Position numbers and translations under genes: made by a program. Below are positions 1 through 64,000 of a stretch of DNA of 64,000 nt, piece after piece. The first letter of the stretch is position 1; each line of letters starts with the position of its first letter. A model generated the notes under the pieces. The model had not been told where the DNA came from. It ran no database searches and saw only the letters and a list, made by a program, of their open reading frames with translations. This DNA is from Schleiferia thermophila (GTDB taxonomy: Bacteria; Bacteroidota; Bacteroidia; Flavobacteriales; Schleiferiaceae). The DNA is taken from NCBI RefSeq assembly GCF_003337435.1, contig NZ_QPJS01000001.1, positions 760,513 to 824,512 of the forward strand, in the 5' to 3' direction.

Positions 1-1
1 T

Positions 2-592
2 TGCAAGCTATTGTTGCAACCGGTAAACTTGCTCATTCTCGATGAGCCTACCAATCACCTTGATATTGCCAGTAAAAATGTTTTGAAGCAAGCTCTGCTT
101 GATTTTGAAGGCACACTGATATTGGTAAGCCACGACCGCGACTTTTTGCAGGGATTGGCGAATACTGTCTTCGAATTTCAGGGAGGTCAAGTCAAAGAAT
201 GGCTTGGTGATATAGAAAGTTTCTTACAGGAGAAGCAAAAAGAAACTTTTAGAGACTACGAATCAACGTCAAAGACGGATACGGCGCATTTGGCCAACAC
301 TCATTCCAGGACATCCGATAAGAATACCGTTAAGCTGCAGAGAGAGCTCAAAAAGGTTAGTCAACAGATAGCTGCGTTGGAAGAAAATATTCAACAAACC
401 GAAATTGAAATCAGCAATTTGGAGACCCAAATGTCCGTTCCGGAATTCTTTACATCCGAAAGTGGTCACTGTTTGGTGAAAGCTTACGAAGACAACAAGG
501 CCAGACTTGAAACCTTGATGAGCGAATGGGAGCAACTTACCGGGAAGTACGAGCTTCTGAGCCGGAAGCTTAAAAAAGAAGAGGCCGTATGA
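2..592 (+). CDS. ABC-F family ATPase, C-terminal part (cut by window edge)
   Basis: Only the last 196 or so residues are in the window; the frame is open to the left edge, so a TTG at 11 is not a start. Visible are the Walker B/D-loop motif LLILDEPTNHLD and the H-loop region LVSHDRDFL of the second nucleotide-binding domain. These are followed by a charged C-terminal segment (about residues 105-193) rich in Glu, Lys and Gln that should form the coiled-coil arm seen in many ABC-F proteins. Lack of membrane segments and the EPTNHLD signature place it in ABC-F: soluble tandem ATPases acting at the ribosomal E site in translation or antibiotic protection. The exact subfamily (Uup, EttA or other) cannot be decided without the N-terminal half; the long C-terminal arm favours Uup-like. 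The 3' end of the gene overlaps a terminator hairpin of the facing mdh gene. Confidence 0.9.
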   Translation, partial: CKLLLQPVNLLILDEPTNHLDIASKNVLKQALLDFEGTLILVSHDRDFLQGLANTVFEFQGGQVKEWLGDIESFLQEKQKETFRDYESTSKTDTAHLANTHSRTSDKNTVKLQRELKKVSQQIAALEENIQQTEIEISNLETQMSVPEFFTSESGHCLVKAYEDNKARLETLMSEWEQLTGKYELLSRKLKKEEAV

Positions 593-606
593 TGCCATAC
601 GACCTC
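570..606 (-). terminator. Rho-independent terminator of mdh, inside the end of the ABC-F gene
   Basis: Arms GAGGCCGTAT (581-590) and ATACGACCTC (597-606) pair with one wobble or mismatch around a 6-nt loop. Read leftwards, the hairpin is followed by a T-rich tract (TTCTTTTTTAA) at 580-570. That matches an intrinsic terminator for leftward mdh, whose stop is at 633. On the plus strand no T tract follows. The left arm includes the last codons of the facing ABC-F gene. Confidence 0.65.
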
Positions 607-632
607 TTGAGAATATATCCCGAAGATGTGAA

Positions 633-1562
633 TTAATTCATATTGTCGAGCACGTCCATCATTTCTTTTACGGCAGCAGCACTGGCATAAAGTAGTTCTT
701 TTTCCTGTTCGTTTAGTTTGAGTTCTACAATTTTCTCTATTCCGTTTTTACCTAGTACAACAGGCACTCCTACATAAATATCCTTCAGTCCGTATTCGCC
801 TTGCAGCCAGCTACAAACCGGGAAGACCCTTCTCTGATTTCTCACCACAGCTTCTACCATTTGAGCAGCTGCTGCACCCGGAGCATACCAGGCCGAAGTA
901 CCCAGCAATTTTACAATTTCACCACCTCCGAATTTGGTTCTTTCGATGATGGCGTTGAGTCTGTCTTCATCGATGAGTTCAGTCACAGGAATACCGCCTA
1001 CGGTGGTATACCTGGGCAGAGGTACCATAGTGTCTCCGTGGCCTCCCATCAGCACAGCCTGAATGTCTTTTGGCGAAACATTTAATTCCGTAGCAAGAAA
1101 CGCTTTGTAACGGGCAGTATCCAGAATGCCTGCCATGCCAAAGACCTTTCTGCTGTCCAGACCAGAGGTTTTATAAGCACAGTAGGTCATTACATCGAGA
1201 GGATTGGATACTACTATGATGATGGCATCGGGAGAATGTTTGATGATATTTTCGGTTACAGATTTTACGATACCGGCATTGGTGGCAATCAGGTCATCGC
1301 GGCTCATTCCGGGCTTACGAGGAAGTCCGGAAGTGATCACGACCACATCGCTATCTTTGGTAGCGGTGTAGTCGTTGGTCACACCTGTAATTCGGCTATC
1401 GTACATGTTGATAGGGGCAGTTTGCCACATATCGAGTGCTTTGCCCTCGGCGAAACCTTCTTTAATGTCAAGCAAGACAATTTCTTCAGCCAATTCTTTT
1501 TCTGCACAAACGTTAGCGCAGGTAGCACCGACATTTCCAGCGCCTATTACGGTTATTTTCAT
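633..1562 (-). CDS. mdh: Malate dehydrogenase
   Basis: NAD-dependent oxidation of malate to oxaloacetate in the TCA cycle, cytoplasmic. The 309-residue protein has the family's usual length. The N-terminal Rossmann motif GAGNVG is at residues 7-12, with Asp32 ending the second strand as expected for NAD specificity. The substrate loop GLPRKPGMSR (79-88) carries Arg82 and Arg88; Arg in this position is the malate rather than lactate signature. Asn120, Asp148, Arg151 and catalytic His175 (GGHGDTMVPL) are present. This is the LDH-like MDH type found in Bacteroidota and Chlorobi. It is transcribed alone, leftward, with its own promoter element upstream and a hairpin terminator downstream. sdhCAB and fumC, the adjoining TCA steps, lie elsewhere in the window. 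Confidence 0.97.
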   Translation of the reverse strand: MKITVIGAGNVGATCANVCAEKELAEEIVLLDIKEGFAEGKALDMWQTAPINMYDSRITGVTNDYTATKDSDVVVITSGLPRKPGMSRDDLIATNAGIVKSVTENIIKHSPDAIIIVVSNPLDVMTYCAYKTSGLDSRKVFGMAGILDTARYKAFLATELNVSPKDIQAVLMGGHGDTMVPLPRYTTVGGIPVTELIDEDRLNAIIERTKFGGGEIVKLLGTSAWYAPGAAAAQMVEAVVRNQRRVFPVCSWLQGEYGLKDIYVGVPVVLGKNGIEKIVELKLNEQEKELLYASAAAVKEMMDVLDNMN

Positions 1563-1588
1563 TTGATTTGAGTTTAATTATTTGCGTT

Positions 1589-1596
1589 CAAATGTA
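1589..1596 (-). promoter_or_regulatory. Putative -7 promoter element of mdh
   Basis: TACATTTG on the minus strand matches the Bacteroidota -7 consensus TAnnTTTG and lies 27 bp before the mdh start codon. No good TTTG element is seen 18-21 bp further upstream, so this is a partial match only. Confidence 0.4.
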
Positions 1597-1663
1597 AAGG
1601 AGAGGTCAAAGTTTGATATTGACTTTTGCCATATTTAACAGTTTTTAGAGCATCGGCATGGCA

Positions 1664-2944
1664 TTAAGCGTTCCAAAGGGACTGATAAGCTCCATGAGGG
1701 TCATAAATATCTGCTTGTTTCTTTATGTTAAATACCCGGTTACGGGGGTCATTTCCTACACCTGCTAAATAAGTCCAATTGCCATAATTGCTGCATGGAT
1801 CGTAATCAATCAGTTGGCTTTCAAACCACATTGCACCCAGGTACCAGTCCTGTTTCAGGTGGTGTACCAGAAAGCTGGCTACATTCTGTCGACCTCTGTT
1901 GCTCATAAAGCCGGTGTGGAGTAGTTCTTTCATGTTGGCGTTGACAAAGGGTTCACACGTTTGTCCGAGTCTCCACTCTTCAAATTTAGGTGTGACTTTT
2001 GGCCTGTCTTCTGTGCCTATTTTAAAAAACCGATGACCTGATTTAAGTGCGGTAAAATGAAAGAAATCCCTCCACAAAAGCTCGAAAAAGAGCCAATAGG
2101 TCGACTCATTGGCTTCATTGTGGTTTTCGTATGTTTTCAATTGTTTAAAGACTGTACGGGGGCTGACGCATCCCGCTGCCAGATAAGCTGAGAGTTTTGA
2201 GGAATAATCCTGACCGATCAAACCGTTTCGCGTTTCCTTATAACGCAATATTGAATGTGTTTTAAAAAAGTAATGGTCTATCCGATGTGTCGCTTGTATC
2301 TCGCCACCTTTTAGTTTAAAAGCAGACCGTGGGTCGTCGGAGAGGGGCGAAAATCCAAAATCTTCCATTCTTGGAGTAGGACATGCCAGATTTAAAAACT
2401 CTTCAGGAGTTTTGACGGATTCAGGCGAGGGGAGAGGTTCCTGTATCCGCAAAGATTTTTCTGTTTTTTTTCTGAAATCTGTAAAAACATGAGGAACTTT
2501 TTCTGGAGGAAAGGGTAAATCAGATGGGTGAATTAGTGTGTGCTCGAAAAAGCGTTTCATCGGAATACCAAGTGCTTGCACGCCTTTTTCTATATCCAGC
2601 TCTTCTGGTGTAGGGTATGTAGGCAGGTAGATGCAGGAGATGGGAAATTTCTGGTGAATTTTCATGATTTCGGCCGCGGTAATTCCTCGGGTGATGTATA
2701 GATCACTGCCGAGCTTTTGTAAGCTAAGTCTGAGCTCTTCCAGGGACTCTAGCAAAAACCGCGTTCGGAAAGCTCCTGTTTTAGGCCAACCGGTATAAAG
2801 GGGTGTGTGGAAGTGATCGTCAAAACAATAAAAAGGAATGACGAGTTGGGCTTCTTTACATGCCGTGTACAGGGCCTTAAAATCGGTTGCTCTCAAACTA
2901 TTGCGAAACCAAACCAGAGCTGTAGTTTCAGAAGGCTTATTCAT
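1664..2944 (-). CDS. DASH-family cryptochrome / photolyase-like flavoprotein
   Basis: Photolyase-superfamily protein with an N-terminal Rossmann antenna domain ([11 protein letters not shown] near the start) and a C-terminal FAD domain. Cry-DASH proteins bind FAD and usually a folate antenna and repair CPDs in single-stranded DNA, or act as light sensors. The block [15 protein letters not shown] followed by [22 protein letters not shown] is characteristic of the DASH branch; class I CPD photolyases have SNVGGWQWAAGSGND there, as the second family member at 35.2-36.5 kb does. I start at the ATG at 2944 (426 residues). An upstream in-frame ATG at 3001 would add 19 residues that are only the shadow of the overlapping DUF2256 gene. 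Start and upstream stop overlap, so the two are probably translationally coupled. Confidence 0.93.
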
Positions 2945-3089
2945 GCTGCGATGCGATTTTTCGGTATTTGCGGCAGCGATCGCTGCAATACCGGACTTCA
3001 TCCCAGACCTTTTCCCACTTTTTCCGCCAGGTGAAAGGTCTTTGGCATACCGGGCAAATTTTTGTTGGTAATCCGTGTTTTTTTATCAT
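2937..3089 (-). CDS. DUF2256 small zinc-ribbon protein
   Basis: A 50-residue ORF directly upstream of the DASH cryptochrome. It begins [19 protein letters not shown] and contains CPVC (12-15), a Trp/Lys-rich linker ([13 protein letters not shown]) and CSDRC (35-39). Two Cys pairs, CxxC and CxxxC, with the WRKKWEKVW and RYCSDRCR segments match the DUF2256 family of short predicted zinc-binding proteins; the molecular function is unknown. The stop TAA (2939-2937) overlaps the cryptochrome start ATG (2944-2942) region by 8 bases, which implies coupled translation. From memory, DUF2256 genes often sit beside cryptochrome/photolyase genes, so a role with the flavoprotein is a fair inference but unproven. 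Confidence 0.88.
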
Positions 3090-3247
3090 ATCTTGTATGA
3101 ATACGCGCAAGCGTGTAAATGGTTTTTCGTTGAAAAAATTACTGTGAAAGGCAATGATGTAGGTACACTTAACTCAGGAGTGGATTTAGCATCCAGTTGC
3201 AGTGTAATATGCTGACAATAAAGGCTACCTGGTATTCAAAAGATTTG

Positions 3248-3280
3248 ATTGTCGCGTAGTGTGCTTTTGCTGTAAGTTTG
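3248..3280 (+). promoter_or_regulatory. Putative promoter of the ACMSD gene
   Basis: ATTG at 3248-3251 and TAAGTTTG at 3273-3280 are 21 bp apart, fitting the Bacteroidota -33/-7 pattern with an exact TAnnTTTG box. The start codon at 3312 is 31 bp downstream. The rest of the 222-bp gap between the divergent DUF2256 and ACMSD genes shows no ORF or strong hairpin. Confidence 0.5.
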
Positions 3281-3311
3281 ACCCATAGGTAATTTTCAAT
3301 TCAGACTCCTG

Positions 3312-4349
3312 ATGTGTGCCCATCGTGAACATACGTTTACTGTTGACATTCATACGCATATTTTACCTGAGCATATACCGGATTTTAAGCGAAAGTTTGG
3401 TTATGGAGGTTTTATATATCTGGAACATCATGCCCCATGCAGGGCCCGTATGCTACAAGACGGCAAATTTTTTCGCGAAATAGAAGACAATTGCTGGGAT
3501 CCAGAAAAACGACTTAAGGAATGCAAGCAGCATTATGTTGACGTTCAGGTGCTGAGCACCGTGCCTGTAATGTTTAGCTACTGGGCCAAGCCAAAGCATA
3601 CCTTGTATATCTCGCAATTTCTGAACGATCACATTGCCCAGGTGGTTCAGCGATATCCCATGCGTTTTATTGGCCTGGGAACTGTGCCAATGCAGGATAC
3701 GGATCTGGCCATCAAGGAGCTGGAAAGGTGTAAATCCATCGGACTGGCTGGGGTTGAAATTGGCACCCACGTCAATGATTTGAATCTGGATGCCCCGCAG
3801 TTATTTCCATTTTTTGAGGCATGCCAACAGTTGGATATGGCCGTATTCATTCATCCCTGGGATATGATGGGCAAAGAGCGTATGCCCAAGTATTGGCTTC
3901 CATGGCTGGTCGGCATGCCTGCTGAAAGTGCTTTGGCGATCTGTTCCTTGATATTTGGCGGAGTCTTTGAGCGGCTGCCTGACCTTAGAGTAGCAATAGC
4001 TCACGGTGGGGGCTCATTTGCTGCTACTTTTGGAAGGATAGCTCACGGTTTTGATGTCAGGCCGGATCTTTGTGCCATTGACAATCCATATCATCCAAGC
4101 CGGTATTTAGGTCGGTTTTGGGTTGATAGTTTGGTGCATGATATCAATATGTTGGACTTTATCATCCGTATGTTTGGTGCTGAACGGGTAGCTTTAGGTA
4201 CGGACTATCCTTTTCCGCTGGGAGAGTTGGAGCCTGGAGAGCTGATCCATCAATATACAGATGATCCCCAACTCAAAAATCTTCTCCTTCATGGCTCCGC
4301 TCTTCAATGGCTTAAGAGGGATTTAGCTTTTTTTGTTCAGAATTTATGA
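3312..4349 (+). CDS. 2-amino-3-carboxymuconate-6-semialdehyde decarboxylase (ACMSD)
   Basis: Amidohydrolase-fold, zinc-dependent decarboxylase that removes CO2 from ACMS, diverting tryptophan/3-hydroxyanthranilate catabolism away from NAD synthesis. The 345-residue protein keeps the expected metal and catalytic residues: DIHTH (His14, His16), FIHPWD (His181), AHGGG (His231) and GTDYPFP (Asp298). Long stretches such as KYWLPWLVGMPAE and GTDYPFPLGELEPG are close to those I recall of animal ACMSD, which makes the assignment specific rather than just amidohydrolase. No other kynurenine-pathway gene is nearby; the neighbours are a cryptochrome and a biotin carrier. It may also serve 2-nitrobenzoate or related aromatic degradation as in Pseudomonas. 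Its 3' end overlaps the convergent carrier gene by 6 bp. Confidence 0.93.
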   Translation: MCAHREHTFTVDIHTHILPEHIPDFKRKFGYGGFIYLEHHAPCRARMLQDGKFFREIEDNCWDPEKRLKECKQHYVDVQVLSTVPVMFSYWAKPKHTLYISQFLNDHIAQVVQRYPMRFIGLGTVPMQDTDLAIKELERCKSIGLAGVEIGTHVNDLNLDAPQLFPFFEACQQLDMAVFIHPWDMMGKERMPKYWLPWLVGMPAESALAICSLIFGGVFERLPDLRVAIAHGGGSFAATFGRIAHGFDVRPDLCAIDNPYHPSRYLGRFWVDSLVHDINMLDFIIRMFGAERVALGTDYPFPLGELEPGELIHQYTDDPQLKNLLLHGSALQWLKRDLAFFVQNL

Positions 4350-4847
4350 AAACCGAATCAATATCTCATTCTTTTCCACAGCTCTTCCCTGACTTACCAG
4401 TATGGAACTTACCACACCTGGAGCGCTCGCTTTTATAACATTTTCCATTTTCATAGCCTCAATGGCAAGAAGAGGAGTGCCTTTTTCCACTTCTTGCCCC
4501 TCTTGTACCAGTATTCTGGTTACCAATCCCGGCATTGGAGCTTTCAACTCGGTAGCTTTTTGCTGTGTTGAACCAGCAACTCCCAACTGTCTTAGAAGCA
4601 ATTCCTTATCACTTGTAATTTCGAGCGCTACTTTATGACCATTGACTACCAGGGCCGTCTCACCACTCTCAGGTATTTCAGAAGATTTGAGCACTCTGAA
4701 CCTCTTCCCGCTGTAAAAGACAACGTACTCGTTTTCATTTATTTTATGGACATCAATTTCATAAGGTTGTCCATCGATCTCTCCTTTTAACCGATTGTTT
4801 TTTCCGGGATTTACCTGAAACACCTTGTTTCCGTACTTTATTTGCAT
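4344..4847 (-). CDS. Biotin carboxyl carrier-type protein (biotin/lipoyl attachment domain)
   Basis: A 167-residue protein whose C-terminal 70 residues form a biotinyl domain with the attachment motif EAMKM at 130-134 (Lys133 predicted to carry biotin). The preceding APMPGLV and following ENVIKASAPGVV are typical of acyl-CoA carboxylase carrier domains. The N-terminal 90 residues are small beta-rich sequence of the kind found in carriers of propionyl- or methylcrotonyl-CoA carboxylases. It would shuttle carboxybiotin between a biotin carboxylase and a carboxyltransferase encoded elsewhere; neither is in this window. It is convergent with ACMSD and divergent from the secreted protein that starts at 4874. 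It is not the AccB of acetyl-CoA carboxylase with certainty, so no symbol is given. Confidence 0.9.
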   Translation of the reverse strand: MQIKYGNKVFQVNPGKNNRLKGEIDGQPYEIDVHKINENEYVVFYSGKRFRVLKSSEIPESGETALVVNGHKVALEITSDKELLLRQLGVAGSTQQKATELKAPMPGLVTRILVQEGQEVEKGTPLLAIEAMKMENVIKASAPGVVSSILVSQGRAVEKNEILIRFS

Positions 4848-4873
4848 GCTGTCAGTTTACCTGGTCAAAAATA

Positions 4874-7114
4874 ATGGAATTTACAATCAGCCACTTTCGT
4901 TTCACAATTTTCTTATTCTCATTTTCTGTCTTATCTCTTTGTGACCCTGCAATGGCACAGAGCATCAACCATCAGAATGTTGAAATAAATTTTAACTTCA
5001 GCTTTTCGGAAAAGAAACTTGCGATCCTATATCAAATAGACCCTCCTGACAATAAATCAATTTTCGAATACGACTTTGGCGCTCATTCTATTGAAGATTT
5101 TTCCAAAATTGTGTTAAGACCAAGAGGTACTTACCCTTTTCAATTCGATGGGAGAAGACTTTCATTTGAACACAATGGAAATCCCTATCAGAAGTATGAA
5201 TTCAAAATTTATTATGCATTTGATAGATTAGCAGAACAAGGAGTTTTTAAAACAACAGAGGACGTCAGTCAGTTTACTCTGAATTCGGATGTGATCAGTC
5301 AATTTGTCCCCATGGCTATCTCATACAATGCAAGGTATTCTGTATCTGTTTGTGCAGATGAATCTTTTCAGAGTTCCTTAAAAAATTACGTAACTTTTAC
5401 AGACCGGAAGACCGGTCAATCTTGCCTTTTTGCTACCAATGTAGCGATTGATGCATTAACAAAACTAACCATTGCCTTTGGTCGGCAGGATCTTATAGCT
5501 TCCAATCCTTTCAAGGCCATCGCCAATACCGAGGGAGCTTCTGGCACACTGGATAAGGATCAAAAATCCCGCACCACCGTGCATACCAGGCCTTCAGAGG
5601 ACGCCATGGAACATGCAGCCAGAAAATCTCACATTAGGTTGATCAAGGAAAATTTTTGTGCCCGGATTTTGCCCGAAAACATTACTGAAAAATGCGGTAC
5701 GGATTCAAATATTTTTTTTCCAGGATTTTTCATACCTTATGACAGTAAAATTTTCCTTTTTTCAAAACCATCTGAAAGTCAGATATTTTGCCTGAATAAT
5801 GCATTTGAAAAATGTAGTCATCAACCTTTTGCTTCTGATATATTGAGTGCTTTTTATTTTGTAAGAGATGCACTTGAAAATGCGGATGATCTGAATTCCT
5901 TTTTGGTCATAAAAAGTGCAGTAGAATCTAATATTAATTCGGGTAGCAGAAACTGGGTCAGGATATATTACATTGGAGTTTTTTACAATATCTTTTACCA
6001 TTTCGGAAAGCAAATTTTATTCAATGTATTCAATGAGTTTTTGGCACAATATCCAAAAACGGATATTGAAGACATCCTGGCAAACAGGAAACTGACTGCA
6101 AGGTTGGATTTCAACAGAATACCCCCATCAATGACATTCAGTCCTTTGACATACAGTATCAGCAGTGTGAATACTGTATCCAACAAATACAATATTGCAA
6201 TTTCGGATTCTTCCCAAGTAATTAGGCCCGGAACGTTGATGAAGTGGATTTTGTACCTGTCCGACCGCACTGTAGATACCCTCTATACGACCAAAGACCA
6301 AAATCCTTTTCAGGAGTTCACGTTTCAGACCGATCCGGATATCCTATTTGTTTACCCGAAATGGGAAGAGCACATTATCTGGCCAACTACAGAGAGAAGA
6401 CCTGATTTTCATGCACTCAATGAACTGAACCGCGGCAATTCAACCTTTAACCGATACAGAGCCTATCGCACGATGGCCGGGACAGGCAATCCAAATCTTC
6501 TGGCTACGGCCATATCCCTAGCATTGGACGAAAACGCCGGATTTATCCGCAATTTTGCTTTTGAACGTTTAGGAGAAGTGCCGGATTATCAGGTTTTAAA
6601 AGTCAGAGACGGGCTTTTTAAAAGCATTAGTACTACAGACGGATTCTGGCGGCCTACAGTTTATCAGAATGCTGAGCGGCTTGGTTTGTCCGTCCGAAGG
6701 CCGGCCCTAGGCAACCAAAAGGGGATTGATTTGTATGCCGATCTGAGGGTGCTAAAACAGTTTGAAGGCGAAAGGGCCATGGATATGGCCTTGGAAAGTT
6801 TTGTGGAAGGAAATACCGACGAGGGTCTTTTGTGGTTTCTTGCTGAAAACGGAAGTTTGGAAGTGGTACGTCTTCTGTTGACTTTTGAAGCGGGCACTGA
6901 TGTAAAGAATGCCATCCAAAGGATTTGCCTTGTATATCAGTCTCAATTGTTTTCTGGAAAAATCAAAATTCAGGAAGCAACACAAGCAGTGTTAAACACA
7001 GATAAAGAACTTCAATCAGCAGGCTTTACCAAGGAAGAAATTACGTACATTATAAAAAATACTCTCTTAAATCTACGCATTTTTAATGCATCTTTCACCA
7101 CCCTGTACAACTAA
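4874..7114 (+). CDS. Secreted protein with M1-peptidase-like layout but no zinc motif
   Basis: 746 residues, with an N-terminal signal peptide (hydrophobic about 10-27, likely cut after AMA). The N-terminal 210 residues are beta-rich. A central part (about 300-400) has short helices around YFVRDALENADDL and RNWVRIYYIGVFYNIFYHF. A short beta domain follows (410-520), and the C-terminal 230 residues look like helical HEAT-type repeats (RYRAYRTMAGTGNPNLLATAI onward). That order resembles M1 aminopeptidases, but I find no HExxH, no GxMEN and no downstream Glu ligand. If the resemblance is real, it is an inactive derivative used for binding or scaffolding. I do not recognise a specific family. It ends 47 bp before rseP on the same strand; a functional link is possible but not shown. 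Confidence 0.75.
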   Translation: MEFTISHFRFTIFLFSFSVLSLCDPAMAQSINHQNVEINFNFSFSEKKLAILYQIDPPDNKSIFEYDFGAHSIEDFSKIVLRPRGTYPFQFDGRRLSFEHNGNPYQKYEFKIYYAFDRLAEQGVFKTTEDVSQFTLNSDVISQFVPMAISYNARYSVSVCADESFQSSLKNYVTFTDRKTGQSCLFATNVAIDALTKLTIAFGRQDLIASNPFKAIANTEGASGTLDKDQKSRTTVHTRPSEDAMEHAARKSHIRLIKENFCARILPENITEKCGTDSNIFFPGFFIPYDSKIFLFSKPSESQIFCLNNAFEKCSHQPFASDILSAFYFVRDALENADDLNSFLVIKSAVESNINSGSRNWVRIYYIGVFYNIFYHFGKQILFNVFNEFLAQYPKTDIEDILANRKLTARLDFNRIPPSMTFSPLTYSISSVNTVSNKYNIAISDSSQVIRPGTLMKWILYLSDRTVDTLYTTKDQNPFQEFTFQTDPDILFVYPKWEEHIIWPTTERRPDFHALNELNRGNSTFNRYRAYRTMAGTGNPNLLATAISLALDENAGFIRNFAFERLGEVPDYQVLKVRDGLFKSISTTDGFWRPTVYQNAERLGLSVRRPALGNQKGIDLYADLRVLKQFEGERAMDMALESFVEGNTDEGLLWFLAENGSLEVVRLLLTFEAGTDVKNAIQRICLVYQSQLFSGKIKIQEATQAVLNTDKELQSAGFTKEEITYIIKNTLLNLRIFNASFTTLYN

Positions 7115-7161
7115 ATTTCTGTTTTTTTGCTGTTTTTTGATGTAATACCTGATATCTTTCT

Positions 7162-8478
7162 ATGGAGTTGCTAATACGAATAAGCCAATTTTTATTGAGT
7201 CTTTCCATTCTGATCATTCTGCATGAACTAGGACATTTTATTCCTGCAAAACTTTTCAAGACAAAAGTTGAGAAGTTTTATCTCTTTTTCAATCCATGGT
7301 TTTCGCTGTTTAAAAAGAAAATTGGTGAGACGGAGTATGGAATTGGTTGGCTTCCCTTGGGCGGATATGTGAAAATTGCCGGTATGGTGGATGAAAGTAT
7401 GGATACTGAGCAGTTAAAGAAACCTCCGCAGCCTTATGAGTTTCGCTCAAAACCCGCCTGGCAGCGACTGATTATTATGATTGGAGGGGTAACTGTAAAC
7501 GTCTTGTTGGCCATTGTCATATACGTGGGCATGCTGATGTACTATGGTGAAGAATATGTACCAACAGAAAATGTTAAATATGGCATCACTACAGATAGTG
7601 TGGGCTTACGTCTCGGGCTTCGAAATGGTGATAAAATACTATCTGTCAATGGCAAATATATCGAAAAATTTCATCAGATACCGCTTGAGATCTTGCTTTC
7701 CGGAGGAGGTTTAATTGAAGTAGAACGCAACGGTACCGTGGTAAAAATTCCCGTCACCGAAGAGAAAATATCTGAAATCATTCGCTCCAAAAGCACTCTG
7801 ATAGCCCCTAGAATACCGTATTACGTAGGAGGATTTGTAGATGGCAGTGAGGCAGCCAAAGCCGGATTGAAAGTCGGCGATAAACTGGTAGGCATCAATG
7901 ATCTGCAAATTCAGTTTTTTGACGAATACCTGGAAGAAATCCCTAAACACAAGGGAGATACCATTCTGATGCGCGTCAATCGCGAGGGTCGTATCCTTTC
8001 CATTCCCATATATGTGCCTGAAACAGGCAAAATCGGCGTCTATGCCGAAAATCCTGCAAACTTATTTGATACCAAAGTAATCAAATACGGATTTTTTGAA
8101 AGCATTGGAGGCGCTTTAAGCAAGGCAGCCAACATGCTCACCGATTACATCAGACAGTTTAAAATCATTTTCAACCCCAAAACAGAAGCTTACAAAGAAG
8201 TTGGCGGATTTATTATGATTGCCAAACAATTTGATACGCAGTGGAATTGGGAAAGATTCTGGTCGTTTACCGCTTTTCTTTCCATTATGCTGGCGTTTTT
8301 AAACATTCTGCCAATTCCTGCATTGGACGGAGGCCATGTTCTCTTTTTACTTTGGGAAATAATCACCGGGCGTCCGGCCTCCCAAAAAGTGCTGGAGGCA
8401 GCTCAACTGGTGGGGTTTTTCATCCTATTGGCTCTCTTGGTTCTGGCTAACTCAAATGATATCATCAAACTTTTTTAG
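7162..8478 (+). CDS. rseP: RseP-type site-2 intramembrane metalloprotease
   Basis: Zinc protease of family M50 that cleaves transmembrane anti-sigma factors or leftover signal peptides inside the inner membrane. At 438 residues it has the usual length. The first transmembrane segment holds the zinc motif HELGH (His21, Glu22, His25), and the last part has the third-ligand motif PALDGGH (Asp389). Two PDZ-like regions lie between (about 125-200 and 210-285; EAAKAGLKVGDKLVGIND is a clear PDZ core). Four membrane segments are evident. It follows the secreted M1-like gene and precedes a Crp/Fnr regulator. No dxr or cdsA neighbour is present, unlike in Proteobacteria. Confidence 0.95.
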   Translation: MELLIRISQFLLSLSILIILHELGHFIPAKLFKTKVEKFYLFFNPWFSLFKKKIGETEYGIGWLPLGGYVKIAGMVDESMDTEQLKKPPQPYEFRSKPAWQRLIIMIGGVTVNVLLAIVIYVGMLMYYGEEYVPTENVKYGITTDSVGLRLGLRNGDKILSVNGKYIEKFHQIPLEILLSGGGLIEVERNGTVVKIPVTEEKISEIIRSKSTLIAPRIPYYVGGFVDGSEAAKAGLKVGDKLVGINDLQIQFFDEYLEEIPKHKGDTILMRVNREGRILSIPIYVPETGKIGVYAENPANLFDTKVIKYGFFESIGGALSKAANMLTDYIRQFKIIFNPKTEAYKEVGGFIMIAKQFDTQWNWERFWSFTAFLSIMLAFLNILPIPALDGGHVLFLLWEIITGRPASQKVLEAAQLVGFFILLALLVLANSNDIIKLF

Positions 8479-8548
8479 AGTTTTCAAAAGGGTATCTTTC
8501 TGTTTGATTACCAAATATCAGTTTTCAATTTGATTTTAATCATTGGCA

Positions 8549-9259
8549 ATGGACCTGGATAAGTTTTCATTTGTTACGTTGTTCAAGCTGGTGATGAAGG
8601 AAAAAGAGGTCTATCTCAAAAGTGCATTCGGTGAACTTTTACCTGGCGGTTCTCATAAGCTGTTGAACTACTTCATCACCCGCGGTCAGATCAGAATCTA
8701 TAAAGCAGGCGATCAGATTTTAGAAACAGGACAACCTTCCGATCATTTTTTCTGGCTAATCGAAGGAGGAGTTAAAAGCCGCAGAAACGGGGAACTTTTG
8801 TTGCATAAAAAAGGTGACTTTCTGGGGCTTGCAGCAGTGCTTCAGAAAATTCCAATTTTATATGATTACTATTGTATTTCCGATGTTTCAGTGCTACTAG
8901 AGCTTCCCTCTGACGGATTGTTTGAGCTACTCGGTGATGAGCCACAGGCTATATTTCCTATCATGCAAATCCTTTTTAAAAAAGCAGAGCTTACAGAAAA
9001 TAACGGAGTACAAATCATGCAGGCCGATTCAGAAGAAAAACTTCTGAGAGCCCTTCAATATGTCGCTAAAAAGTATGGCCTCTCCGATGAAAACACCTTG
9101 AAGGTCGAATTAAGTGGCGATGACCTTGCTATGTTGTGTGGTACCTCGCGCACATCTACCTATCGGTGGTTAAAGCTTATTGAAGAAAAAGGAATTATCA
9201 AAAGGCAAGGCAGTAAAATCCAGCTATTGTCACTTAACTTACTGGGAAAATCAGGATAA
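8549..9259 (+). CDS. Crp/Fnr-family transcriptional regulator
   Basis: 236 residues from the ATG at 8549; the open frame also has a TTG six bases upstream, which I consider less likely. The N-terminal half is a cyclic-nucleotide-binding-like beta-roll (GDQILETGQPSDHFFWLIEGGVK). The C-terminal half has a winged helix with DDLAMLCGTSRTSTYRWLKLIEEKGII as the DNA-recognition element. No Cys cluster like that of Fnr is present, so an Fe-S oxygen sensor is unlikely; the effector is unknown. It stands between rseP and the purB cluster, with 120 bp and a separate promoter before purB. Targets cannot be predicted from the sequence. Confidence 0.9.
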   Translation: MDLDKFSFVTLFKLVMKEKEVYLKSAFGELLPGGSHKLLNYFITRGQIRIYKAGDQILETGQPSDHFFWLIEGGVKSRRNGELLLHKKGDFLGLAAVLQKIPILYDYYCISDVSVLLELPSDGLFELLGDEPQAIFPIMQILFKKAELTENNGVQIMQADSEEKLLRALQYVAKKYGLSDENTLKVELSGDDLAMLCGTSRTSTYRWLKLIEEKGIIKRQGSKIQLLSLNLLGKSG

Positions 9260-9331
9260 TCAGCCCTTTCATATGCTTGCTGATGTATCTGTACGCGATG
9301 CCGGACTGTAAACCGTTGGCACTGCCAGATA

Positions 9332-9364
9332 TTTCAGAATAAGAAGCCTTCTCTCTTACTTTTG
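9332..9364 (+). promoter_or_regulatory. Putative promoter of the purB cluster
   Basis: TTTC at 9332-9335 and an exact -7 box TACTTTTG at 9357-9364, 21 bp apart. The predicted transcript starts about 12-15 bases before the ATG at 9383. This supports the later ATG as the true purB start, because the upstream TTG at 9362 lies within the -7 box. Confidence 0.6.
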
Positions 9365-9382
9365 CCATTTAATGAGCAATAT

Positions 9383-10735
9383 ATGCATCAATCCCTTTTA
9401 GCAATTTCCCCAATTGATGGCCGATATCACGGCATCACTCAGCCGCTCACCGAATATTTCTCTGAATATGCGTTTTTTAAATACAGGCTCAAAGTCGAAC
9501 TTGAATACCTGATTGCCTTATCAAAAACAGGTGTGGATGAGCAATTGATTTTTACAAGTGAGGCAGAGCAACAGCTTCGCGAATGGATTGAAAACTTTTC
9601 GATTGAAGAAGCACAAAAAATAAAAGCAATTGAAAATACCACCCGACACGATGTAAAAGCTTTGGAATACTACATCAAGCAAAAATTTGAGGCTATCGGC
9701 TGGAGTCACATCAAAGAATGGGTTCATTTTGGCCTTACTTCACAGGATGTAAACAATACGTCCATTCCAATGATGCTAAAAGATTTTCACACCCATATTC
9801 TAAGGCCTGAATTTTCAAGCCTTTTAAATCATCTTCAATCTCTGGCCCTTACGTGGAAAGATATTCCTATGTTGGCCCGTACACATGGGCAGCCGGCATC
9901 ACCTACGCTACTCGGTAAAGAGATCGATGTATTTGTAAAGAGGATAAGTGAACAGTTAAAATTGCTGGACCAGATACCTTTTGCTGCTAAGTTTGGTGGG
10001 GCCACAGGCAATATGAATGCACACTATATTGCGTATCCTCAGATTGATTGGCATGCATTTGCCGACCAATTTGTGCGGGAGCGTCTGAGATTGCTACGAT
10101 CGTACCCTACAACGCAGATCGAACATTACGATCATCTGGCTGCCTATTTTGATGCTTTGAAAAGGATTAATGTAATTCTGATTGACTTTTGCCAGGATAT
10201 ATGGCTTTACATCAGTCAGGAATATTTTCAACAAAAGGTGGTCAAAGGTGAAGTAGGGTCATCGGCCATGCCTCACAAAGTCAATCCCATAGATTTTGAA
10301 AATGCAGAAGGCAATCTGCTTCTGGCCTGTTCACTACTGGAGTTTCTTAGCAGAAAACTCCCGATTTCGAGATTGCAAAGAGATTTGACAGACAGTACTG
10401 TGCTGAGAAATATCGGCGTGCCAATGGCCCATATTTTCATCGCTCTTAAATCCATTGACCGTGGTCTTAACAAGCTATTGGTCAACAAAGAGGCCATACA
10501 GCGCGATCTGGAAGCCAACTGGGCAGTAGTCGCAGAGGCCATACAAACAATTTTAAGAAGGGAAAAATATCCGAATCCTTATGAAGCGCTGAAAGAACTT
10601 TCACGTAGAGAAAAGCCGCCTGGTAAAGGTGAGTTTATAGAGTTTATCCGTTCGCTAGAGATACATCCAACAGTAAAAGAGGAACTGCTTAGTATTACAC
10701 CCTTTAATTACACCGGAAGATGGAGGACATCTTAA
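9383..10735 (+). CDS. purB: Adenylosuccinate lyase
   Basis: Catalyses two fumarate-releasing steps: SAICAR to AICAR in purine synthesis and adenylosuccinate to AMP. The 450-residue protein begins MHQSLLAISPIDGRYHGIT, the typical PurB opening of the E. coli-like subclass. The fumarase-superfamily signature SSAMPHKVNP lies near residues 293-302, with the catalytic Ser in the flexible loop. TRHDVKALEYY and ARTHGQPASPT are the other conserved superfamily segments. It is first in a rightward cluster. Its end overlaps the next gene by 16 bp, so translation of the two is probably coupled. Confidence 0.97.
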   Translation: MHQSLLAISPIDGRYHGITQPLTEYFSEYAFFKYRLKVELEYLIALSKTGVDEQLIFTSEAEQQLREWIENFSIEEAQKIKAIENTTRHDVKALEYYIKQKFEAIGWSHIKEWVHFGLTSQDVNNTSIPMMLKDFHTHILRPEFSSLLNHLQSLALTWKDIPMLARTHGQPASPTLLGKEIDVFVKRISEQLKLLDQIPFAAKFGGATGNMNAHYIAYPQIDWHAFADQFVRERLRLLRSYPTTQIEHYDHLAAYFDALKRINVILIDFCQDIWLYISQEYFQQKVVKGEVGSSAMPHKVNPIDFENAEGNLLLACSLLEFLSRKLPISRLQRDLTDSTVLRNIGVPMAHIFIALKSIDRGLNKLLVNKEAIQRDLEANWAVVAEAIQTILRREKYPNPYEALKELSRREKPPGKGEFIEFIRSLEIHPTVKEELLSITPFNYTGRWRTS

Positions 10736-11664
10736 TAGATGCACAGCCGGTGAGTCCCGGAGTACAAAAACGAGTGGACATTGAGGTAGCAAGGTTACCA
10801 TCAGGTACAGTGATTCACATGCCTGTGTTCGTATACAGAAGTAAAAATCCAGGTCCTGTCGTGATGCTTTCAGGGGGTCTTCACGGGGATGAAATCAACG
10901 GTGTCGAAATCATAAGACGGGTAGTTGCAAGTAAGTGGATTCAGCAGCTTCTCTCAGGTACAATCGTAGCCTTGCCTATAATAAATGTGTATGGTTTTAT
11001 CCATTTCTCAAGGGAAGTACCGGATGGGAAGGACGTAAACAGGTCTTTTCCAGGCAATCCGGATGGTTCTTTGGCCTCGATTGTAGCCTCGATCATCAGC
11101 CGAAAAATTCTGCCATTGATTGACTATGGGATAGATTTTCATACCGGTGGAGCCAGCCGGACCAATTTTCCCCAGATCAGATACGACCGTCGAGATCCTG
11201 TAGCTGCCGAGCTTTCCAAAGCTTTTAACGCTCCATATACCATTTATTCATCTGTAATCGATGGGTCCCTGCGTTCCACTGCATCCCAGATGAACAAGTC
11301 CATCATTGTATACGAGGGTGGCGAATCTATGCGCTTTGACCAGTTTGCCATAGAGGAAGGACTCAAAGGAATCCGACGGGTATTAAAACATTTAGGAATG
11401 ATCCGAGTGGGAGCTTCATCTGCTTCAAAATCAATTGTTTGTGCAAATACTACATGGGTACGCGCCGAAGCCTCGGGACTATTTACCTGTTTAAAACAGT
11501 CGGGGCAGGAGGTCTTTGCCGGCGAAGTCATTGGATATGTGCACAATCCTTATAATCTTTACAATGTACCGGTAATCACATCGGTATCAGGTCATATAAT
11601 AGGGCATAACAACATTCCGCTAGTTCACCGTGGAGATGCATTGTTTCACATAGGATATACATAA
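10720..11664 (+). CDS. Succinylglutamate desuccinylase / aspartoacylase family zinc hydrolase
   Basis: 314-residue M14-type carboxypeptidase-like hydrolase. The zinc ligands are visible in GGLHGDEING (His55, Glu58) and DFHTG (His141), with DVNRSFPG as the conserved substrate-binding segment and a C-terminal beta domain resembling AstE/AspA. Family members cleave N-acyl amino acids or small amide conjugates; the substrate here is unknown. In many bacteria this subfamily sits beside rimK-like ATP-grasp ligases, but no such gene is seen here. It overlaps purB by 16 bp and is followed 7 bp later by an alpha/beta hydrolase. Confidence 0.88.
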   Translation: MEDILIDAQPVSPGVQKRVDIEVARLPSGTVIHMPVFVYRSKNPGPVVMLSGGLHGDEINGVEIIRRVVASKWIQQLLSGTIVALPIINVYGFIHFSREVPDGKDVNRSFPGNPDGSLASIVASIISRKILPLIDYGIDFHTGGASRTNFPQIRYDRRDPVAAELSKAFNAPYTIYSSVIDGSLRSTASQMNKSIIVYEGGESMRFDQFAIEEGLKGIRRVLKHLGMIRVGASSASKSIVCANTTWVRAEASGLFTCLKQSGQEVFAGEVIGYVHNPYNLYNVPVITSVSGHIIGHNNIPLVHRGDALFHIGYT

Positions 11665-11671
11665 AGGCTAT

Positions 11672-12484
11672 ATGGAAGTTGACAAAAGACTCACCGAAAA
11701 CTTTATCTATTACAAGGATACCAACATCGCATTTTACCAATATGGTAACCCTAAGGGTAAAGCTGTAGTATGGCTACACGGATTTTTGGAAGATAGCCGT
11801 ATGTGGAAGTACCTGATCGATGATTTGCCGGTAAGTTTAAGACATATTTTTATTGATTTACCAGGATTTGGCAACAGCCAATGCATAGCATACGTACATA
11901 CTATGGAAGAGATGGCTGAGGTGGTCATGCGTGTGCTTAAAGAACTGAAAGTCAAAAAAGCCGCTTTAATAGGGCATTCGATGGGAGGATATGTGGCCCT
12001 TGCTTTTGGTGAAAAATATCCGGAAACTGTTCGAAGTATGTGCCTCCTTCATTCGACGGCAGCTGCAGACACTCCAGAAAAAATCCAAAACAGAAACCGT
12101 GGAATCGAACTGGCCAAAAAGAATTCCGAACTCTTTGCCAAAACCACATTTAAAGGACTTTTTGCCGATTGGGCTCATGAACAGTTTGCCGAGCTGATAG
12201 ACGAGCAAGCTGAAATTGCCGGGAAAACAGTTGTTCAAGGAATTGTGGCAGCTCTTGAAGGCATGAAAATTCGACCGGACCGTACAGTTTTGCTTCACTT
12301 TGCACCATTTGAAATCTACCACATTGCTGGTGATGAAGACCCGGTATTCAAAGGTCAGTCGCTTTTAGAACAATTCCAGGCTCCAAAAGTGAGGTCTTAT
12401 ATCATCAAAGCAGGTCATATGAGTCATATTGAAAACCGGCCAGAATTGCTCAAGGTTTTGAGAGAGTTTTTTAAATCCCTTTAG
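11672..12484 (+). CDS. Alpha/beta-hydrolase fold protein
   Basis: 270 residues with the oxyanion segment VVWLHGFLEDSRMW, the nucleophile elbow GHSMGG (Ser in GxSxG), the acid region HIAGDEDPVF and the catalytic His in AGHMSHIENRPE. This is a complete Ser-Asp-His hydrolase of the esterase/MenH-like group, cytoplasmic with no signal peptide. Substrate unknown. Tight spacing (7 bp before, 4 bp after) places it in the purB-pabB transcription unit. A role in folate or other chorismate-derived metabolism would be pure speculation. Confidence 0.9.
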   Translation: MEVDKRLTENFIYYKDTNIAFYQYGNPKGKAVVWLHGFLEDSRMWKYLIDDLPVSLRHIFIDLPGFGNSQCIAYVHTMEEMAEVVMRVLKELKVKKAALIGHSMGGYVALAFGEKYPETVRSMCLLHSTAAADTPEKIQNRNRGIELAKKNSELFAKTTFKGLFADWAHEQFAELIDEQAEIAGKTVVQGIVAALEGMKIRPDRTVLLHFAPFEIYHIAGDEDPVFKGQSLLEQFQAPKVRSYIIKAGHMSHIENRPELLKVLREFFKSL

Positions 12485-12488
12485 CGAT

Positions 12489-13790
12489 ATGAAGCAAACC
12501 TTTCTCCAACCTGCAACTCAGGAATCAAATTGGTCCACTGTAAAGCTTGATGTAAATGACAGTGAGTTGTTTTACCGAAATCTGATCGGGTGGGGAAAGG
12601 GGTTAAAAACATTTTTTGCTTTCGACTCGGCAGGTTATACAAACAACAGTCTCAACCGGTTTGAATGGCTCATCATGGCAGAGGAGTACCGGAAAGTCAC
12701 TGCTGAGGAGTTTTTGATACGTCCGATAGGAAAGTTGGGTGACTGGATTGGCTTTCTTGTATCATACGATTTTAAGAATCTCCTGCATCATCAGGAAATT
12801 ATAAAGAATGATCTCCTTCAAACAGACCTTGCCTATTTTTTTGAGCCTGTTTGGGTATTTTATAAGCAAAATGGAGTCCTATATGCCGACTATCGCTCAG
12901 AGTACAGGGAAGACTTCATTCGGTTGCTCCGTGAATTAAACAATAGTTGTCCGCCAACCTTGCTAAGGAGTCTGATGCCTGAGTTTAAACCACTAACGGA
13001 TAAGACTCAATACCTATCCAATTTCGAAAAACTTCTGTGGCACCTCTATCGGGGTGACATTTATGAAGTAAATTATTGTGTTTTTTACTTGAGTGACGGC
13101 AATTTTGATTATCATGCTCTTTGGTCTGAACAACTGTCGAAGTCTTCAGGCCCCATGGGAGGAGTTTTCAAAACGGGCGATATATCAGTCATTTCCAAAT
13201 CACCGGAGCGATTTTTAGTGTATAGAAACGGAAGGCTTTACTCCCAACCCATTAAAGGCACCATCAAGCGCGGACGTGATCATAAAGAAGACGAGCAGCT
13301 TAGGGCGAAACTTAACACCAGCAAAAAAGAGCGCTCAGAAAATGTGATGATAGTGGATTTGGTGCGAAACGACCTTTCCAGAATCTGTGAAATTGGTTCT
13401 GTAAAAGTAGATGAATTGTTTGGCATATATACCTTTCCGATGGTACATCAAATGGTCAGTACTGTCAGTGGCGTACCTCGTGACAATTTGCATCTGCACG
13501 ATGTGATGAAAGCGCTTTTTCCGATGGGTAGCATGACTGGCGCCCCTAAGATTAGTGCTATGAAAATAATCCAAAGTGTCGAAACCCACAACAGGGGGTA
13601 TTATTCAGGATCAGCAGGCTATATTGCACCCGATGGAGAGATGGATTCAAATGTTATCATTCGTTCTATTGTATCAGACCAGGCCTCAGGTAAAGCATAT
13701 ATAGGTGTGGGATCTGCCGTAACCATTTATACCAATGGGGAGGACGAATACAACGAATGCCTCCTGAAGCTCAACTCTGTACTTTCTTAG
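12489..13790 (+). CDS. pabB: Aminodeoxychorismate synthase component I
   Basis: Chorismate-binding enzyme (433 residues) that makes 4-amino-4-deoxychorismate for folate. The motif PIKGT at 254-258 has Lys256, the residue that distinguishes PabB from anthranilate synthase (PIAGT). Other conserved chorismate-binding segments are VMIVDLVRNDL, GSMTGAPKI and YSGSAGY. It lacks a fused glutamine amidotransferase; a pabA and a pabC must be elsewhere. The shorter, weak N-terminal domain is typical of Bacteroidota PabB. It sits 4 bp after the hydrolase gene. Confidence 0.94.
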   Translation: MKQTFLQPATQESNWSTVKLDVNDSELFYRNLIGWGKGLKTFFAFDSAGYTNNSLNRFEWLIMAEEYRKVTAEEFLIRPIGKLGDWIGFLVSYDFKNLLHHQEIIKNDLLQTDLAYFFEPVWVFYKQNGVLYADYRSEYREDFIRLLRELNNSCPPTLLRSLMPEFKPLTDKTQYLSNFEKLLWHLYRGDIYEVNYCVFYLSDGNFDYHALWSEQLSKSSGPMGGVFKTGDISVISKSPERFLVYRNGRLYSQPIKGTIKRGRDHKEDEQLRAKLNTSKKERSENVMIVDLVRNDLSRICEIGSVKVDELFGIYTFPMVHQMVSTVSGVPRDNLHLHDVMKALFPMGSMTGAPKISAMKIIQSVETHNRGYYSGSAGYIAPDGEMDSNVIIRSIVSDQASGKAYIGVGSAVTIYTNGEDEYNECLLKLNSVLS

Positions 13791-13866
13791 ATGTTCCCGG
13801 TACTGATCTGCACGGTGAAGAGGCTTATTTTAGTTGACAGGTATCCGCAATGTTTTTTCTAAACAA

Positions 13867-15168
13867 ATGCACAAGGTTGAAGACAGCTTTATCAATGAAA
13901 TTAAGGCGATAGAGCCACATCTTACTGGAGTGGTTCTCGGACTGAGCGGAGGGGTTGATTCTGTCGTATTGCTGTATTTGCTGAAGAGGTTTGGAATCAA
14001 TTTCATAGCTGTGCACGTAAACTATGGATTAAGGGGCGTTGAGTCAGATGAAGACGAAAATTTAGTCCGTTCACTTTGCAAAACGAAAGACATTCCGTTG
14101 GAAGTTTTTTACTTTGAAAAATCAATTGATGTAAGCAAAGGAGAGTCGCTGCAGATGGCTGCTCGAAGATTTCGATACGAAAGGTTTGATGAAATTAGGA
14201 GAAAATATGCCATGTCGCATATTGCATTGGCTCATCATATGGATGATTTTCTGGAAAGCATGCTCATCAATATGACCAGGGGTACCGGTCTGGCAGGTTT
14301 AGCCATGCGTGAAAAAGAACCTTTCATCCGACCATTGAAAAACTTGTGGAAAAGGGATATTGTGGAGTATGCGGAGATGCATCAATTCAAATGGCGTGAA
14401 GATTCATCCAACAGGCAAGGCAAGTATGAAAGAAATAAAGTCAGGTGGCAGGTACTACCGGCCTTGAAAGCTCTTCATCCAAGGGCAGAATCAGGGCTGG
14501 AAAAAAGTGTGAAAAATTTTAATTTGGCTTACAAATACCTTCAACATCAGGCTGCAGAATATCTCATAAACCATAAATATCCGTACAAGAGCGGATTCAA
14601 AATTTCACTGAAATCTTTTTTGCCCTGGAAGGAAGAATACAGCGCATTGTTATGGGAAATTTTTAATCAGGTGGATATTTCATCCATCTCTGTAGATGAT
14701 TTTGTGAAAGGATTTGTATCGGACGAAAGCAAAATCTGGAAGTTAGGATGGCCATTGGTTTTTAGTAAATCGGCTGAATTGTATATCTTCCCCAATGAGC
14801 ACCGGGATGGTACTACATCTTTTTTTCAGGTATGGGAAGATTTAAATTTTCCGTGTATTATTAAAGATTGGGGTCAGGTCCGAATCGAAAAATCAAGCGA
14901 TTCAGTTTGGTTTTCTGACTCCATTATGAGGAAAAAAATAACTTTCAGAACTTGGAAGTCAAGCGATAAAATACAACTTGCCGGGTTCAGCAAGCGTGTA
15001 CCTGATTTGATAAAAGACTGTAAAGTGGATGTAGTTTCTAAAAAATATATACTCGTTATGACCGTAGAGGAAGAAGTTGTTTGGGTAGTTGGGTTCAGAC
15101 AATCGGAAAAATTCAGAGCTGTAGAAGGTGATGGTATACCTATGAAAGCTGTAAGCATTTGGATATAA
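13867..15168 (+). CDS. tilS: tRNA(Ile)-lysidine synthase
   Basis: ATP-dependent ligation of lysine to C34 of the tRNA-Ile CAU anticodon, an essential decoding step. The PP-loop SGGVDS is at residues 27-32 in the 433-residue protein counted from the ATG at 13867. A TTG 33 bases upstream is rejected because the pre-motif part would be over-long. MDDFLESMLINMTRGTG and WREDSSN are TilS hallmarks, and the C-terminal domains (about 215-433) are the tRNA-binding part. It is last in the rightward cluster, 76 bp after pabB. Confidence 0.96.
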   Translation: MHKVEDSFINEIKAIEPHLTGVVLGLSGGVDSVVLLYLLKRFGINFIAVHVNYGLRGVESDEDENLVRSLCKTKDIPLEVFYFEKSIDVSKGESLQMAARRFRYERFDEIRRKYAMSHIALAHHMDDFLESMLINMTRGTGLAGLAMREKEPFIRPLKNLWKRDIVEYAEMHQFKWREDSSNRQGKYERNKVRWQVLPALKALHPRAESGLEKSVKNFNLAYKYLQHQAAEYLINHKYPYKSGFKISLKSFLPWKEEYSALLWEIFNQVDISSISVDDFVKGFVSDESKIWKLGWPLVFSKSAELYIFPNEHRDGTTSFFQVWEDLNFPCIIKDWGQVRIEKSSDSVWFSDSIMRKKITFRTWKSSDKIQLAGFSKRVPDLIKDCKVDVVSKKYILVMTVEEEVVWVVGFRQSEKFRAVEGDGIPMKAVSIWI

Positions 15169-15190
15169 AAAAACCCGGCACATGGCCGGG
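15167..15190 (-). terminator. Terminator of the OmpA/LysM gene
   Basis: CCCGGC (15174-15179) and GCCGGG (15185-15190) form a perfect 6-bp GC stem around ACATG. Leftwards it is followed by seven T (A run at 15167-15173). It terminates the leftward gene ending at 15242. The A run abuts the tilS stop codon. Confidence 0.8.
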
Positions 15191-15241
15191 CTGTAAAGGG
15201 GAGAGGTTACAATTTTTATTTCATCGCAAAGATAACCGCAA

Positions 15242-17773
15242 TTATTTAATGAAAATCATCAGTCCGGGAATTAGGTCCGGTTCTTTGATTTTAGGATTTA
15301 ATTCTTTCAATTCTTTTACGCTCAGACCGGTTTTTTGCGAAATTGTTCTGAAATTATCTCCTTGCTCGACCCGGTATCGTTTGCTGTCGTATTCGGTATA
15401 ATCTCCGTTAGGTGTTACTTTTAATTCCAGTCCGGGAAATATTCTGACTCCACGGAGGCCCCCATTCAGTTCTCTCAGATCTCTGATGGTGATGCCATAT
15501 TGCTGAGCGATTTTTCCAAAATTATCTCTTTCCTCACAGATATGTATTTGTCCGATGGGCTTTGCTTCCGGGGTATTGTCTTTTGTTTGTTCTGAAGTTT
15601 CATTGGGTTGTTCGCTTCTGGCTTTGGGAACATAATTTTCAGATATTACTCGGAAATCTGTCCTCCGGTTAATTTGGTTGGCTACTTCCTGGAGTTCTGG
15701 GCTCAGGGTTTTGATGTATTTTTCAGTAAGTACAGTTCCAGGCTTAAACATTCCTTTTCCATATCCGTCGTAGTTTTCTGGTACCGTAAACGGTTCTCTT
15801 TCTCCACGTCCTACAGCTACCAATCTTTCAGGGTCGATACCTTTTTCAATCAGGTAGTCTACACATGCCTGTGCACGACGCTGCGAAAGCAGATCGTTGT
15901 TGGCATCAGTGTCGCGATAGTCGGTATGTGACCGCAACTCGATTACGATGTTGGGATTTTTTACAAGAATTTCATATACCTGGTCAAGAGCTTCCTTAGA
16001 TTCTGGTCTTAAATCCCACTTTGCCAGGTCAAAGAATACATTAGGTAATACAATAGGCTCTTCAATCGGATCAAGTGACTTGCTAAATCTAAAGGTGTAT
16101 AGAAAATGATTTTCAGTGGGGATAAATTCATATTGTTCCATAGCAATGCCCATGGTTGTGAAATTGCTGGAAGTACTAAGAAATTTTTTCTTCTCGAAGT
16201 TGATTTGATAGCTGACGTTTTCTCTCAATGTACCTGGTTCTATGATGATTTGCCCGTTTTTATCAGAATTGACCGTGAAGGTAGTGCCATCTGTGCCCGA
16301 TATAGTGGCGGTAACTTGTTGGAGGGGTTTCTTGTCTTTCGAGTTTGTAACAATGACCTCAAGTTTGTACTCCAATGGAGCCAGGTAGATGGCATAGATG
16401 TCATCGCCACCTCTTCCTCCTTCGCGGTTTGAAGAGATAAATCCTCTTTTCGATCCTCCGCTTTCCAGCACTATGGCGAAGTCATCGGCATTTGAATTAA
16501 TTGGAAATCCCATGTTTTCTGGTTTGCCTGTGGGCATACCTTCCTCATTTACCGTAACTCTGAAAATGTCCAGTCCTCCCATACCTGGATGGCTGTTGCT
16601 GGCAAAGTACAAGTATCCGTCATCGTGAGCAAAGGGGAAGAGCTCATCTCCGGGGCCGTTTACCATAGGGCCGAGATTTTTGGGTGTTTCCCATGAGCGG
16701 GTTCTCCGGTTGTAGGTTGTAATCCAAATGTCCCTTCCACCCAATCCACCTGGCATATCGCTGGCAAAATAGAGGTATTTATCATCAGGCGAAAGTGCGG
16801 GATGTCCGACACTGCTTACTGAGTCTGGGGCGAGAAACAATATTTCTGCCTCTTTCCAGTCTTGTCCGAGTCTTTCGGTCACACAGATGTTGCAACCGAT
16901 ATTTTGACTTTTCTGTTTTAAACATCTGGTGAAGTACATGGTTCTTCTCCGCTTGTCGAGTGCCGGTGCTCCTTCGTGGAAGTTGGTATTGATCATCGGG
17001 CTTAAAGGGAGAGGTTCGAGCCATTTGACCTCTGCCATTAGAGATTTGTTTTCGCCTCTTCTCAATCTTTGCTGTCTTTTATTAGCTTTTCGTTCGGATT
17101 TTGTTTCCCAGATGTCGCTGAAATTCCCCCCAAACCAACCTTCTCGTTTTTTTCCGGTGGAGCCTAGTCTGTCGGATGTAAACATGATTTCTTCATAACT
17201 GCCGGGCCTGCCGCTGTATACTACGCCATATTCGTTTTCTTTGGTATTCAGATCTTTGACATTTTCTACCAGATATCTTGTTCTGTTCTTCTTAAATTCA
17301 GCGGCCATCCTGCATCCCTCTATACCGTTGATGGCTCTTTGATCCCCGGGCACCTGTCTCAGAAAGTTTTCATATTCTTTTATAGCGTCTTCATATTCGC
17401 CTAAATTGTGAAGACATTGAGCAAGATATAAATTTATTTCCGGTTCTTTATATCCGGCATTTATTGCTCTTTGAAAGTAGTTGGTTGCATTTTTAAAATT
17501 AAGCATTCTCATTTGGCTCAATCCGAGGTAGTAGAGAATCTCTGTTTTTTCGCTTTTGTTCCTTGTTTTGGAGAATGCTTTTTTAAATAATTCAGTAGCA
17601 AAAAAGAATTCATTTGACTTAAAAGCGTCCATCGCCTGCTTGAATTCCTTGCTTTTTTTCTCTTCTTTTGGTGGTTCTGTGTTGGGAGTTGATTGAGCTA
17701 CATTTTTTTGTGAAAATGCTGAAAATGATATAGATAGCATCATTATGTAGCTCAATAAAAACTTTTTTTTCAT
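15242..17773 (-). CDS. Exported TPR / PD40 / OmpA / LysM envelope protein
   Basis: 843 residues from the ATG at 17773, where a signal peptide starts (MKKKFLLSYIMMLSISFSAFSQ). Domains in order: TPR repeats (about 45-155), PD40/WD40-like propeller blades (about 190-430, e.g. PALSPDDKYLYFASD), a carboxypeptidase regulatory-like beta domain (about 480-560), and an OmpA C-terminal peptidoglycan-binding domain (about 590-720, with ELRSHTDYRDTDANNDLLSQRRA). Two LysM-type repeats close the protein (about 745-843). The TPR-PD40-CRD-OmpA order is that of PorE and related proteins linked to the type IX secretion system; the LysM pair at the end is an addition. Predicted location is periplasm or outer membrane, holding peptidoglycan. 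It has its own promoter and terminator. Confidence 0.9.
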   Translation of the reverse strand: MKKKFLLSYIMMLSISFSAFSQKNVAQSTPNTEPPKEEKKSKEFKQAMDAFKSNEFFFATELFKKAFSKTRNKSEKTEILYYLGLSQMRMLNFKNATNYFQRAINAGYKEPEINLYLAQCLHNLGEYEDAIKEYENFLRQVPGDQRAINGIEGCRMAAEFKKNRTRYLVENVKDLNTKENEYGVVYSGRPGSYEEIMFTSDRLGSTGKKREGWFGGNFSDIWETKSERKANKRQQRLRRGENKSLMAEVKWLEPLPLSPMINTNFHEGAPALDKRRRTMYFTRCLKQKSQNIGCNICVTERLGQDWKEAEILFLAPDSVSSVGHPALSPDDKYLYFASDMPGGLGGRDIWITTYNRRTRSWETPKNLGPMVNGPGDELFPFAHDDGYLYFASNSHPGMGGLDIFRVTVNEEGMPTGKPENMGFPINSNADDFAIVLESGGSKRGFISSNREGGRGGDDIYAIYLAPLEYKLEVIVTNSKDKKPLQQVTATISGTDGTTFTVNSDKNGQIIIEPGTLRENVSYQINFEKKKFLSTSSNFTTMGIAMEQYEFIPTENHFLYTFRFSKSLDPIEEPIVLPNVFFDLAKWDLRPESKEALDQVYEILVKNPNIVIELRSHTDYRDTDANNDLLSQRRAQACVDYLIEKGIDPERLVAVGRGEREPFTVPENYDGYGKGMFKPGTVLTEKYIKTLSPELQEVANQINRRTDFRVISENYVPKARSEQPNETSEQTKDNTPEAKPIGQIHICEERDNFGKIAQQYGITIRDLRELNGGLRGVRIFPGLELKVTPNGDYTEYDSKRYRVEQGDNFRTISQKTGLSVKELKELNPKIKEPDLIPGLMIFIK

Positions 17774-17803
17774 TCCTGTATGTTGAAATCTGATTTGTAT
17801 TGT

Positions 17804-17834
17804 CAAAGTAAAGCTTTATTAATGAAATGACAAA
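17804..17834 (-). promoter_or_regulatory. Putative promoter of the OmpA/LysM gene
   Basis: On the minus strand TTTG (17834-17831) is followed after 20 bp by TACTTTG (17810-17804), a one-base-shorter form of TAnnTTTG. The start codon at 17773 is about 30 bp downstream. The same shortened box recurs upstream of the carbohydrate-binding cargo gene at 42406. Confidence 0.5.
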
Positions 17835-17894
17835 ACAACCAAAAATTATTTATACTCGAAGTTGTCCATGAGCGTCTTATCCACCGGCATAGGC

Positions 17895-19550
17895 TTACTG
17901 GTAATTTTCAACCATCGACCGTGCATTCATCAGTGCTGAATCAGTAATGGTACTGCCGCTGAGAAGTCTTGCAATTTCCTGCAGATGAGCTTCTTGATTG
18001 AGTTTTTTGAGTTTGGTTTGAAAACGTCCCCCTTCATCTTCCTTATACACCAGAAAATGATGATGAGCAGCAGCAGCAATCTGAGCCAGATGAGTGATGG
18101 CTATAACCTGAATGTCTGATCCCAAAGACCGGAGCAATATGGCGATTTTTTCGGCCGATGCACCAGATACACCTGTATCTATTTCGTCAAACAGTAGGGT
18201 TGGAAGAGATTTTTTCTGAGCAAGTACGGACTTGACAGCAAGCATTAGTCGTGACAATTCACCTCCAGAGGCAATCTGTCTTACAAGAGCTGGTGGTAGT
18301 CCTGGGTTTGGTGCAAAGTACATCTCTGCGTGATCACTACCCGTAGCGCTAATGGGAGCTTTATCCAGGCGAATCTGAAACACAGCACTGGCAAAATTGA
18401 GTTGCTGCAGAATGTTGGAAATTTCAGACTCCAGTTTTGGTATTATTGACTTACGGCTTTCACTTACCCGTTGAGCTGTGGACTCGAGCTGAAGACTTGC
18501 CTCGGCAATTTTTTCCTGAAGTTCTTTTCGGATGGTTTCTTTGTTGGTATAAGCTTCTGTTTCAGCTTTCAATTGGGCAGCGATTTCCAGCAGTTGATCG
18601 GCATCATTTACCTTGTGTTTGTGGCACAGATGCATGAGCTGATCGTATCGCTCCCGCATTATGGCAAGCTGTATCGGATCTACTTCCATCTCAGATGCTA
18701 AATCTTCAACTGTCTGAACAATATCGCGAACTTCCGGAATGAGATTTTTCCATCTTTCATAAAGCTGATGGTAGGCATCTCCAAAGCGCGATAAGTGCCT
18801 GAGGTCGCCTTCGGCGTGTCGCAAAAGTGACTCAATACCAGTTTCATCGGCTGTTGCTACGGAGACGAAACTCTTCAGCCTTTGAAGCGCTTCTTCAGCA
18901 TTTTCAGCCAATTTTATTTTTTCTTCCAATTGTCTCAGTTCTCCGGTAGTAAGCCGGGCATTTTCCAATTCATTTAGCAGGAAGGTTTTATAATCGTGGT
19001 CGCGTTCTGAACCTGAAGTGTTGTTGAGATCATCGAGTTTGGCGAGCAGTTTTTTGTGGTTTAGAAAAGCGTTTTTATATGTCTCGCGGATGAGCTCATT
19101 GTCTGCAAATTTGTCAATGAGATCGAGTAGAAAATTTTGTTGTGTAAGAAGCAAGGTATCATGCTGGCTGTGAATATCAATAAGATAAGCTGTTAATTCT
19201 TTTAAAATTTGAAGATTTACAGGGGTATCCTGGACAAATGCCCGAGATTTGCCACCGGGAAGAATTTCTCTTCTGATAATGATTTGTGTGTCATAGTCCA
19301 GGTCATGCTCTTGAAAAAAAGTTTCCAAACCGTAGTTTTTAATGTCGAAAACAGCTTCTACATAGCATTTATCACTTGGATTACCTGCAATATCTCCTGA
19401 AGCTCTGCTTCCTGATATTAGATTAAGGGCAGATAAGATCATTGATTTTCCTGCTCCGGTCTCACCGGTAAGTATGGTCAAGCCGTTGTCAAAATCTACG
19501 GACAAACGATCGATTAGCGCCAGATTTCTGATTTTAAGGTGCCTGATCAT
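17895..19550 (-). CDS. recN: DNA repair protein RecN
   Basis: SMC-like ATPase of 551 residues acting in double-strand break repair. Walker A GETGAGKS is at 29-36, a long central coiled coil (about 155-375) follows, and the C-terminal head has the ABC signature IASGGELSRLMLAVK, Walker B (PTLLFDEIDTGVSG) and an H-loop (ITHLAQIA). Length and motif order are standard. It is last of the leftward guaA-LysM-recN run, 14 bp after the LysM gene. Confidence 0.96.
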   Translation of the reverse strand: MIRHLKIRNLALIDRLSVDFDNGLTILTGETGAGKSMILSALNLISGSRASGDIAGNPSDKCYVEAVFDIKNYGLETFFQEHDLDYDTQIIIRREILPGGKSRAFVQDTPVNLQILKELTAYLIDIHSQHDTLLLTQQNFLLDLIDKFADNELIRETYKNAFLNHKKLLAKLDDLNNTSGSERDHDYKTFLLNELENARLTTGELRQLEEKIKLAENAEEALQRLKSFVSVATADETGIESLLRHAEGDLRHLSRFGDAYHQLYERWKNLIPEVRDIVQTVEDLASEMEVDPIQLAIMRERYDQLMHLCHKHKVNDADQLLEIAAQLKAETEAYTNKETIRKELQEKIAEASLQLESTAQRVSESRKSIIPKLESEISNILQQLNFASAVFQIRLDKAPISATGSDHAEMYFAPNPGLPPALVRQIASGGELSRLMLAVKSVLAQKKSLPTLLFDEIDTGVSGASAEKIAILLRSLGSDIQVIAITHLAQIAAAAHHHFLVYKEDEGGRFQTKLKKLNQEAHLQEIARLLSGSTITDSALMNARSMVENYQ

Positions 19551-19564
19551 GCCTTTTACTAACC

Positions 19565-21496
19565 TTATTTCTGAATTTGGATCGGAACCAATTTGTAGTT
19601 GCGGTTGGTGAGTACAACTACTTGTGCATTCTGAAAGACCCCATGCTTTCTGGTAGAACGCAAGTCCAGAAATTCCGGTTTGTGCCGATTGTCGGTGAGA
19701 GTTTTAATCAAATCATAAGTGCTTTGAAACGCATGTAGGGTGATGTCATTTGGTTCCAGTTTGTGCTGATTGCTAATACTTTCTGCTGCTGCCTGCACCA
19801 GAGGATGCTCAAAATGAATGTATCTGGGCATTGCAACTAGAAAGTTAACATGGTTGAGATATCTGGGTTCTATAAGTGGATTATCGAGGATGCGCCTATT
19901 GAGCAACAATACAGTGGAGGAGTTTCCAGATTTTCTGATTCGGTCAATAAACTGGGAAGAAAGAAAATTGTCGTCAATAAAAAAGGATACCACCTTTGGT
20001 TCGGGAGAGTCGGTAATCTGGGAGAGACCTTGTAGTCCATTTCCCAGTCGTATCTCTTTGATTTTTCTTCCAATGAGGTACTTTTTGAGCGCGTCGTTTA
20101 GTTGATTGGCCTTTTGGTCTTTCTCAGAATAAATTAAATAAACAGTACTTTCAGGATACGAAGACTGAAGAGCATGTGCAAGTGCCCTGGCTTCTTGTTC
20201 TTCAGTTTCTTGCAATAGGATATTGCCTGGTGCTACAAATGAGGGTTGTCCAAAAGGCAGGACTATCGGCAATTGACTTTGACCATTGATTTGGTGATTT
20301 AATTCTTTGATTTGTTGCGGTATAAAAGGCCCTATTACCAGATCGACATTGGGTATATCAAAAGTTATTTGTCCTAATAAAGAATAATTTTCTGGTGCTT
20401 CAGTAACTTTTAGCGTAATCTGGAATCCCTCATTTTGTAGCAACTCCAATGCAGTTCGTACACCCAGGTAATAATCCATACTGACAATTTCGGAAGGTCT
20501 GAGTTCGTTGCTGGCATTTTCAGGATTTGCGGGGATGATAAGCAAGACCCGTAACTTTCTCTTCCCCAGCATACCGAAGTAATTTACAGCTTCTAAGGTG
20601 CTTATTTCCAATACCTCTTTTGAATCGACAGTGTCAAAAGAACTATCCGTTATTGGCCTGGAAGGCGGGTAATACACCGGTATAAGCAGCAGCATTCCTG
20701 CTTTTAGATTCATTTGATTTAGTTCAGGATTAAATCTCAGGAGGTCTGATGCCGAAATGTTGTATTTTTTAGAAAGTGATGTAAGCGTTTCACCGTTTTC
20801 TACTCGATGCATGGTATATCGGATGGTGTCCTTTTTATCTTCATTTAATTGAGGTTTGACCCGACTGAAACCTTGAGGGGGTGTTTCTGGTTTTATTCGA
20901 ATGAGCTGACCTGCCCTTAAAGTACTGTCGTTTAAATGGTTTATTGTTACCAATTCGCTTACAGAAATTTTGTATAATCTTGCCACGCTGTAAAGTGATT
21001 CGCCTGGTTCCACTCTGTGAAATCCGGCGGGGATCTGTTGGTTGGCTTCCTTGTTTCCGTCATCGGATGGCAGTGGGGCTCTTTTTGGGTTTTTGGGGAT
21101 TAGAAGTCTCATTCCTACTTTTAGAACCTGATTTTGTATCTCAGGATTATTGGATTCTATCAAATCGATTGGCACATCATATTCCCTGCTGATGGAGTAG
21201 AGGGTTTGACCTTCTTTTACGATGTGAATTGTAAATTTCAGAGTATCTACCGGAGATTCATTTTCTGCCGGGGCGGCTGGCACCATTACTACATCGCCGG
21301 CTTTAAGACTATGGCGGGTCTCCGGATTATACCTGTAAAATTCTTCTTGACCAATTCCATAGGTTTTGCAGATGGAATAAACTGTTTCACCTGGTTGCAC
21401 TTTGTGAAATTTAAACTCATTCTGTGCCCTAGCGACGTTCCAGCACAAAAAGACCAGTACAAACGGGAAAAAATTTTTAAATCCTGAGATCGACAT
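19565..21496 (-). CDS. LysM repeats fused to a periplasmic-binding-protein-like domain
   Basis: 643 residues from the ATG at 21496, which opens a signal peptide (MSISGFKNFFPFVLVFLCWNVARAQ). The frame extends 20 residues upstream, but that part overlaps guaA and lacks export features. Four LysM repeats follow, marked by VQPGETVYSICKTYGI, VKEGQTLYSISREYDV, VEPGESLYSVARLYKI and VENGETLTSLSKKYNI. The C-terminal about 320 residues (KLRVLLIIPANP onward) look like a type I periplasmic ligand-binding fold as in amino-acid transporters. No ABC transporter is nearby. The likely place is the periplasm, anchored on peptidoglycan; ligand and role unknown. It sits between guaA (16 bp) and recN (14 bp). Confidence 0.85.
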   Translation of the reverse strand: MSISGFKNFFPFVLVFLCWNVARAQNEFKFHKVQPGETVYSICKTYGIGQEEFYRYNPETRHSLKAGDVVMVPAAPAENESPVDTLKFTIHIVKEGQTLYSISREYDVPIDLIESNNPEIQNQVLKVGMRLLIPKNPKRAPLPSDDGNKEANQQIPAGFHRVEPGESLYSVARLYKISVSELVTINHLNDSTLRAGQLIRIKPETPPQGFSRVKPQLNEDKKDTIRYTMHRVENGETLTSLSKKYNISASDLLRFNPELNQMNLKAGMLLLIPVYYPPSRPITDSSFDTVDSKEVLEISTLEAVNYFGMLGKRKLRVLLIIPANPENASNELRPSEIVSMDYYLGVRTALELLQNEGFQITLKVTEAPENYSLLGQITFDIPNVDLVIGPFIPQQIKELNHQINGQSQLPIVLPFGQPSFVAPGNILLQETEEQEARALAHALQSSYPESTVYLIYSEKDQKANQLNDALKKYLIGRKIKEIRLGNGLQGLSQITDSPEPKVVSFFIDDNFLSSQFIDRIRKSGNSSTVLLLNRRILDNPLIEPRYLNHVNFLVAMPRYIHFEHPLVQAAAESISNQHKLEPNDITLHAFQSTYDLIKTLTDNRHKPEFLDLRSTRKHGVFQNAQVVVLTNRNYKLVPIQIQK

Positions 21497-21512
21497 GGTA
21501 TGTAAAAGGTTT

Positions 21513-23042
21513 TTATTCCCACTCAATGGTGGCAGGTGGTTTTGAACTGATGTCATAAACTACACGGTTTATGCCATTTACCCTGTTTATGATGTGATTT
21601 GAAATTTTAGCCAGAAAATCATAAGGCAGGTGAACCCAGTCGGCTGTCATTCCATCGGTGGAGTGAACTGCTCTGAGTACTATGGCATGTTCATAGGTGC
21701 GCTCATCGCCCATTACTCCTACAGATTTACTGTTGAGCAAGACAACACCCGCTTGCCACACTTTGTCGTATAATCCCTCTTCCTTAAGACCTTTGATGAA
21801 GATATAATCGGCTTCCTGAACCAGGGCAATTTTTTCGCGGGTCACCTCACCTAGTATTCTGATTGCCAGACCCGGTCCCGGAAAAGGATGACGACCCAGA
21901 AGTTCATCCGGTATACCAAGCGCAGTTCCTACTTTTCGAACTTCGTCTTTAAACAACATTCTGAGCGGTTCGATGACCTTAAGTTTCATTACCTCAGGGA
22001 GTCCACCTACATTGTGATGTGATTTGATGGTAGCCGAGGGCCCGGCTACAGATGCACTTTCTATCACATCCGGATATATGGTACCTTGAGCCAAAAAAGT
22101 GACATCTTCTATTGTTAGGGCTTCTTCATCAAAAACTTCAATAAATACCCTTCCAATGACCTTGCGCTTTTGCTCCGGATCTGAAATCCCTGCCAGGGCG
22201 TCAAGAAATCGATCTGAGGCATCAACGCCCTTAACATTAAGACCCATATCGCGATACTGATGCAACACATGGTGATATTCGTTCTTTCGAAGTAAACCGT
22301 TGTTGACAAAAATGCAGTACAGCTGGTCTCCAATGGCCTCTGACAGCAAAACAGCGGCCACTGTGCTATCCACACCTCCGCTCAGGCCGAGCACTACCTT
22401 TTCGGAGCCGATTTTTTTGCGCAGACTTTGTATACTGGATTCGATAAATGACTCAGGTGTCCATGTCTGATGGCATCCACATATATCTAGGGCGAAATTT
22501 TTTAGTATATCCATGCCGTATTCGGTATGGTACACTTCCGGGTGAAACTGTATGCCCCAGATATTTCTGTCTTGTATTTGAAAGGCAGCATTGATTACAT
22601 CTTCTGTAGAGGCTATGGGAATAAAGTCTTCAGGTAACTCATCAATTGTATCACCGTGACTCATCCATACCTGTGAGTAAGAAGGCAGGTTTTTAAAAAG
22701 AGGATTGCGATGGTCCATAATTTTGAGTTTTGCACGGCCATACTCTCTGAGTCCGCTTGCGCCTACCTTTCCACCATTAATGAATGTGAGGAGCTGGGCG
22801 CCATAGCATATTCCCAGAATGGGTACTCTACCGATTAAGGAAGACAGATCTGGTTTGGGAGCATTACTGTCATTTACTGAGAATGGACTACCGGATAAAA
22901 TTACGCCTTTTACATGCGATAAGGAAGCTGGTAGATGATAATAGGGATGTATTTCGCAATAAACGGAAATTTCTCTTATTTTCCTGGCTATCAGCTGGGT
23001 GTATTGTGAACCGAAATCTAGAATAAGAATGGTTTCTTTCAT
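21513..23042 (-). CDS. guaA: GMP synthase (glutamine-hydrolysing)
   Basis: Converts XMP to GMP using glutamine and ATP. The 509-residue protein has an N-terminal class I glutamine amidotransferase domain (nucleophile Cys79 in GICYGAQ, later FHPEVYHT with the His and Glu), an ATP-pyrophosphatase domain with the P-loop [10 protein letters not shown], and a C-terminal dimerisation domain ending KPPATIEWE. All catalytic parts are intact. It is first of the leftward guaA-LysM-recN unit and has a promoter element almost touching its start codon. Confidence 0.97.
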
Positions 23043-23047
23043 GCCGG

Positions 23048-23055
23048 CAAAGGTA
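23048..23055 (-). promoter_or_regulatory. Putative -7 element of guaA
   Basis: TACCTTTG on the minus strand fits TAnnTTTG exactly and ends only 5 bp before the ATG at 23042. If used, the transcript would start at or within a few bases of the start codon, giving a leaderless or nearly leaderless mRNA. No convincing -33 element is seen. Confidence 0.4.
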
Positions 23056-23106
23056 GCTGTATCCTAACAGTATGAATACTACCAGTATTGTAATGCTTAC
23101 TAAAAA

Positions 23107-23649
23107 TTACAAAGAACCTAAAACAAATCCCACTGAAAAAAAGGCCGAATTGAAGTCCCTTTGATTTCCAATTAAATTCAAAGAATATCCAGCGGTGATT
23201 TGCAGTTTAAAATTCTGTAGCAATTCATACAAGTACATCACATTAGGATCCAGTTGGAGCAAGTTGTCCGAAGAGGAAATTTTTGAATTGTCAACGGGAT
23301 TTTCCTCCACATTGACAAATCCTCCAAAACCAATCCTCAATCCAGGTGCAATCTTCTGGCGGGGTGTCACGGAGGTAATAATGCCCCCCATAAGACCTCC
23401 GTATCCTATAGCTACTGTACGGTTGTCTTTGGTGGCAGCACCTCCGTAGCCAAAGCCGCCCAGATAACCATTTTCTGCAAAAACGGCTCCGCCCATACCA
23501 CCATAGGCAGCTCCAATACCTGCATTTCCAAATTTCATGAGCATCACACTAAATCCTCCAAATCCGCCGGATGTGTATTGGCTGAAGGAGTAATGGCTGG
23601 AAATCAGAAAAGCCAGGTATAAAAAGAAGGTTTTAAGGTTATTTTTCAT
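23107..23649 (-). CDS. Glycine-rich exported protein of unknown function
   Basis: 180 residues with a signal peptide (about 1-23, ending HYSFSQ). The next 60 residues are Gly-rich with alternating aromatic residues (FGGFSVMLM, AAYGGMGGAVFAENGYLGG). The remainder has short amphipathic strands and ends in FFSVGFVLGSL, consistent with a small outer-membrane beta-barrel or surface protein. No family recognised. It is 11 bp after the esterase gene on the same strand, so the two are probably co-transcribed. Confidence 0.7.
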   Translation of the reverse strand: MKNNLKTFFLYLAFLISSHYSFSQYTSGGFGGFSVMLMKFGNAGIGAAYGGMGGAVFAENGYLGGFGYGGAATKDNRTVAIGYGGLMGGIITSVTPRQKIAPGLRIGFGGFVNVEENPVDNSKISSSDNLLQLDPNVMYLYELLQNFKLQITAGYSLNLIGNQRDFNSAFFSVGFVLGSL

Positions 23650-23660
23650 GATATTTGAAT

Positions 23661-24392
23661 TTAAAATTTGGTACTTAACACATAGGGCAGCATTTTTCTC
23701 CAGGTGGGCCAGTCGTGTTCAATATCCCAACCCCATATATCCAGGTCGTGAGGTATTCTTTTAAAATTGAGTATTGCGGATAGTTGACGAGAAGCGTCCG
23801 GATCTTCATACGCCCCTGAACCAGACAGGATATGTATATGACCTGATCTTCTGATTTGCTCCAGAGTATTGTGATCGTGAAGATTTTGAAGATAGTGCAT
23901 GGGTGAATTAAAATACACGTTGTCGTCCCAGTAACCTTTTGTATAAGCAGTCAAATCATACACTCCACTCATTGCAATGCATCCATTGATCGCCCATGGA
24001 TTTTTAAAAAACAAATTGGCAGCATGCAATGCACCAAAAGATGCTCCTGATGTAAAGATCGGAGTCTCCGGGCTAGTTTTGTTTTTGATAAAAGGAATTA
24101 CTTCGCTGTACACATATTCATTAAACTGAGCATGCCGCAGGGATTTGTCTCTCGGATGCATTCTGGAATTGAGCCAGCTCTCACTATTTATGGAATTGAT
24201 ACTGAATACCTTAAGTTTGCCAGCATTGATTAAAGGGGCGAGGGCATCTATGAGGTGAAATCTTTCGTATTCCAAAAAATCAGCTGCAGCTGTTGGAAGC
24301 AATAGCAATCCAAAGCCATAATGTCCATACATCACGATTTCCATTTTTTTGTTTAATGCAGGACTATGCCACCAATGTATTTCTCTGTGCAT
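23661..24392 (-). CDS. Putative esterase (alpha/beta-hydrolase, esterase D-like)
   Basis: 243 residues without a signal peptide. The nucleophile region FTSGASFGALHAANLFF has Ser in GASFG, and the conserved C-terminal His would be in WDIEHDWPTWRKMLPYVL. The pattern matches the putative-esterase family, which hydrolyses acyl esters or S-formylglutathione-like substrates; the substrate here is unknown. It starts 74 bp from the divergent beta-CASP gene and is followed by the Gly-rich exported protein. Confidence 0.85.
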   Translation of the reverse strand: MHREIHWWHSPALNKKMEIVMYGHYGFGLLLLPTAAADFLEYERFHLIDALAPLINAGKLKVFSINSINSESWLNSRMHPRDKSLRHAQFNEYVYSEVIPFIKNKTSPETPIFTSGASFGALHAANLFFKNPWAINGCIAMSGVYDLTAYTKGYWDDNVYFNSPMHYLQNLHDHNTLEQIRRSGHIHILSGSGAYEDPDASRQLSAILNFKRIPHDLDIWGWDIEHDWPTWRKMLPYVLSTKF

Positions 24393-24466
24393 TTCTGAAA
24401 ATTTTGGTTACAAATAAATTCCTTTTCTTTGATGATTTCAATAAACTCTTAAAAAAACTTGTTGAA

Positions 24467-25837
24467 ATGGAGATTTCTTTCCTTGGAGGGACAAGTACTG
24501 TGACGGGATCAAAACATCTTGTAGAATATAAGGGAAGGCGTTTATTGCTGGACTGTGGATTGTTTCAGGGGTTGAAAGAGCTCCGTTTACTCAACAGGAT
24601 GCCTTTACCTGTAAATCCATCGACCATTGAAGCTGTAATTCTTTCTCACGGTCATTTGGACCATGTGGGCTATCTGCCATTGCTGGTAAAAAATGGATTC
24701 AAGGGACATATTTACTGCACTACAGCGACAAAAGCCATTGCAAAAGTTATACTGCTTGATAGTGCCAAAATTCAAGTGGAAGAGGCGATAAGGGCTCGAG
24801 CCGGTGGATATTCCCGACATTCAGACCCCCAACCATTGTATGACACCGAGGATGCCAGGAGGGTATTTCCTCTTTTTCGAGAGGTACCCTTTGGCGAGCA
24901 GATTGACCTGGGCCATGGTGTAACATTCCGGTTGACACCGGCTGGCCATATACTGGGAGCCTCGGTAATACACTTGTTCACAGGAAGCAGATGCCTGGTC
25001 TATACAGGCGACCTGGGCAGATATTCAGACTTTCTTCTCCCTCCTCCTGCTGATATTCAAGGAGCAGATGTGTTGCTTATTGAATCCACTTACGGTCATA
25101 CTCTTCATCGCACTTCAGAAGAGCAAATAAACCAAAAACTAATTCATCACCTACGGTATGCTGCCGAAAACAACAGTTTGCTATTAATTCCTGGATTTGT
25201 AGTAGAGAGAGCTCAGGTACTTATGTATTTGATTGGTAAGTTGATGAGCAGTGGACAAGTCCCCAAAATCAGAGCTTATGTAGACTCTCCAATGGCAACG
25301 GCAATTACAGATGTTTTTACAAAGTATTCAGATTTGCTTAAAATCAGCGCCCAAGAGCTATATAGAACAATCAACTCGTATGACTTTGTCGAAAACAAAT
25401 CAGACTCTGACCAGATAGTCAGAGCAAAGTTTGGCAGAGTAGTGGTGGCCGGAGGGGGTATGCTGAGTGGTGGAAGGGCATTGAGCTATCTCTACGAGCA
25501 TTTGGAAAATCCTAATTCCACGTTGCTTCTTTCAGGTTACCAGGCTGAGGGTACGCGAGGCAGAGCCTTGCAAAGCGGACTTGACGAAATTAAAATTTTC
25601 GGAAAGTATCTTAAAGTAAAAATGCGCGTGGATAGCATGGACGGTCTTTCGTCGCACGCTGACAGAGGTGATATCCTTCGCTGGCTAAATGGATTTAGCC
25701 GAAAGCCAACACACATTTACATCGTCCATGGTGAAGCACATGCATCAGATTCTTTGAGATTAAAACTAAAGGATACTTTTCCCCATGCCAGAGTACAAGT
25801 ACCAAGGCTTGGCGATAAAGTGGAGATTGGAAAATGA
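24467..25837 (+). CDS. Metallo-beta-lactamase fold / beta-CASP exonuclease-like protein
   Basis: 456 residues from the ATG at 24467; the frame extends 58 residues upstream through the divergent esterase start, but the domain begins at MEISFLGGTSTVTGSKHL. The MBL motif SHGHLDHVG, a His in AGHILGAS and Asp in YTGDLGR supply the metal site. The beta-CASP insert (about 180-370) and the C-terminal LSSHADRGDIL / HIYIVHGEAHASDSL complete the RNA-processing-type layout of CPSF-73 and Ysh1-like proteins (COG1236). It probably acts as an RNA endo- or exonuclease in the cytoplasm. The YkuK-type RNase H-like gene follows on the same strand. Confidence 0.9.
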   Translation: MEISFLGGTSTVTGSKHLVEYKGRRLLLDCGLFQGLKELRLLNRMPLPVNPSTIEAVILSHGHLDHVGYLPLLVKNGFKGHIYCTTATKAIAKVILLDSAKIQVEEAIRARAGGYSRHSDPQPLYDTEDARRVFPLFREVPFGEQIDLGHGVTFRLTPAGHILGASVIHLFTGSRCLVYTGDLGRYSDFLLPPPADIQGADVLLIESTYGHTLHRTSEEQINQKLIHHLRYAAENNSLLLIPGFVVERAQVLMYLIGKLMSSGQVPKIRAYVDSPMATAITDVFTKYSDLLKISAQELYRTINSYDFVENKSDSDQIVRAKFGRVVVAGGGMLSGGRALSYLYEHLENPNSTLLLSGYQAEGTRGRALQSGLDEIKIFGKYLKVKMRVDSMDGLSSHADRGDILRWLNGFSRKPTHIYIVHGEAHASDSLRLKLKDTFPHARVQVPRLGDKVEIGK

Positions 25838-25931
25838 AAATGTTGAAAAAACTGTGGAAAATTCAAAAAAACTTAACACAAAAATTTAAAATTTATGTGT
25901 TTTAACAAATAATCTTGTAAAAAAAATTCTT

Positions 25932-26387
25932 ATGAAGTCAAACATGGTATTCAGAGATCATGCGGGTCGTAAGGTGACTGATATAAGAAAATATATAGCA
26001 GATTGGCTTTACACACATCCTAAAGGGAGAATTTACATCGGAGCCGATTCCAAAGTGAAGGGCAACTATGTGAAGTACGCAATAGCCATTTGCCTGTGGG
26101 ATGTGGGCCGAGGAGTTCATGAGATATATGCACATACTGTGGTACCAAAGCCATCAGATCCATTTTCCAGATTGTGGAACGAAGTGACCAAAGCCGTTGA
26201 GATAGCTGAGCTCATCAGAGATTTGGCTGAAATCGAAATTCATTTGGACATCAACTCAAAACCGGGTTTTTGGTCAAATCAACTGTATGATGCTTCTTTA
26301 GGTTTTATCAGAAGCCTGGGTTTTGAAGCAGCAGGCAAACCCTATGCGTGGGCAGCCAGCTGTGGTGCAAACAGGCATTGCCAATAA
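25932..26387 (+). CDS. Ribonuclease H-like YkuK-family protein
   Basis: 151 residues. The opening IYIGADSKVKGNYVKYAIAICLW has the RNase H-like first strand with an acidic residue, followed by a helix with an acidic patch (WNEVTKAVEIAELI) and the strand EIHLDINSKPG, matching the DUF458/YkuK family. Predicted RNase H-like fold; activity untested to my knowledge. The ATG at 25932 is taken; a second ATG four codons on is possible. It lies 94 bp after the beta-CASP gene across an AT-rich spacer. Confidence 0.85.
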   Translation: MKSNMVFRDHAGRKVTDIRKYIADWLYTHPKGRIYIGADSKVKGNYVKYAIAICLWDVGRGVHEIYAHTVVPKPSDPFSRLWNEVTKAVEIAELIRDLAEIEIHLDINSKPGFWSNQLYDASLGFIRSLGFEAAGKPYAWAASCGANRHCQ

Positions 26388-26402
26388 ATAAACAGCTCCA
26401 GG

Positions 26403-27053
26403 CTATAGCTTTGAGATTTGGTGGATTTCTTTGTTGCTTACAATGTATCTTCCTTCATCAATTTCTGTAGCTTTTATCAGCATGGCTTTGGCTATTTGAG
26501 CTGCATGAACAGCCTTGTAACGAAGAGGAATAATCGGTGCAAGCAGTCGGTCAATTCGAATGGCCAACTCCTCAAATGGTCTTTTTTCGTCTCGATAGGC
26601 AATGATGGTCGATGGTCTAAAAAAATCTATTCGCGGGACTGCGGAAGCTGAGACATCGCGTTCCATTTCACCTTTTAGCTTTGAATAAAAAACAGGACTT
26701 TTGGGATTGGCTCCGATTGCTGACACCACTAGCATATGAAAGACATCTGTGCGTTCTGCCAGCTCTGCAGTTCTCACGGGAATACCATAGTCAATGGCTT
26801 TATATTCCTCTTTGTCGGATGTTTTCTTCTTTGTGGTTCCAATACACATAAAGATGTGGGTGATCTCGTCCAGATGTGCGGATATAAATTCGTCATTCTG
26901 AAGATTTCCCTGATGCCATTCCAACCTGTTATGCGTAAAAGTCTGAGGGCTTCTGGCTAAAACCCTTACCAGTTTCCAATTTTTTGCTTCGAGCAGTTGT
27001 TTTACAACTTCAGAACCAACAGCACCGGTTGCCCCTATTACCAAAGCCTTCAT
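26403..27053 (-). CDS. NAD(P)-binding oxidoreductase, atypical SDR (NmrA/HTATIP2-like)
   Basis: 216 residues starting at the ATG at 27053 with the dinucleotide motif MKALVIGATGAVGSEVVKQLL. The open frame extends 43 residues further upstream, but that stretch overlaps the preceding gene's end and lacks domain sequence. The segments MCIGTTKKK, HMLVVSAIGA, VFYSKLKGEME (a YxxxK-like pair) and FFRPSTII fit extended atypical short-chain dehydrogenases. Substrate unknown. It follows the FAD-dependent oxidoreductase by 10 bp and is probably in its operon. Confidence 0.85.
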   Translation of the reverse strand: MKALVIGATGAVGSEVVKQLLEAKNWKLVRVLARSPQTFTHNRLEWHQGNLQNDEFISAHLDEITHIFMCIGTTKKKTSDKEEYKAIDYGIPVRTAELAERTDVFHMLVVSAIGANPKSPVFYSKLKGEMERDVSASAVPRIDFFRPSTIIAYRDEKRPFEELAIRIDRLLAPIIPLRYKAVHAAQIAKAMLIKATEIDEGRYIVSNKEIHQISKL

Positions 27054-27063
27054 AAGCGACAAT

Positions 27064-28632
27064 TCAATAACGTGAATGCAAATATTCATAAACTTTTTCA
27101 GCAACCCGCTCGCCATCCAATGCAGCTGAAACGATACCTCCGGCATAGCCAGCTCCTTCACCCGAAGGAAATAAACCGCCAATTTTTGGGTGCATAAGGG
27201 TGTCGCTGTGGCGAGGAATCTTTACAGGAGATGAAGTACGGCTCTCTGTGGCTATAATCAACGCATCTTCATGTAGATACCCGTTCATTTTTTTTCCAAA
27301 AGCTTTGAATCCTTCTTTTAATCTTTTGGTGACAAATTCGGGTAAAACATTGTCCATTGAAACGGATGTAATACCCGGAATGTAAGAGCAGGAGGGCAGG
27401 GAAGTGCTTATTTTTCCGTTTACGAAATCAACAAGTCTTTGAGCTGGTGCCGTCTGAGTGTTTCCTCCTGCTTTGCAAACGTTTCTTTCTACACTTTGCT
27501 GAAATCGGAGAGCAGCCAGGGGACCATGATGCTTAAAATCCGATACATCTTCCGGACGTATTTCCACGACAATACCGGAATTGGCATATTTTCCATCTCT
27601 TTTGCTGGGCGACATACCATTGACGACAATTTCTCCCTGAGCTGTGGAAGCTGGCACAATGAAACCTCCCGGACACATGCAAAAACTGTAAACCCCTCTG
27701 CCCATTGCCTGATGCACCAACTTATAGCTGGCAGCAGGGAGATATTCACCGCGCTCCATCCCGTGATATTGAATACGATCAATGAGCCACTGCGGGTGCT
27801 CTACCCTTACACCAAGTGCAAATGGTTTCAGCTGAATGTCAATATTTCTTTTGTACAGGAGCTCGAAAATATCCCGTGCCGAATGCCCTGTAGCTAATAT
27901 AACGGCCTCAGCCTCTATCAACCCGTAGTTTTGGGTAAGTACCCCTTGAACGTGATCACCGGAAATTTGAAAATCGACGACTCGCGTACCAAAGTAAATC
28001 TCTCCGCCGTGCTCCAGAATTCTTTCTCTAATGTTTTGTACAACACCCGGTAGCTTATTGGTACCGATATGAGGATGTGCATCAACCCGTATAAACGGAT
28101 TTGCACCGTGGTGAACGAGCAAATCGTAGATTCTCGATACATCGCCCCGTTTTGTAGAGCGTGTGTAAAGTTTTCCATCTGAATAAGTACCGGCACCACC
28201 TTCCCCAAAGCAATAATTGCTGTCGGGATGTACGATGTGATCGCGATTGACAGCTTTCAAATCACGCCGTCGAGTACGTACGTCAAATCCACGCTCCAAA
28301 ACAATCGGCTTTATGCCTAGCTCTATGAGTCGGAGAGCGGCAAACATACCCGCAGGCCCGAAGCCAACTACTGCTACTCTGTGTCGGGCATCTTTTACCG
28401 GTTTATAAAGTAAAGGAGTAAGTCTGTCTTCAGGTAGTTCTTCGCCAATTGCAACTTTGATTCGCTGTATGATGTACACTGGATTTTTACGCGCATCGAT
28501 AGAGTATCGCACTGGTCTATACCCTTTGATTTCATCAGGGCTTACAGCCAACTGCTTAATCAACTGATTTCTGATATACGTTCCATCATAAGCAAGTTGC
28601 GGGAGGGATTTAATTTCCAGTTCGATGATCAC
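27064..28632 (-). CDS. NAD(P)/FAD-dependent oxidoreductase (COG2509 type)
   Basis: 522 residues. The start is a GTG at 28632, since no upstream ATG is in frame close by and the protein reads MIIELEIKSLPQ from there. An N-terminal 80-residue beta domain precedes the FAD site VVGFGPAGMFAALRLIELG and a second flavin-family segment ILATGHSARDIFELL. The C-terminal GEGAGYAGGI closes the FAD site. Homologues are common in Bacteroidota as uncharacterised dehydrogenases. It is co-directional with porT (12 bp downstream of it) and the SDR gene. Confidence 0.9.
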   Translation of the reverse strand: MIIELEIKSLPQLAYDGTYIRNQLIKQLAVSPDEIKGYRPVRYSIDARKNPVYIIQRIKVAIGEELPEDRLTPLLYKPVKDARHRVAVVGFGPAGMFAALRLIELGIKPIVLERGFDVRTRRRDLKAVNRDHIVHPDSNYCFGEGGAGTYSDGKLYTRSTKRGDVSRIYDLLVHHGANPFIRVDAHPHIGTNKLPGVVQNIRERILEHGGEIYFGTRVVDFQISGDHVQGVLTQNYGLIEAEAVILATGHSARDIFELLYKRNIDIQLKPFALGVRVEHPQWLIDRIQYHGMERGEYLPAASYKLVHQAMGRGVYSFCMCPGGFIVPASTAQGEIVVNGMSPSKRDGKYANSGIVVEIRPEDVSDFKHHGPLAALRFQQSVERNVCKAGGNTQTAPAQRLVDFVNGKISTSLPSCSYIPGITSVSMDNVLPEFVTKRLKEGFKAFGKKMNGYLHEDALIIATESRTSSPVKIPRHSDTLMHPKIGGLFPSGEGAGYAGGIVSAALDGERVAEKVYEYLHSRY

Positions 28633-28644
28633 CGGTTGCTACAA

Positions 28645-29337
28645 TTATTCAAACGTGATGCAAAACAGTACTGAACGTGTGAGAATTCGATCTATATTGC
28701 TTACATAGACAGAGCCATCGTTTACAAGTAGGTTGGCTACTCCAAAACCAACTTTTATCTGAGGCGACATCTTAAAATACTCAAAGAAGATATCAATGCC
28801 GGCACCAAATTCATAAGCCAGGTCATGCCGCCTGATTTTAAAGAGCTCATCGTCCTGAACATCTTCCTGGGAGGCGAGGTCAATGTTGTATCTCAGTCCT
28901 CCGGTTACATAGACCAGGTAATTTCCCAGTCTTTTACTTGAGAATTTAAGCTCAAACGGAAGTTCGACAAAGGAAGATTCGACATCTTTAACATATATAT
29001 CCCTTCGCATAAAGTTAGGGTTAAATGCATCTATTTCAAGGCGTCGAACGGTAGCTGCAAATGCCGGATTGAACCTTAGGTTCAAATGATTGACCAATTT
29101 CAAGTCGGATATAATGCCTACATGATAGCCCGGCTCCACAAAAGTCAAGGTAGAATAATAACCTGGGAATTGATTAAAATCCGGATGGTGTTGAATATGA
29201 AAATTATACCAGTTGATGCCTATATAAAATCCAAAGTGATAAGGTTTACTGGTGTAGGTTGGCAAATTCAAAATACGCTGAGCATAACTGCTAAAATGCG
29301 AGCAAGCAAAGAATACAAAAACAATCGTGTATCTCAT
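28645..29337 (-). CDS. porT: PorT-like type IX secretion outer-membrane protein
   Basis: 230 residues with a signal peptide (1-19, ending SYAQ) and regular amphipathic strands of an 8-stranded outer-membrane barrel (FGFYIGINWYNFHI, HLNLRFNPAFAATVRRLE, FVELPFELKF, YLVYVTGGLRYNIDL, LAYEFGAGIDIFFEY). The DIY-K-VESSFVELPFELKF region and the position directly after ubiE match PorT/SprT, required for type IX secretion in the family. The symbol rests on sequence pattern plus synteny. A T9SS cargo occurs at 42.4 kb. Confidence 0.82.
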   Translation of the reverse strand: MRYTIVFVFFACSHFSSYAQRILNLPTYTSKPYHFGFYIGINWYNFHIQHHPDFNQFPGYYSTLTFVEPGYHVGIISDLKLVNHLNLRFNPAFAATVRRLEIDAFNPNFMRRDIYVKDVESSFVELPFELKFSSKRLGNYLVYVTGGLRYNIDLASQEDVQDDELFKIRRHDLAYEFGAGIDIFFEYFKMSPQIKVGFGVANLLVNDGSVYVSNIDRILTRSVLFCITFE

Positions 29338-29365
29338 ATGTACGTTAAACGCATTATAGACCTTG

Positions 29366-30088
29366 TTATTTTTCAGCTTCGTAGATGGTGGCTATGCCAA
29401 AGGTAAGTCTGTGTGATTTGATGTTCCGGTAGTTTAACTTTTCGAGAATTGCAATAAACTTTTGTCCATAAGGAAAGGCTTCCACAGACTCGGGCAGATA
29501 GCTGTATGCATTGCGGTCTTTGCTAACCCATCTGCCTACTATGGGTAGAATGTGTTTGAAATAAAAGCGGTAGATCTGTGCAAACGGAAAACTATGCGGC
29601 TGTGAAAATTCGAGAATTAAAATTTTTCCACCGGGTTGAGTCACCCGGAGCATTTCAGAGAGTCCTTTTTCAAGATTTTCAAAATTTCGAACTCCGAATG
29701 CCACAGTTACTAGGTCAAAAGTATTGTCATGAAAATCAAGGGATTCGCTATCACCTTTTCTTAGCTCAATCAGGTCAGTGAGCTGTTTATCTGATACCTT
29801 TTTATGACCAAAGGATAGCATACCTTCAGAAATGTCAATACCAGTGATTTTTTCTGGATTTAATGCTGACAGTGCAATGGCTAAATCACCTGTACCTGTA
29901 GCTACATCGAGTATATTTTTGGGTTTATACGGGGCTGCTAACTGCAGCAGTTTCTTTCTCCAGCCGCGGTCAATTCCGAGGGATAGAGTGTGATTCAGAA
30001 GATCATATCTGGCTGAAATATTATCAAACATTTCGGCGACTTGCTGCTTTTTGCTGCCTTGTTTATCACGATATGGTTTTATTTCCAT
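29366..30088 (-). CDS. ubiE: Demethylmenaquinone / ubiquinone methyltransferase
   Basis: SAM-dependent C-methyltransferase (240 residues) for the last step of menaquinone synthesis. The class I methyltransferase motif ILDVATGTGDLAIAL, the family signature YDLLNHTLSLGIDRGWRKK near the N-terminus and AFGVRNFENLEKGL are all present. In a Bacteroidota host menaquinone is expected, so menG/ubiE function fits; SdhC in this window would use that quinone. It is followed 28 bp later by porT. Confidence 0.96.
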   Translation of the reverse strand: MEIKPYRDKQGSKKQQVAEMFDNISARYDLLNHTLSLGIDRGWRKKLLQLAAPYKPKNILDVATGTGDLAIALSALNPEKITGIDISEGMLSFGHKKVSDKQLTDLIELRKGDSESLDFHDNTFDLVTVAFGVRNFENLEKGLSEMLRVTQPGGKILILEFSQPHSFPFAQIYRFYFKHILPIVGRWVSKDRNAYSYLPESVEAFPYGQKFIAILEKLNYRNIKSHRLTFGIATIYEAEK

Positions 30089-30162
30089 GCGCCTTATTAA
30101 ATAACAAAAACCTTAACATCACCCTGTGATGAGAAGGTTTATGGACGGGATTTAAAAAATTT

Positions 30163-30402
30163 CTATTGAGCGTCGAAGTTTTCGTATCTGCCCATTTCTC
30201 TGTCATAAAACTCATCGGCCTGCTCGAGAAGTTGCATGATTTCGGCCGGTATATCGTCTTCTTCTCCCAAATCCACATCGTCGAGCCATTCTAACTCGTC
30301 GGTATACATGTTTAAAATAAACCGCGGATACTCGGTATGAATTACAAAAATATCATCCGGAAAGTCTGTATTATCCGCTATGAGAAATTTTGGTGTACTC
30401 AT
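30163..30402 (-). CDS. Small acidic protein of unknown function
   Basis: 79 residues, strongly acidic in the second half (ELEWLDDVDLGEEDD), beginning MSTPKFLIADNTDFPDDIFVI. No signal peptide, membrane segment or recognised motif. A well-placed promoter (30433-30461) supports its being a real gene. It lies 74 bp before ubiE on the same strand, so it may lead the ubiE-porT transcription unit. Function unknown. Confidence 0.75.
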   Translation of the reverse strand: MSTPKFLIADNTDFPDDIFVIHTEYPRFILNMYTDELEWLDDVDLGEEDDIPAEIMQLLEQADEFYDREMGRYENFDAQ

Positions 30403-30432
30403 AAAAAAGAATTAGGATTGTAGTAATTGGGA

Positions 30433-30461
30433 CAAAAGTAACCTTCTACAAACGATTCAAT
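30433..30461 (-). promoter_or_regulatory. Putative promoter of the small acidic gene
   Basis: ATTG (30461-30458) and an exact -7 box TACTTTTG (30440-30433) with 17 bp between them on the minus strand. The start codon at 30402 is about 30 bp downstream. Spacing is slightly short of the usual 18-21 bp. Confidence 0.55.
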
Positions 30462-30514
30462 TGATTGACAATTTCTTTTTGTACAATAATTAACGATTTA
30501 TTCCAATGGTCAAT

Positions 30515-30543
30515 AAAAAAGCTGTCGACCAGTCGACAGCTTT
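30515..30543 (-). terminator. Terminator of the response-regulator gene
   Basis: Perfect arms GCTGTCGAC (30521-30529) and GTCGACAGC (30532-30540), extended by AAA/TTT pairs. Leftwards the stem runs into a T run (A6 at 30515-30520). It lies 27 bp past the stop of the leftward regulator. The stem is a near-complete dyad, so the loop must open by a few pairs. Confidence 0.8.
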
Positions 30544-30569
30544 CCTAATATCGCGTTAGTAATATGAAA

Positions 30570-31223
30570 TCAAATCATTATTTTACCCGATTCGGAAGTA
30601 CTGCTATTAGAATTTGCATAATACTTAGCAAAGTTGACTAAGTCAATCACGCTTTTGGCATTGAGCTTTTTGAGTAATCTTAGTTTGTAGGTGCTAACTG
30701 TTTTGTCCGAAATATTCAGCTCATCAGCCACCTCTTTGTTGCTTTTACCGGTTGCCAGCAGGCTTAGCACCTCACTTTCTCTTTTTGATAGTTTTACAAC
30801 AGGCTTTCCTTGAGGTTTGGACCGGGCTTTTGCCAGGATTTCTCTGTTAAAAAATTCATGGCCCGCCATTAATTTTCTAACTGCCTTAAGTATCATTCGC
30901 GGCTCAGTACTTTTGGTAATGTAGCCGTCTGCACCCAATTTTCGAGCAGCCAATCCATATACCTCTTCCGGGTGCATTGTCACCATAAGGACTTTAATGT
31001 CAGGTTTGATTTTTTTGATGTCGCGCAATGCAGCCATACCATTCTTTACAGGCATTTCAATGTCCAGAATGATGATATCAGCGTCAACATTGGGAAGCAG
31101 ATTCAGCAATTCCTCCCCATTGGATGCTTCTGCGACCACTTGTATATCCTTGTCCCTATTCAGATACAAAATCATACCTTTTCGAAACATGATGTGGTCG
31201 TCACAGAGAATAACTTTTGTCAT
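30570..31223 (-). CDS. NarL/FixJ-family response regulator
   Basis: 217 residues. The receiver domain has the acidic pocket (CDDH, Asp8-Asp9), phospho-acceptor Asp54 in ILDIEMP, Thr82 and Lys104 (GYITKS). The C-terminal LuxR-type helix-turn-helix reads KLSKRESEVLSLLATGKSNKEVADELNISDKTVSTY. It would be activated by a histidine kinase, but none is adjacent; the gene stands alone between a terminator and a 0.5-kb intergenic region. It is preceded by one of the best promoter matches in the window. Confidence 0.95.
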   Translation of the reverse strand: MTKVILCDDHIMFRKGMILYLNRDKDIQVVAEASNGEELLNLLPNVDADIIILDIEMPVKNGMAALRDIKKIKPDIKVLMVTMHPEEVYGLAARKLGADGYITKSTEPRMILKAVRKLMAGHEFFNREILAKARSKPQGKPVVKLSKRESEVLSLLATGKSNKEVADELNISDKTVSTYKLRLLKKLNAKSVIDLVNFAKYYANSNSSTSESGKIMI

Positions 31224-31257
31224 TTTTATTGTTTTTTACTGTTAGGCTTACACACTC

Positions 31258-31287
31258 CAAAAGTAAATACAATTTAAAATTCACAAA
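31258..31287 (-). promoter_or_regulatory. Putative promoter of the response-regulator gene
   Basis: On the minus strand TTTG (31287-31284) and TACTTTTG (31265-31258) are 18 bp apart, both exact to the Bacteroidota consensus. Start codon at 31223, leader about 28 nt. Confidence 0.65.
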
Positions 31288-31714
31288 AAAAGTTTTATTC
31301 ATATTTTGATTTCCAATTCGATACAGTGAAATTGTAATAAAGTAAAGATATGTTTTTTATATTTTCATCATGTAGGATAAATATCAATATTTAACACAAG
31401 TGTTCGGCACATAAAATTTCTAAAAATGCATTTTTTTATTTCAATTGTGTTTTTTTTGAACAAAATTTAGCAAAAAAGTCTCCTAACTTAAGGTGGAAGT
31501 ATCCAATAGAACTCCAGAAATAGGTTACAAAAAAAACTTTATCTTATGTTTGCGTTTTAGTAATACACATTTGTATTCAAGAACTGTATTCAGTATTTCA
31601 TCGCATATAGTGAACAATACACAGTAAAATCGGGTTTCTTATACTAAAAAATTATTTTGAAATATTCTAAATAAAAAATACAACCAGATAAAGCCAATCT
31701 ACTTTAGTGACTGC
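31288..31714. other. AT-rich intergenic region between response regulator and sdhC
   Basis: No open reading frame of credible length on either strand. It is strongly AT-rich with many A/T runs. One further exact -7-like octamer, TATGTTTG, is at 31545-31552 on the plus strand but has no matching upstream element. The length is unusual for this gene-dense window. It may hold binding sites for sdh control or an unannotated small RNA; nothing specific is recognised. Confidence 0.5.
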
Positions 31715-31722
31715 TATTTTTG
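31715..31722 (+). promoter_or_regulatory. Putative -7 element of sdhCAB
   Basis: TATTTTTG fits TAnnTTTG and lies 22 bp before the sdhC start codon. No clear TTTG is present 18-21 bp upstream, which could mean an activator-dependent promoter. Confidence 0.4.
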
Positions 31723-31744
31723 CCACAGGAATAATCAAAAGAAG

Positions 31745-32428
31745 ATGGAAGTAAAAAGCGCATTATTAGGTTCTTCAATTGTTAAAAAATACTGGATGGC
31801 ACTGACAGGACTGTTTTTATGTACCTTTCTTGTCGTTCACCTTGGAGGAAATTTAATACTTCTCAAAGGGGAAGATGCCCGCTTGTCCTTCAATGCTTAT
31901 GCAAAATTTATGACAACGTTTCCATTGATCAAAGCTGTCTCGTATCTTTTATACTTTAGTATATTATTTCATGCATTTGATGGAATCGTGCTCACACTTC
32001 AAAACCGGGCTGCAAGACCCGTGAAGTATTATTTTAACAAACCGGAGGCTAACAGTACCTGGGCTTCCAGAAATATGGCTTTTCTGGGCACAGTTATTCT
32101 TATATTTATTGTAGGACATATGTCCAATTTCTGGTATAAGATGCATTTTGGAGACATCCCAATGGATGCTAATGGAAATAAAGATCTGTATGAGGTAGTG
32201 GTGACTTTTTTCAAAGATCCGTCTTTGGGCATTGTATATGTAGCTTTTTATGTCCTTTGCATGGTAGCTCTGGGCTTTCATTTGGTACATGGTTTTGCCT
32301 CATCTTTTCAAACCCTAGGTTTATATCATAAAAAATACAATGCATTAATAAAGAATTTGGGCTTGGTCTTCAGTGTGCTGGTGCCATTGCTTTTTGCTAT
32401 AATTCCAATATTCATTTATATACAGTAA
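31745..32428 (+). CDS. sdhC: Succinate dehydrogenase / fumarate reductase cytochrome b subunit
   Basis: 227 residues with five membrane helices, the type B single-subunit membrane anchor that binds two hemes and menaquinone. The N-terminal [24 protein letters not shown] is characteristic, with further heme-ligand candidates in [26 protein letters not shown] and [14 protein letters not shown] (His in each). It is first of sdhCAB, 13 bp before the flavoprotein gene. Confidence 0.95.
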
Positions 32429-32441
32429 AATTGAGAAAGTC

Positions 32442-34442
32442 ATGAGGTTGGATTCAAAGATTCCAGCTGGTCCGCTGGAAGAAAAATGGACACGATACAA
32501 AGGAACTGTCAACCTGGTTAGCCCGGCCAATAAGCGCAAGCTTGATGTTATAGTGGTCGGTACAGGATTGGCTGGAGCCTCTGCAGCTGCTTCTCTGGCA
32601 GAGCTGGGGTATAATGTCAAGGCATTTTGTTTTCAGGATTCACCGCGCAGAGCCCACTCCATCGCTGCTCAGGGTGGAATCAACGCGGCCAAGAACTATC
32701 AAAACGATGGGGACAGTGTTTACAGATTGTTTTATGACACCATCAAAGGAGGAGACTACCGCTCCAGAGAGGCTAATGTGTATCGACTGGCAGAAGTATC
32801 GGCCAATATCATAGATCAATGTGTAGCACAGGGTGTTCCTTTTGCAAGAGATTACGGTGGACTTCTCGACAATCGGTCTTTTGGTGGTACACAAGTCAGC
32901 CGCACTTTTTATGCAAAGGGTCAGACCGGACAGCAACTGCTGCTAGGTGCCTATTCAGCACTGAGCCGACAAATAGCCAAAGGCACTGTACAGATGTTCG
33001 CCCGCCACGAAATGCTCGATGTAGTAGTGGTAGATGGCAAGGCCAGAGGCATCATTGCCAGAAATTTGGTAACCGGCGAAATAGAGCGTCATGGGGCTCA
33101 TGCTGTACTATTGGCTACAGGTGGTTATGGAAATGTATTTTTTCTCTCGACCAATGCCATGGGCAGCAATGGGTCAGCTGCATGGAAAGCACATAAAAGA
33201 GGAGCTTTGTTTGCTAATCCATGTTTTACGCAAATCCATCCGACTTGTATTCCGCAGTCAGGTGAATACCAAAGTAAACTGACACTCATGTCAGAATCCC
33301 TTAGAAACGACGGAAGGATTTGGGTTCCAAAGGACAGAAAAGATGCCGAACTTCTCCGTGAAGGAAAGCTCAAACCTATTGACATCCCCGAAGAAAAAAG
33401 AGATTATTACCTCGAGCGCAGATATCCTGCCTTTGGCAATCTGGTGCCACGTGATGTAGCGAGCCGGGCTGCCAAGGAACGATGCGATGAGGGCTACGGC
33501 GTGAATCCCACAGGAAAAGCCGTATTTCTCGATTTTGAGAGTGCTATCATGCGCTATGGTCAAGTAGAGGCCAACTTGCAGGGCATTAAAAATCCCTCAA
33601 AGGAAAAAATTCGTGAGTTGGGAGAAAAAATCATTGAAGCCAAATACGGAAATCTCTTTCAGATGTATGAAAAGATTACCGACATCAATCCGTATAAAAG
33701 TCCTATGATGATATACCCTGCCGTACATTATACCATGGGGGGGATTTGGGTAGATTATGAACTGATGACCACCATCCCGGGACTTTATGCCTTGGGAGAG
33801 GCCAATTTCTCTGATCACGGGGCCAACAGATTAGGGGCATCTGCCTTGATGCAGGGGTTGGCTGACGGATACTTTGTAATCCCTTATACCATTGGAAACT
33901 ACCTGGCCGGAGAAATCAAAACCGGAAAAATCGATACCAATACTCCAGAATTTGAATCAGCTGAAAAAGAAGTCCGCGACAGAATAGCACACTTCCTAGG
34001 CAACAACGGAAAGACTTCAGTAGATACTTTCCATCGTGAATTGGGAAAAATCATGTGGGACAAGTGCGGAATGAGCCGAAACGCTCAAGGACTTCAGGAA
34101 GCCATTCGCGAAATTCAGGCTCTGAGAGAAGAATTCTGGAAAGATGTGAAAGTACCCGGCCGATCCGATATGTATAATCCCGAACTCGATAAGGCGGGCA
34201 GAGTGGCCGATTTTCTCGAGCTGGGAGAGCTCATGTGTTTGGATGCTTTAGATCGAAATGAAAGTTGTGGAGGCCATTTCCGCGAAGAATACCAGACAGA
34301 AGATGGGGAGGCACTTCGCAACGATGCCGAATATGCTTATGTAGCTGCATGGGAATATACCGGAAAACCCTCTGAAGCCATCTTGCATAAAGAACAACTG
34401 GTCTTTGAAAACGTTGAACTTAAAGCTCGTAGTTATAAATAA
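32442..34442 (+). CDS. sdhA: Succinate dehydrogenase / fumarate reductase flavoprotein subunit
   Basis: 666 residues, the catalytic subunit oxidising succinate to fumarate with covalent FAD. The dinucleotide motif GTGLAG is at 40-45, and the FAD-linking His is His72 in [17 protein letters not shown] capping domain and the substrate segment [11 protein letters not shown] follow, with [20 protein letters not shown] near the C-terminal flavin site. The length fits the long type B form of Bacteroidota. The enzyme could run in either direction; with a menaquinone pool this cannot be decided from sequence. Confidence 0.97.
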
Positions 34443-34453
34443 AACCGGAAATT

Positions 34454-35197
34454 ATGAACCTGACGTTGAAAATCTGGAGACAAGCCGGACCCGATGATAA
34501 AGGAAGAATGGTGACCTATCAGGTCAAAAATGTAAATCCGGACATGTCGTTCCTCGAAATGCTCGATGTGCTCAATGAAGATTTAATAGCCAAAGGCGAA
34601 GATCCGGTGGCTTTTGATCATGATTGCCGAGAGGGCATATGTGGCATGTGCTCTCTGTACATCAATGGCGAAGCGCATGGCCCTGGACGAGGCATAACTA
34701 CTTGCCAATTGCACATGCGCTCTTTCAAAGACGGAGATACTATAATCATCGAACCCTGGAGAGCCAAAGCATTTCCGGTGATTAAGGACCTGGTAACTGA
34801 CCGTTCAGCTTTTGACCGCATCATTCAGGCCGGAGGATACATCAGCGTAAACACCAGTGGAAATACCATTGATGCCAATGCCATTCCCATTCCCAAAGAA
34901 AATGCCGATAAGGCATTCGATGCTGCAACCTGCATTGGATGTGGAGCATGTGTAGCCACTTGCAAGAATTCATCCGCTATGCTTTTCGTATCTGCCAAAG
35001 TAAGTCAGCTGGCTCTGCTTCCACAGGGCCGTGTGGAAGCAAAAGAACGCGTACTGAAAATGGTGCATCAAATGGATTTGGAAGGCTTTGGCAACTGTAC
35101 CAATACCGGTGCCTGCGAAGTAGAGTGTCCAAAAGGTATTAGCCTCGAAAACATAGCGCGTATGAATCGCGAATATCTGGCTGCTGTGATTTCCTAA
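34454..35197 (+). CDS. sdhB: Succinate dehydrogenase / fumarate reductase iron-sulfur subunit
   Basis: 247 residues passing electrons from FAD to the cytochrome b anchor. The [2Fe-2S] Cys set is in [17 protein letters not shown] plus the later Cys in [20 protein letters not shown] supplies the [4Fe-4S] ligands, and [15 protein letters not shown] the remaining cluster-binding Cys residues. All expected cysteines are present. It is last in the operon and followed by a strong hairpin terminator. Confidence 0.97.
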
Positions 35198-35220
35198 ATA
35201 CAGTCAAAACAATTCTCTAA

Positions 35221-35253
35221 AAGTCCTGGCTACAAAACCAGGACTTATTTTTT
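35221..35253 (+). terminator. Terminator of sdhCAB, overlapping the end of the photolyase gene
   Basis: AAGTCCTGG (35221-35229) and CCAGGACTT (35238-35246) make a perfect 9-bp stem with an 8-nt loop, followed by ATTTTTT on the plus strand. The facing photolyase stop codon (35245-35247) lies in the right arm, so one element may serve both genes; leftwards only TTTT follows. Confidence 0.8.
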
Positions 35254-36549
35254 CTCCAGTGCAGCTTTGTATCTTTCAATAGCCCGATTTCGGGCAAAAG
35301 AGTGGTCTACAAGGGGTTGAGGATATTGCGCTGAATTGTATTCGGGCACCCATTTTTTGATGTACTCATACTGTTTGTCAAATTTATCTGTTTGAAGCTG
35401 AGGATTGAAAATCCGAAAGTAGGGAGCAGCATCATTGCCACTACCAGCTGCCCATTGCCAGCCACCTACATTTGATCCCATTTCATAGTCGAGCAATTTC
35501 TCTGCAAAATAGCGCTCTCCCCAGCGCCAATCGATCAGCAAATGCTTGGTGAGAAAACTCGATACAATCATTCGCACGCGGTTATGCATAAAACCGGTGG
35601 TGTTGAGCTCACGCATCCCTGCATCTATTATGGGATATCCTGTTTGGCCCTCACACCATGCCTTAAAGTGATCTTCGTTGTTTTCCCATTTTATATTGTC
35701 GTATTCGGGCTTAAATGCCTTTTCGTGTATGAATGGAAAGTGGTACAAAATCATTTGATAAAAATCTCTCCAAATCAGCTCATTGAGATACTTTTCGTTG
35801 GTATGTAAGGCGATGTGCGCGAGCTTGCGAATACTTATGGTTCCAAATCGGAGGTGAACACTCAGGCGGGTAGTTCCATTGACTGCAGGAAAATCTCTGG
35901 TCTTGTGATAATTCGCAATTATGGCAGTGTTAATTTCCCTTGAAGGATATTCATACTGCGTTTCTATAAAACCTATTTCGCTCAGTGAGAGCAGTGGAAG
36001 GGGTTTGGTTTTGTATAACTGATTCAAATAAGCTGTTGTAGGATAGGAATTGAGATAAAAATCACTTAGCTTTTCTTTCCATTTTCGGCTGTAGGGGGTA
36101 TATACGGTATATGGTTGTCCATTGTCTTTGAGAATTTCTTCTTTCTCAAAGATGACGTGATCCTTGTAGCCTGAAAATTTAATTCCATTTGAAAGCAGAA
36201 GAGTGTAAATCATTCTGTCTCTTTGCTGCGCATAGGGTTCGTAATCTCGGTTGGCAAATACCCTGGCAACGTGGTATTCTTTTAAAATGGATATCCAGAC
36301 TTCTTCAGGTAAGCCGTATCTTACGATTAAAGTACTTCCAAGTTGTTCCAGTTCATGTTTTAATCTCTTGATTTCTTGATAGATAAAATGTACTCTCCGG
36401 TCCCTTTTGTCATGAAGTTTATCGAGGATATTTCGGTCGAAAATAAACAATCCCAAAACGGGATATCCAGACTTCAGGGCATGATACAGAGCTGCATTGT
36501 CCTCCAGCCTGAGGTCGCGTCTGAACCAGTGAATGGCTATGGGATTCAT
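35245..36549 (-). CDS. phrB: Class I cyclobutane pyrimidine dimer photolyase
   Basis: 434 residues repairing UV-induced CPDs with FADH- and blue light. The N-terminal antenna domain begins IHWFRRDLRLEDNAALYHAL. The FAD domain contains TGYPIIDAGMRELNTTGFMHNRVRM and LLDYEMGSNVGGWQWAAGSGNDAAPYF, diagnostic for class I photolyase and different from the DASH protein at 1.7-2.9 kb. All Trp positions of the usual electron chain appear available. It follows nth by 24 bp, forming a small DNA-repair operon with it. Confidence 0.95.
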   Translation of the reverse strand: MNPIAIHWFRRDLRLEDNAALYHALKSGYPVLGLFIFDRNILDKLHDKRDRRVHFIYQEIKRLKHELEQLGSTLIVRYGLPEEVWISILKEYHVARVFANRDYEPYAQQRDRMIYTLLLSNGIKFSGYKDHVIFEKEEILKDNGQPYTVYTPYSRKWKEKLSDFYLNSYPTTAYLNQLYKTKPLPLLSLSEIGFIETQYEYPSREINTAIIANYHKTRDFPAVNGTTRLSVHLRFGTISIRKLAHIALHTNEKYLNELIWRDFYQMILYHFPFIHEKAFKPEYDNIKWENNEDHFKAWCEGQTGYPIIDAGMRELNTTGFMHNRVRMIVSSFLTKHLLIDWRWGERYFAEKLLDYEMGSNVGGWQWAAGSGNDAAPYFRIFNPQLQTDKFDKQYEYIKKWVPEYNSAQYPQPLVDHSFARNRAIERYKAALEKK

Positions 36550-36573
36550 CTTAAGAGTTTGAAGCGGTGGTTG

Positions 36574-37257
36574 TTAGATTTTCTTCCCGTTTGATTTTTT
36601 CTCATCAGTTGCTGAGTACCATGCTTTGATAAGTTCTCTTCGGCCTATGGTACGGGTAATGAAGTCTTTCTCCAGATTCCAGGCACGTGCCGGGGAGTAT
36701 TCCCGGCCATAATAAATAATTTGCAAATGCAGCGTATTCCATTTGGACTTGGGAAACAGTGCCTTGGCATCTTTCTCGGTTTTCTGTACACTGGTGCCAT
36801 CCGATAGGCCCCATCTGTACATCATCCGGTGTATGTGAGTATCCACTGGAAAAGCAGGTACACCGAAAGCTTGCGACATCACTACCGAAGCAGTTTTGTG
36901 GCCTACACCGGGCAGAGCTTCGAGGGCATCCATATCGCATGGCACTTGCCCGTCATATTTTTCGATTAAAATCCTGCTTAGCTCATAGATGCCTTTAGAC
37001 TTCATGGGTGTAAGGCCACAGGGTCGAATGATTCGAGCGATCTCTTCAAGGCCAAGTTTTACCATCTGATAAGGGTTGTCGGCCTTAGCAAATAAAATAG
37101 GGGTGATTCTGTTCACCCGTTCATCCGTACATTGAGCAGATAATAACACTGCTATCAGCAAGGTATAGGGATCCTTATGAGCTAGTGGTACCGGAGTGTC
37201 CGGGTATAATTTTTCAAGTTCAGCAATTATGAATTTTACTTTTTCTTTCTTGGTCAT
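36574..37257 (-). CDS. nth: Endonuclease III-like DNA glycosylase without Fe-S cysteines
   Basis: 227 residues. The HhH-GPD core is intact: ALPGVGHKTASVV with catalytic Lys121, and FPVDTHIHRMMYRWG with Asp139. The fold should remove oxidised pyrimidines and cut the AP site. The C-terminal [4Fe-4S] loop, normally four Cys after the GRxxC segment, reads GREYSPARAWNLEKDFITRTIG here. The places where Cys would be expected hold Ser188, Asp198 and Thr201, and no Cys follows. So the enzyme probably folds without a cluster. The rest of the reading frame is normal, arguing against a sequencing frameshift. It is in an operon between the DUF2214 and photolyase genes. Confidence 0.92.
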   Translation of the reverse strand: MTKKEKVKFIIAELEKLYPDTPVPLAHKDPYTLLIAVLLSAQCTDERVNRITPILFAKADNPYQMVKLGLEEIARIIRPCGLTPMKSKGIYELSRILIEKYDGQVPCDMDALEALPGVGHKTASVVMSQAFGVPAFPVDTHIHRMMYRWGLSDGTSVQKTEKDAKALFPKSKWNTLHLQIIYYGREYSPARAWNLEKDFITRTIGRRELIKAWYSATDEKKSNGKKI

Positions 37258-37272
37258 AAAGGTTTCAGGATT

Positions 37273-37716
37273 TCAGCCAAAATATCCAATGCCTTTGGCC
37301 ATTAGACCTGCAAAAGCAGGAATTAAGAACAGAATAATGAGCTGGAGAAGAATTAACTTTTTTAAATACCCGGGAATAACGACGCATTCTTCCGGATTTC
37401 CTTTTCTGTTTTTCAGAAAAAAAACTGTAGGCCAGGCCGATGCAATTCCAACCATCGTAAAAAGCAATAATTTAAAAAGAAAAAAATAGTTTTTGGAGTA
37501 ATAATCTGCTGGTTTACCTGCACCAAACCACAAGGTGAATCCTGCTGCCAGCAACGTGATTGCAGCGATTCCATAAATGCCGTCAATGCGACTCAGTGAG
37601 GAAATTTCGCTCCTTCTCATTACAGGTTTGAGTACGACAAGTTCTATGCTTAGAGCGGCTACAATAGCAAAAATGCTGATAAAATGGACGTAACGAGCTA
37701 TCAGTTCAACAGACAT
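37273..37716 (-). CDS. DUF2214-family membrane protein
   Basis: 147 residues with four predicted membrane helices (about 7-30, 48-66, 80-100, 119-143). RYVHFISIFAIVAALSIELVVL, RIDGIYGIAAITLLAAGF and KPADYYSKNYFFLFKLLLFTMVG match the DUF2214 family of small inner-membrane proteins of unknown function. It lies 15 bp upstream of nth on the same strand. Confidence 0.85.
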   Translation of the reverse strand: MSVELIARYVHFISIFAIVAALSIELVVLKPVMRRSEISSLSRIDGIYGIAAITLLAAGFTLWFGAGKPADYYSKNYFFLFKLLLFTMVGIASAWPTVFFLKNRKGNPEECVVIPGYLKKLILLQLIILFLIPAFAGLMAKGIGYFG

Positions 37717-37784
37717 TTCTTGCAGAATATAGTATGGGGAAGAAAACTGTCAATTGTACAAAAAAATCCATAAGAATTTAAGCG

Positions 37785-38708
37785 TCAAAATTTTCTTCGT
37801 ACCGGTGGGGGTACTGAAGGTATATCGTCTTTAATACCGGTGTCAAATCGAATTTGTTCTTTCAGATGCCAATGTCCATTATTCCAATAAAGTCCGTCAT
37901 AAGAGAAATCGGGTCCATATACTGCATAAATGCCTTTTTTTGAGTAATCAGGAGGTGCTAAATGATCCATTATGATCATTTTTTCTTTCTCACGATAGCG
38001 CATAGTAGCCGAAACACTCGCCGAGTAGTCATAAAACAGCCGGAAAGGTTTTCGCATATATCTTCTGTCCACAAAATCCTGTACATAAAAAATTGGAGCT
38101 CCAAAAATGGGTTTTTTCGGGTTGTGCAAATGAAGCACATCGATTACTTTTCGCTGAATTACCTTCCCCATCGGTTTATATCCCAAGAGAGTATAGTAGG
38201 TCGCACTTTGGTGCCGGACGTCAATAATCTGATAATACAAAGCTCCATACCAGCGTTCAGGTTTTAATGCAGTGTATTCAGGTTGAGGGATCTGACCAGT
38301 TTCATCTTTGAGTTGGTGGAGTAGTATTTTTCCGTTTTTGTCTCTGATTTGGACATATCCATAGAATTCATATTCTCCCGGATTTTCTTTAGGTAGCAGC
38401 CAGGTATATACGACAACCTTTTTATCCTGTGATTGTATCCTGCTTAAGTTTTTTACTTCTGCAAACAAGTAATCAAGACTTTCCGGTTTTTTTAAAGCTT
38501 CTAAAAGCAGAGAATCGAATTCCTGATTGGCTGCATTTCGTTCGGAATAGGTTTCAGCAGATAAAATTTCTCTCCCGAGCAAGGCCAATGATTGCTCAAT
38601 CCAATTTAAGTCTCCAGATGGTTGGCTGAGAATTGCATTACTCCAAGCCAACTGTAGTAATAAAATTAAAACTATCGACTGTGCTTTACATGCCGTTGAT
38701 GCTGTCAT
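37785..38708 (-). CDS. Secreted protein of unknown function
   Basis: 307 residues with a signal peptide (hydrophobic about 10-26, ending ILSQ). The remainder is soluble and aromatic-rich in the second half (YYQIIDVRHQSATYYTLLGYKP, FRLFYDYSASVSATMRYREKEKMIIMDHL). It ends in a Pro/Arg-rich tail VPPPVRRKF. No family recognised; similar proteins seem widespread in Bacteroidota, from memory. It stands 68 bp upstream of the DUF2214-nth-phrB run with the same direction. Confidence 0.75.
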   Translation of the reverse strand: MTASTACKAQSIVLILLLQLAWSNAILSQPSGDLNWIEQSLALLGREILSAETYSERNAANQEFDSLLLEALKKPESLDYLFAEVKNLSRIQSQDKKVVVYTWLLPKENPGEYEFYGYVQIRDKNGKILLHQLKDETGQIPQPEYTALKPERWYGALYYQIIDVRHQSATYYTLLGYKPMGKVIQRKVIDVLHLHNPKKPIFGAPIFYVQDFVDRRYMRKPFRLFYDYSASVSATMRYREKEKMIIMDHLAPPDYSKKGIYAVYGPDFSYDGLYWNNGHWHLKEQIRFDTGIKDDIPSVPPPVRRKF

Positions 38709-38746
38709 TTACGTTTTATGAAATTTGACTACTTCGGGATTTTTCA

Positions 38747-38788
38747 AATAAAAAACCTCCTTTACAATTTTTTATTGTAAATGGAGGT
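38747..38788 (-). terminator. Terminator of the ferredoxin gene
   Basis: ACCTCCTTTACAA (38755-38767) pairs with TTGTAAATGGAGGT (38775-38788) with one bulge. Leftwards it runs into TTTTTTATTTG. It lies just past the leftward ferredoxin gene, which stops at 38816. Confidence 0.75.
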
Positions 38789-38815
38789 CTTTATGCAATA
38801 GGGGCTGATGGTTGT

Positions 38816-39166
38816 TCAATCGAGATGAAGGAATTCTTTTTTTGCCATCAATTGTTCCTTTGACTCCACGTGGTCCTCGTCGGGCACACAACAATCTACG
38901 GGACATACGGCTGCACACTGGGGTTCTTCGTGAAAGCCAACGCATTCCGTACATTTATCTGTTACGATATAGTAGACATCGTAACTGACAGGTTCTTGTG
39001 GCTCGTCGGCCTTATATGTTTTTCCACTGCTGGTAGTGACCATGCCTTTTAAGGAGGTTCCATCTGAAAATCTCCACTCTCTTCCTCCTTCATAGATGGC
39101 ATTGTTTGGGCATTCGGGCTCGCATGCACCACAATTTATGCATTCTTCAGTTATTTTAATTGCCAT
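38816..39166 (-). CDS. Two-[4Fe-4S] ferredoxin, Alvin-type
   Basis: 116 residues from the ATG at 39166; an ATG 18 bases upstream would lie on top of the promoter palindrome. The first cluster motif is [12 protein letters not shown]. The second, [18 protein letters not shown], has the 8-residue insert between Cys 2 and Cys 3 that marks the Allochromatium-type ferredoxins with very low potential. A Gly-rich 45-residue insert with [18 protein letters not shown] separates the motifs. Electron carrier in the cytoplasm; partner unknown. It is divergent from the acyl-CoA reductase gene, sharing a palindromic promoter region. Confidence 0.93.
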
Positions 39167-39182
39167 TGCTGCTGTTTTATCC

Positions 39183-39204
39183 AATTACTTTTGCAAAAGT
39201 AATT
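39183..39204. promoter_or_regulatory. 22-bp perfect palindrome with face-to-face -7 boxes
   Basis: The palindrome is centred between 39193 and 39194. Its plus half contains TACTTTTG (39186-39193) and its minus half the same octamer (39201-39194), both exact TAnnTTTG boxes facing each other. The rightward box serves the acyl-CoA reductase (ATG at 39222) and the leftward box the ferredoxin (ATG at 39166). An ATTG at 39165-39168, 17 bp before the right box, is a fair -33; the left box has none of quality. Confidence 0.6.
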
Positions 39205-39221
39205 TGGCAAAGTCGCAAAAC

Positions 39222-40256
39222 ATGACATTTGGGACAAAAATTCAGATTTTATCTGAATTTGGAAAGAGACTAAATAAGAAAATTCAATCATATTACAATC
39301 GACTTGAAAGTGCTGAACTCACTCCAATACTACAAAGAGCAAGCGCCAGAAACCCTTGGTTTACAACCGATAATGTTCTTTATGCATTGAAGTATTGGGT
39401 AGACGTGCTTACTGAAGATCGCCTGGAGGAATGGTTAAACAAGTACCCTAACTTATCCGAAGTCAGGAGCCTGGAGGTAGGTGTGGTCACTGCGGGAAAT
39501 ATACCATTAGTGGGGTTACATGACCTTATCTGTGTGTATCTTTCAGGCCATAAGGCTTTGGTAAAAACCTCATCCGATGACCCGGTCCTTACCCATTGGT
39601 TTATTCAATTGCTGGCTGAAGTAGATCCCCATGTGAATCAGCAAATCCGATTTATTGAAAAACTTGAAAAGTTTGATGCGGTAATTGCTACTGGTTCTAA
39701 CAATAGTGCGAGATATTTCGAATACTACTTTGGAAAGGTACCTCATATTATCCGAAAAAACCGAAATTCTGCCGCCGTCATCACCAATGAAACCACCGAC
39801 GAGGAGCTCAGGCTTTTGGCCGACGATGTATTTAGATATTTTGGATTGGGCTGCAGGTCGGTATCAAAACTCTATTTGCCTGATGGCTTTGACCTTCAGC
39901 GGATTTTTGCAGCCTTTTACCATTGGCATCCCATCATTCAGCATCATCGGTATGCGAGCAATTACGACTACAATCGCGTGGTGTACCTGATGAGCAAGGA
40001 AAAAATTTTGGACAATGGTTTTTTTATTCTCAGACCTAATGGGGCTTTGGCTTCACCTGTATCTGTGGTACATTACGAATATTACAGCGATTTGCCGACC
40101 TTGAAATCCCATTTGACTTCTATAAAGGACCAACTGCAGTGTGTGGTTGGCAGAAGTGAACTTGCCACCGATGATTTTGGTTGTTCGCAGCGGCCTTCCA
40201 TAAGCAAGTATGCCGATGATGTAGACACATTGGCTTTTTTGCTTTCCTTACATTGA
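39222..40256 (+). CDS. Acyl-CoA reductase (LuxC-like)
   Basis: 344 residues from the ATG at 39222; the open frame continues 126 bases upstream into the divergent ferredoxin but has no credible earlier start. It reads as an aldehyde-dehydrogenase-superfamily protein with VGVVTAGNIPLVGLHDLICVYLSGHKALVK and IATGSNNSARYFEYYFG at the NADP(H) site. The putative catalytic Cys is in VFRYFGLGCRSVSKLYLP. LuxC-type enzymes reduce acyl-CoA or acyl-ACP to the aldehyde. No LuxE or other lux gene is near, so a role in bioluminescence is not implied. Confidence 0.88.
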   Translation: MTFGTKIQILSEFGKRLNKKIQSYYNRLESAELTPILQRASARNPWFTTDNVLYALKYWVDVLTEDRLEEWLNKYPNLSEVRSLEVGVVTAGNIPLVGLHDLICVYLSGHKALVKTSSDDPVLTHWFIQLLAEVDPHVNQQIRFIEKLEKFDAVIATGSNNSARYFEYYFGKVPHIIRKNRNSAAVITNETTDEELRLLADDVFRYFGLGCRSVSKLYLPDGFDLQRIFAAFYHWHPIIQHHRYASNYDYNRVVYLMSKEKILDNGFFILRPNGALASPVSVVHYEYYSDLPTLKSHLTSIKDQLQCVVGRSELATDDFGCSQRPSISKYADDVDTLAFLLSLH

Positions 40257-40292
40257 TATAAGTATGGTTTCTGAAGGTCAAATCCTGTTGAT

Positions 40293-41141
40293 TTAATCTT
40301 TGGCTTTTGACCTTTTTTTCCTATAAAACAAAATGAAAATGGCTATCGCGATGAGGAATGGCCACAATTCAACTAAACCTATTAAAAACCATAAAAAGTT
40401 GTCCCAGCCGTTGGAGATGCTTCTGAAAATGCGTTTTGCAAATTGAAAATCTCTTTTTGTCTCCTGGAAGAGATTGATGCTGAGTTGGCTATAGGAAATT
40501 TGAGCGTCATAATTTTTTAAAAGTTGTTCATATTGTTCAATTTCAAACCTTATTTCGTTAAGCTTTGATTCAATTTCAAGTATTTCGGCTATGGTTTTGG
40601 CTTGTTTGAGCAATTCGCGGTATCGAATTTCGAGTTCTTTTTTGTTTTGAATTCGTGCTTCTGTATCGCGATAGTATTTTGTAACATCTTCTACTCTGAT
40701 ACTTTTTGATTCAGGTTTGCCGAGGTCTTTTTCCAATAAGTTCAAAAATTCATCGAAGTTGTCAGAAGGTACCTTGCAATCCAAATAGACATTGACGCTG
40801 TAGTCGTAGGTATCAATATTTTCATGCACGATGGACCCTCCAAATGTTTTGAGATGATGTGTGATGGTTTCTTTGGATTGTGTCCAATCTTCTGTCCGAA
40901 ATCGTATAGAGCCGTTTTTAATCAGCAGCCTGTTGCTATATTCCTCTGATGATTGGTTTTCAGAAATTGGGTTTACGGCATCCGCGTACTCTTGTATGGA
41001 TTTCTGAGTATAGTTGCTGTTAGTTGTTGGGCTGTTGCAGGATGCAAAAAACAGCAGTGCAATGAACACCATGTAATGGATTGGCCGTATTCTCACGCTT
41101 ACATATTTTTTGTAAATGAACGCAATTTTGAGGTATTGCAA
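40293..41141 (-). CDS. DUF4349 lipoprotein
   Basis: 282 residues. The N-terminus has basic residues and a hydrophobic run ending in FFASC, a lipobox-like sequence. The ATG at 41141 is used; a GTG at 41096 or an ATG at 41072 could also start the signal peptide, and the true start is uncertain. The middle has a conserved beta domain (RFRTEDWTQSKETITHHL, VPSDNFDEFLNLLEKDLG) and a coiled coil (about 155-210). A C-terminal membrane helix (about 247-270) is followed by RKKRSKAKD. This is the usual DUF4349 layout; function unknown. Confidence 0.85.
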   Translation of the reverse strand: MQYLKIAFIYKKYVSVRIRPIHYMVFIALLFFASCNSPTTNSNYTQKSIQEYADAVNPISENQSSEEYSNRLLIKNGSIRFRTEDWTQSKETITHHLKTFGGSIVHENIDTYDYSVNVYLDCKVPSDNFDEFLNLLEKDLGKPESKSIRVEDVTKYYRDTEARIQNKKELEIRYRELLKQAKTIAEILEIESKLNEIRFEIEQYEQLLKNYDAQISYSQLSINLFQETKRDFQFAKRIFRSISNGWDNFLWFLIGLVELWPFLIAIAIFILFYRKKRSKAKD

Positions 41142-41200
41142 TACTGAGTATGGACGGAAGTTGCAAGATTTAGGGATACAATTGATGGAAAGCGCACCGA

Positions 41201-42331
41201 TTATTCTTTAAATACTGGTAAAAGTTTGTAAAGTATTCCGTTTGTTTCATCGGAAAAATAAATATAGCCGTCGGGCGACTCCACAACATTTCGAATTCTG
41301 CCTTCGCCCTGAAACAGACGAGTTTCTGATACCAGTGTATGGTTCAAGAATCTGGTCATATTCAGATGCTGACCGACCAGAGAGCCAATGAACAGGTTTC
41401 CATTTAAGCCTGGATATTTATCGGATTTCAAAAAAGCCATACCGCAGGGAGCAATGCTTGGCGTCCAGTGATGAATGGGCTGCACTGTACCGGGATAAGT
41501 TGGCGGACCTATGGTGCCTCCACCGTATTGTTCGCCATATGTAGCTAAAGGCCAGCCGTAATTGTTACCCGGCTCGATGATATTGATTTCATCACCGCCT
41601 TGTGGACCGTGCTCGTGAGCCCACAATTTGCCTGTAGTCGGGTGAAAGTCCAATCCTTGGATATTTCGATGTCCATACGACCAGATTTCTGGTAAAAAGT
41701 CGGGTTTTCCTACAAAGGGATTATCTGCTGGTACACTGCCATCTTCGTTTAGCCGTAGAAGGCATCCCATGTGATTCAAGGTGTTCTGTGCCTGCTGCAT
41801 ATTGCCCCGGTCGCCAAGTCCGAGAAATAAATGACCCTTTCCGTCGAAAGCTATCCGACTTCCGAAATGCACACCACTATTGGAGCGTGCATTTGCCACA
41901 AAAATCTCCTCAAAATCGCTGATTGCTTCGTTTGAATATTTTGCTCTGCCCAGTGCAGTGGTGGGCTGTCCGTCAGCTATCTTCGAATAGCTGAAATAGA
42001 TTAATTTATTTTTTGAAAAATCCGGATGAAGTCTGATGTCCATAAGTCCGCCTTGCCCAAAAAGGATAGCGCCGGGTACTTTAAAAATATTTTTTTTGGT
42101 TCCTGTTGTAACGTTGGCCAAAAGTATATCGCCTGATTTTTCTGCTATCAATACTTCGCTTTCATTCAGAAAAGCCATGCCCCAGGGAATGTTAAGCTCA
42201 GTGACTACTGGTTGTTTGACTAATTCGAGATTTGCAGGGATTCCGGGTTTATCGGAAGGGTTTGTATTCTGTTTTTGACAACATAAATGACTCACGACAA
42301 GAGTACACAGTAAGGATTTTACTATTTTCAT
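41201..42331 (-). CDS. PQQ-dependent sugar dehydrogenase-like lipoprotein
   Basis: 376 residues from the ATG at 42331. The N-terminus (MKIVKSLLCTLVVSHLCC) looks like a lipoprotein signal with Cys at 17-18. The body is a six-bladed glucose/sorbosone dehydrogenase propeller: PWGMAFLNESEVLIAEKSG, GGLMDIRLHPDFSKN, HFGSRIAFDGKGHLFLGLGDRG and LWAHEHGPQGGDEINIIEPGNNYGWP, the last carrying His and Asp/Glu residues for PQQ and calcium. It would oxidise aldose sugars in the periplasm or at the outer membrane. It is divergent from the carbohydrate-binding cargo gene at 42431, a possible functional pairing. Confidence 0.9.
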   Translation of the reverse strand: MKIVKSLLCTLVVSHLCCQKQNTNPSDKPGIPANLELVKQPVVTELNIPWGMAFLNESEVLIAEKSGDILLANVTTGTKKNIFKVPGAILFGQGGLMDIRLHPDFSKNKLIYFSYSKIADGQPTTALGRAKYSNEAISDFEEIFVANARSNSGVHFGSRIAFDGKGHLFLGLGDRGNMQQAQNTLNHMGCLLRLNEDGSVPADNPFVGKPDFLPEIWSYGHRNIQGLDFHPTTGKLWAHEHGPQGGDEINIIEPGNNYGWPLATYGEQYGGGTIGPPTYPGTVQPIHHWTPSIAPCGMAFLKSDKYPGLNGNLFIGSLVGQHLNMTRFLNHTLVSETRLFQGEGRIRNVVESPDGYIYFSDETNGILYKLLPVFKE

Positions 42332-42380
42332 TATTTGGAAATACCTTTTAGCGAGTGGAAATATACACCTAAATAAAAAA

Positions 42381-42412
42381 TTTGGCAAGGTGTATTTAAT
42401 ACACTTACTTTG
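42381..42412 (+). promoter_or_regulatory. Promoter with an inverted repeat in its spacer (cargo gene)
   Basis: TTTG at 42381-42384 and TACTTTG at 42406-42412, with the -33/-7 spacing expected for Bacteroidota. The spacer contains GTGTAT (42390-42395), TTA, ATACAC (42399-42404), a 6+6 inverted repeat. A dimeric repressor bound there would block RNA polymerase. Start codon at 42431. Confidence 0.5.
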
Positions 42413-42430
42413 TGCAAAATACCTGATTCA

Positions 42431-44422
42431 ATGAAAAAATCGATACTATTCTTTTGTCTGTTGGTTACAATCAATATGGCTGGGCAAATGCGCTCTGTAA
42501 CTTTCAGGGTAGATATGAGTCAGCAATCCGTGGCAGCACAAGGTGTGCATATAGCCGGAAGTTTTCAGGGTTGGAATCCAGCCACCACACAAATGACGCT
42601 CACAGCTAATGGCGTATACACCTACACAGCGCAGATATCTCAAGGCACAAGCATTCAATTCAAGTATATCAATGGCAACACCTGGGCAGGTGAAGAATCC
42701 GTGCCATCGGCCTGTGGTGTTCCAAATGGTTTTGGAGGATTTAACAGGTCACTGACCGTAACTCAAGACACTATACTTCCGGTGGTGTGTTTTTCATCGT
42801 GTACTACATGTGCACCACTGCCTCCAACCAGCCTTGTCACGTTCAGAGTCAATATGTCCAATGTGGCCTCTGTCAGTTCATTTGGCGTACATATAGCCGG
42901 CAGTTTTCAAAACTGGAATCCAGCTGCTACTCCCATGCAGTCCAACGGTAGTGTATGGAGCTACACCGTAGCATTGCCGGTAGGGCAGTCGGTTCAATAC
43001 AAGTTTATCAATGGCAATGCCTGGGGTCAGGATGAAACCGTGCCCATCGCCTGCGGTACTGGCAGTCCGGTTAACAGGATTTTGACGGTTCCGGCCAATG
43101 ATACCATTTTGCCGGCGGTGTGTTTTGGTACTTGTGACACGCTTTGTCCTGTGATACCCCCGGCCCCGAAGAAGATGGTCACCTTCAGGGTGGACATGAG
43201 TCAGCAGACGGTAAGTGTCAATGGAGTTCATGTGGCAGGTAATTTTCAAGGCTGGAACCCGGCCAGTTCGCCCATGACTCTTGACACAACTACGGGTGTG
43301 TATATCCGGGTTGACTCAGCTTCAGTGGGCGATACGGTTTTTTACAAATTTATCAATGGCAATGCCTGGGGGCAGGACGAAACGGTACCCTCTTCCTGTG
43401 GAATAGGCTTTCCTTCGGTAAATCGATGGTTTGTGATGCCAAATACAGATACTGTTTTGCCTGTGGTGTGTTTTGGAATGTGTGGTCCTTGTCCTGTCCC
43501 TCAGCCTAAAAATGTAACCTTTAGGGTCGATATGAAAAATCAGACGGTTTCACCCAATGGAGTATATCTGGCTGGTAGCTTCAACAACTGGTCACCCTCG
43601 GCTACCCCAATGAGTGCAAATGGCTCTGTTTATTCGGCTACTGTGGTAATCAATGCAGGCACAACAGTGCAATTTAAATTTTTAAACGATTCAATATTTA
43701 GTGGTGCGGAATCAGTGCCTCCTGCCTGTGGTGTGAGCGACGGATTCGGGGGGTTCAACAGGATTCTTACCGTGGTGGAGGACACAGTTCTACCGGCTGT
43801 ATGTTTCGCGCTTTGCGACACTTGTCCTGTGCAATTACCGACTTCCAAAGTCACTCTCACTGTGTTGACCACCGGGACACAGGTTTCTCCCCAGGGTATG
43901 TACGTAGCCGGGACCTTCAATGGTTGGAATTTTACCCAGCATCAAATGACACTCATCAGCCCCGAAAAGTATCAGATCACACTTGACTGGCCTATAGGTG
44001 AACAAGTACTCTATCGATACTCAACGACCAATGGTGTAGGAGGTCAGGAACTGATTACGGGTTCCTGTGGTTATCTGGGTTCCAGACATCTGACTGTGCC
44101 GCCACAAGACACTCTGCTGCCTGATGTGTGTTTTAATCGATGCGACCTGGCATGTACTGCTATGGATGTAACGGAATCCACATTATTGAGGCCTTTGGTT
44201 CACCATCGCCGGGGACTTCTTACTGTGACCAATTTACCTACCGGCGGAACTCCTGTATATATCAAACTTATAGATTTATCGGGCAGAATTCTCCTTAATA
44301 AAATGGTTAACTCCGATGGACAATGGCAAGAACGCATAGAGCTTCCCACTGGAGTTTTCCTGCTTCAGATTACGACCGATATGGGTAGTCATATCACTAA
44401 GTTTCCTGTCAGTGGGTTTTAA
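42431..44422 (+). CDS. T9SS cargo with five tandem carbohydrate-binding-like repeats
   Basis: 663 residues from the ATG at 42431, with a signal peptide (1-19). Five about 112-residue beta-sandwich repeats start near residues 22, 135, 249, 361 and 472. Each begins VTFRVDM-like and carries GVHIAGSFQGWNP, a K/Y-F-INGNAWG-like segment, an xxCG Cys, and a closing CFxxCxxC, so four Cys per repeat, presumably two disulfides. The repeats resemble starch-binding CBM20/CBM48-like domains. The last about 85 residues (LLTVTNLPTGG, VYIKLIDLSGRILLNKMV, GVFLLQITTDMGSHITKFPV) are a type A T9SS sorting domain. No catalytic domain is present. Repeats 1 and 4 are most alike (GFGGFN), as are 2 and 3 (NGNAWGQDETVP). 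Confidence 0.9.
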   Translation: MKKSILFFCLLVTINMAGQMRSVTFRVDMSQQSVAAQGVHIAGSFQGWNPATTQMTLTANGVYTYTAQISQGTSIQFKYINGNTWAGEESVPSACGVPNGFGGFNRSLTVTQDTILPVVCFSSCTTCAPLPPTSLVTFRVNMSNVASVSSFGVHIAGSFQNWNPAATPMQSNGSVWSYTVALPVGQSVQYKFINGNAWGQDETVPIACGTGSPVNRILTVPANDTILPAVCFGTCDTLCPVIPPAPKKMVTFRVDMSQQTVSVNGVHVAGNFQGWNPASSPMTLDTTTGVYIRVDSASVGDTVFYKFINGNAWGQDETVPSSCGIGFPSVNRWFVMPNTDTVLPVVCFGMCGPCPVPQPKNVTFRVDMKNQTVSPNGVYLAGSFNNWSPSATPMSANGSVYSATVVINAGTTVQFKFLNDSIFSGAESVPPACGVSDGFGGFNRILTVVEDTVLPAVCFALCDTCPVQLPTSKVTLTVLTTGTQVSPQGMYVAGTFNGWNFTQHQMTLISPEKYQITLDWPIGEQVLYRYSTTNGVGGQELITGSCGYLGSRHLTVPPQDTLLPDVCFNRCDLACTAMDVTESTLLRPLVHHRRGLLTVTNLPTGGTPVYIKLIDLSGRILLNKMVNSDGQWQERIELPTGVFLLQITTDMGSHITKFPVSGF

Positions 44423-44446
44423 CACGTTCATATAAATCGCAACACA

Positions 44447-44480
44447 AACACCGGCATGTGTAGCCGGTGTTATTTGTTTT
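44447..44480 (+). terminator. Terminator of the carbohydrate-binding cargo gene
   Basis: AACACCGGC (44447-44455) pairs perfectly with GCCGGTGTT (44463-44471) around a 7-nt loop and is followed by ATTTGTTTT. It lies 25 bp after the cargo stop codon and before the facing paaC gene. The leftward side lacks a clean T run. Confidence 0.75.
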
Positions 44481-44510
44481 AAACTTACTGCAGAACTTGT
44501 AAATGCTTGG

Positions 44511-45287
44511 CTACCACTTTGCTTCGGGATACATGCGCGGCAGATGTTGCATTTCTGCCAGTATATAACCTAAATACTCGGTATGTCGGCCTTGTTTACC
44601 TCCGCGTTGGTACCAGGTAGCATCGGGCACGTGCAGCGTGGCAATGTCCAGGATTTCTTCTACCTTACTTCTCCATGCGTCTTTAAGTTGCTCAGGGTGC
44701 ACACCAATGCCGTATTCGGCCATCTGGCAGTCAATTTCATCAGCCATAAAAAATTCACCGGTCCACATCCATAAATCCTCAAAGGATTTTTGAATTTTCT
44801 GATGACTCTCCTGGGTACCGTCCCCAAGCCTAATGACCCACTCTGCACTCCATTGCGCGTGATAGGTGATTTCTTTTATAGCTTTTTGAGCTATGGATTT
44901 AATCGTATCGTCTGCCGAAGAACAAAGCCTTCTGTAAAGAAAATAGTTATAGGTATCAAATAAAAACTGCCGTGCGAGTGTGTCACCCCAGTGGCCATTG
45001 GGAAGCTCTACAATCAGCAGATTATGAAAAGAATCTGCATCGCGGAAGAAAGGAAGGTCATCTTCCGTGTAATCAGGACCAAGTTGTTTGGCCGCATATT
45101 GATAGAGCATACGGGCATGTCCAAGCTGATCTAAGGCGATGTTGCTCAAAGCGATGTCGAGCTCCAGCTCCGGGCCGTGTCCGCACCATTCACTAAGTCG
45201 CTGACCTAATATCATGGCATTGTCAGCCAGTCTTAGGGTATATATCAGAAGAGGCGGGGCACCTTGAGTATGAATATTTTTTTTCAT
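44511..45287 (-). CDS. paaC: Phenylacetyl-CoA epoxidase subunit PaaC
   Basis: 258 residues, ferritin-like structural subunit of the PaaABCE monooxygenase that epoxidises phenylacetyl-CoA. PaaC supports the catalytic PaaA. LRLADNAMILGQRLSEWCGHGPELELDIALSNIALDQLGHAR is the conserved opening, and GDGTQESHQKIQ and DATWYQRGGKQGRHTEYLG near the end are family hallmarks. It follows paaB by 16 bp. No paaA, paaD or paaE is in the window, upstream or downstream. Confidence 0.93.
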   Translation of the reverse strand: MKKNIHTQGAPPLLIYTLRLADNAMILGQRLSEWCGHGPELELDIALSNIALDQLGHARMLYQYAAKQLGPDYTEDDLPFFRDADSFHNLLIVELPNGHWGDTLARQFLFDTYNYFLYRRLCSSADDTIKSIAQKAIKEITYHAQWSAEWVIRLGDGTQESHQKIQKSFEDLWMWTGEFFMADEIDCQMAEYGIGVHPEQLKDAWRSKVEEILDIATLHVPDATWYQRGGKQGRHTEYLGYILAEMQHLPRMYPEAKW

Positions 45288-45303
45288 GAAAGTAAATGCT
45301 AAA

Positions 45304-45591
45304 CTACATATGACCTACTTCGTCGGGAATATCGTAAAAAGTCGGATGACGATACACTTTATCGTCCGCTGGAGAAAAGAGAGGTTCCTTGGCATCAGGA
45401 GATGATGCGTGAATGTGGCGCGCCTCTACGACCCAGATACTTACTCCCTCACTTCGGCGGGTGTACACATCACGGGCATTGAGAAGGGCCGTCTGTGCAT
45501 CCGGAGCATGCAGGCTGCCTACATGCTTGTGGCTTAAGCCGTTTTTACTGCGAATAAACACCTCCCAAAGAGGCCATTGGTCTGTGGACAT
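45304..45591 (-). CDS. paaB: Phenylacetyl-CoA epoxidase subunit PaaB
   Basis: 95 residues from the ATG at 45591 (MSTDQWPLWEVFIRSKNGLSHKHVGSL). An ATG 21 bases upstream is possible, but the family starts near this one. LWEVFIRSKNGLSHKHVGSLHA and DVYTRRSEGVSIWVVEA are diagnostic. PaaB is a small bridging subunit of the epoxidase complex. Normally paaA lies directly upstream; here a 0.7-kb gene-free stretch does. Confidence 0.93.
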   Translation of the reverse strand: MSTDQWPLWEVFIRSKNGLSHKHVGSLHAPDAQTALLNARDVYTRRSEGVSIWVVEARHIHASSPDAKEPLFSPADDKVYRHPTFYDIPDEVGHM

Positions 45592-46275
45592 GCTTCTGCA
45601 ATTTGATTTCAAAAATACAATGGAAAGGACAACCCTGATTACCGCTTATGGAGTTTTACTTCAATATAATCTCAAACTGATGGTTTTGCTAATGTAAAAC
45701 TGGTTTGAAACCTGACATCTACTGACGTTTTTAAATACCTAAATTTGTTTTGCTAGGGTTAAAAATGTATATGTTTCTTATGAATTATATAAGGCATCAA
45801 AGAAATATGTACGCTCACATGATTTAAAAAAGTCAACAAGAAGGGAAGAAGAAGTTTTGACACAGAAATAATGAATTTTATGAATGACAGCGCCAATACA
45901 TTCGGGCTTACTGCATATCACTCTGAAAAGAGTTTTTTTATCGGTAAGTTTAATTATACGATACACAAAAATTTTAGAAAAACTACTTATTTATTTGTTT
46001 TTTGATGAATCCGGACAGAGGCTAGTTCAGATCGACAATATTCAATAAATTCTATTTGTTTAGAAAGCCTAAATGAAAATCGAATATTTTCGGTGATTAT
46101 GAATTTTAAATCCATAGCAAAAAATATACAGGTCATTACTTGCAGAAGGCTTTTTATGTATCAATTTCTAAATAAAGGGTTTCCAAAAGAGTTTAAAAAG
46201 CCTGACATAAGATATTTTGATTACAGTTCAGTGATTCTATTTGACAAATAGCAGGTTTCATTTATCCGAAACACT
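45592..46275. other. 0.7-kb stretch without an intact gene, possibly degenerate
   Basis: AT-rich, no long ORF on either strand. No PaaA-like sequence was found by eye. On the plus strand about 27 codons around 45960-46050 read ILEKLLIYLFFDESGQRLVQ before a stop; the FFDESGQ core is reminiscent of the start of DUF3800-type proteins, but the match is too short to trust. A later fragment in another frame (46165-46250) reads KGFPKEFKKPDIRYFDYSS. Most likely decayed coding sequence of an inserted gene. Confidence 0.4.
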
Positions 46276-49026
46276 TCAGGAGAGGGATTTTAAAAATCTC
46301 AATTTCTCTTCTTCAACCGACAGCATTTCTTCCAGTATTTGTCTGATATAGTTTTCGCAATTGACAATCGTGTTGGCATTGAAGCACTCATTTTTTTCTT
46401 CAGATAAAGGAACGGAGATGCCCTTGCTATTTCTTAGAAAATTAAGGGAAGCAGAAAAATAACTTTTACCCCTGAAATGCTCATTTTTCAACACCATTAT
46501 AAGGTAACTGAGCAGTTGTACCTCTTTTCCAGATTTGCTTCTTTTCTTTTCATTTTGGAGATTGTTCAGGTTTAGTTTTTGAACGTTTTGTTTTACAGAA
46601 CCTGTTTTGTAATCTATTATGCGGATTAAATTGTTTTCACTTTGAATTCGATCAATTTTTCCATAGAGTCGTACATATCCATTTATCGATGGAATACTGA
46701 TTTGACAAGAGAACTGCTCTTCCAGATGCAATATTACAATTTCATTTTTATTATTTTGAACCGTTTCTAAATCCAGCTGAATTTGATTTTTAATCATTTG
46801 CAGTATAATCTTACTGGCTAGGAAATTTTTGCCCTTGTTCCAATCCATAAAACCATACTTCTCCTCAAGGCATGATTGAAGTACTGCTTCAGCATTGCCC
46901 ATCATATTTTTTAAGACATTTTGAGTAAGTATTTGATTGAGATATGGTGAATAGAGTTTTTGCAGGGTTTCGTGCACTATGTTCCCTGTTATTTTTACAT
47001 TGGCATCCTCTTCAATTTCTTCATATTCCCTCAATTCAAGTAGGTAAGAAGTATAAAAACTTTCAGGTCTTTCCAGGTAATTTGCCAAATGAGATGGGGT
47101 AATGCCTTTTTCAAATAATTTTTGTTTTAATTCTTTGATAAAGAATTCATCTTTTTCAATGATAAAAATGCCCGGATGAGGTGTGGTTCTAATGAATTGG
47201 TTATGGTTTTCTTCGCTAAATTGAATGTTTTTGTTTTTCTCGCACAATTCCCATTGAATTTGATAGATAAATCTGGACGGAGTCCCTTCTTCACTACCAG
47301 ATGCCGGGCTATAGGACAGAAGATGGATTTCCTCAGCTCTTTGTAGCAGTCTGTAGTAATGATAGGATTTGATTGCTTGCTGGTATCTGAATTCCGGTAG
47401 TTCATATGCTACAGCTATGTCATAAGGAATAATTGACTGATAACTTGGGCTTCCTGGTATTATATCATCGTTTGCTGAAAGTAGGATTACATGTTGAAAG
47501 TCTAATAGCCTGGTCTCGAGCATACCCATGATTTGGATCCCCTCCAAAGGTTCACCCAATAGATTGATTCCATATGGTTCAGCTGCTTCTTCCATCAGAT
47601 ACAAAACTTCTTTATTGCTAAGCGATTCGGTCTGAAAAGCATTGAGTGTTTCATTGAGCTCTTGCAGAAATTTTCTGATTAGGGAGATTTGTTCGGCTTC
47701 GAAGATGTGTAAGTTGCTGAGATGGTGAAAAGCTTGTTCAAAAATTTCAAGAGCTATGTTAAGAATGTCTGAGGGACGCATGAGGTCTTTAAACAACTCC
47801 TTGGTATTAGGCAAAAGCACACTGTTTAAAGCATGTGCTTCTATGAAAATCCGGTTTTCCTGATTGATTTTTTCCAGAAATTGACTGATGGAAGTGTTGC
47901 AGAATATGAGCTGAGCGACACCGTCAGTTAATATGCTCTGCAGGTGTCGGAAGTAATATTTTCCTCCATTTTGAGCTGCAAAGTCAGTAGCTCTTAGAAA
48001 TTTCATCAGCCATTGGAATACCGGGGCCTTTATCAGGGGAATGTTCATGGTGACATTGATACCAGAGTCTACTGATGGCAGGTGATGCAAGAGGGGGAAG
48101 AGCATACTTTCGTCAGGCAGGACGATAGCCACTTCTCTGAAGTCTTCAATTTTTCGCTCTTTAAGTCGCTGGACAATTTGGGCTACTATGTCGACTTGGT
48201 GGGTTTTTCCACTTATCCGATGGTGAGTGATTTTTTTGCTGGTTTTTAGTAAATGATCCGTCAGGATGGATTTTTCGGACAGCAATCGTTTGTTTACAAG
48301 TAGATTATAAAATCTTCCGGCTTCGTGATTTGCTGTCTCAGTGGTATAATATGTATCGAAATCGCTTATTAATTCGGCTTTATTTTGATCGACCAGGGTT
48401 TTGATTACTTTGTATTCGCTTTTTGTAAGAGCATTAAACCCAATAAAATAAATTTTTTCTTCAGCGCTAGTATAAGTGTCTATCAGTTCGGCGGCTTTCC
48501 GGTATACCATGCCTCTGGTGGCCAGATTGGACGATTGTAGTCTGTTTTTAAATTCTTCGTACAGGGCTGGTAATGAGTTGTAAAATTCTTCAAAAATTTG
48601 TTCTAAATGGCCTTTATGTCTGTTTGGCTCCCAGTATTCGAGGGACTTTGCTCGGGCAGTATTTGTCAAGATGCTTTTGGGGTTTATGAGTTGTTGGTCG
48701 ATTGCATCAAAATCTCTTACTACCTGAGGCCCCCAGGAGAGAAAGTCAGTCAGATTTTTACATCGCTGATGTAAGCATTTTTTACCAACCTGAAAAAGCT
48801 CTGCATACAGGCGAACAGGAGAAGCCACTTCAAGCGCTGCTACCTTGCTCATCCATTGGTCCATGGTCATAATGTGCGGTGCTATAGTGGGATTTTCGGA
48901 TTTTTCAGCAAGGTTGCGGAGGAGATAGACACGAGCCCTTTGTGTCGGAACTACGATCAGAAGGTTAATGAGTTTCCCATTGTGTTCACTGACTAATGTA
49001 TCGGCTATGTATTCCAGGAATTTCAT
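46276..49026 (-). CDS. AddB-like PD-(D/E)XK nuclease
   Basis: 916 residues. The N-terminal part resembles an inactivated UvrD-like helicase (LLIVVPTQRARVYLLRNLAE at the place of the Walker A, no GKT). The C-terminal about 280 residues are a RecB-type nuclease domain with GNIVHETLQKLYSPY (His), the catalytic YGKIDRI (Asp) and RIIDYKTGS (Asp-x-Lys). AddB/RexB proteins pair with the AddA helicase-nuclease in double-strand break resection; no addA is adjacent. The four Cys of AddB's Fe-S cluster are not evident. It starts 3 bp after the aldo/keto reductase gene. Confidence 0.88.
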   Translation of the reverse strand: MKFLEYIADTLVSEHNGKLINLLIVVPTQRARVYLLRNLAEKSENPTIAPHIMTMDQWMSKVAALEVASPVRLYAELFQVGKKCLHQRCKNLTDFLSWGPQVVRDFDAIDQQLINPKSILTNTARAKSLEYWEPNRHKGHLEQIFEEFYNSLPALYEEFKNRLQSSNLATRGMVYRKAAELIDTYTSAEEKIYFIGFNALTKSEYKVIKTLVDQNKAELISDFDTYYTTETANHEAGRFYNLLVNKRLLSEKSILTDHLLKTSKKITHHRISGKTHQVDIVAQIVQRLKERKIEDFREVAIVLPDESMLFPLLHHLPSVDSGINVTMNIPLIKAPVFQWLMKFLRATDFAAQNGGKYYFRHLQSILTDGVAQLIFCNTSISQFLEKINQENRIFIEAHALNSVLLPNTKELFKDLMRPSDILNIALEIFEQAFHHLSNLHIFEAEQISLIRKFLQELNETLNAFQTESLSNKEVLYLMEEAAEPYGINLLGEPLEGIQIMGMLETRLLDFQHVILLSANDDIIPGSPSYQSIIPYDIAVAYELPEFRYQQAIKSYHYYRLLQRAEEIHLLSYSPASGSEEGTPSRFIYQIQWELCEKNKNIQFSEENHNQFIRTTPHPGIFIIEKDEFFIKELKQKLFEKGITPSHLANYLERPESFYTSYLLELREYEEIEEDANVKITGNIVHETLQKLYSPYLNQILTQNVLKNMMGNAEAVLQSCLEEKYGFMDWNKGKNFLASKIILQMIKNQIQLDLETVQNNKNEIVILHLEEQFSCQISIPSINGYVRLYGKIDRIQSENNLIRIIDYKTGSVKQNVQKLNLNNLQNEKKRSKSGKEVQLLSYLIMVLKNEHFRGKSYFSASLNFLRNSKGISVPLSEEKNECFNANTIVNCENYIRQILEEMLSVEEEKLRFLKSLS

Positions 49027-49029
49027 AAG

Positions 49030-50013
49030 TTAGAACATCGGCTGTATTGGTTTGTTTTTCAGTATGTTTTCAATTTTTTCCATCACTTCTTCGGTGAGCA
49101 AGGGGACTACATCCGGAGCTTTCAGATTGTGCTTGAGTTGTTCTGGTTTACTGGCTCCGAGTAGTACTGTACTTACATTTGGGTTTTTAAGGCACCATGC
49201 AATAGCCATCCGAGTGAGGTCGGTACCTATTTCTCGTGCCAGGTTGAGCAGTTCAGATACTTTTGTTAGATTTTCTTCCACCAGATTACGTTCGGCCAGC
49301 CAGTTGAGCTCTGCTCTTTTAAGGCGATAGTTTTCCTTTATGCCGTTGTTGTATTTACCAGTCAGCAGTCCACTAGCCAGAGGCGACCAGGTCGTCAGGC
49401 CGAGGCCCACGGTTTTGTAGATTTGAGAAAATTCCACTTCTACTTTCTGCCGGTGCAGCATATTGTACTGGGGCTGCTCCACTACAGGTCCTATCAGATT
49501 GTGGCGGGCTGCAATCATATGTGCTTCCATTATTTCCTGAGCACTCCATTCAGAGGTTCCCCAGTAGAGAATTTTACCGGCCATGAAGAGCTGATGCATC
49601 GACCAAACGGTTTCTTCAATAGGAGTAGACTTATCTGGCCTGTGACAGAAGTAAATATCCAGGTAGTCTACTTGCAATCTTCTAAGAGCATCGTCACAGG
49701 CTTCTCTTATGTGCTTGCGATGTAACCCGCGCTGTGTGGGTAATTTTCCTCCTGAACCAAAGAAAACTTTGCTGGAAATAGCATAGCTGTCGCGACTCCA
49801 TCCGACCTCTTTCAATATGCTTCCCATTACTTCTTCCGAACGGCCATTGGCATATATTTCGGCATTGTCAAAAAAATTGATGCCACTTTCGTAGGCAATT
49901 ACCATCAGCTCTTTTGCTGTTTCATAGCTGATTTGATTTCCGAAAGTTATCCAGGTGCCAAAAGAGAGTTGACTAACAGGCAAACCAGCTTTTCCTAGTT
50001 TTCTGTATTCCAT
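49030..50013 (-). CDS. Aldo/keto reductase (Kv-beta-like)
   Basis: 327-residue TIM-barrel NADPH oxidoreductase. The tetrad is visible: Asp and Tyr in [19 protein letters not shown], Lys in ISSKVFFG and His in DIYFCHRPD. The C-terminal [16 protein letters not shown] binds the cofactor. [25 protein letters not shown] is typical of the voltage-gated potassium channel beta-subunit subfamily. Substrate unknown; likely carbonyl detoxification. It is transcribed ahead of the AddB-like gene. Confidence 0.93.
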
Positions 50014-50080
50014 ATCGCGTGATTAAAATAAATTTATCCAAAAATAACCAACGCAAAAACTCTTACACGGAAATGTCAAT

Positions 50081-50113
50081 AAAAAAACCGTCGCTATATG
50101 CAGCAACGGTTTT
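50081..50113 (-). terminator. Terminator of the TonB-receptor operon
   Basis: AAAACCGTCGCT and AGCAACGGTTTT pair over 12 positions with one mismatch around a short loop. Leftwards the stem is followed by a T run (A7 from 50081). It lies about 20 bp after the receptor's stop at 50134. Confidence 0.75.
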
Positions 50114-50133
50114 CTTTTTAAGGTTGACGGGGT

Positions 50134-52365
50134 TTATTGGATCAACGACATATTTAATCCCAGGTACACCATTCGCCCAAAAATCGGGCCCCAAATCAAT
50201 GTAGCGTCGAAAGCAGGATTTGATGGGTCGCCAAAGGAGATGATGGGATCCGTTTGTTGGAGATTCAACAGATTTTCAACTCCGAGATAGATATCTCCAT
50301 TTTTAAAGGTATATTTTACCTGGCCGTGAACCAGCCAAAAATTTGGAGATCTATCGTTTTTTTGAAATTGAGGTCCTTTTTCAGCTGTCTGTGGGATTCG
50401 TACTGATGCATACCGATTGATAGTAAGGTCAAAGTGCCAGTTACCTCTGGTGGCATAAGCTGCATTGAAAAACCACCGCTCGGGTGATATAAAAGGAGTT
50501 TCGATCCTTTGATCAGCAAATTGGGTATAGACCCATTGACGTTTGTATGCCAGTCGGGTTTCCAGTCTTTTGATAGGCAAGTAGTCGGCTTGTATCAACA
50601 GCTGATTCGAACTTGAACCTCTTGTGAAATATGCATGATATTCCAGGGCGTGCTTGTCGAAATCTGGAATCAATTGATTGTAGAAATACGTATGCTGATA
50701 ATCGGCCAGGATGGAAAACGGCATGTAATTAACTGTAAAATCCTGCTGAAGACTAAAACCTGTATTCAGTGCTATTTCCTGCTGCAGTTGGTCGGTGATG
50801 TAAACTGCTCTGTTTGACATAAGGGCCTGGGAGCTTTCGAGAGTGATTACAGGAGTTCGTCTTCCCGTACCGATTTGTGCCCTTAGGGTAGTTTTTTCAG
50901 CTGGTGAATATTTTAGATGGAGTCTGGGTGTAGCAAAAAATCCGAAAAGATTGGAATGATCCAGACGTAAGCCACCTACTATGGCAACTTCTTCGGTAGG
51001 TTTCCAGGTAACCTCAGCAAATGGGCCAGTAGATATTTCTACCCGTCCGTCAGGTTTTATGACGGACGTAGTGTCGGTAATGTATCCGTTGATTTTGTCC
51101 AACTGAAAGGTTATGCCTGATTTAAAGGTCAAGTCCGAACCATCACTTCCATAACTGTAAATAAGGTTTTGATGCAAAGACCATTGCTGAGCATCGAGTG
51201 CCCTGCGGCCAAAAGTCCCACTGCTTTCATGATTGTGAAAGCTTATTATATAGCCCACTGATGAGGGTGTCTCTGTGTCAAAAATGAAGGCATTTTTGGT
51301 AAATAGTTCCCAGCGTTTGTTTATGGCCCGGTATTCCCATCCTGGCTGATGAATGGGTGAGGGATCAAAAGGGACATCCATGGTACCACCAGACCTTTTG
51401 TCATTTACAAACCTGATACCGGCTTGACCTTCAAAATTCCTTTCATTTGAATATTTCCATTTATTTTGAAGGTTTACCTGTTGGCCAATTGGCATATCCA
51501 TAAATTGGTCACCGTTCATATCCCAGGCCACAGGATTTGCATTCAGGTGAATGAGCGTATGCTGGGAGACAAAATCATTGACCAATCCACTTTGTAGTGC
51601 ATTGATTTCCAAACGCAAAGCATTGTTGATGTACGAGTTGATTGCCAACATAGGAGCTGATTCCGGTTTAGTCAATTCTACATTGATATGCCCGGACATA
51701 CTCTCATATCCGTTGACCACACTGCCGATTCCTTTGGTCAATTGGATGCTTTCTATCCATGGTCCGGGAATGGAGGAAAGGGCCATTTGTTGGTTTAAAC
51801 CTCTGCCAAAGGGAACATTTTCGATCTGAAGCATGGAGTATTTACCAGACAGACCGAGAAGCTCAATTTGCCGCATACCACTAATAGCATCCGTAAAACT
51901 GGATTCCACAAGTGGATTGGTTTCAAAACTTTCAGAAAGATTGCAGCATGCAGCCTTGCCCAACTCCTTTTTGCCAATGTTTTGTGTGAGCAATATGTGC
52001 TTATGGCTGATTTCGATTCCTTTGATTACTTCGCGGATTTCAACCTCCTGAAGCAGGTTGCCCGGATATAAGATTATGGAGTCAATCTCCCTGACTCCGG
52101 GAGCGATGTACATTTCCACTCTTTTAAATCCGACGAAACTGACAACGAGTGTGTCTGGTTTTATCGGCTTTTTAATATTAAAGATACCATTGTCATCAGT
52201 TATGGTCCCGGTTTTTTCCATTTTCCAGAATACATTGGCATAGGGCAATGGCAAAATAGTTCCTTGTTCATTGCTGTACACCCTACCAGTGATCGTCTGA
52301 GCTGTGATCAGACCACTGCTCATTATGGAGATAAAAATTCCCCACAGCACAAAATTCCACCTCAT
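50134..52365 (-). CDS. TonB-dependent outer-membrane receptor, metal-linked
   Basis: 743 residues: signal peptide (1-22), a carboxypeptidase regulatory-like domain (about 24-105, TITGRVYSNEQGT), a plug domain (about 115-235) and a 22-strand barrel ending in LGLNMSLIQ. The plug has an unusual Cys pair in GKAACCNLSESFETNPLV, and GLSGKYSMLQIENVPFG follows. This type commonly lies next to HMA-domain genes, as here (17 bp upstream), suggesting import of a metal or metal chelate such as copper. No SusD partner is present, so it is not a glycan receptor. Confidence 0.9.
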   Translation of the reverse strand: MRWNFVLWGIFISIMSSGLITAQTITGRVYSNEQGTILPLPYANVFWKMEKTGTITDDNGIFNIKKPIKPDTLVVSFVGFKRVEMYIAPGVREIDSIILYPGNLLQEVEIREVIKGIEISHKHILLTQNIGKKELGKAACCNLSESFETNPLVESSFTDAISGMRQIELLGLSGKYSMLQIENVPFGRGLNQQMALSSIPGPWIESIQLTKGIGSVVNGYESMSGHINVELTKPESAPMLAINSYINNALRLEINALQSGLVNDFVSQHTLIHLNANPVAWDMNGDQFMDMPIGQQVNLQNKWKYSNERNFEGQAGIRFVNDKRSGGTMDVPFDPSPIHQPGWEYRAINKRWELFTKNAFIFDTETPSSVGYIISFHNHESSGTFGRRALDAQQWSLHQNLIYSYGSDGSDLTFKSGITFQLDKINGYITDTTSVIKPDGRVEISTGPFAEVTWKPTEEVAIVGGLRLDHSNLFGFFATPRLHLKYSPAEKTTLRAQIGTGRRTPVITLESSQALMSNRAVYITDQLQQEIALNTGFSLQQDFTVNYMPFSILADYQHTYFYNQLIPDFDKHALEYHAYFTRGSSSNQLLIQADYLPIKRLETRLAYKRQWVYTQFADQRIETPFISPERWFFNAAYATRGNWHFDLTINRYASVRIPQTAEKGPQFQKNDRSPNFWLVHGQVKYTFKNGDIYLGVENLLNLQQTDPIISFGDPSNPAFDATLIWGPIFGRMVYLGLNMSLIQ

Positions 52366-52382
52366 TGTCTTTCGTTTTTTCG

Positions 52383-52727
52383 TTACTCTTTGCGATGGAT
52401 GTTGTTTGTATCCCTATAATTGCAACAGGGTGCCAATGAGTAATAGATTTCATCGGGCGCCTTTGACTTTTCAGTATCATGCCCTGCCTGATTGATCAGA
52501 TAGTGGATGCTGTCCAGAGTGATTTCAGCAGGCCTGTATACAACTCTTAGATGCTTTGTCTTTTTATTCCATTCTGCATAGAGTATACCAGGTACGTCCA
52601 GTGCTTTTTCAATGCGGTTTTTGCACATATTGCACACTCCATCCACGACTATGGTACTTTCTGTTTTTTTCTGAGCGGATACAAGTTGGGAAATTATAAG
52701 TAAAAAAACTACGGCTATATGTTTCAT
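52383..52727 (-). CDS. Exported heavy-metal-associated (HMA) domain protein
   Basis: 114 residues with a signal peptide (1-18, ending VSAQ). The HMA motif VVDGVCNMCKNRIEKAL has CxxC (CNMC) for soft-metal binding, and the fold continues through LRVVYRPAEITLDSIHYLINQAGHDTE. The C-terminal YYSLAPCCNYR adds a CC pair. It is likely a periplasmic copper or other thiophilic-metal carrier delivering to or from the TonB receptor encoded just downstream. Confidence 0.92.
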   Translation of the reverse strand: MKHIAVVFLLIISQLVSAQKKTESTIVVDGVCNMCKNRIEKALDVPGILYAEWNKKTKHLRVVYRPAEITLDSIHYLINQAGHDTEKSKAPDEIYYSLAPCCNYRDTNNIHRKE

Positions 52728-52807
52728 TTTAATTTAATATTATTTGTTGAACAAAAAATTAGTTGTCAATTTTTTAAAACAAAAAAATCAGAGATATCTT
52801 ACAAATA

Positions 52808-53242
52808 TTAGCCGTAGTAAGTCAACCGATGAAACAGAACGAAAAGAGGTACTTTGCCAAGTGGAATCTGATACGCTATAACTTTTGCTTCAGAAGTAGT
52901 ATTCTTGTTGTATTTGGTGAAAGAACCAGCGAATTCGGGACTTGTAAAAAAATTGATATTTGAGAGCTTCTCCAGAATCAGCGTCTGGTGAGCTGATGCG
53001 AGGGAAACTATTTCTGTAACACAACAGGATTCTTTTTCACATGTATCGGTATCCGATGGAACTTCATGGCAATCAAGGGGACCTGAATCCTCTGGAGTAC
53101 AACACCCGTCAGCTGGCTGAAACAATGAGATATCGGTAATCTCACCCATGCATACGTGCACAGAAAAGTGTACTCCACTGCCGGAAAGCAGAAGGAAAAA
53201 CACCATTAACTGTGCGGTAAGCTTATGCAGCAAGCTTTTCAT
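52808..53242 (-). CDS. HYC_CC_PP-family Cys-rich exported protein
   Basis: 144 residues: signal peptide (about 1-25), then SGVHFSVHVCMGEITDISLFQP, a cluster of Cys (DGCCTPEDS, DCHEV, DTCEKESCCV) and a C-terminal PLGKVPLFVLFHRLTYYG. The HVC-CC-PP order fits the HYC_CC_PP family, small exported proteins found beside HMA and TonB genes in Bacteroidota. Probably metal-binding in the periplasm; biochemical role unknown. It lies 80 bp upstream of the HMA gene with the same direction. Confidence 0.88.
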   Translation of the reverse strand: MKSLLHKLTAQLMVFFLLLSGSGVHFSVHVCMGEITDISLFQPADGCCTPEDSGPLDCHEVPSDTDTCEKESCCVTEIVSLASAHQTLILEKLSNINFFTSPEFAGSFTKYNKNTTSEAKVIAYQIPLGKVPLFVLFHRLTYYG

Positions 53243-53247
53243 GAATA

Positions 53248-53255
53248 CAAATTTA
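53248..53255 (-). promoter_or_regulatory. Putative -7 element of the metal module
   Basis: TAAATTTG on the minus strand, exact to TAnnTTTG, ends 5 bp before the HYC_CC_PP start codon at 53242, implying a nearly leaderless transcript. No clear -33 element. Confidence 0.35.
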
Positions 53256-53447
53256 CAACATTTGAAATTAAATGAATTGTCTCCTGCATCACAATGCGCT
53301 TTTTAAAAAGATGTGCAGTGCGACTAAGAAGAGCAGTTGCTTCTGAAGTAAAAATTACAACTGAAAATAAACTTCCCAGATTTAAACATTTACAAACATC
53401 GATTAAGTAGGATGCATTTACCTTTACCGCGATTTAAAAAAAATCGT

Positions 53448-54521
53448 ATGGCTAAAGTTCATAATTTTTCAGCTGGACCAAGCATTTTACCCCGTGAAGT
53501 TTTGGAAAAAGCGGCTTCAGCAGTTCTTGATTTTGACAATTTAAAATTATCGCTTCTTGAAATATCGCACAGAAGCAAAAACTTTGAAGCCGTGATGGAG
53601 CGGGCCCGGTCGCTGGTGAAAGAGCTTATGCAATTGCCAGACGGGTACTCAGTGCTCTTCTTGCAGGGAGGGGCAAGCTTGCAATTTGTGATGGTAGCTC
53701 AAAATCTGCTTCGGGAAAGGGGAAAAGCCGCTTATATTGATACAGGCACCTGGGCTTCAAATGCCATCAAAGAGGCTAAAATATTTGGTCAGGTGGAAGT
53801 GGTGGCCAGCTCAAAAGCAGATAATTACCGGTACATTCCAAAAGGGTATACGATACCAGCGGACGCTGATTATTTTCATTGCACCTCCAATAATACCATT
53901 TATGGAACGCAAATCAAGGAATTTCCTACCTCGCCGATTCCCATGGTTTGCGATATGTCATCGGATATTTTCAGTCGAAGAATTGATTTTTCTAAATTTT
54001 CGCTCATCTATGCCGGGGCTCAGAAAAACATGGGGCCTGCTGGCACTACACTGGTAGTAGTGAAAGATGAAATTCTGGGAAAAACCGGCAGGGCTATCCC
54101 AGCCATGATGGATTATCGCACACATATCAGTAAAGATAGTATGTACAATACCCCACCTGTATTTGCAGTCTATGTAAGCATGCTCACCATGGAATGGTTG
54201 GTAAGCAACGGCGGTCTTGAATGGATTGAAAATATCAATCGCCAGAAAGCAGAGCTCATGTATGCGGAAATAGACCGTAATCCATTGTTTTACGGAACGG
54301 TGGCACCCGAAGACCGAAGCTGGATGAATGCGTGCTTTCTATTAAAAGATCCCGCCCTGGAGCCTGAATTTGATAAAATGTGGAAAGAAGCAGGTATTTC
54401 CGGATTGAGAGGTCACAGAAGTGTGGGTGGTTATCGCGCCAGCATGTACAATGCTCTGCCCCTGGAAAGTGTACAGGTTCTTGTGGAGGTTATGAAAGAA
54501 TTTGAAAGAATTAAAGGTTGA
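53448..54521 (+). CDS. serC: Phosphoserine aminotransferase
   Basis: 357 residues from the ATG at 53448 (MAKVHNFSAGPSILPREVLE); an ATG 36 bases upstream would add a tail not seen in the family. PLP-dependent transamination of 3-phosphohydroxypyruvate to phosphoserine. The PLP-lysine segment is LIYAGAQKNMGPAG, and the C-terminal GLRGHRSVGGYRASMYNA contains the phosphate-binding residues. It is followed 6 bp later by serA, forming a serine operon. Confidence 0.97.
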   Translation: MAKVHNFSAGPSILPREVLEKAASAVLDFDNLKLSLLEISHRSKNFEAVMERARSLVKELMQLPDGYSVLFLQGGASLQFVMVAQNLLRERGKAAYIDTGTWASNAIKEAKIFGQVEVVASSKADNYRYIPKGYTIPADADYFHCTSNNTIYGTQIKEFPTSPIPMVCDMSSDIFSRRIDFSKFSLIYAGAQKNMGPAGTTLVVVKDEILGKTGRAIPAMMDYRTHISKDSMYNTPPVFAVYVSMLTMEWLVSNGGLEWIENINRQKAELMYAEIDRNPLFYGTVAPEDRSWMNACFLLKDPALEPEFDKMWKEAGISGLRGHRSVGGYRASMYNALPLESVQVLVEVMKEFERIKG

Positions 54522-54527
54522 CAACTT

Positions 54528-55484
54528 ATGAAAATACTCGCGAATGACGGTTTAAATCAAACAGGTATAGACCTGCTCGAAAATGCAGGATTTCAAGTAC
54601 TTACCAATAGGGTTGCTCAGGATGCACTTGCCTCCTTTATCAATGAAAATCAAATTGAAATTCTCCTTGTAAGGAGCGCTACCAAAGTACGCAAAGATCT
54701 GATTGATGCATGTCCGCACCTGAAGCTTATAGGCAGAGGAGGAGTTGGATTGGACAATATTGATGTAGAGTACGCCCAAAGCAAGGGAATTAAAATAATT
54801 AATACACCGGCATCTTCGAGCGATTCGGTAGCTGAACTGGTGATGGCTCACTTGTATGGGATGGTCAGATTTCTGTATGACAGCAACCGAATCATGCCGC
54901 TGGAAGGAGAAACTCGCTTCAACGAGCTGAAAAAGAAATATTCCAACGGAAAGGAGCTGAGAGGTAAAACACTGGGAATTATCGGTATTGGCAGGATTGG
55001 TCAGGCATTGGCGCGGCTTGCCTACGGCGTGGGCATGAAGGTGATTGCATCTGATCCATTCTACGATAAGCAGGTGGATATTTCCATCGCTTTTGCCGAC
55101 GGCCAAACACTGACGTTTTCAGTGCCGGTAGTAGATATGGATACACTTCTGGCCCAGAGTGATTTCATCAGCTTGCATGTACCTGCCTCAGATCGACCGA
55201 TTATTGGTAAGGAAGAGTTCAAAAAAATGAAGGCAGGTGCGGGCATTGTAAATGCTGCCCGGGGTGGAGTGGTGGATGAAGTGGCTCTGCTTGAAGCCCT
55301 TGATACCGGAAAACTGGCCTATGCCGGTTTGGATGTGTTTGAAAATGAACCGACTCCAGCCATGCGTGTCCTGATGCATCCTAATGTTTCTCTCTCACCT
55401 CATATAGGCGCTTCTACGGCTGAAGCCCAGGAACGTATCGGGGAGGAATTGGCCAACCTTATAATTTCCAATTTTAAAAGCTGA
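54528..55484 (+). CDS. serA: D-3-phosphoglycerate dehydrogenase (short form)
   Basis: 318 residues, first step of serine synthesis. NAD motif GIGRIG is at 153-158, and the catalytic set is Arg245, Glu274 and His292 (SPHIGAS). There is no C-terminal ACT domain, so no classical serine feedback site is present. The protein ends just after the catalytic core, typical of Bacteroidota SerA. serB is not in the window. Confidence 0.95.
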   Translation: MKILANDGLNQTGIDLLENAGFQVLTNRVAQDALASFINENQIEILLVRSATKVRKDLIDACPHLKLIGRGGVGLDNIDVEYAQSKGIKIINTPASSSDSVAELVMAHLYGMVRFLYDSNRIMPLEGETRFNELKKKYSNGKELRGKTLGIIGIGRIGQALARLAYGVGMKVIASDPFYDKQVDISIAFADGQTLTFSVPVVDMDTLLAQSDFISLHVPASDRPIIGKEEFKKMKAGAGIVNAARGGVVDEVALLEALDTGKLAYAGLDVFENEPTPAMRVLMHPNVSLSPHIGASTAEAQERIGEELANLIISNFKS

Positions 55485-55504
55485 TAGTCCATAGTACTGA
55501 AATA

Positions 55505-55532
55505 AAAAATCCCGGTTGAGACCGGGATTTTT
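55505..55532. terminator. Bidirectional terminator between serA and fumC
   Basis: AAAAATCCCGGT (55505-55516) and ACCGGGATTTTT (55521-55532) form a perfect 12-bp stem with loop TGAG. T runs follow in both directions. It lies between the convergent ends of serA (55484) and fumC (55547). Confidence 0.9.
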
Positions 55533-55546
55533 ATTTGATGAATTCC

Positions 55547-56941
55547 TTATATCGGATGTACCATTTCTTCAGGACGAACCCACTTGTCAAATTGCTCAGC
55601 TGTGAGCAGTCCCAACTCTACAGCGGCTTCTTTCAGAGTTTTACCCTCTTTGTGGGCTTTTTTGGCAATTTTTGCCGCATTTTCATAGCCGATATGAGGG
55701 TTGAGAGCTGTGACGAGCATTAGGCTGTTTTCGAGATGGCGCTTGATCACGGGCAAATTAGGTTCTATGCCTACTGCACATTTGTGGTTGAAACTTTCGC
55801 AGGCATCTCCCAATAGTCTGGCGCTGGTAAGGACGTTGTAAGCGATGACCGGTTTAAATACATTTAGTTCAAAGTGCCCATTGCTACCGGCTAGTGCCAC
55901 GGCCATATCGTTCCCAATGACTTGTGCACACACCATGGTGAGGGCTTCTGGTTGCGTGGGATTGACCTTTCCGGGCATGATGGAAGAACCGGGTTCGTTG
56001 TCCGGTATCAGGATTTCACCGATTCCACAGCGTGGTCCCGAGGCGAGCATGCGAATGTCATTGGCTATTTTCATACAGCTTACTGCTAAGCGTTTCAAAG
56101 CTCCGGAAAGCTCCACCATAGCATCGTGTGCAGCCAGTGCCTCAAACTTGTTGGGGGCCGTGATAAAAGGCAGACCGGTAAATTCGGATATTTTAGCCGC
56201 TACCAATACATCATAACCCTTTGGTGCATTGAGTCCGGTACCTACGGCCGTACCCCCGAGAGCCAGCTCTCTGACCATTTCCAGGGCATTTTTCAGGGCG
56301 CGAATGCCATTGTTGAGCTGTTGCACATAGCCGCTAAACTCCTGGCCAAGGGTCAGTGGTGTGGCATCCATAAAATGGGTTCTTCCGGTTTTTACTATAT
56401 CCATAAAGGCTTCGGACTTTTGCTTCAGGGTGTTGCGAAGCAGTTCAATCTGGGGAATGGTGCGAGAAGCCACTAGCTTGTAGGCTGCAATATGCATGGC
56501 CGTGGGAAAGGTATCATTGCTCGACTGGGATTTGTTTACGTCGTCGTTGGGGTGAAGAATTTTTTTATCGTCAGTTAATTTTCCCCCACTGAGCACGTGA
56601 GCGCGATTAGCGATTACTTCGTTTACATTCATATTGCTTTGTGTCCCTGAGCCCGTTTGCCAGATTACTAATGGAAACTCATCGTATAGCTTTCCCTCTA
56701 TAATCTCATCGCAGACCTTGGAAATCAAATCTCTCTTCTCTGGCGATAAAACTCCGAGTTCGCAGTTGGCATGTGCAGCTGCCTTTTTCAGGTATCCGAA
56801 AGCCTCAATGATTTCCTTTGGCATACTGCCTTCAGGTCCGATTTTGAAATTGTTTCTCGAGCGCTCAGTCTGAGCTCCCCAATAGCGGTGGGCAGGTACC
56901 TGCACTTCACCCATTGTATCCTTTTCAATACGGTATTCCAT
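55547..56941 (-). CDS. fumC: Fumarate hydratase class II
   Basis: Fe-S-independent fumarase of 464 residues counted from the ATG at 56941 ([28 protein letters not shown]). The frame extends 13 residues upstream without family similarity. Signatures are [18 protein letters not shown] and [11 protein letters not shown]; the fumarase-specific [13 protein letters not shown]-like segment is present as [15 protein letters not shown]. Hydrates fumarate to malate, complementing sdhCAB and mdh. It shares its terminator with serA. Confidence 0.97.
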
Positions 56942-57122
56942 GATCTTATGATTTTTGCAAATATTTGCCGCGGTGGGCAAATAGTGATTACTATTTTTTC
57001 AGCACTTGCAAATGACCTATGCCCATTAGACCCATGGTCTCAGGTTTTCTTGTTATTTTTCTGTAAATTCAAAGAAAAAAAAAGAGCACCCATTACTTTT
57101 ACACCGCTCAAAAAAATTTCCA

Positions 57123-58466
57123 ATGACAAGAGGTGCTGTTTTGTTGTTTTCTTTTTTGTTATCTGTTAGTTTGCCCGCACAGAGGTCGCTGAAATCCATA
57201 AGTGCATCAGAGTGGATCAATGCCGGACCAATGTTAGGATACGTTCACATGAAGGAAGCTCACCTGTGGATACAGACCAAAAAACCAGCAGAAGTAGCTA
57301 TCCACTACAGACCTCTGGGGAGCAATCAGAATTGGACAACGACTGAAGTCATAAAAACCGAATCCAAAACAGCCAATACAGCAAAGTTTGTACTTGACGA
57401 AGTATTACCAGGCAAAGTTTATGAATATAAGGTGTTTGTCAATGGTAGTCAGTTGAATTTTCCGAATTCTCTGACTTTTAAAACTCTTGTGGACTGGCGT
57501 TTTAGACAAGATCCTCCGGAATTCACCATATTGGCCGGAAGTTGTTCCTACTTTAATGAAGACATAGCCGATCGCCCCGGCAGGCCTTACGGGGGAGACT
57601 ACCAAATATTCGAAAAAATGGCCGATATGAAGGCCGATGTAATGCTTTGGCTCGGTGACAATGTGTACATGCGTCCGATAGATTTTGGCAGCAGAAGGGG
57701 CTTTTTACATCGATATACTCACGATAGGTCGTATCCACAGCTTCAGCGTTTTTTGCAAACGGGAAGTCATATTGCCATCTGGGATGACCACGACTTCGGC
57801 CCAAATGATGCCAATGGCTCTTATGTGGGAAAAGTCTGGGCACATGAAGCTTTTCGATTGTTCTGGGCAAATCCGCCTCTGGTACAATTTGGGTGCGAAA
57901 ATTCAATTGCAAGCGCCATGGAGTTTAATGATGTCCATATTTTTTTGTTGGACAACAGGTCATTTAGGACTGAAATAATGAACAATGGTCAGCATCAGAT
58001 ATTTGGAAGAGAACAGCTGGATTGGCTGATCAACAATCTGAAATATTCCAATGCCCCATTTAAGCTCGTATGTGCCGGAGGACAAATGGTTAGTGATGCC
58101 AAGGTATTTGAAAATTTTGCCAATTATGAGGAGGAAAGGGCTTATCTGTTCAGACGCATAGAAGAAGAAAACATCAAAGGAGTAATTTTTCTCACCGGCG
58201 ATAGGCACCACAGCGAAGTATGTCTGATGACCAATCGAAAGGGTAACAAAATCTTTGATTTTACTACATCCCCCCTGACAAGTGGTGCTGTGACAAAAAA
58301 AGTAGAAGAAAACAGTTATAGGATAAACGGAAGTCTCATTCAGCAGAGAAATTTCCTTGCGCTACATTTTTCAGGAAAACAAGGGGAAAGGAAGTTGCAG
58401 GCTATCTTTTACAGTTCAGATGGAGATAAACTATTTGAATATACCATTCATCAGAAAGAATTATAA
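57123..58466 (+). CDS. PhoD-like secreted metallophosphatase
   Basis: 447 residues with a signal peptide (about 1-19, ending LPAQ). An N-terminal fibronectin-like domain (about 30-120) is followed by the PhoD metallophosphatase domain: AGSCSYFNE, WLGDNVYM, WDDHDFGPNDAN and FLTGDRHHSE, supplying the Asp, Asn and His metal ligands. It should hydrolyse phosphomonoesters or diesters in the periplasm. T at the -7 position aside, a TACTTTTA octamer occurs upstream. It is monocistronic and ends 26 bp before the convergent crcB. Confidence 0.9.
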   Translation: MTRGAVLLFSFLLSVSLPAQRSLKSISASEWINAGPMLGYVHMKEAHLWIQTKKPAEVAIHYRPLGSNQNWTTTEVIKTESKTANTAKFVLDEVLPGKVYEYKVFVNGSQLNFPNSLTFKTLVDWRFRQDPPEFTILAGSCSYFNEDIADRPGRPYGGDYQIFEKMADMKADVMLWLGDNVYMRPIDFGSRRGFLHRYTHDRSYPQLQRFLQTGSHIAIWDDHDFGPNDANGSYVGKVWAHEAFRLFWANPPLVQFGCENSIASAMEFNDVHIFLLDNRSFRTEIMNNGQHQIFGREQLDWLINNLKYSNAPFKLVCAGGQMVSDAKVFENFANYEEERAYLFRRIEEENIKGVIFLTGDRHHSEVCLMTNRKGNKIFDFTTSPLTSGAVTKKVEENSYRINGSLIQQRNFLALHFSGKQGERKLQAIFYSSDGDKLFEYTIHQKEL

Positions 58467-58492
58467 AAATTTAAAAAGTTATCTGTCGGTAT

Positions 58493-58867
58493 TCATTTGG
58501 CCATCAAAAAACCTAGGGAACAGGCAAGAATTCCAAGGAGTACACTTACTCCGATGTAAGAAAAAGCACTATAAAATTCGCCGGAACGCATCATGAGCAT
58601 AACTTCCTGAGAAAACGAAGAAAAGGTCGTAAAACCACCTAATATTCCAGTGGCCAGGAAGATTCGCCAACTATCGGAGACGATATCTCTCTGCCAGAAG
58701 GCCAACACGATGCCGATTAAAAAGCTGCCAAAAATATTTACAAATAAAGTGCTTACAGGATAACCTATCTTGTATAACTGCTGAACAAATACCGAAATCA
58801 GATATCGGGCAGTCCCGCCGATAAAACTTCCAATGCCAGCAATAATTGTGTATTTTACTATTTCCAT
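58493..58867 (-). CDS. crcB: Fluoride channel CrcB/FluC
   Basis: 124 residues with four membrane helices. GGTARYLIS, TLFVNIFGSFLIG and GGFTTFSSFSQEV contain the polar-track and sodium-site residues of FluC channels, which expel fluoride as dimers. The ATG at 58867 overlaps the TGA of tamB by one base (TGATG), so translation is probably coupled; a GTG three bases earlier is an alternative. No fluoride riboswitch can fit in front of the gene. Confidence 0.95.
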   Translation of the reverse strand: MEIVKYTIIAGIGSFIGGTARYLISVFVQQLYKIGYPVSTLFVNIFGSFLIGIVLAFWQRDIVSDSWRIFLATGILGGFTTFSSFSQEVMLMMRSGEFYSAFSYIGVSVLLGILACSLGFLMAK

Positions 58868-61800
58868 CACTCTATATTTTTAGGATACCAGGATGAAGAG
58901 GAGTCAGTCGTTGTATCGGGTTCTTCGAAATGTATATTTTCTTTAGTTTTCTTTCTTCGCATCCGGAAGATGTCGGAAAACCAGGAGTCAAAATTAGTGC
59001 GGTAAGAAATTCCAACTCCCTGAGCATAGTCGCCTACCTGTTCAAGCCCGATTCTGTTTTGTAAAGACCGGTTAAAGGCTTTGGCCCTGACTTTTCCATC
59101 GGGTGTTATAAGATATTCGAGCTCCACATCTCCGGCAAAGTCATTTCTTCGCACATTACCAGGACTTTGCTGCGTGGAGATGTCAAAATTTGTATTTATT
59201 ACAAATCGGTCGTTAAAAAGTGTGGTTGAAATACCAAGTTCAAGGTCTTGCTGTTGATTGATATTTCCTTGCCCCTGGAGATTGGTCTGGCTATATCCAA
59301 GCCGGATGTCCACACCTTTCAAGCGCTGGCCAATCAGGTTTGATATCTGATTTACAAAAGCATCGTATACCAGCGTAGAGCTGGTAGACGTATTGGCTAC
59401 TGTAAAGTCGTCCATCATAAAACTGTTGAGCAGCAACAAAGAAAAAGCCTGTCGTGTAAGCCTGTCTCTGTCAGCCAGGGCATTGTTGATTTCGGTTTGA
59501 ACCATAGGAGCTGCTCTTGGTACTTGTAAATCAAAGGAAATTTCCGGTTGAAACATAATCCCTGAAATTTTCAGCAGCAGATCTACCTGCGTTCGAGTGT
59601 TGGTAAATCTTTCATCTGTGAGGAGTCCCCTCAAGGTGGTACGAGTAGAATAACGGGTCGTGATATCGAGGTTGGCTGCCAGTGGATCCCCGGTAAAGGT
59701 AATGCTGCTTCCGGGCTCAATGATGAATTTTCTTGAGATAAGTCCTTGAAAATTAAAATTATATACACCTTTTGAGATCTGATAACTACCTACCAGATGA
59801 ATGTTGCCGCTTGGGGGTACAGTCAGTGTAAGTTTTCCTGAACCATTGGCCCTCATCATGTCGTTGTACCTGTCATCGAGTATGAGCTGTGCCTCTGCAT
59901 CTGGAGTGACCTCTATAGTAAATCTAAGTGTAAATCCACCAGTGTTAATAGTTGGCCTTTCATCCTTCTTTTCGGAGGTTGGCTCTACAAACTTGATAAA
60001 AGATTGTCTGCCTACTTCAGTGGGATTGTTGAGGGGCAGCGCAAAGAGAGTACCCTTTTCGGTGCGCACATTTACATCGATTATGGCCTCATCAACGGGG
60101 CCGGTGATTGCGATTTTTCCGGTTACATAGGCTGTCCCATAGTATAAATTGTCGGAAGAAGCAGTTGTGTTTAAAGCCAGAAATTTATTGGCATCAATCA
60201 GAAAATTTAATCTGAAATCAGAAAAATTATTGTGCAGAATTTCGCCATTTAATACAGCCTGGCTATTTGTTTTGGTATCCCGAATGATTAGCTCTGAAAA
60301 GTTTATTCTTCTATTGTTGATAGTGACAGTCGGTGCGCCTTCGATGTTGTAATCTGTACCCAACATAGGTATAGTAAGTCCAAGGTTGGGAAAGATTACT
60401 TTTCCGTCGATGTTGAGTTCACCCGTTCTACCTTTTAGGTGCAAATCACTATTGACAGTACCTCTCAGGTTTTGTACAAAATCACCGAGAATCGGACTTA
60501 GAGCATTTATCCGGAATCGGGTGGTTAATATCCTGAAATCATATTCGAAATCTCTTACAGAGGTAATGGTTCCTGAAGTTTCTAAAGTTCGAAGTTGTCC
60601 TCTTGTGATATAGCTGTTAACAGATATAATTTGCGATTCGGGATTCCAATCAGAAGTAAAGAATAAATCTCCAACGAAATTATTGTTTAAGATCAAAGAA
60701 TCAACTTTAAAATCTGAAGCAAATTTTGGCTCTTTCAGAAGATTACTTAAAATTACTTCTCCTTGCATGATTCCGTCAAGCTTTGAATGGATAGGTCTGA
60801 GAAAAATATTGAAAAGATCAATTCTGAAATCATTAAAATTCACCCTCAACACTTCAAATGGACTTTCTGATATCATTCCGTTGGCCAATAGCGTTCTTTG
60901 CCCATTGATAATTTGAAAATTGTTTACTGATATCTTATTCTCTTCAAAGTCGAAATAATTATTGGGGTTTATGATAAAATATTCACTACCAATATTGAAA
61001 TTGGAATTGTCAAAATGCAGTCGAAACTGATTCAATTTGTTTTTTACCAACCAGCCGTCTATATGCCCTATACTCGGCAGTGAATCTGTTTTATCCCAGA
61101 GTATTTCAAACGAATTTGAATCAAGGGTATTGACCACTGTCACTGTGACTGCCTCTAAATTGATTTCGTCATACCGGCTTTTTTTAAGTTGAATGATGGC
61201 AGTAGTAACGTAAGATTCGTCGTAACTGATTTGTGCAGTAAGCTTTCCTGTTTGGATTTTGTCGTATTTGACACCCGGGCTTTGCAGATTTAGCTGGATA
61301 TTTGAGTGATTTCCATCGTATTTCAGGTGTATTCGTGTACCGGTCTCTATTTTTATGTAATCCAAATAAAAAAGACTGAACAAAGCGTCAAGATTTTTAA
61401 AAGTACCATCAATGGAGAAATTTACGTCCCTGTAGGATACTTTGTCCATAGGGATTTTCCACGTTCTTTTTCCAATCCAATCATCCAGATAATCCTGAAG
61501 TTTGGAAAGTGAATACGTTCCAGTTATGCTCATATCTGCCAGGTCTGAATGAAGCACTACATTGTATCTCTTCTCGTGGTATTTTGCTAAAATTTTAATT
61601 TCTTCAAAATGGTAGTATCCGATTGTATTTTCTGCATTCAGTTCATTGATGACTATATTTCCGACGGGATTGGCAGTTTGTCTGAAATCGATAACACCTC
61701 GTACGTTTAAACTCAAATGGGTGAGACTATCGGATGTCCAGAGAAGTTTTAATGGATTTGAGTGTATTAAATGGATAGCAAACTCAGTAAAATCAAGACT

Positions 61801-63330
61801 CGATTTGCCTTGGTTATTTATTTTAACCCGTGCATTGAGATAGGGATCGTTTACAAAAATATTGCCTGAATATCCCTCGGGCGAAAGGACAAATTCATTT
61901 ATTTTAATATCCTGATACGTGTATTTTTCATATTTTATTCGATTGATATTTCCTTTTACAGTGAGTATTATATCTTCCGGATTAAAACTTCTTCCCCGAA
62001 GGTCAAAAGTTCCGGTTGTTTTTCCTAAAGATGGAACTTGCAGAATGTTTCCCATTTGTACATCTTCCAACTGAATGTAGGCTGAATATATTGGGGTATT
62101 TTGTAGTTCGCTCAGAGAAAATTGTAAATTTAACTTCTCCTGTTTGTTGACCAGGAAGTCAATTTTAGCTTCCATTTTTGTAAAATTGCCTATTATCTGT
62201 CCAGAAGCTGTAAATTCGGTTTCATTGTACAATATTTCCGGTAGCGAATCATTGAGAACTATTTGGTACAAATGAGCACTATGGATTAGATTGGATGTAA
62301 ACTGATGTATTTGTAAATTGAGATACAAATCGGATGGATTTTCGATCAGATTTCTGAGGAAAAAGTCTCCGGAGAGTGTAGTTATATTACCTACATCCAA
62401 TTGGTTTAGATTCAGCTGAAAATCGTTCAAACTTCCGTAGAATTTTCCTGCTAACCTGAAATCATCAATCATTGGGAATATGGGTAACAAAGACCTTATT
62501 TCTCCTACACTGACTGTTGAGGGTTTGAAATCAACTTCCAACAGTATTGAATCAGCAAACTGATTGAAAGCTTCCGGTGAATTGTACAGCAATCTGGCTG
62601 TAACGTTTAGATTGCTTTCAGATGTTTTGGCTTTTAAACCGAAAACCGATAAATGGTCGTCGGCATAAGTCAGGTCAGATTCCAGAAATTCGATGTTGAA
62701 AAATCCATCATCGGTTCCGTAGGCTTTTGTGAGTTTGGCATGGATACTATCTTCGGAAAGGATAAAGTTTCTGAACCTCAAATGAGCATTGTACACATCA
62801 AAAGCAGGTAACTTCGGATTATTGACATCAATGCGTTTGAAGCGGAATTTGTCGAAGTGAATGTCGTTGATACGGAGACGAAATGTGCCTGGAGTGCTAT
62901 CTTGCTGAGAAGTTTGGAGTTTGTCCAAAAAATGCATAAATCCGTTAATGCTGTCGCCTGGGTGGGTGAGCAGATAGAAGTGGGTGCTGTCAAAATACGC
63001 TTTGCTAAGGACAATATTTTGAAAATCATTCCCAAAGGAGGTAAAGCTAAGGCGGAGTTTGTTGATATAAATCACCGTGTCGCCATAATCGTCATAGAGC
63101 ACCGCATTTTTTAGTCCTACCTGGTTAGGAAATATCAATTGCACTTTTTCTAATCGGATATCTATGTTCTTATTCTTTCTCAGCCACACTATGGCCTGTT
63201 GTGCCAGGTAGGATTGCACGATGGGATTGGCAAGAAGCAATGCCATTGATATGCCTGATATGATTATACCTTTGGCAAGAACTGAGGTAATTTTGAAAAT
63301 TCGTACTAAAAGTTTTTTCTTAATTCGCAA
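58867..63330 (-). CDS. tamB: Translocation and assembly module TamB
   Basis: 1487 residues of beta-helix-like AsmA/TamB repeat. An N-terminal membrane anchor (about 15-38, ITSVLAKGIIISGISMALLL) precedes long repetitive beta-sheet sequence, and the conserved C-terminal DUF490/TamB domain occupies about 1000-1450 (GSGKLTLTVPPSGNIHLVGSYQISKGVYNF). The protein bridges the periplasm, carrying lipids or outer-membrane proteins. Divergence from tsaD, 15 bp apart, is common in Bacteroidota from memory. crcB overlaps its stop. Confidence 0.93.
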   Translation of the reverse strand: MRIKKKLLVRIFKITSVLAKGIIISGISMALLLANPIVQSYLAQQAIVWLRKNKNIDIRLEKVQLIFPNQVGLKNAVLYDDYGDTVIYINKLRLSFTSFGNDFQNIVLSKAYFDSTHFYLLTHPGDSINGFMHFLDKLQTSQQDSTPGTFRLRINDIHFDKFRFKRIDVNNPKLPAFDVYNAHLRFRNFILSEDSIHAKLTKAYGTDDGFFNIEFLESDLTYADDHLSVFGLKAKTSESNLNVTARLLYNSPEAFNQFADSILLEVDFKPSTVSVGEIRSLLPIFPMIDDFRLAGKFYGSLNDFQLNLNQLDVGNITTLSGDFFLRNLIENPSDLYLNLQIHQFTSNLIHSAHLYQIVLNDSLPEILYNETEFTASGQIIGNFTKMEAKIDFLVNKQEKLNLQFSLSELQNTPIYSAYIQLEDVQMGNILQVPSLGKTTGTFDLRGRSFNPEDIILTVKGNINRIKYEKYTYQDIKINEFVLSPEGYSGNIFVNDPYLNARVKINNQGKSSLDFTEFAIHLIHSNPLKLLWTSDSLTHLSLNVRGVIDFRQTANPVGNIVINELNAENTIGYYHFEEIKILAKYHEKRYNVVLHSDLADMSITGTYSLSKLQDYLDDWIGKRTWKIPMDKVSYRDVNFSIDGTFKNLDALFSLFYLDYIKIETGTRIHLKYDGNHSNIQLNLQSPGVKYDKIQTGKLTAQISYDESYVTTAIIQLKKSRYDEINLEAVTVTVVNTLDSNSFEILWDKTDSLPSIGHIDGWLVKNKLNQFRLHFDNSNFNIGSEYFIINPNNYFDFEENKISVNNFQIINGQRTLLANGMISESPFEVLRVNFNDFRIDLFNIFLRPIHSKLDGIMQGEVILSNLLKEPKFASDFKVDSLILNNNFVGDLFFTSDWNPESQIISVNSYITRGQLRTLETSGTITSVRDFEYDFRILTTRFRINALSPILGDFVQNLRGTVNSDLHLKGRTGELNIDGKVIFPNLGLTIPMLGTDYNIEGAPTVTINNRRINFSELIIRDTKTNSQAVLNGEILHNNFSDFRLNFLIDANKFLALNTTASSDNLYYGTAYVTGKIAITGPVDEAIIDVNVRTEKGTLFALPLNNPTEVGRQSFIKFVEPTSEKKDERPTINTGGFTLRFTIEVTPDAEAQLILDDRYNDMMRANGSGKLTLTVPPSGNIHLVGSYQISKGVYNFNFQGLISRKFIIEPGSSITFTGDPLAANLDITTRYSTRTTLRGLLTDERFTNTRTQVDLLLKISGIMFQPEISFDLQVPRAAPMVQTEINNALADRDRLTRQAFSLLLLNSFMMDDFTVANTSTSSTLVYDAFVNQISNLIGQRLKGVDIRLGYSQTNLQGQGNINQQQDLELGISTTLFNDRFVINTNFDISTQQSPGNVRRNDFAGDVELEYLITPDGKVRAKAFNRSLQNRIGLEQVGDYAQGVGISYRTNFDSWFSDIFRMRRKKTKENIHFEEPDTTTDSSSSWYPKNIE

Positions 63331-63345
63331 CTTTTAAAGAATATA

Positions 63346-64000
63346 ATGAGCGAAAATATTATCATTCTAGGCATCGAAACATCTTGTGACGACACCTCGG
63401 CTGCTGTATTAAGCGGTCGCAAAGTTCTTACCAATATTGTTTCTTCACAAAAAATTCACGCACAATGGGGTGGAGTAGTCCCGGAGCTTGCTTCCAGAGC
63501 TCATCATCTCAGCATATTACCTGTGGTCGAAACGGCCCTCAAAGAGGCCGGAGTTTCAAAAAAACAGTTGACTGCTATCGCTTATACACGTGGACCCGGG
63601 TTAATGGGCTCCTTATTGGTTGGTTCCAGTTTTGCACGGGCGATGGGCAGTGCGCTCAATATTCCAACCATACCGGTACATCATATGGAAGCTCACATTC
63701 TGGCTCATTTTATAGAAGATGAGATTCAAACGCCACCCGAATTTCCATTTCTTTGTCTCACTGTATCCGGGGGTCATACCCAGCTGGTTTTGGTAAGTGA
63801 TTTTACCGCTATGGAAGTACTAGGTCAAACTACTGATGACGCTGCCGGTGAGGCATTTGACAAGATTGCTAAATTACTGGGACTTCCTTATCCAGGCGGA
63901 CCGATGATTGACCGACTGGCAAAAAGCGGCAATCCGTCTGCGTTTCAATTTGCCAGACCTGTGGTTGCCGGGTATGATTATAGCTTTTCCGGGTTGAAAA
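63346..64000 (+). CDS. tsaD: tRNA N6-threonylcarbamoyladenosine transferase TsaD (cut by window edge)
   Basis: The frame from the ATG at 63346 stays open to the right edge, giving the first about 218 residues. It starts MSENIIILGIETSCDDTSAA, the standard TsaD opening. TRGPGLMGSLLVGSSFARA and VHHMEAHILAH follow, the latter with metal ligands His113 and His117 (HMEAH), then CLTVSGGHTQLV and TDDAAGEAFDKIAKLLGLPYPGGP. It completes t6A37 in ANN-decoding tRNAs with TsaB and TsaE. Only 15 bp separate it from tamB, so any promoter lies inside the tamB gene. Confidence 0.96.
   Translation, partial: MSENIIILGIETSCDDTSAAVLSGRKVLTNIVSSQKIHAQWGGVVPELASRAHHLSILPVVETALKEAGVSKKQLTAIAYTRGPGLMGSLLVGSSFARAMGSALNIPTIPVHHMEAHILAHFIEDEIQTPPEFPFLCLTVSGGHTQLVLVSDFTAMEVLGQTTDDAAGEAFDKIAKLLGLPYPGGPMIDRLAKSGNPSAFQFARPVVAGYDYSFSGLK

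Follow-up and report, generated by a model that had tools for sequence, protein, structure and literature searches.

The gene at positions 42431..44422 (+) of the window, by which we mean the whole analysed stretch of 64,000 nucleotides from Schleiferia thermophila, encodes a secreted protein of 663 residues that we believe, with a probability of about two in three, to be a non-catalytic, T9SS-displayed, multivalent binder of alpha-1,4-glucans (starch, glycogen, maltodextrin) acting through tandem CBM48/CBM20-type modules. The earlier note on this DNA had suggested a multivalent surface lectin or adhesin; this description is most likely best narrowed to an alpha-glucan-binding surface protein.

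Architecture of the protein and its export

The limits of the gene follow from the open reading frame and the profile matches. A TTG codon opens a longer frame (42410..44422, +), and the 663-residue form with the signal peptide is read from the ATG at 42431. The signal peptide and the start of the mature chain, as judged by eye from the translation, occupy residues 1–22 (42431..42496, +) with a predicted helix at residues 2–14; no lipobox was seen by the same inspection around Cys9 of the signal peptide. The five repeats, 104–114 residues long and all on the plus strand, cover residues 23–135 (repeat 1, 42497..42835), 136–249 (repeat 2, 42836..43177), 250–361 (repeat 3, 43178..43513), 362–473 (repeat 4, 43514..43849) and 474–577 (repeat 5, 43850..44161). 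Every repeat, including the divergent fifth, carries four Cys residues, which accounts for 20 of the 21 present in the protein, the remaining one being Cys9. Protein identity among repeats 1–4 is 48–59% and that of repeat 5 to the others is 36–38%; direct DNA repeats with a spacing of ~330–350 nt were detected independently of the protein repeats. The chain ends in a T9SS type A sorting domain region of 86 residues (578–663; 44162..44419, +). A terminator-like stem-loop of nine pairs with a T-rich tail lies 3' of the gene (44447..44471, +), weakly supported, as four terminator-like sites were counted where shuffled sequences have 2.2 on average.

The earlier description of five repeats with four Cys each in a secreted protein, followed by a T9SS sorting domain and lacking a catalytic one, is borne out in all these points. 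Profile searches with Pfam and NCBIfam returned no catalytic family above cut-off in the 663-residue protein, and the tail matches TIGR04183 (NCBIfam, T9SS type A) with 29.6 bits at a cut-off of 23; the Pfam model Por_Secre_tail (PF18962) gives 13.6 bits on the same tail and stays under its cut-off of 27. The genome encodes SprA (SprA_N, 557.6 bits, contig C3) and contains 57 matches to T9SS tails, one of which sits on a GH13 frame of 970 residues on contig C5. By its sorting domain and the presence of SprA in the genome, the five-repeat protein is a predicted T9SS type A cargo, and its signal peptide and tail suggest that Sec and then the T9SS would carry it to the cell surface.

Fold, sugar-contact residues and probable cysteine pairs of the repeats

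Several curated models match the whole protein well above their cut-offs: Pfam AMPK1_CBM (PF16561, 94 bits, cut-off 26.8), CBM_48 (PF02922, 81.8 bits, cut-off 22.4), CBM_20 (PF00686, 48.5 bits, cut-off 23.3) and the pullulanase X25 domain (40 bits, cut-off 27). When single repeats are scored against AMPK1_CBM in the genome search, repeat 2, which gives the top match (37.1 bits), and repeat 4 (27.4 bits) exceed the cut-off, and repeat 1 alone gives 23.4 bits and falls under it. With phmmer, repeat 2 matches the AMPK beta-1 GBD (1z0n) at E 2.5e-05 with W100, K126, W133 and N150 aligned. A structure model of repeat 2, computed from 68 sequences (one repeat of the window and 67 of the 251 relative repeats described below), is a carbohydrate-binding beta-sandwich with pLDDT 96.0. 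In the structural database search, which was made with repeat 2 only, the top VIA match of this model is the STBD1 CBM20 with maltotetraose (Z 10.5), followed among others by the CBM20 of GPCPD1 (Z 10.4), glucoamylase (Z 9.7) and the AMPK GBD (Z 9.6), and Foldseek concurs. Of the 50 best structural rows, 49 carry the names of CGTases, amylases, glucoamylases, AMPK or CBM20/starch-binding domains; the exception, 4rkk at rank 28, bears no label beyond that of a product-bound phosphatase. The full-length model, built from nine sequences with eight relatives picked by hand for the alignment, contains five beta modules and a beta tail domain (mean pLDDT 82.7); its module arrangement is not fixed (pTM 0.30) and it was left out of the fold searches.

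By profile and predicted fold, then, the repeats are members of the CBM48/CBM20 superfamily, and the comparison of one modelled repeat with CBM20 and CBM48 structures that the earlier note had called for yields just the beta-sandwich it expected, with CBM20 and the AMPK GBD as best matches. Its further suggestion that the repeat family may deserve a domain definition of its own holds in part: PF16561, PF02922 and PF00686 already cover the repeat core, so such a definition would be merited by the Cys-bearing C-terminal extension only. A new domain family for the entire repeat was ruled out, several curated Pfam models scoring above cut-off.

For the sugar-binding site we compared four AMPK positions, W100, K126, W133 and N150, the last of which is taken to be a sugar contact. 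The quartet W, K, W, N is intact in repeats 1–3; in repeat 4 it reads W, K, F, N, with Phe in place of W133, and repeat 5 keeps the first Trp and has lost the other three residues. According to PMC2642990, W100, K126, W133, L146 and T148 of AMPK touch the sugar, and mutating them lowers glycogen binding. Because of the state of the quartet, binding of alpha-glucan at an AMPK-type site is likely in repeats 1–3, plausible in repeat 4 and unlikely in repeat 5.

The same residues can be followed through the relatives of the gene. The search for these gave 514 repeat hits in 140 loci; the residue counts take loci L064–L140 only, where 305 hits cover at least 85% of the model and 251 were retained after a redundancy filter, the alignment of divergent repeats (e.g. 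in L078 and L105) being uncertain. The quartet is intact in 160 of these 251 repeats, or in 179 when Phe counts as a match at position three. The Glu of a 'DE' motif (251/251) and the Arg of an 'NR' motif (249/251) are better conserved than the sugar-contact residues, and may possibly form a family-specific salt bridge or a second site.

All four Cys are present in 217 of the 251 relative repeats, and exactly the second and the fourth are absent in 24. Counted without regard to the relatedness of the repeats, 29 repeats lack both C2 and C4, three lack C2 but have C4, and none lacks C4 while having C2; six lack both C1 and C3, one lacks C3 but has C1, and none lacks C1 while having C3. From this co-loss we infer the disulfide pairs C1–C3 and C2–C4. 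The AMPK1_CBM match of repeat 2 stops at residue 224, which corresponds to profile position 83 of 85, so that C2, C3 and C4 of this repeat (residues 231, 235 and 239) fall outside the known domain, on its C-terminal side. What is specific to the family would then be a Cys-braced C-terminal extension with two Cys pairs, apparently new relative to Pfam. Two disulfides per module may lock this extension and stabilise the module outside the cell.

Orthologues, repeat history and genomic context

Full-length orthologues were found in Thermaurantimonas aggregans (73% identity) and in an uncultured Flavobacteriales MAG (71%). The identity is unevenly distributed, being 69–85% in the repeats, 28–35% in the tail and 41–55% in the signal region; the frame is free of stops in all three genomes and the four Cys are kept in every repeat. 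In a tree of 45 rows the repeats cluster by position across the three orthologues, and therefore the five-repeat layout is older than their split. In the same tree repeat 4 joins a repeat of a paralogue, and repeat 5 joins the last repeat of that paralogue.

The alternating similarity proposed earlier, of repeat 1 with 4 and of repeat 2 with 3, is weak. The pairwise protein identities are 58% for 1–4 and 59% for 2–3, but also 57% for 1–2 and 58% for 2–4. The tree of the 15 repeats of the three orthologues contains the 2+3 clade in its best form with weak support (73/86). Six pairings of repeats 1–4 were tried on this set; the five besides 2+3 all escape rejection at p-AU 0.05, the lowest value being 0.094 (1+2), and the 1+4 pairing (p-AU 0.41) is neither shown nor rejected. 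A 1+4 / 2+3 duplication pattern is possible.

Upstream, the repeat gene stands head-to-head with a gene of the glucose/sorbosone dehydrogenase family (GSDH; 41201..42388, -; PF07995, 395 bits). The same pair occurs in both orthologue loci, although the remaining immediate neighbours are different there; certain further genes of the window recur within the Thermaurantimonas stretch. No GH13 gene stands beside the five-repeat gene, whose neighbours are GSDH and PaaC-like genes, and neither SusC nor SusD was found there, the only SusD_RagB match of the genome being on contig C2.

The family at large keeps closer company with GH13. In the same genome, a T9SS repeat protein of 439 residues is encoded as the divergent neighbour of a GH13 gene. 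When the positions of repeat matches and of PF00128 matches were compared by eye in 13 same-family genomes (G000–G012), GH13 lay within ~1.5 kb of a repeat gene in nine (G000, G001, G004, G006, G007, G008, G009, G010 and G012), with divergent orientation in eight of the nine. G005 and G011 have both GH13 and repeats, but at separate places as far as the PF00128 type is concerned; neither repeat nor PF00128 matches were obtained in G002 and G003. In G004 (2525 aa; also C20) and in G010 (C29), GH13 is encoded in the same open frame as repeats. Among 77 named loci, 16 contain a GH13-like ORF, inside the matched ORF in four and separate in 12, these 12 cases representing a few look-alike groups and not 12 independent events; the chance expectation is ~2.3 GH13 ORFs over 864,510 bases, given the seven GH13 ORFs of this 2.6-Mb genome.

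Non-GH13 carriers of the modules include a subtilase (L110), esterase-like proteins with dockerin (L084, L094), an fn3/MAM protein (L093), a PA-domain protein (L119) and an SprB/PKD protein (L105), and the quartet is often intact in modules on such carriers.

Some single frames may be recorded here. The 2525-residue frame of a same-family genome (L045:4923-12497) combines a GH13 catalytic domain, nine repeats, fn3 and a T9SS tail; a Sphingobacteriaceae MAG encodes 2264 residues with a subtilase, a PA domain and four repeats, all with the quartet intact (L110:4054-10845); and an 1813-residue open frame of a Flavobacteriales MAG has 15 repeats (L073:5983-11421). A second repeat gene is split between contigs C1 and C9, breaking off at an end of each (L037:7490-8545 and L036:3-1295), with the same residues at the break in both pieces, and a Thermaurantimonas frame of 665 residues (L075) is its counterpart.

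Alternative readings, known systems and implications

Some observations weigh against the presumed glucan ligand. The five-repeat gene has no GH13 gene beside it, repeat 4 has Phe for Trp, repeat 5 has lost three of the four quartet residues, and modules of this type are also found on a subtilase, on esterase-like proteins and on PA-domain and SprB/PKD proteins, a range by which they may act in targeting more generally or bind some other ligand. We consider it rather unlikely that a surface protein of the same fold recognises another glycan, such as a mat or capsular polysaccharide or the cell's own exopolysaccharide, and works as an adhesin or matrix protein instead of in glucan feeding. Such a role would suit both this variety of carriers besides GH13 and the position of the gene outside any glucan locus; it sits poorly with the AMPK-type quartet kept in repeats 1–3 and with the family's repeat genes adjoining GH13 in nine of 13 same-family genomes. 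Sugar binding is absent from some CBM48/E-set domains, and the present modules could likewise have kept the CBM fold while sugar binding was lost or became incidental, the disulfide-braced modules forming a structural or protein-binding stalk, with which the loss of most of the site in repeat 5 and the low pTM of the full-length model would be compatible. The retention of the site Trp, Lys and Asn in repeats 1–3 and in 160 of the 251 relative repeats, needless in a pure spacer, makes this quite improbable. That the gene is a degenerate, decaying one without function is hardly credible: the divergence of repeat 5 speaks for it, and the stop-free frame in three genomes, the conservation of the repeats by position at 69–85% and the four Cys of every repeat speak against it.

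If the protein is the alpha-glucan binder that we prefer, modules 1–3 and, more weakly, module 4 would each grip one glucan chain, and module 5 may be a structural cap adjoining the sorting tail. Through the avidity of several modules, glycogen or starch in solution could be retained on the cell surface close to the GH13 amylases of the same cell, to which, as the family context suggests, the captured glucan would be handed over.

With the AMPK beta GBD/CBM48 (PF16561, PF02922) the window protein shares the fold, the profile match and, in repeats 1–3, the equivalents of W100, K126, W133 and N150; it differs in having five modules in tandem, in being secreted, with neither a kinase nor a GH13 partner joined to it in one polypeptide, and in carrying, beyond what the Pfam model matches, a Cys-bearing C-terminal extension that AMPK does not have. 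The CBM20 domains of STBD1, CGTase and glucoamylase (PF00686) are the best structural matches of repeat 2 (Z ~9 to 10.5) and their profile scores above cut-off, whereas the identity of repeat 2 to CBM20 structures is low, mostly 20–30%. As a rule, CBM20 domains occur singly and are joined to an enzyme. A tandem, T9SS-displayed, Cys-extended module or motif of this kind was not found described in the literature searched, mostly non-subscription; this form is a variant of CBM48/CBM20 modules. Sas20 of Ruminococcus bromii is a component of the Firmicutes amylosome with other CBM families. It is a flexible surface starch binder (PMC9112005), a kind of binding that is presumed for the window protein.

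The SusE and SusF proteins of the Bacteroides starch utilisation system are also non-catalytic multi-module surface binders of alpha-glucans, a binding that for the window protein is presumed. In PMC8211771, both are presented as surface alpha-glucan binders, SusE being lipid-anchored and encoded after susC/susD; the window protein instead has a T9SS tail, without a lipobox and without adjoining SusC/SusD. The SusF_N profile gives 22.3 bits on it, under the cut-off of 28, and there is a weak match to the SusF structure 4fe9 (E 0.19). For lack of a lipobox, of adjoining susC/susD and of a SusF_N score above cut-off, membership in SusE/SusF was ruled out, and the best explanation, by analogy, is that the window protein may work like SusE/SusF while not being one of them.

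More tentatively, and with some doubt on our side, one may imagine a disulfide-latched CBM48/CBM20 subfamily serving the Bacteroidota, the Flavobacteriales above all, as a non-catalytic, tandem, T9SS-displayed 'flypaper' that replaces SusD/E/F where SusC/D are scarce and feeds surface GH13 enzymes, with cyanobacterial glycogen as its target in a hot-spring relative. Direct predictions follow from the coupling of the two Cys pairs and from the conserved presence of GH13 near the family's repeat genes. If alpha-glucan binding is true, the protein would offer a disulfide-stabilised binding module that is easy to test, from an organism that is probably moderately thermophilic, and would point to a T9SS-based capture of storage glucans among those Flavobacteriales in which SusC/D loci are few, as in the present genome with its one SusD_RagB match.
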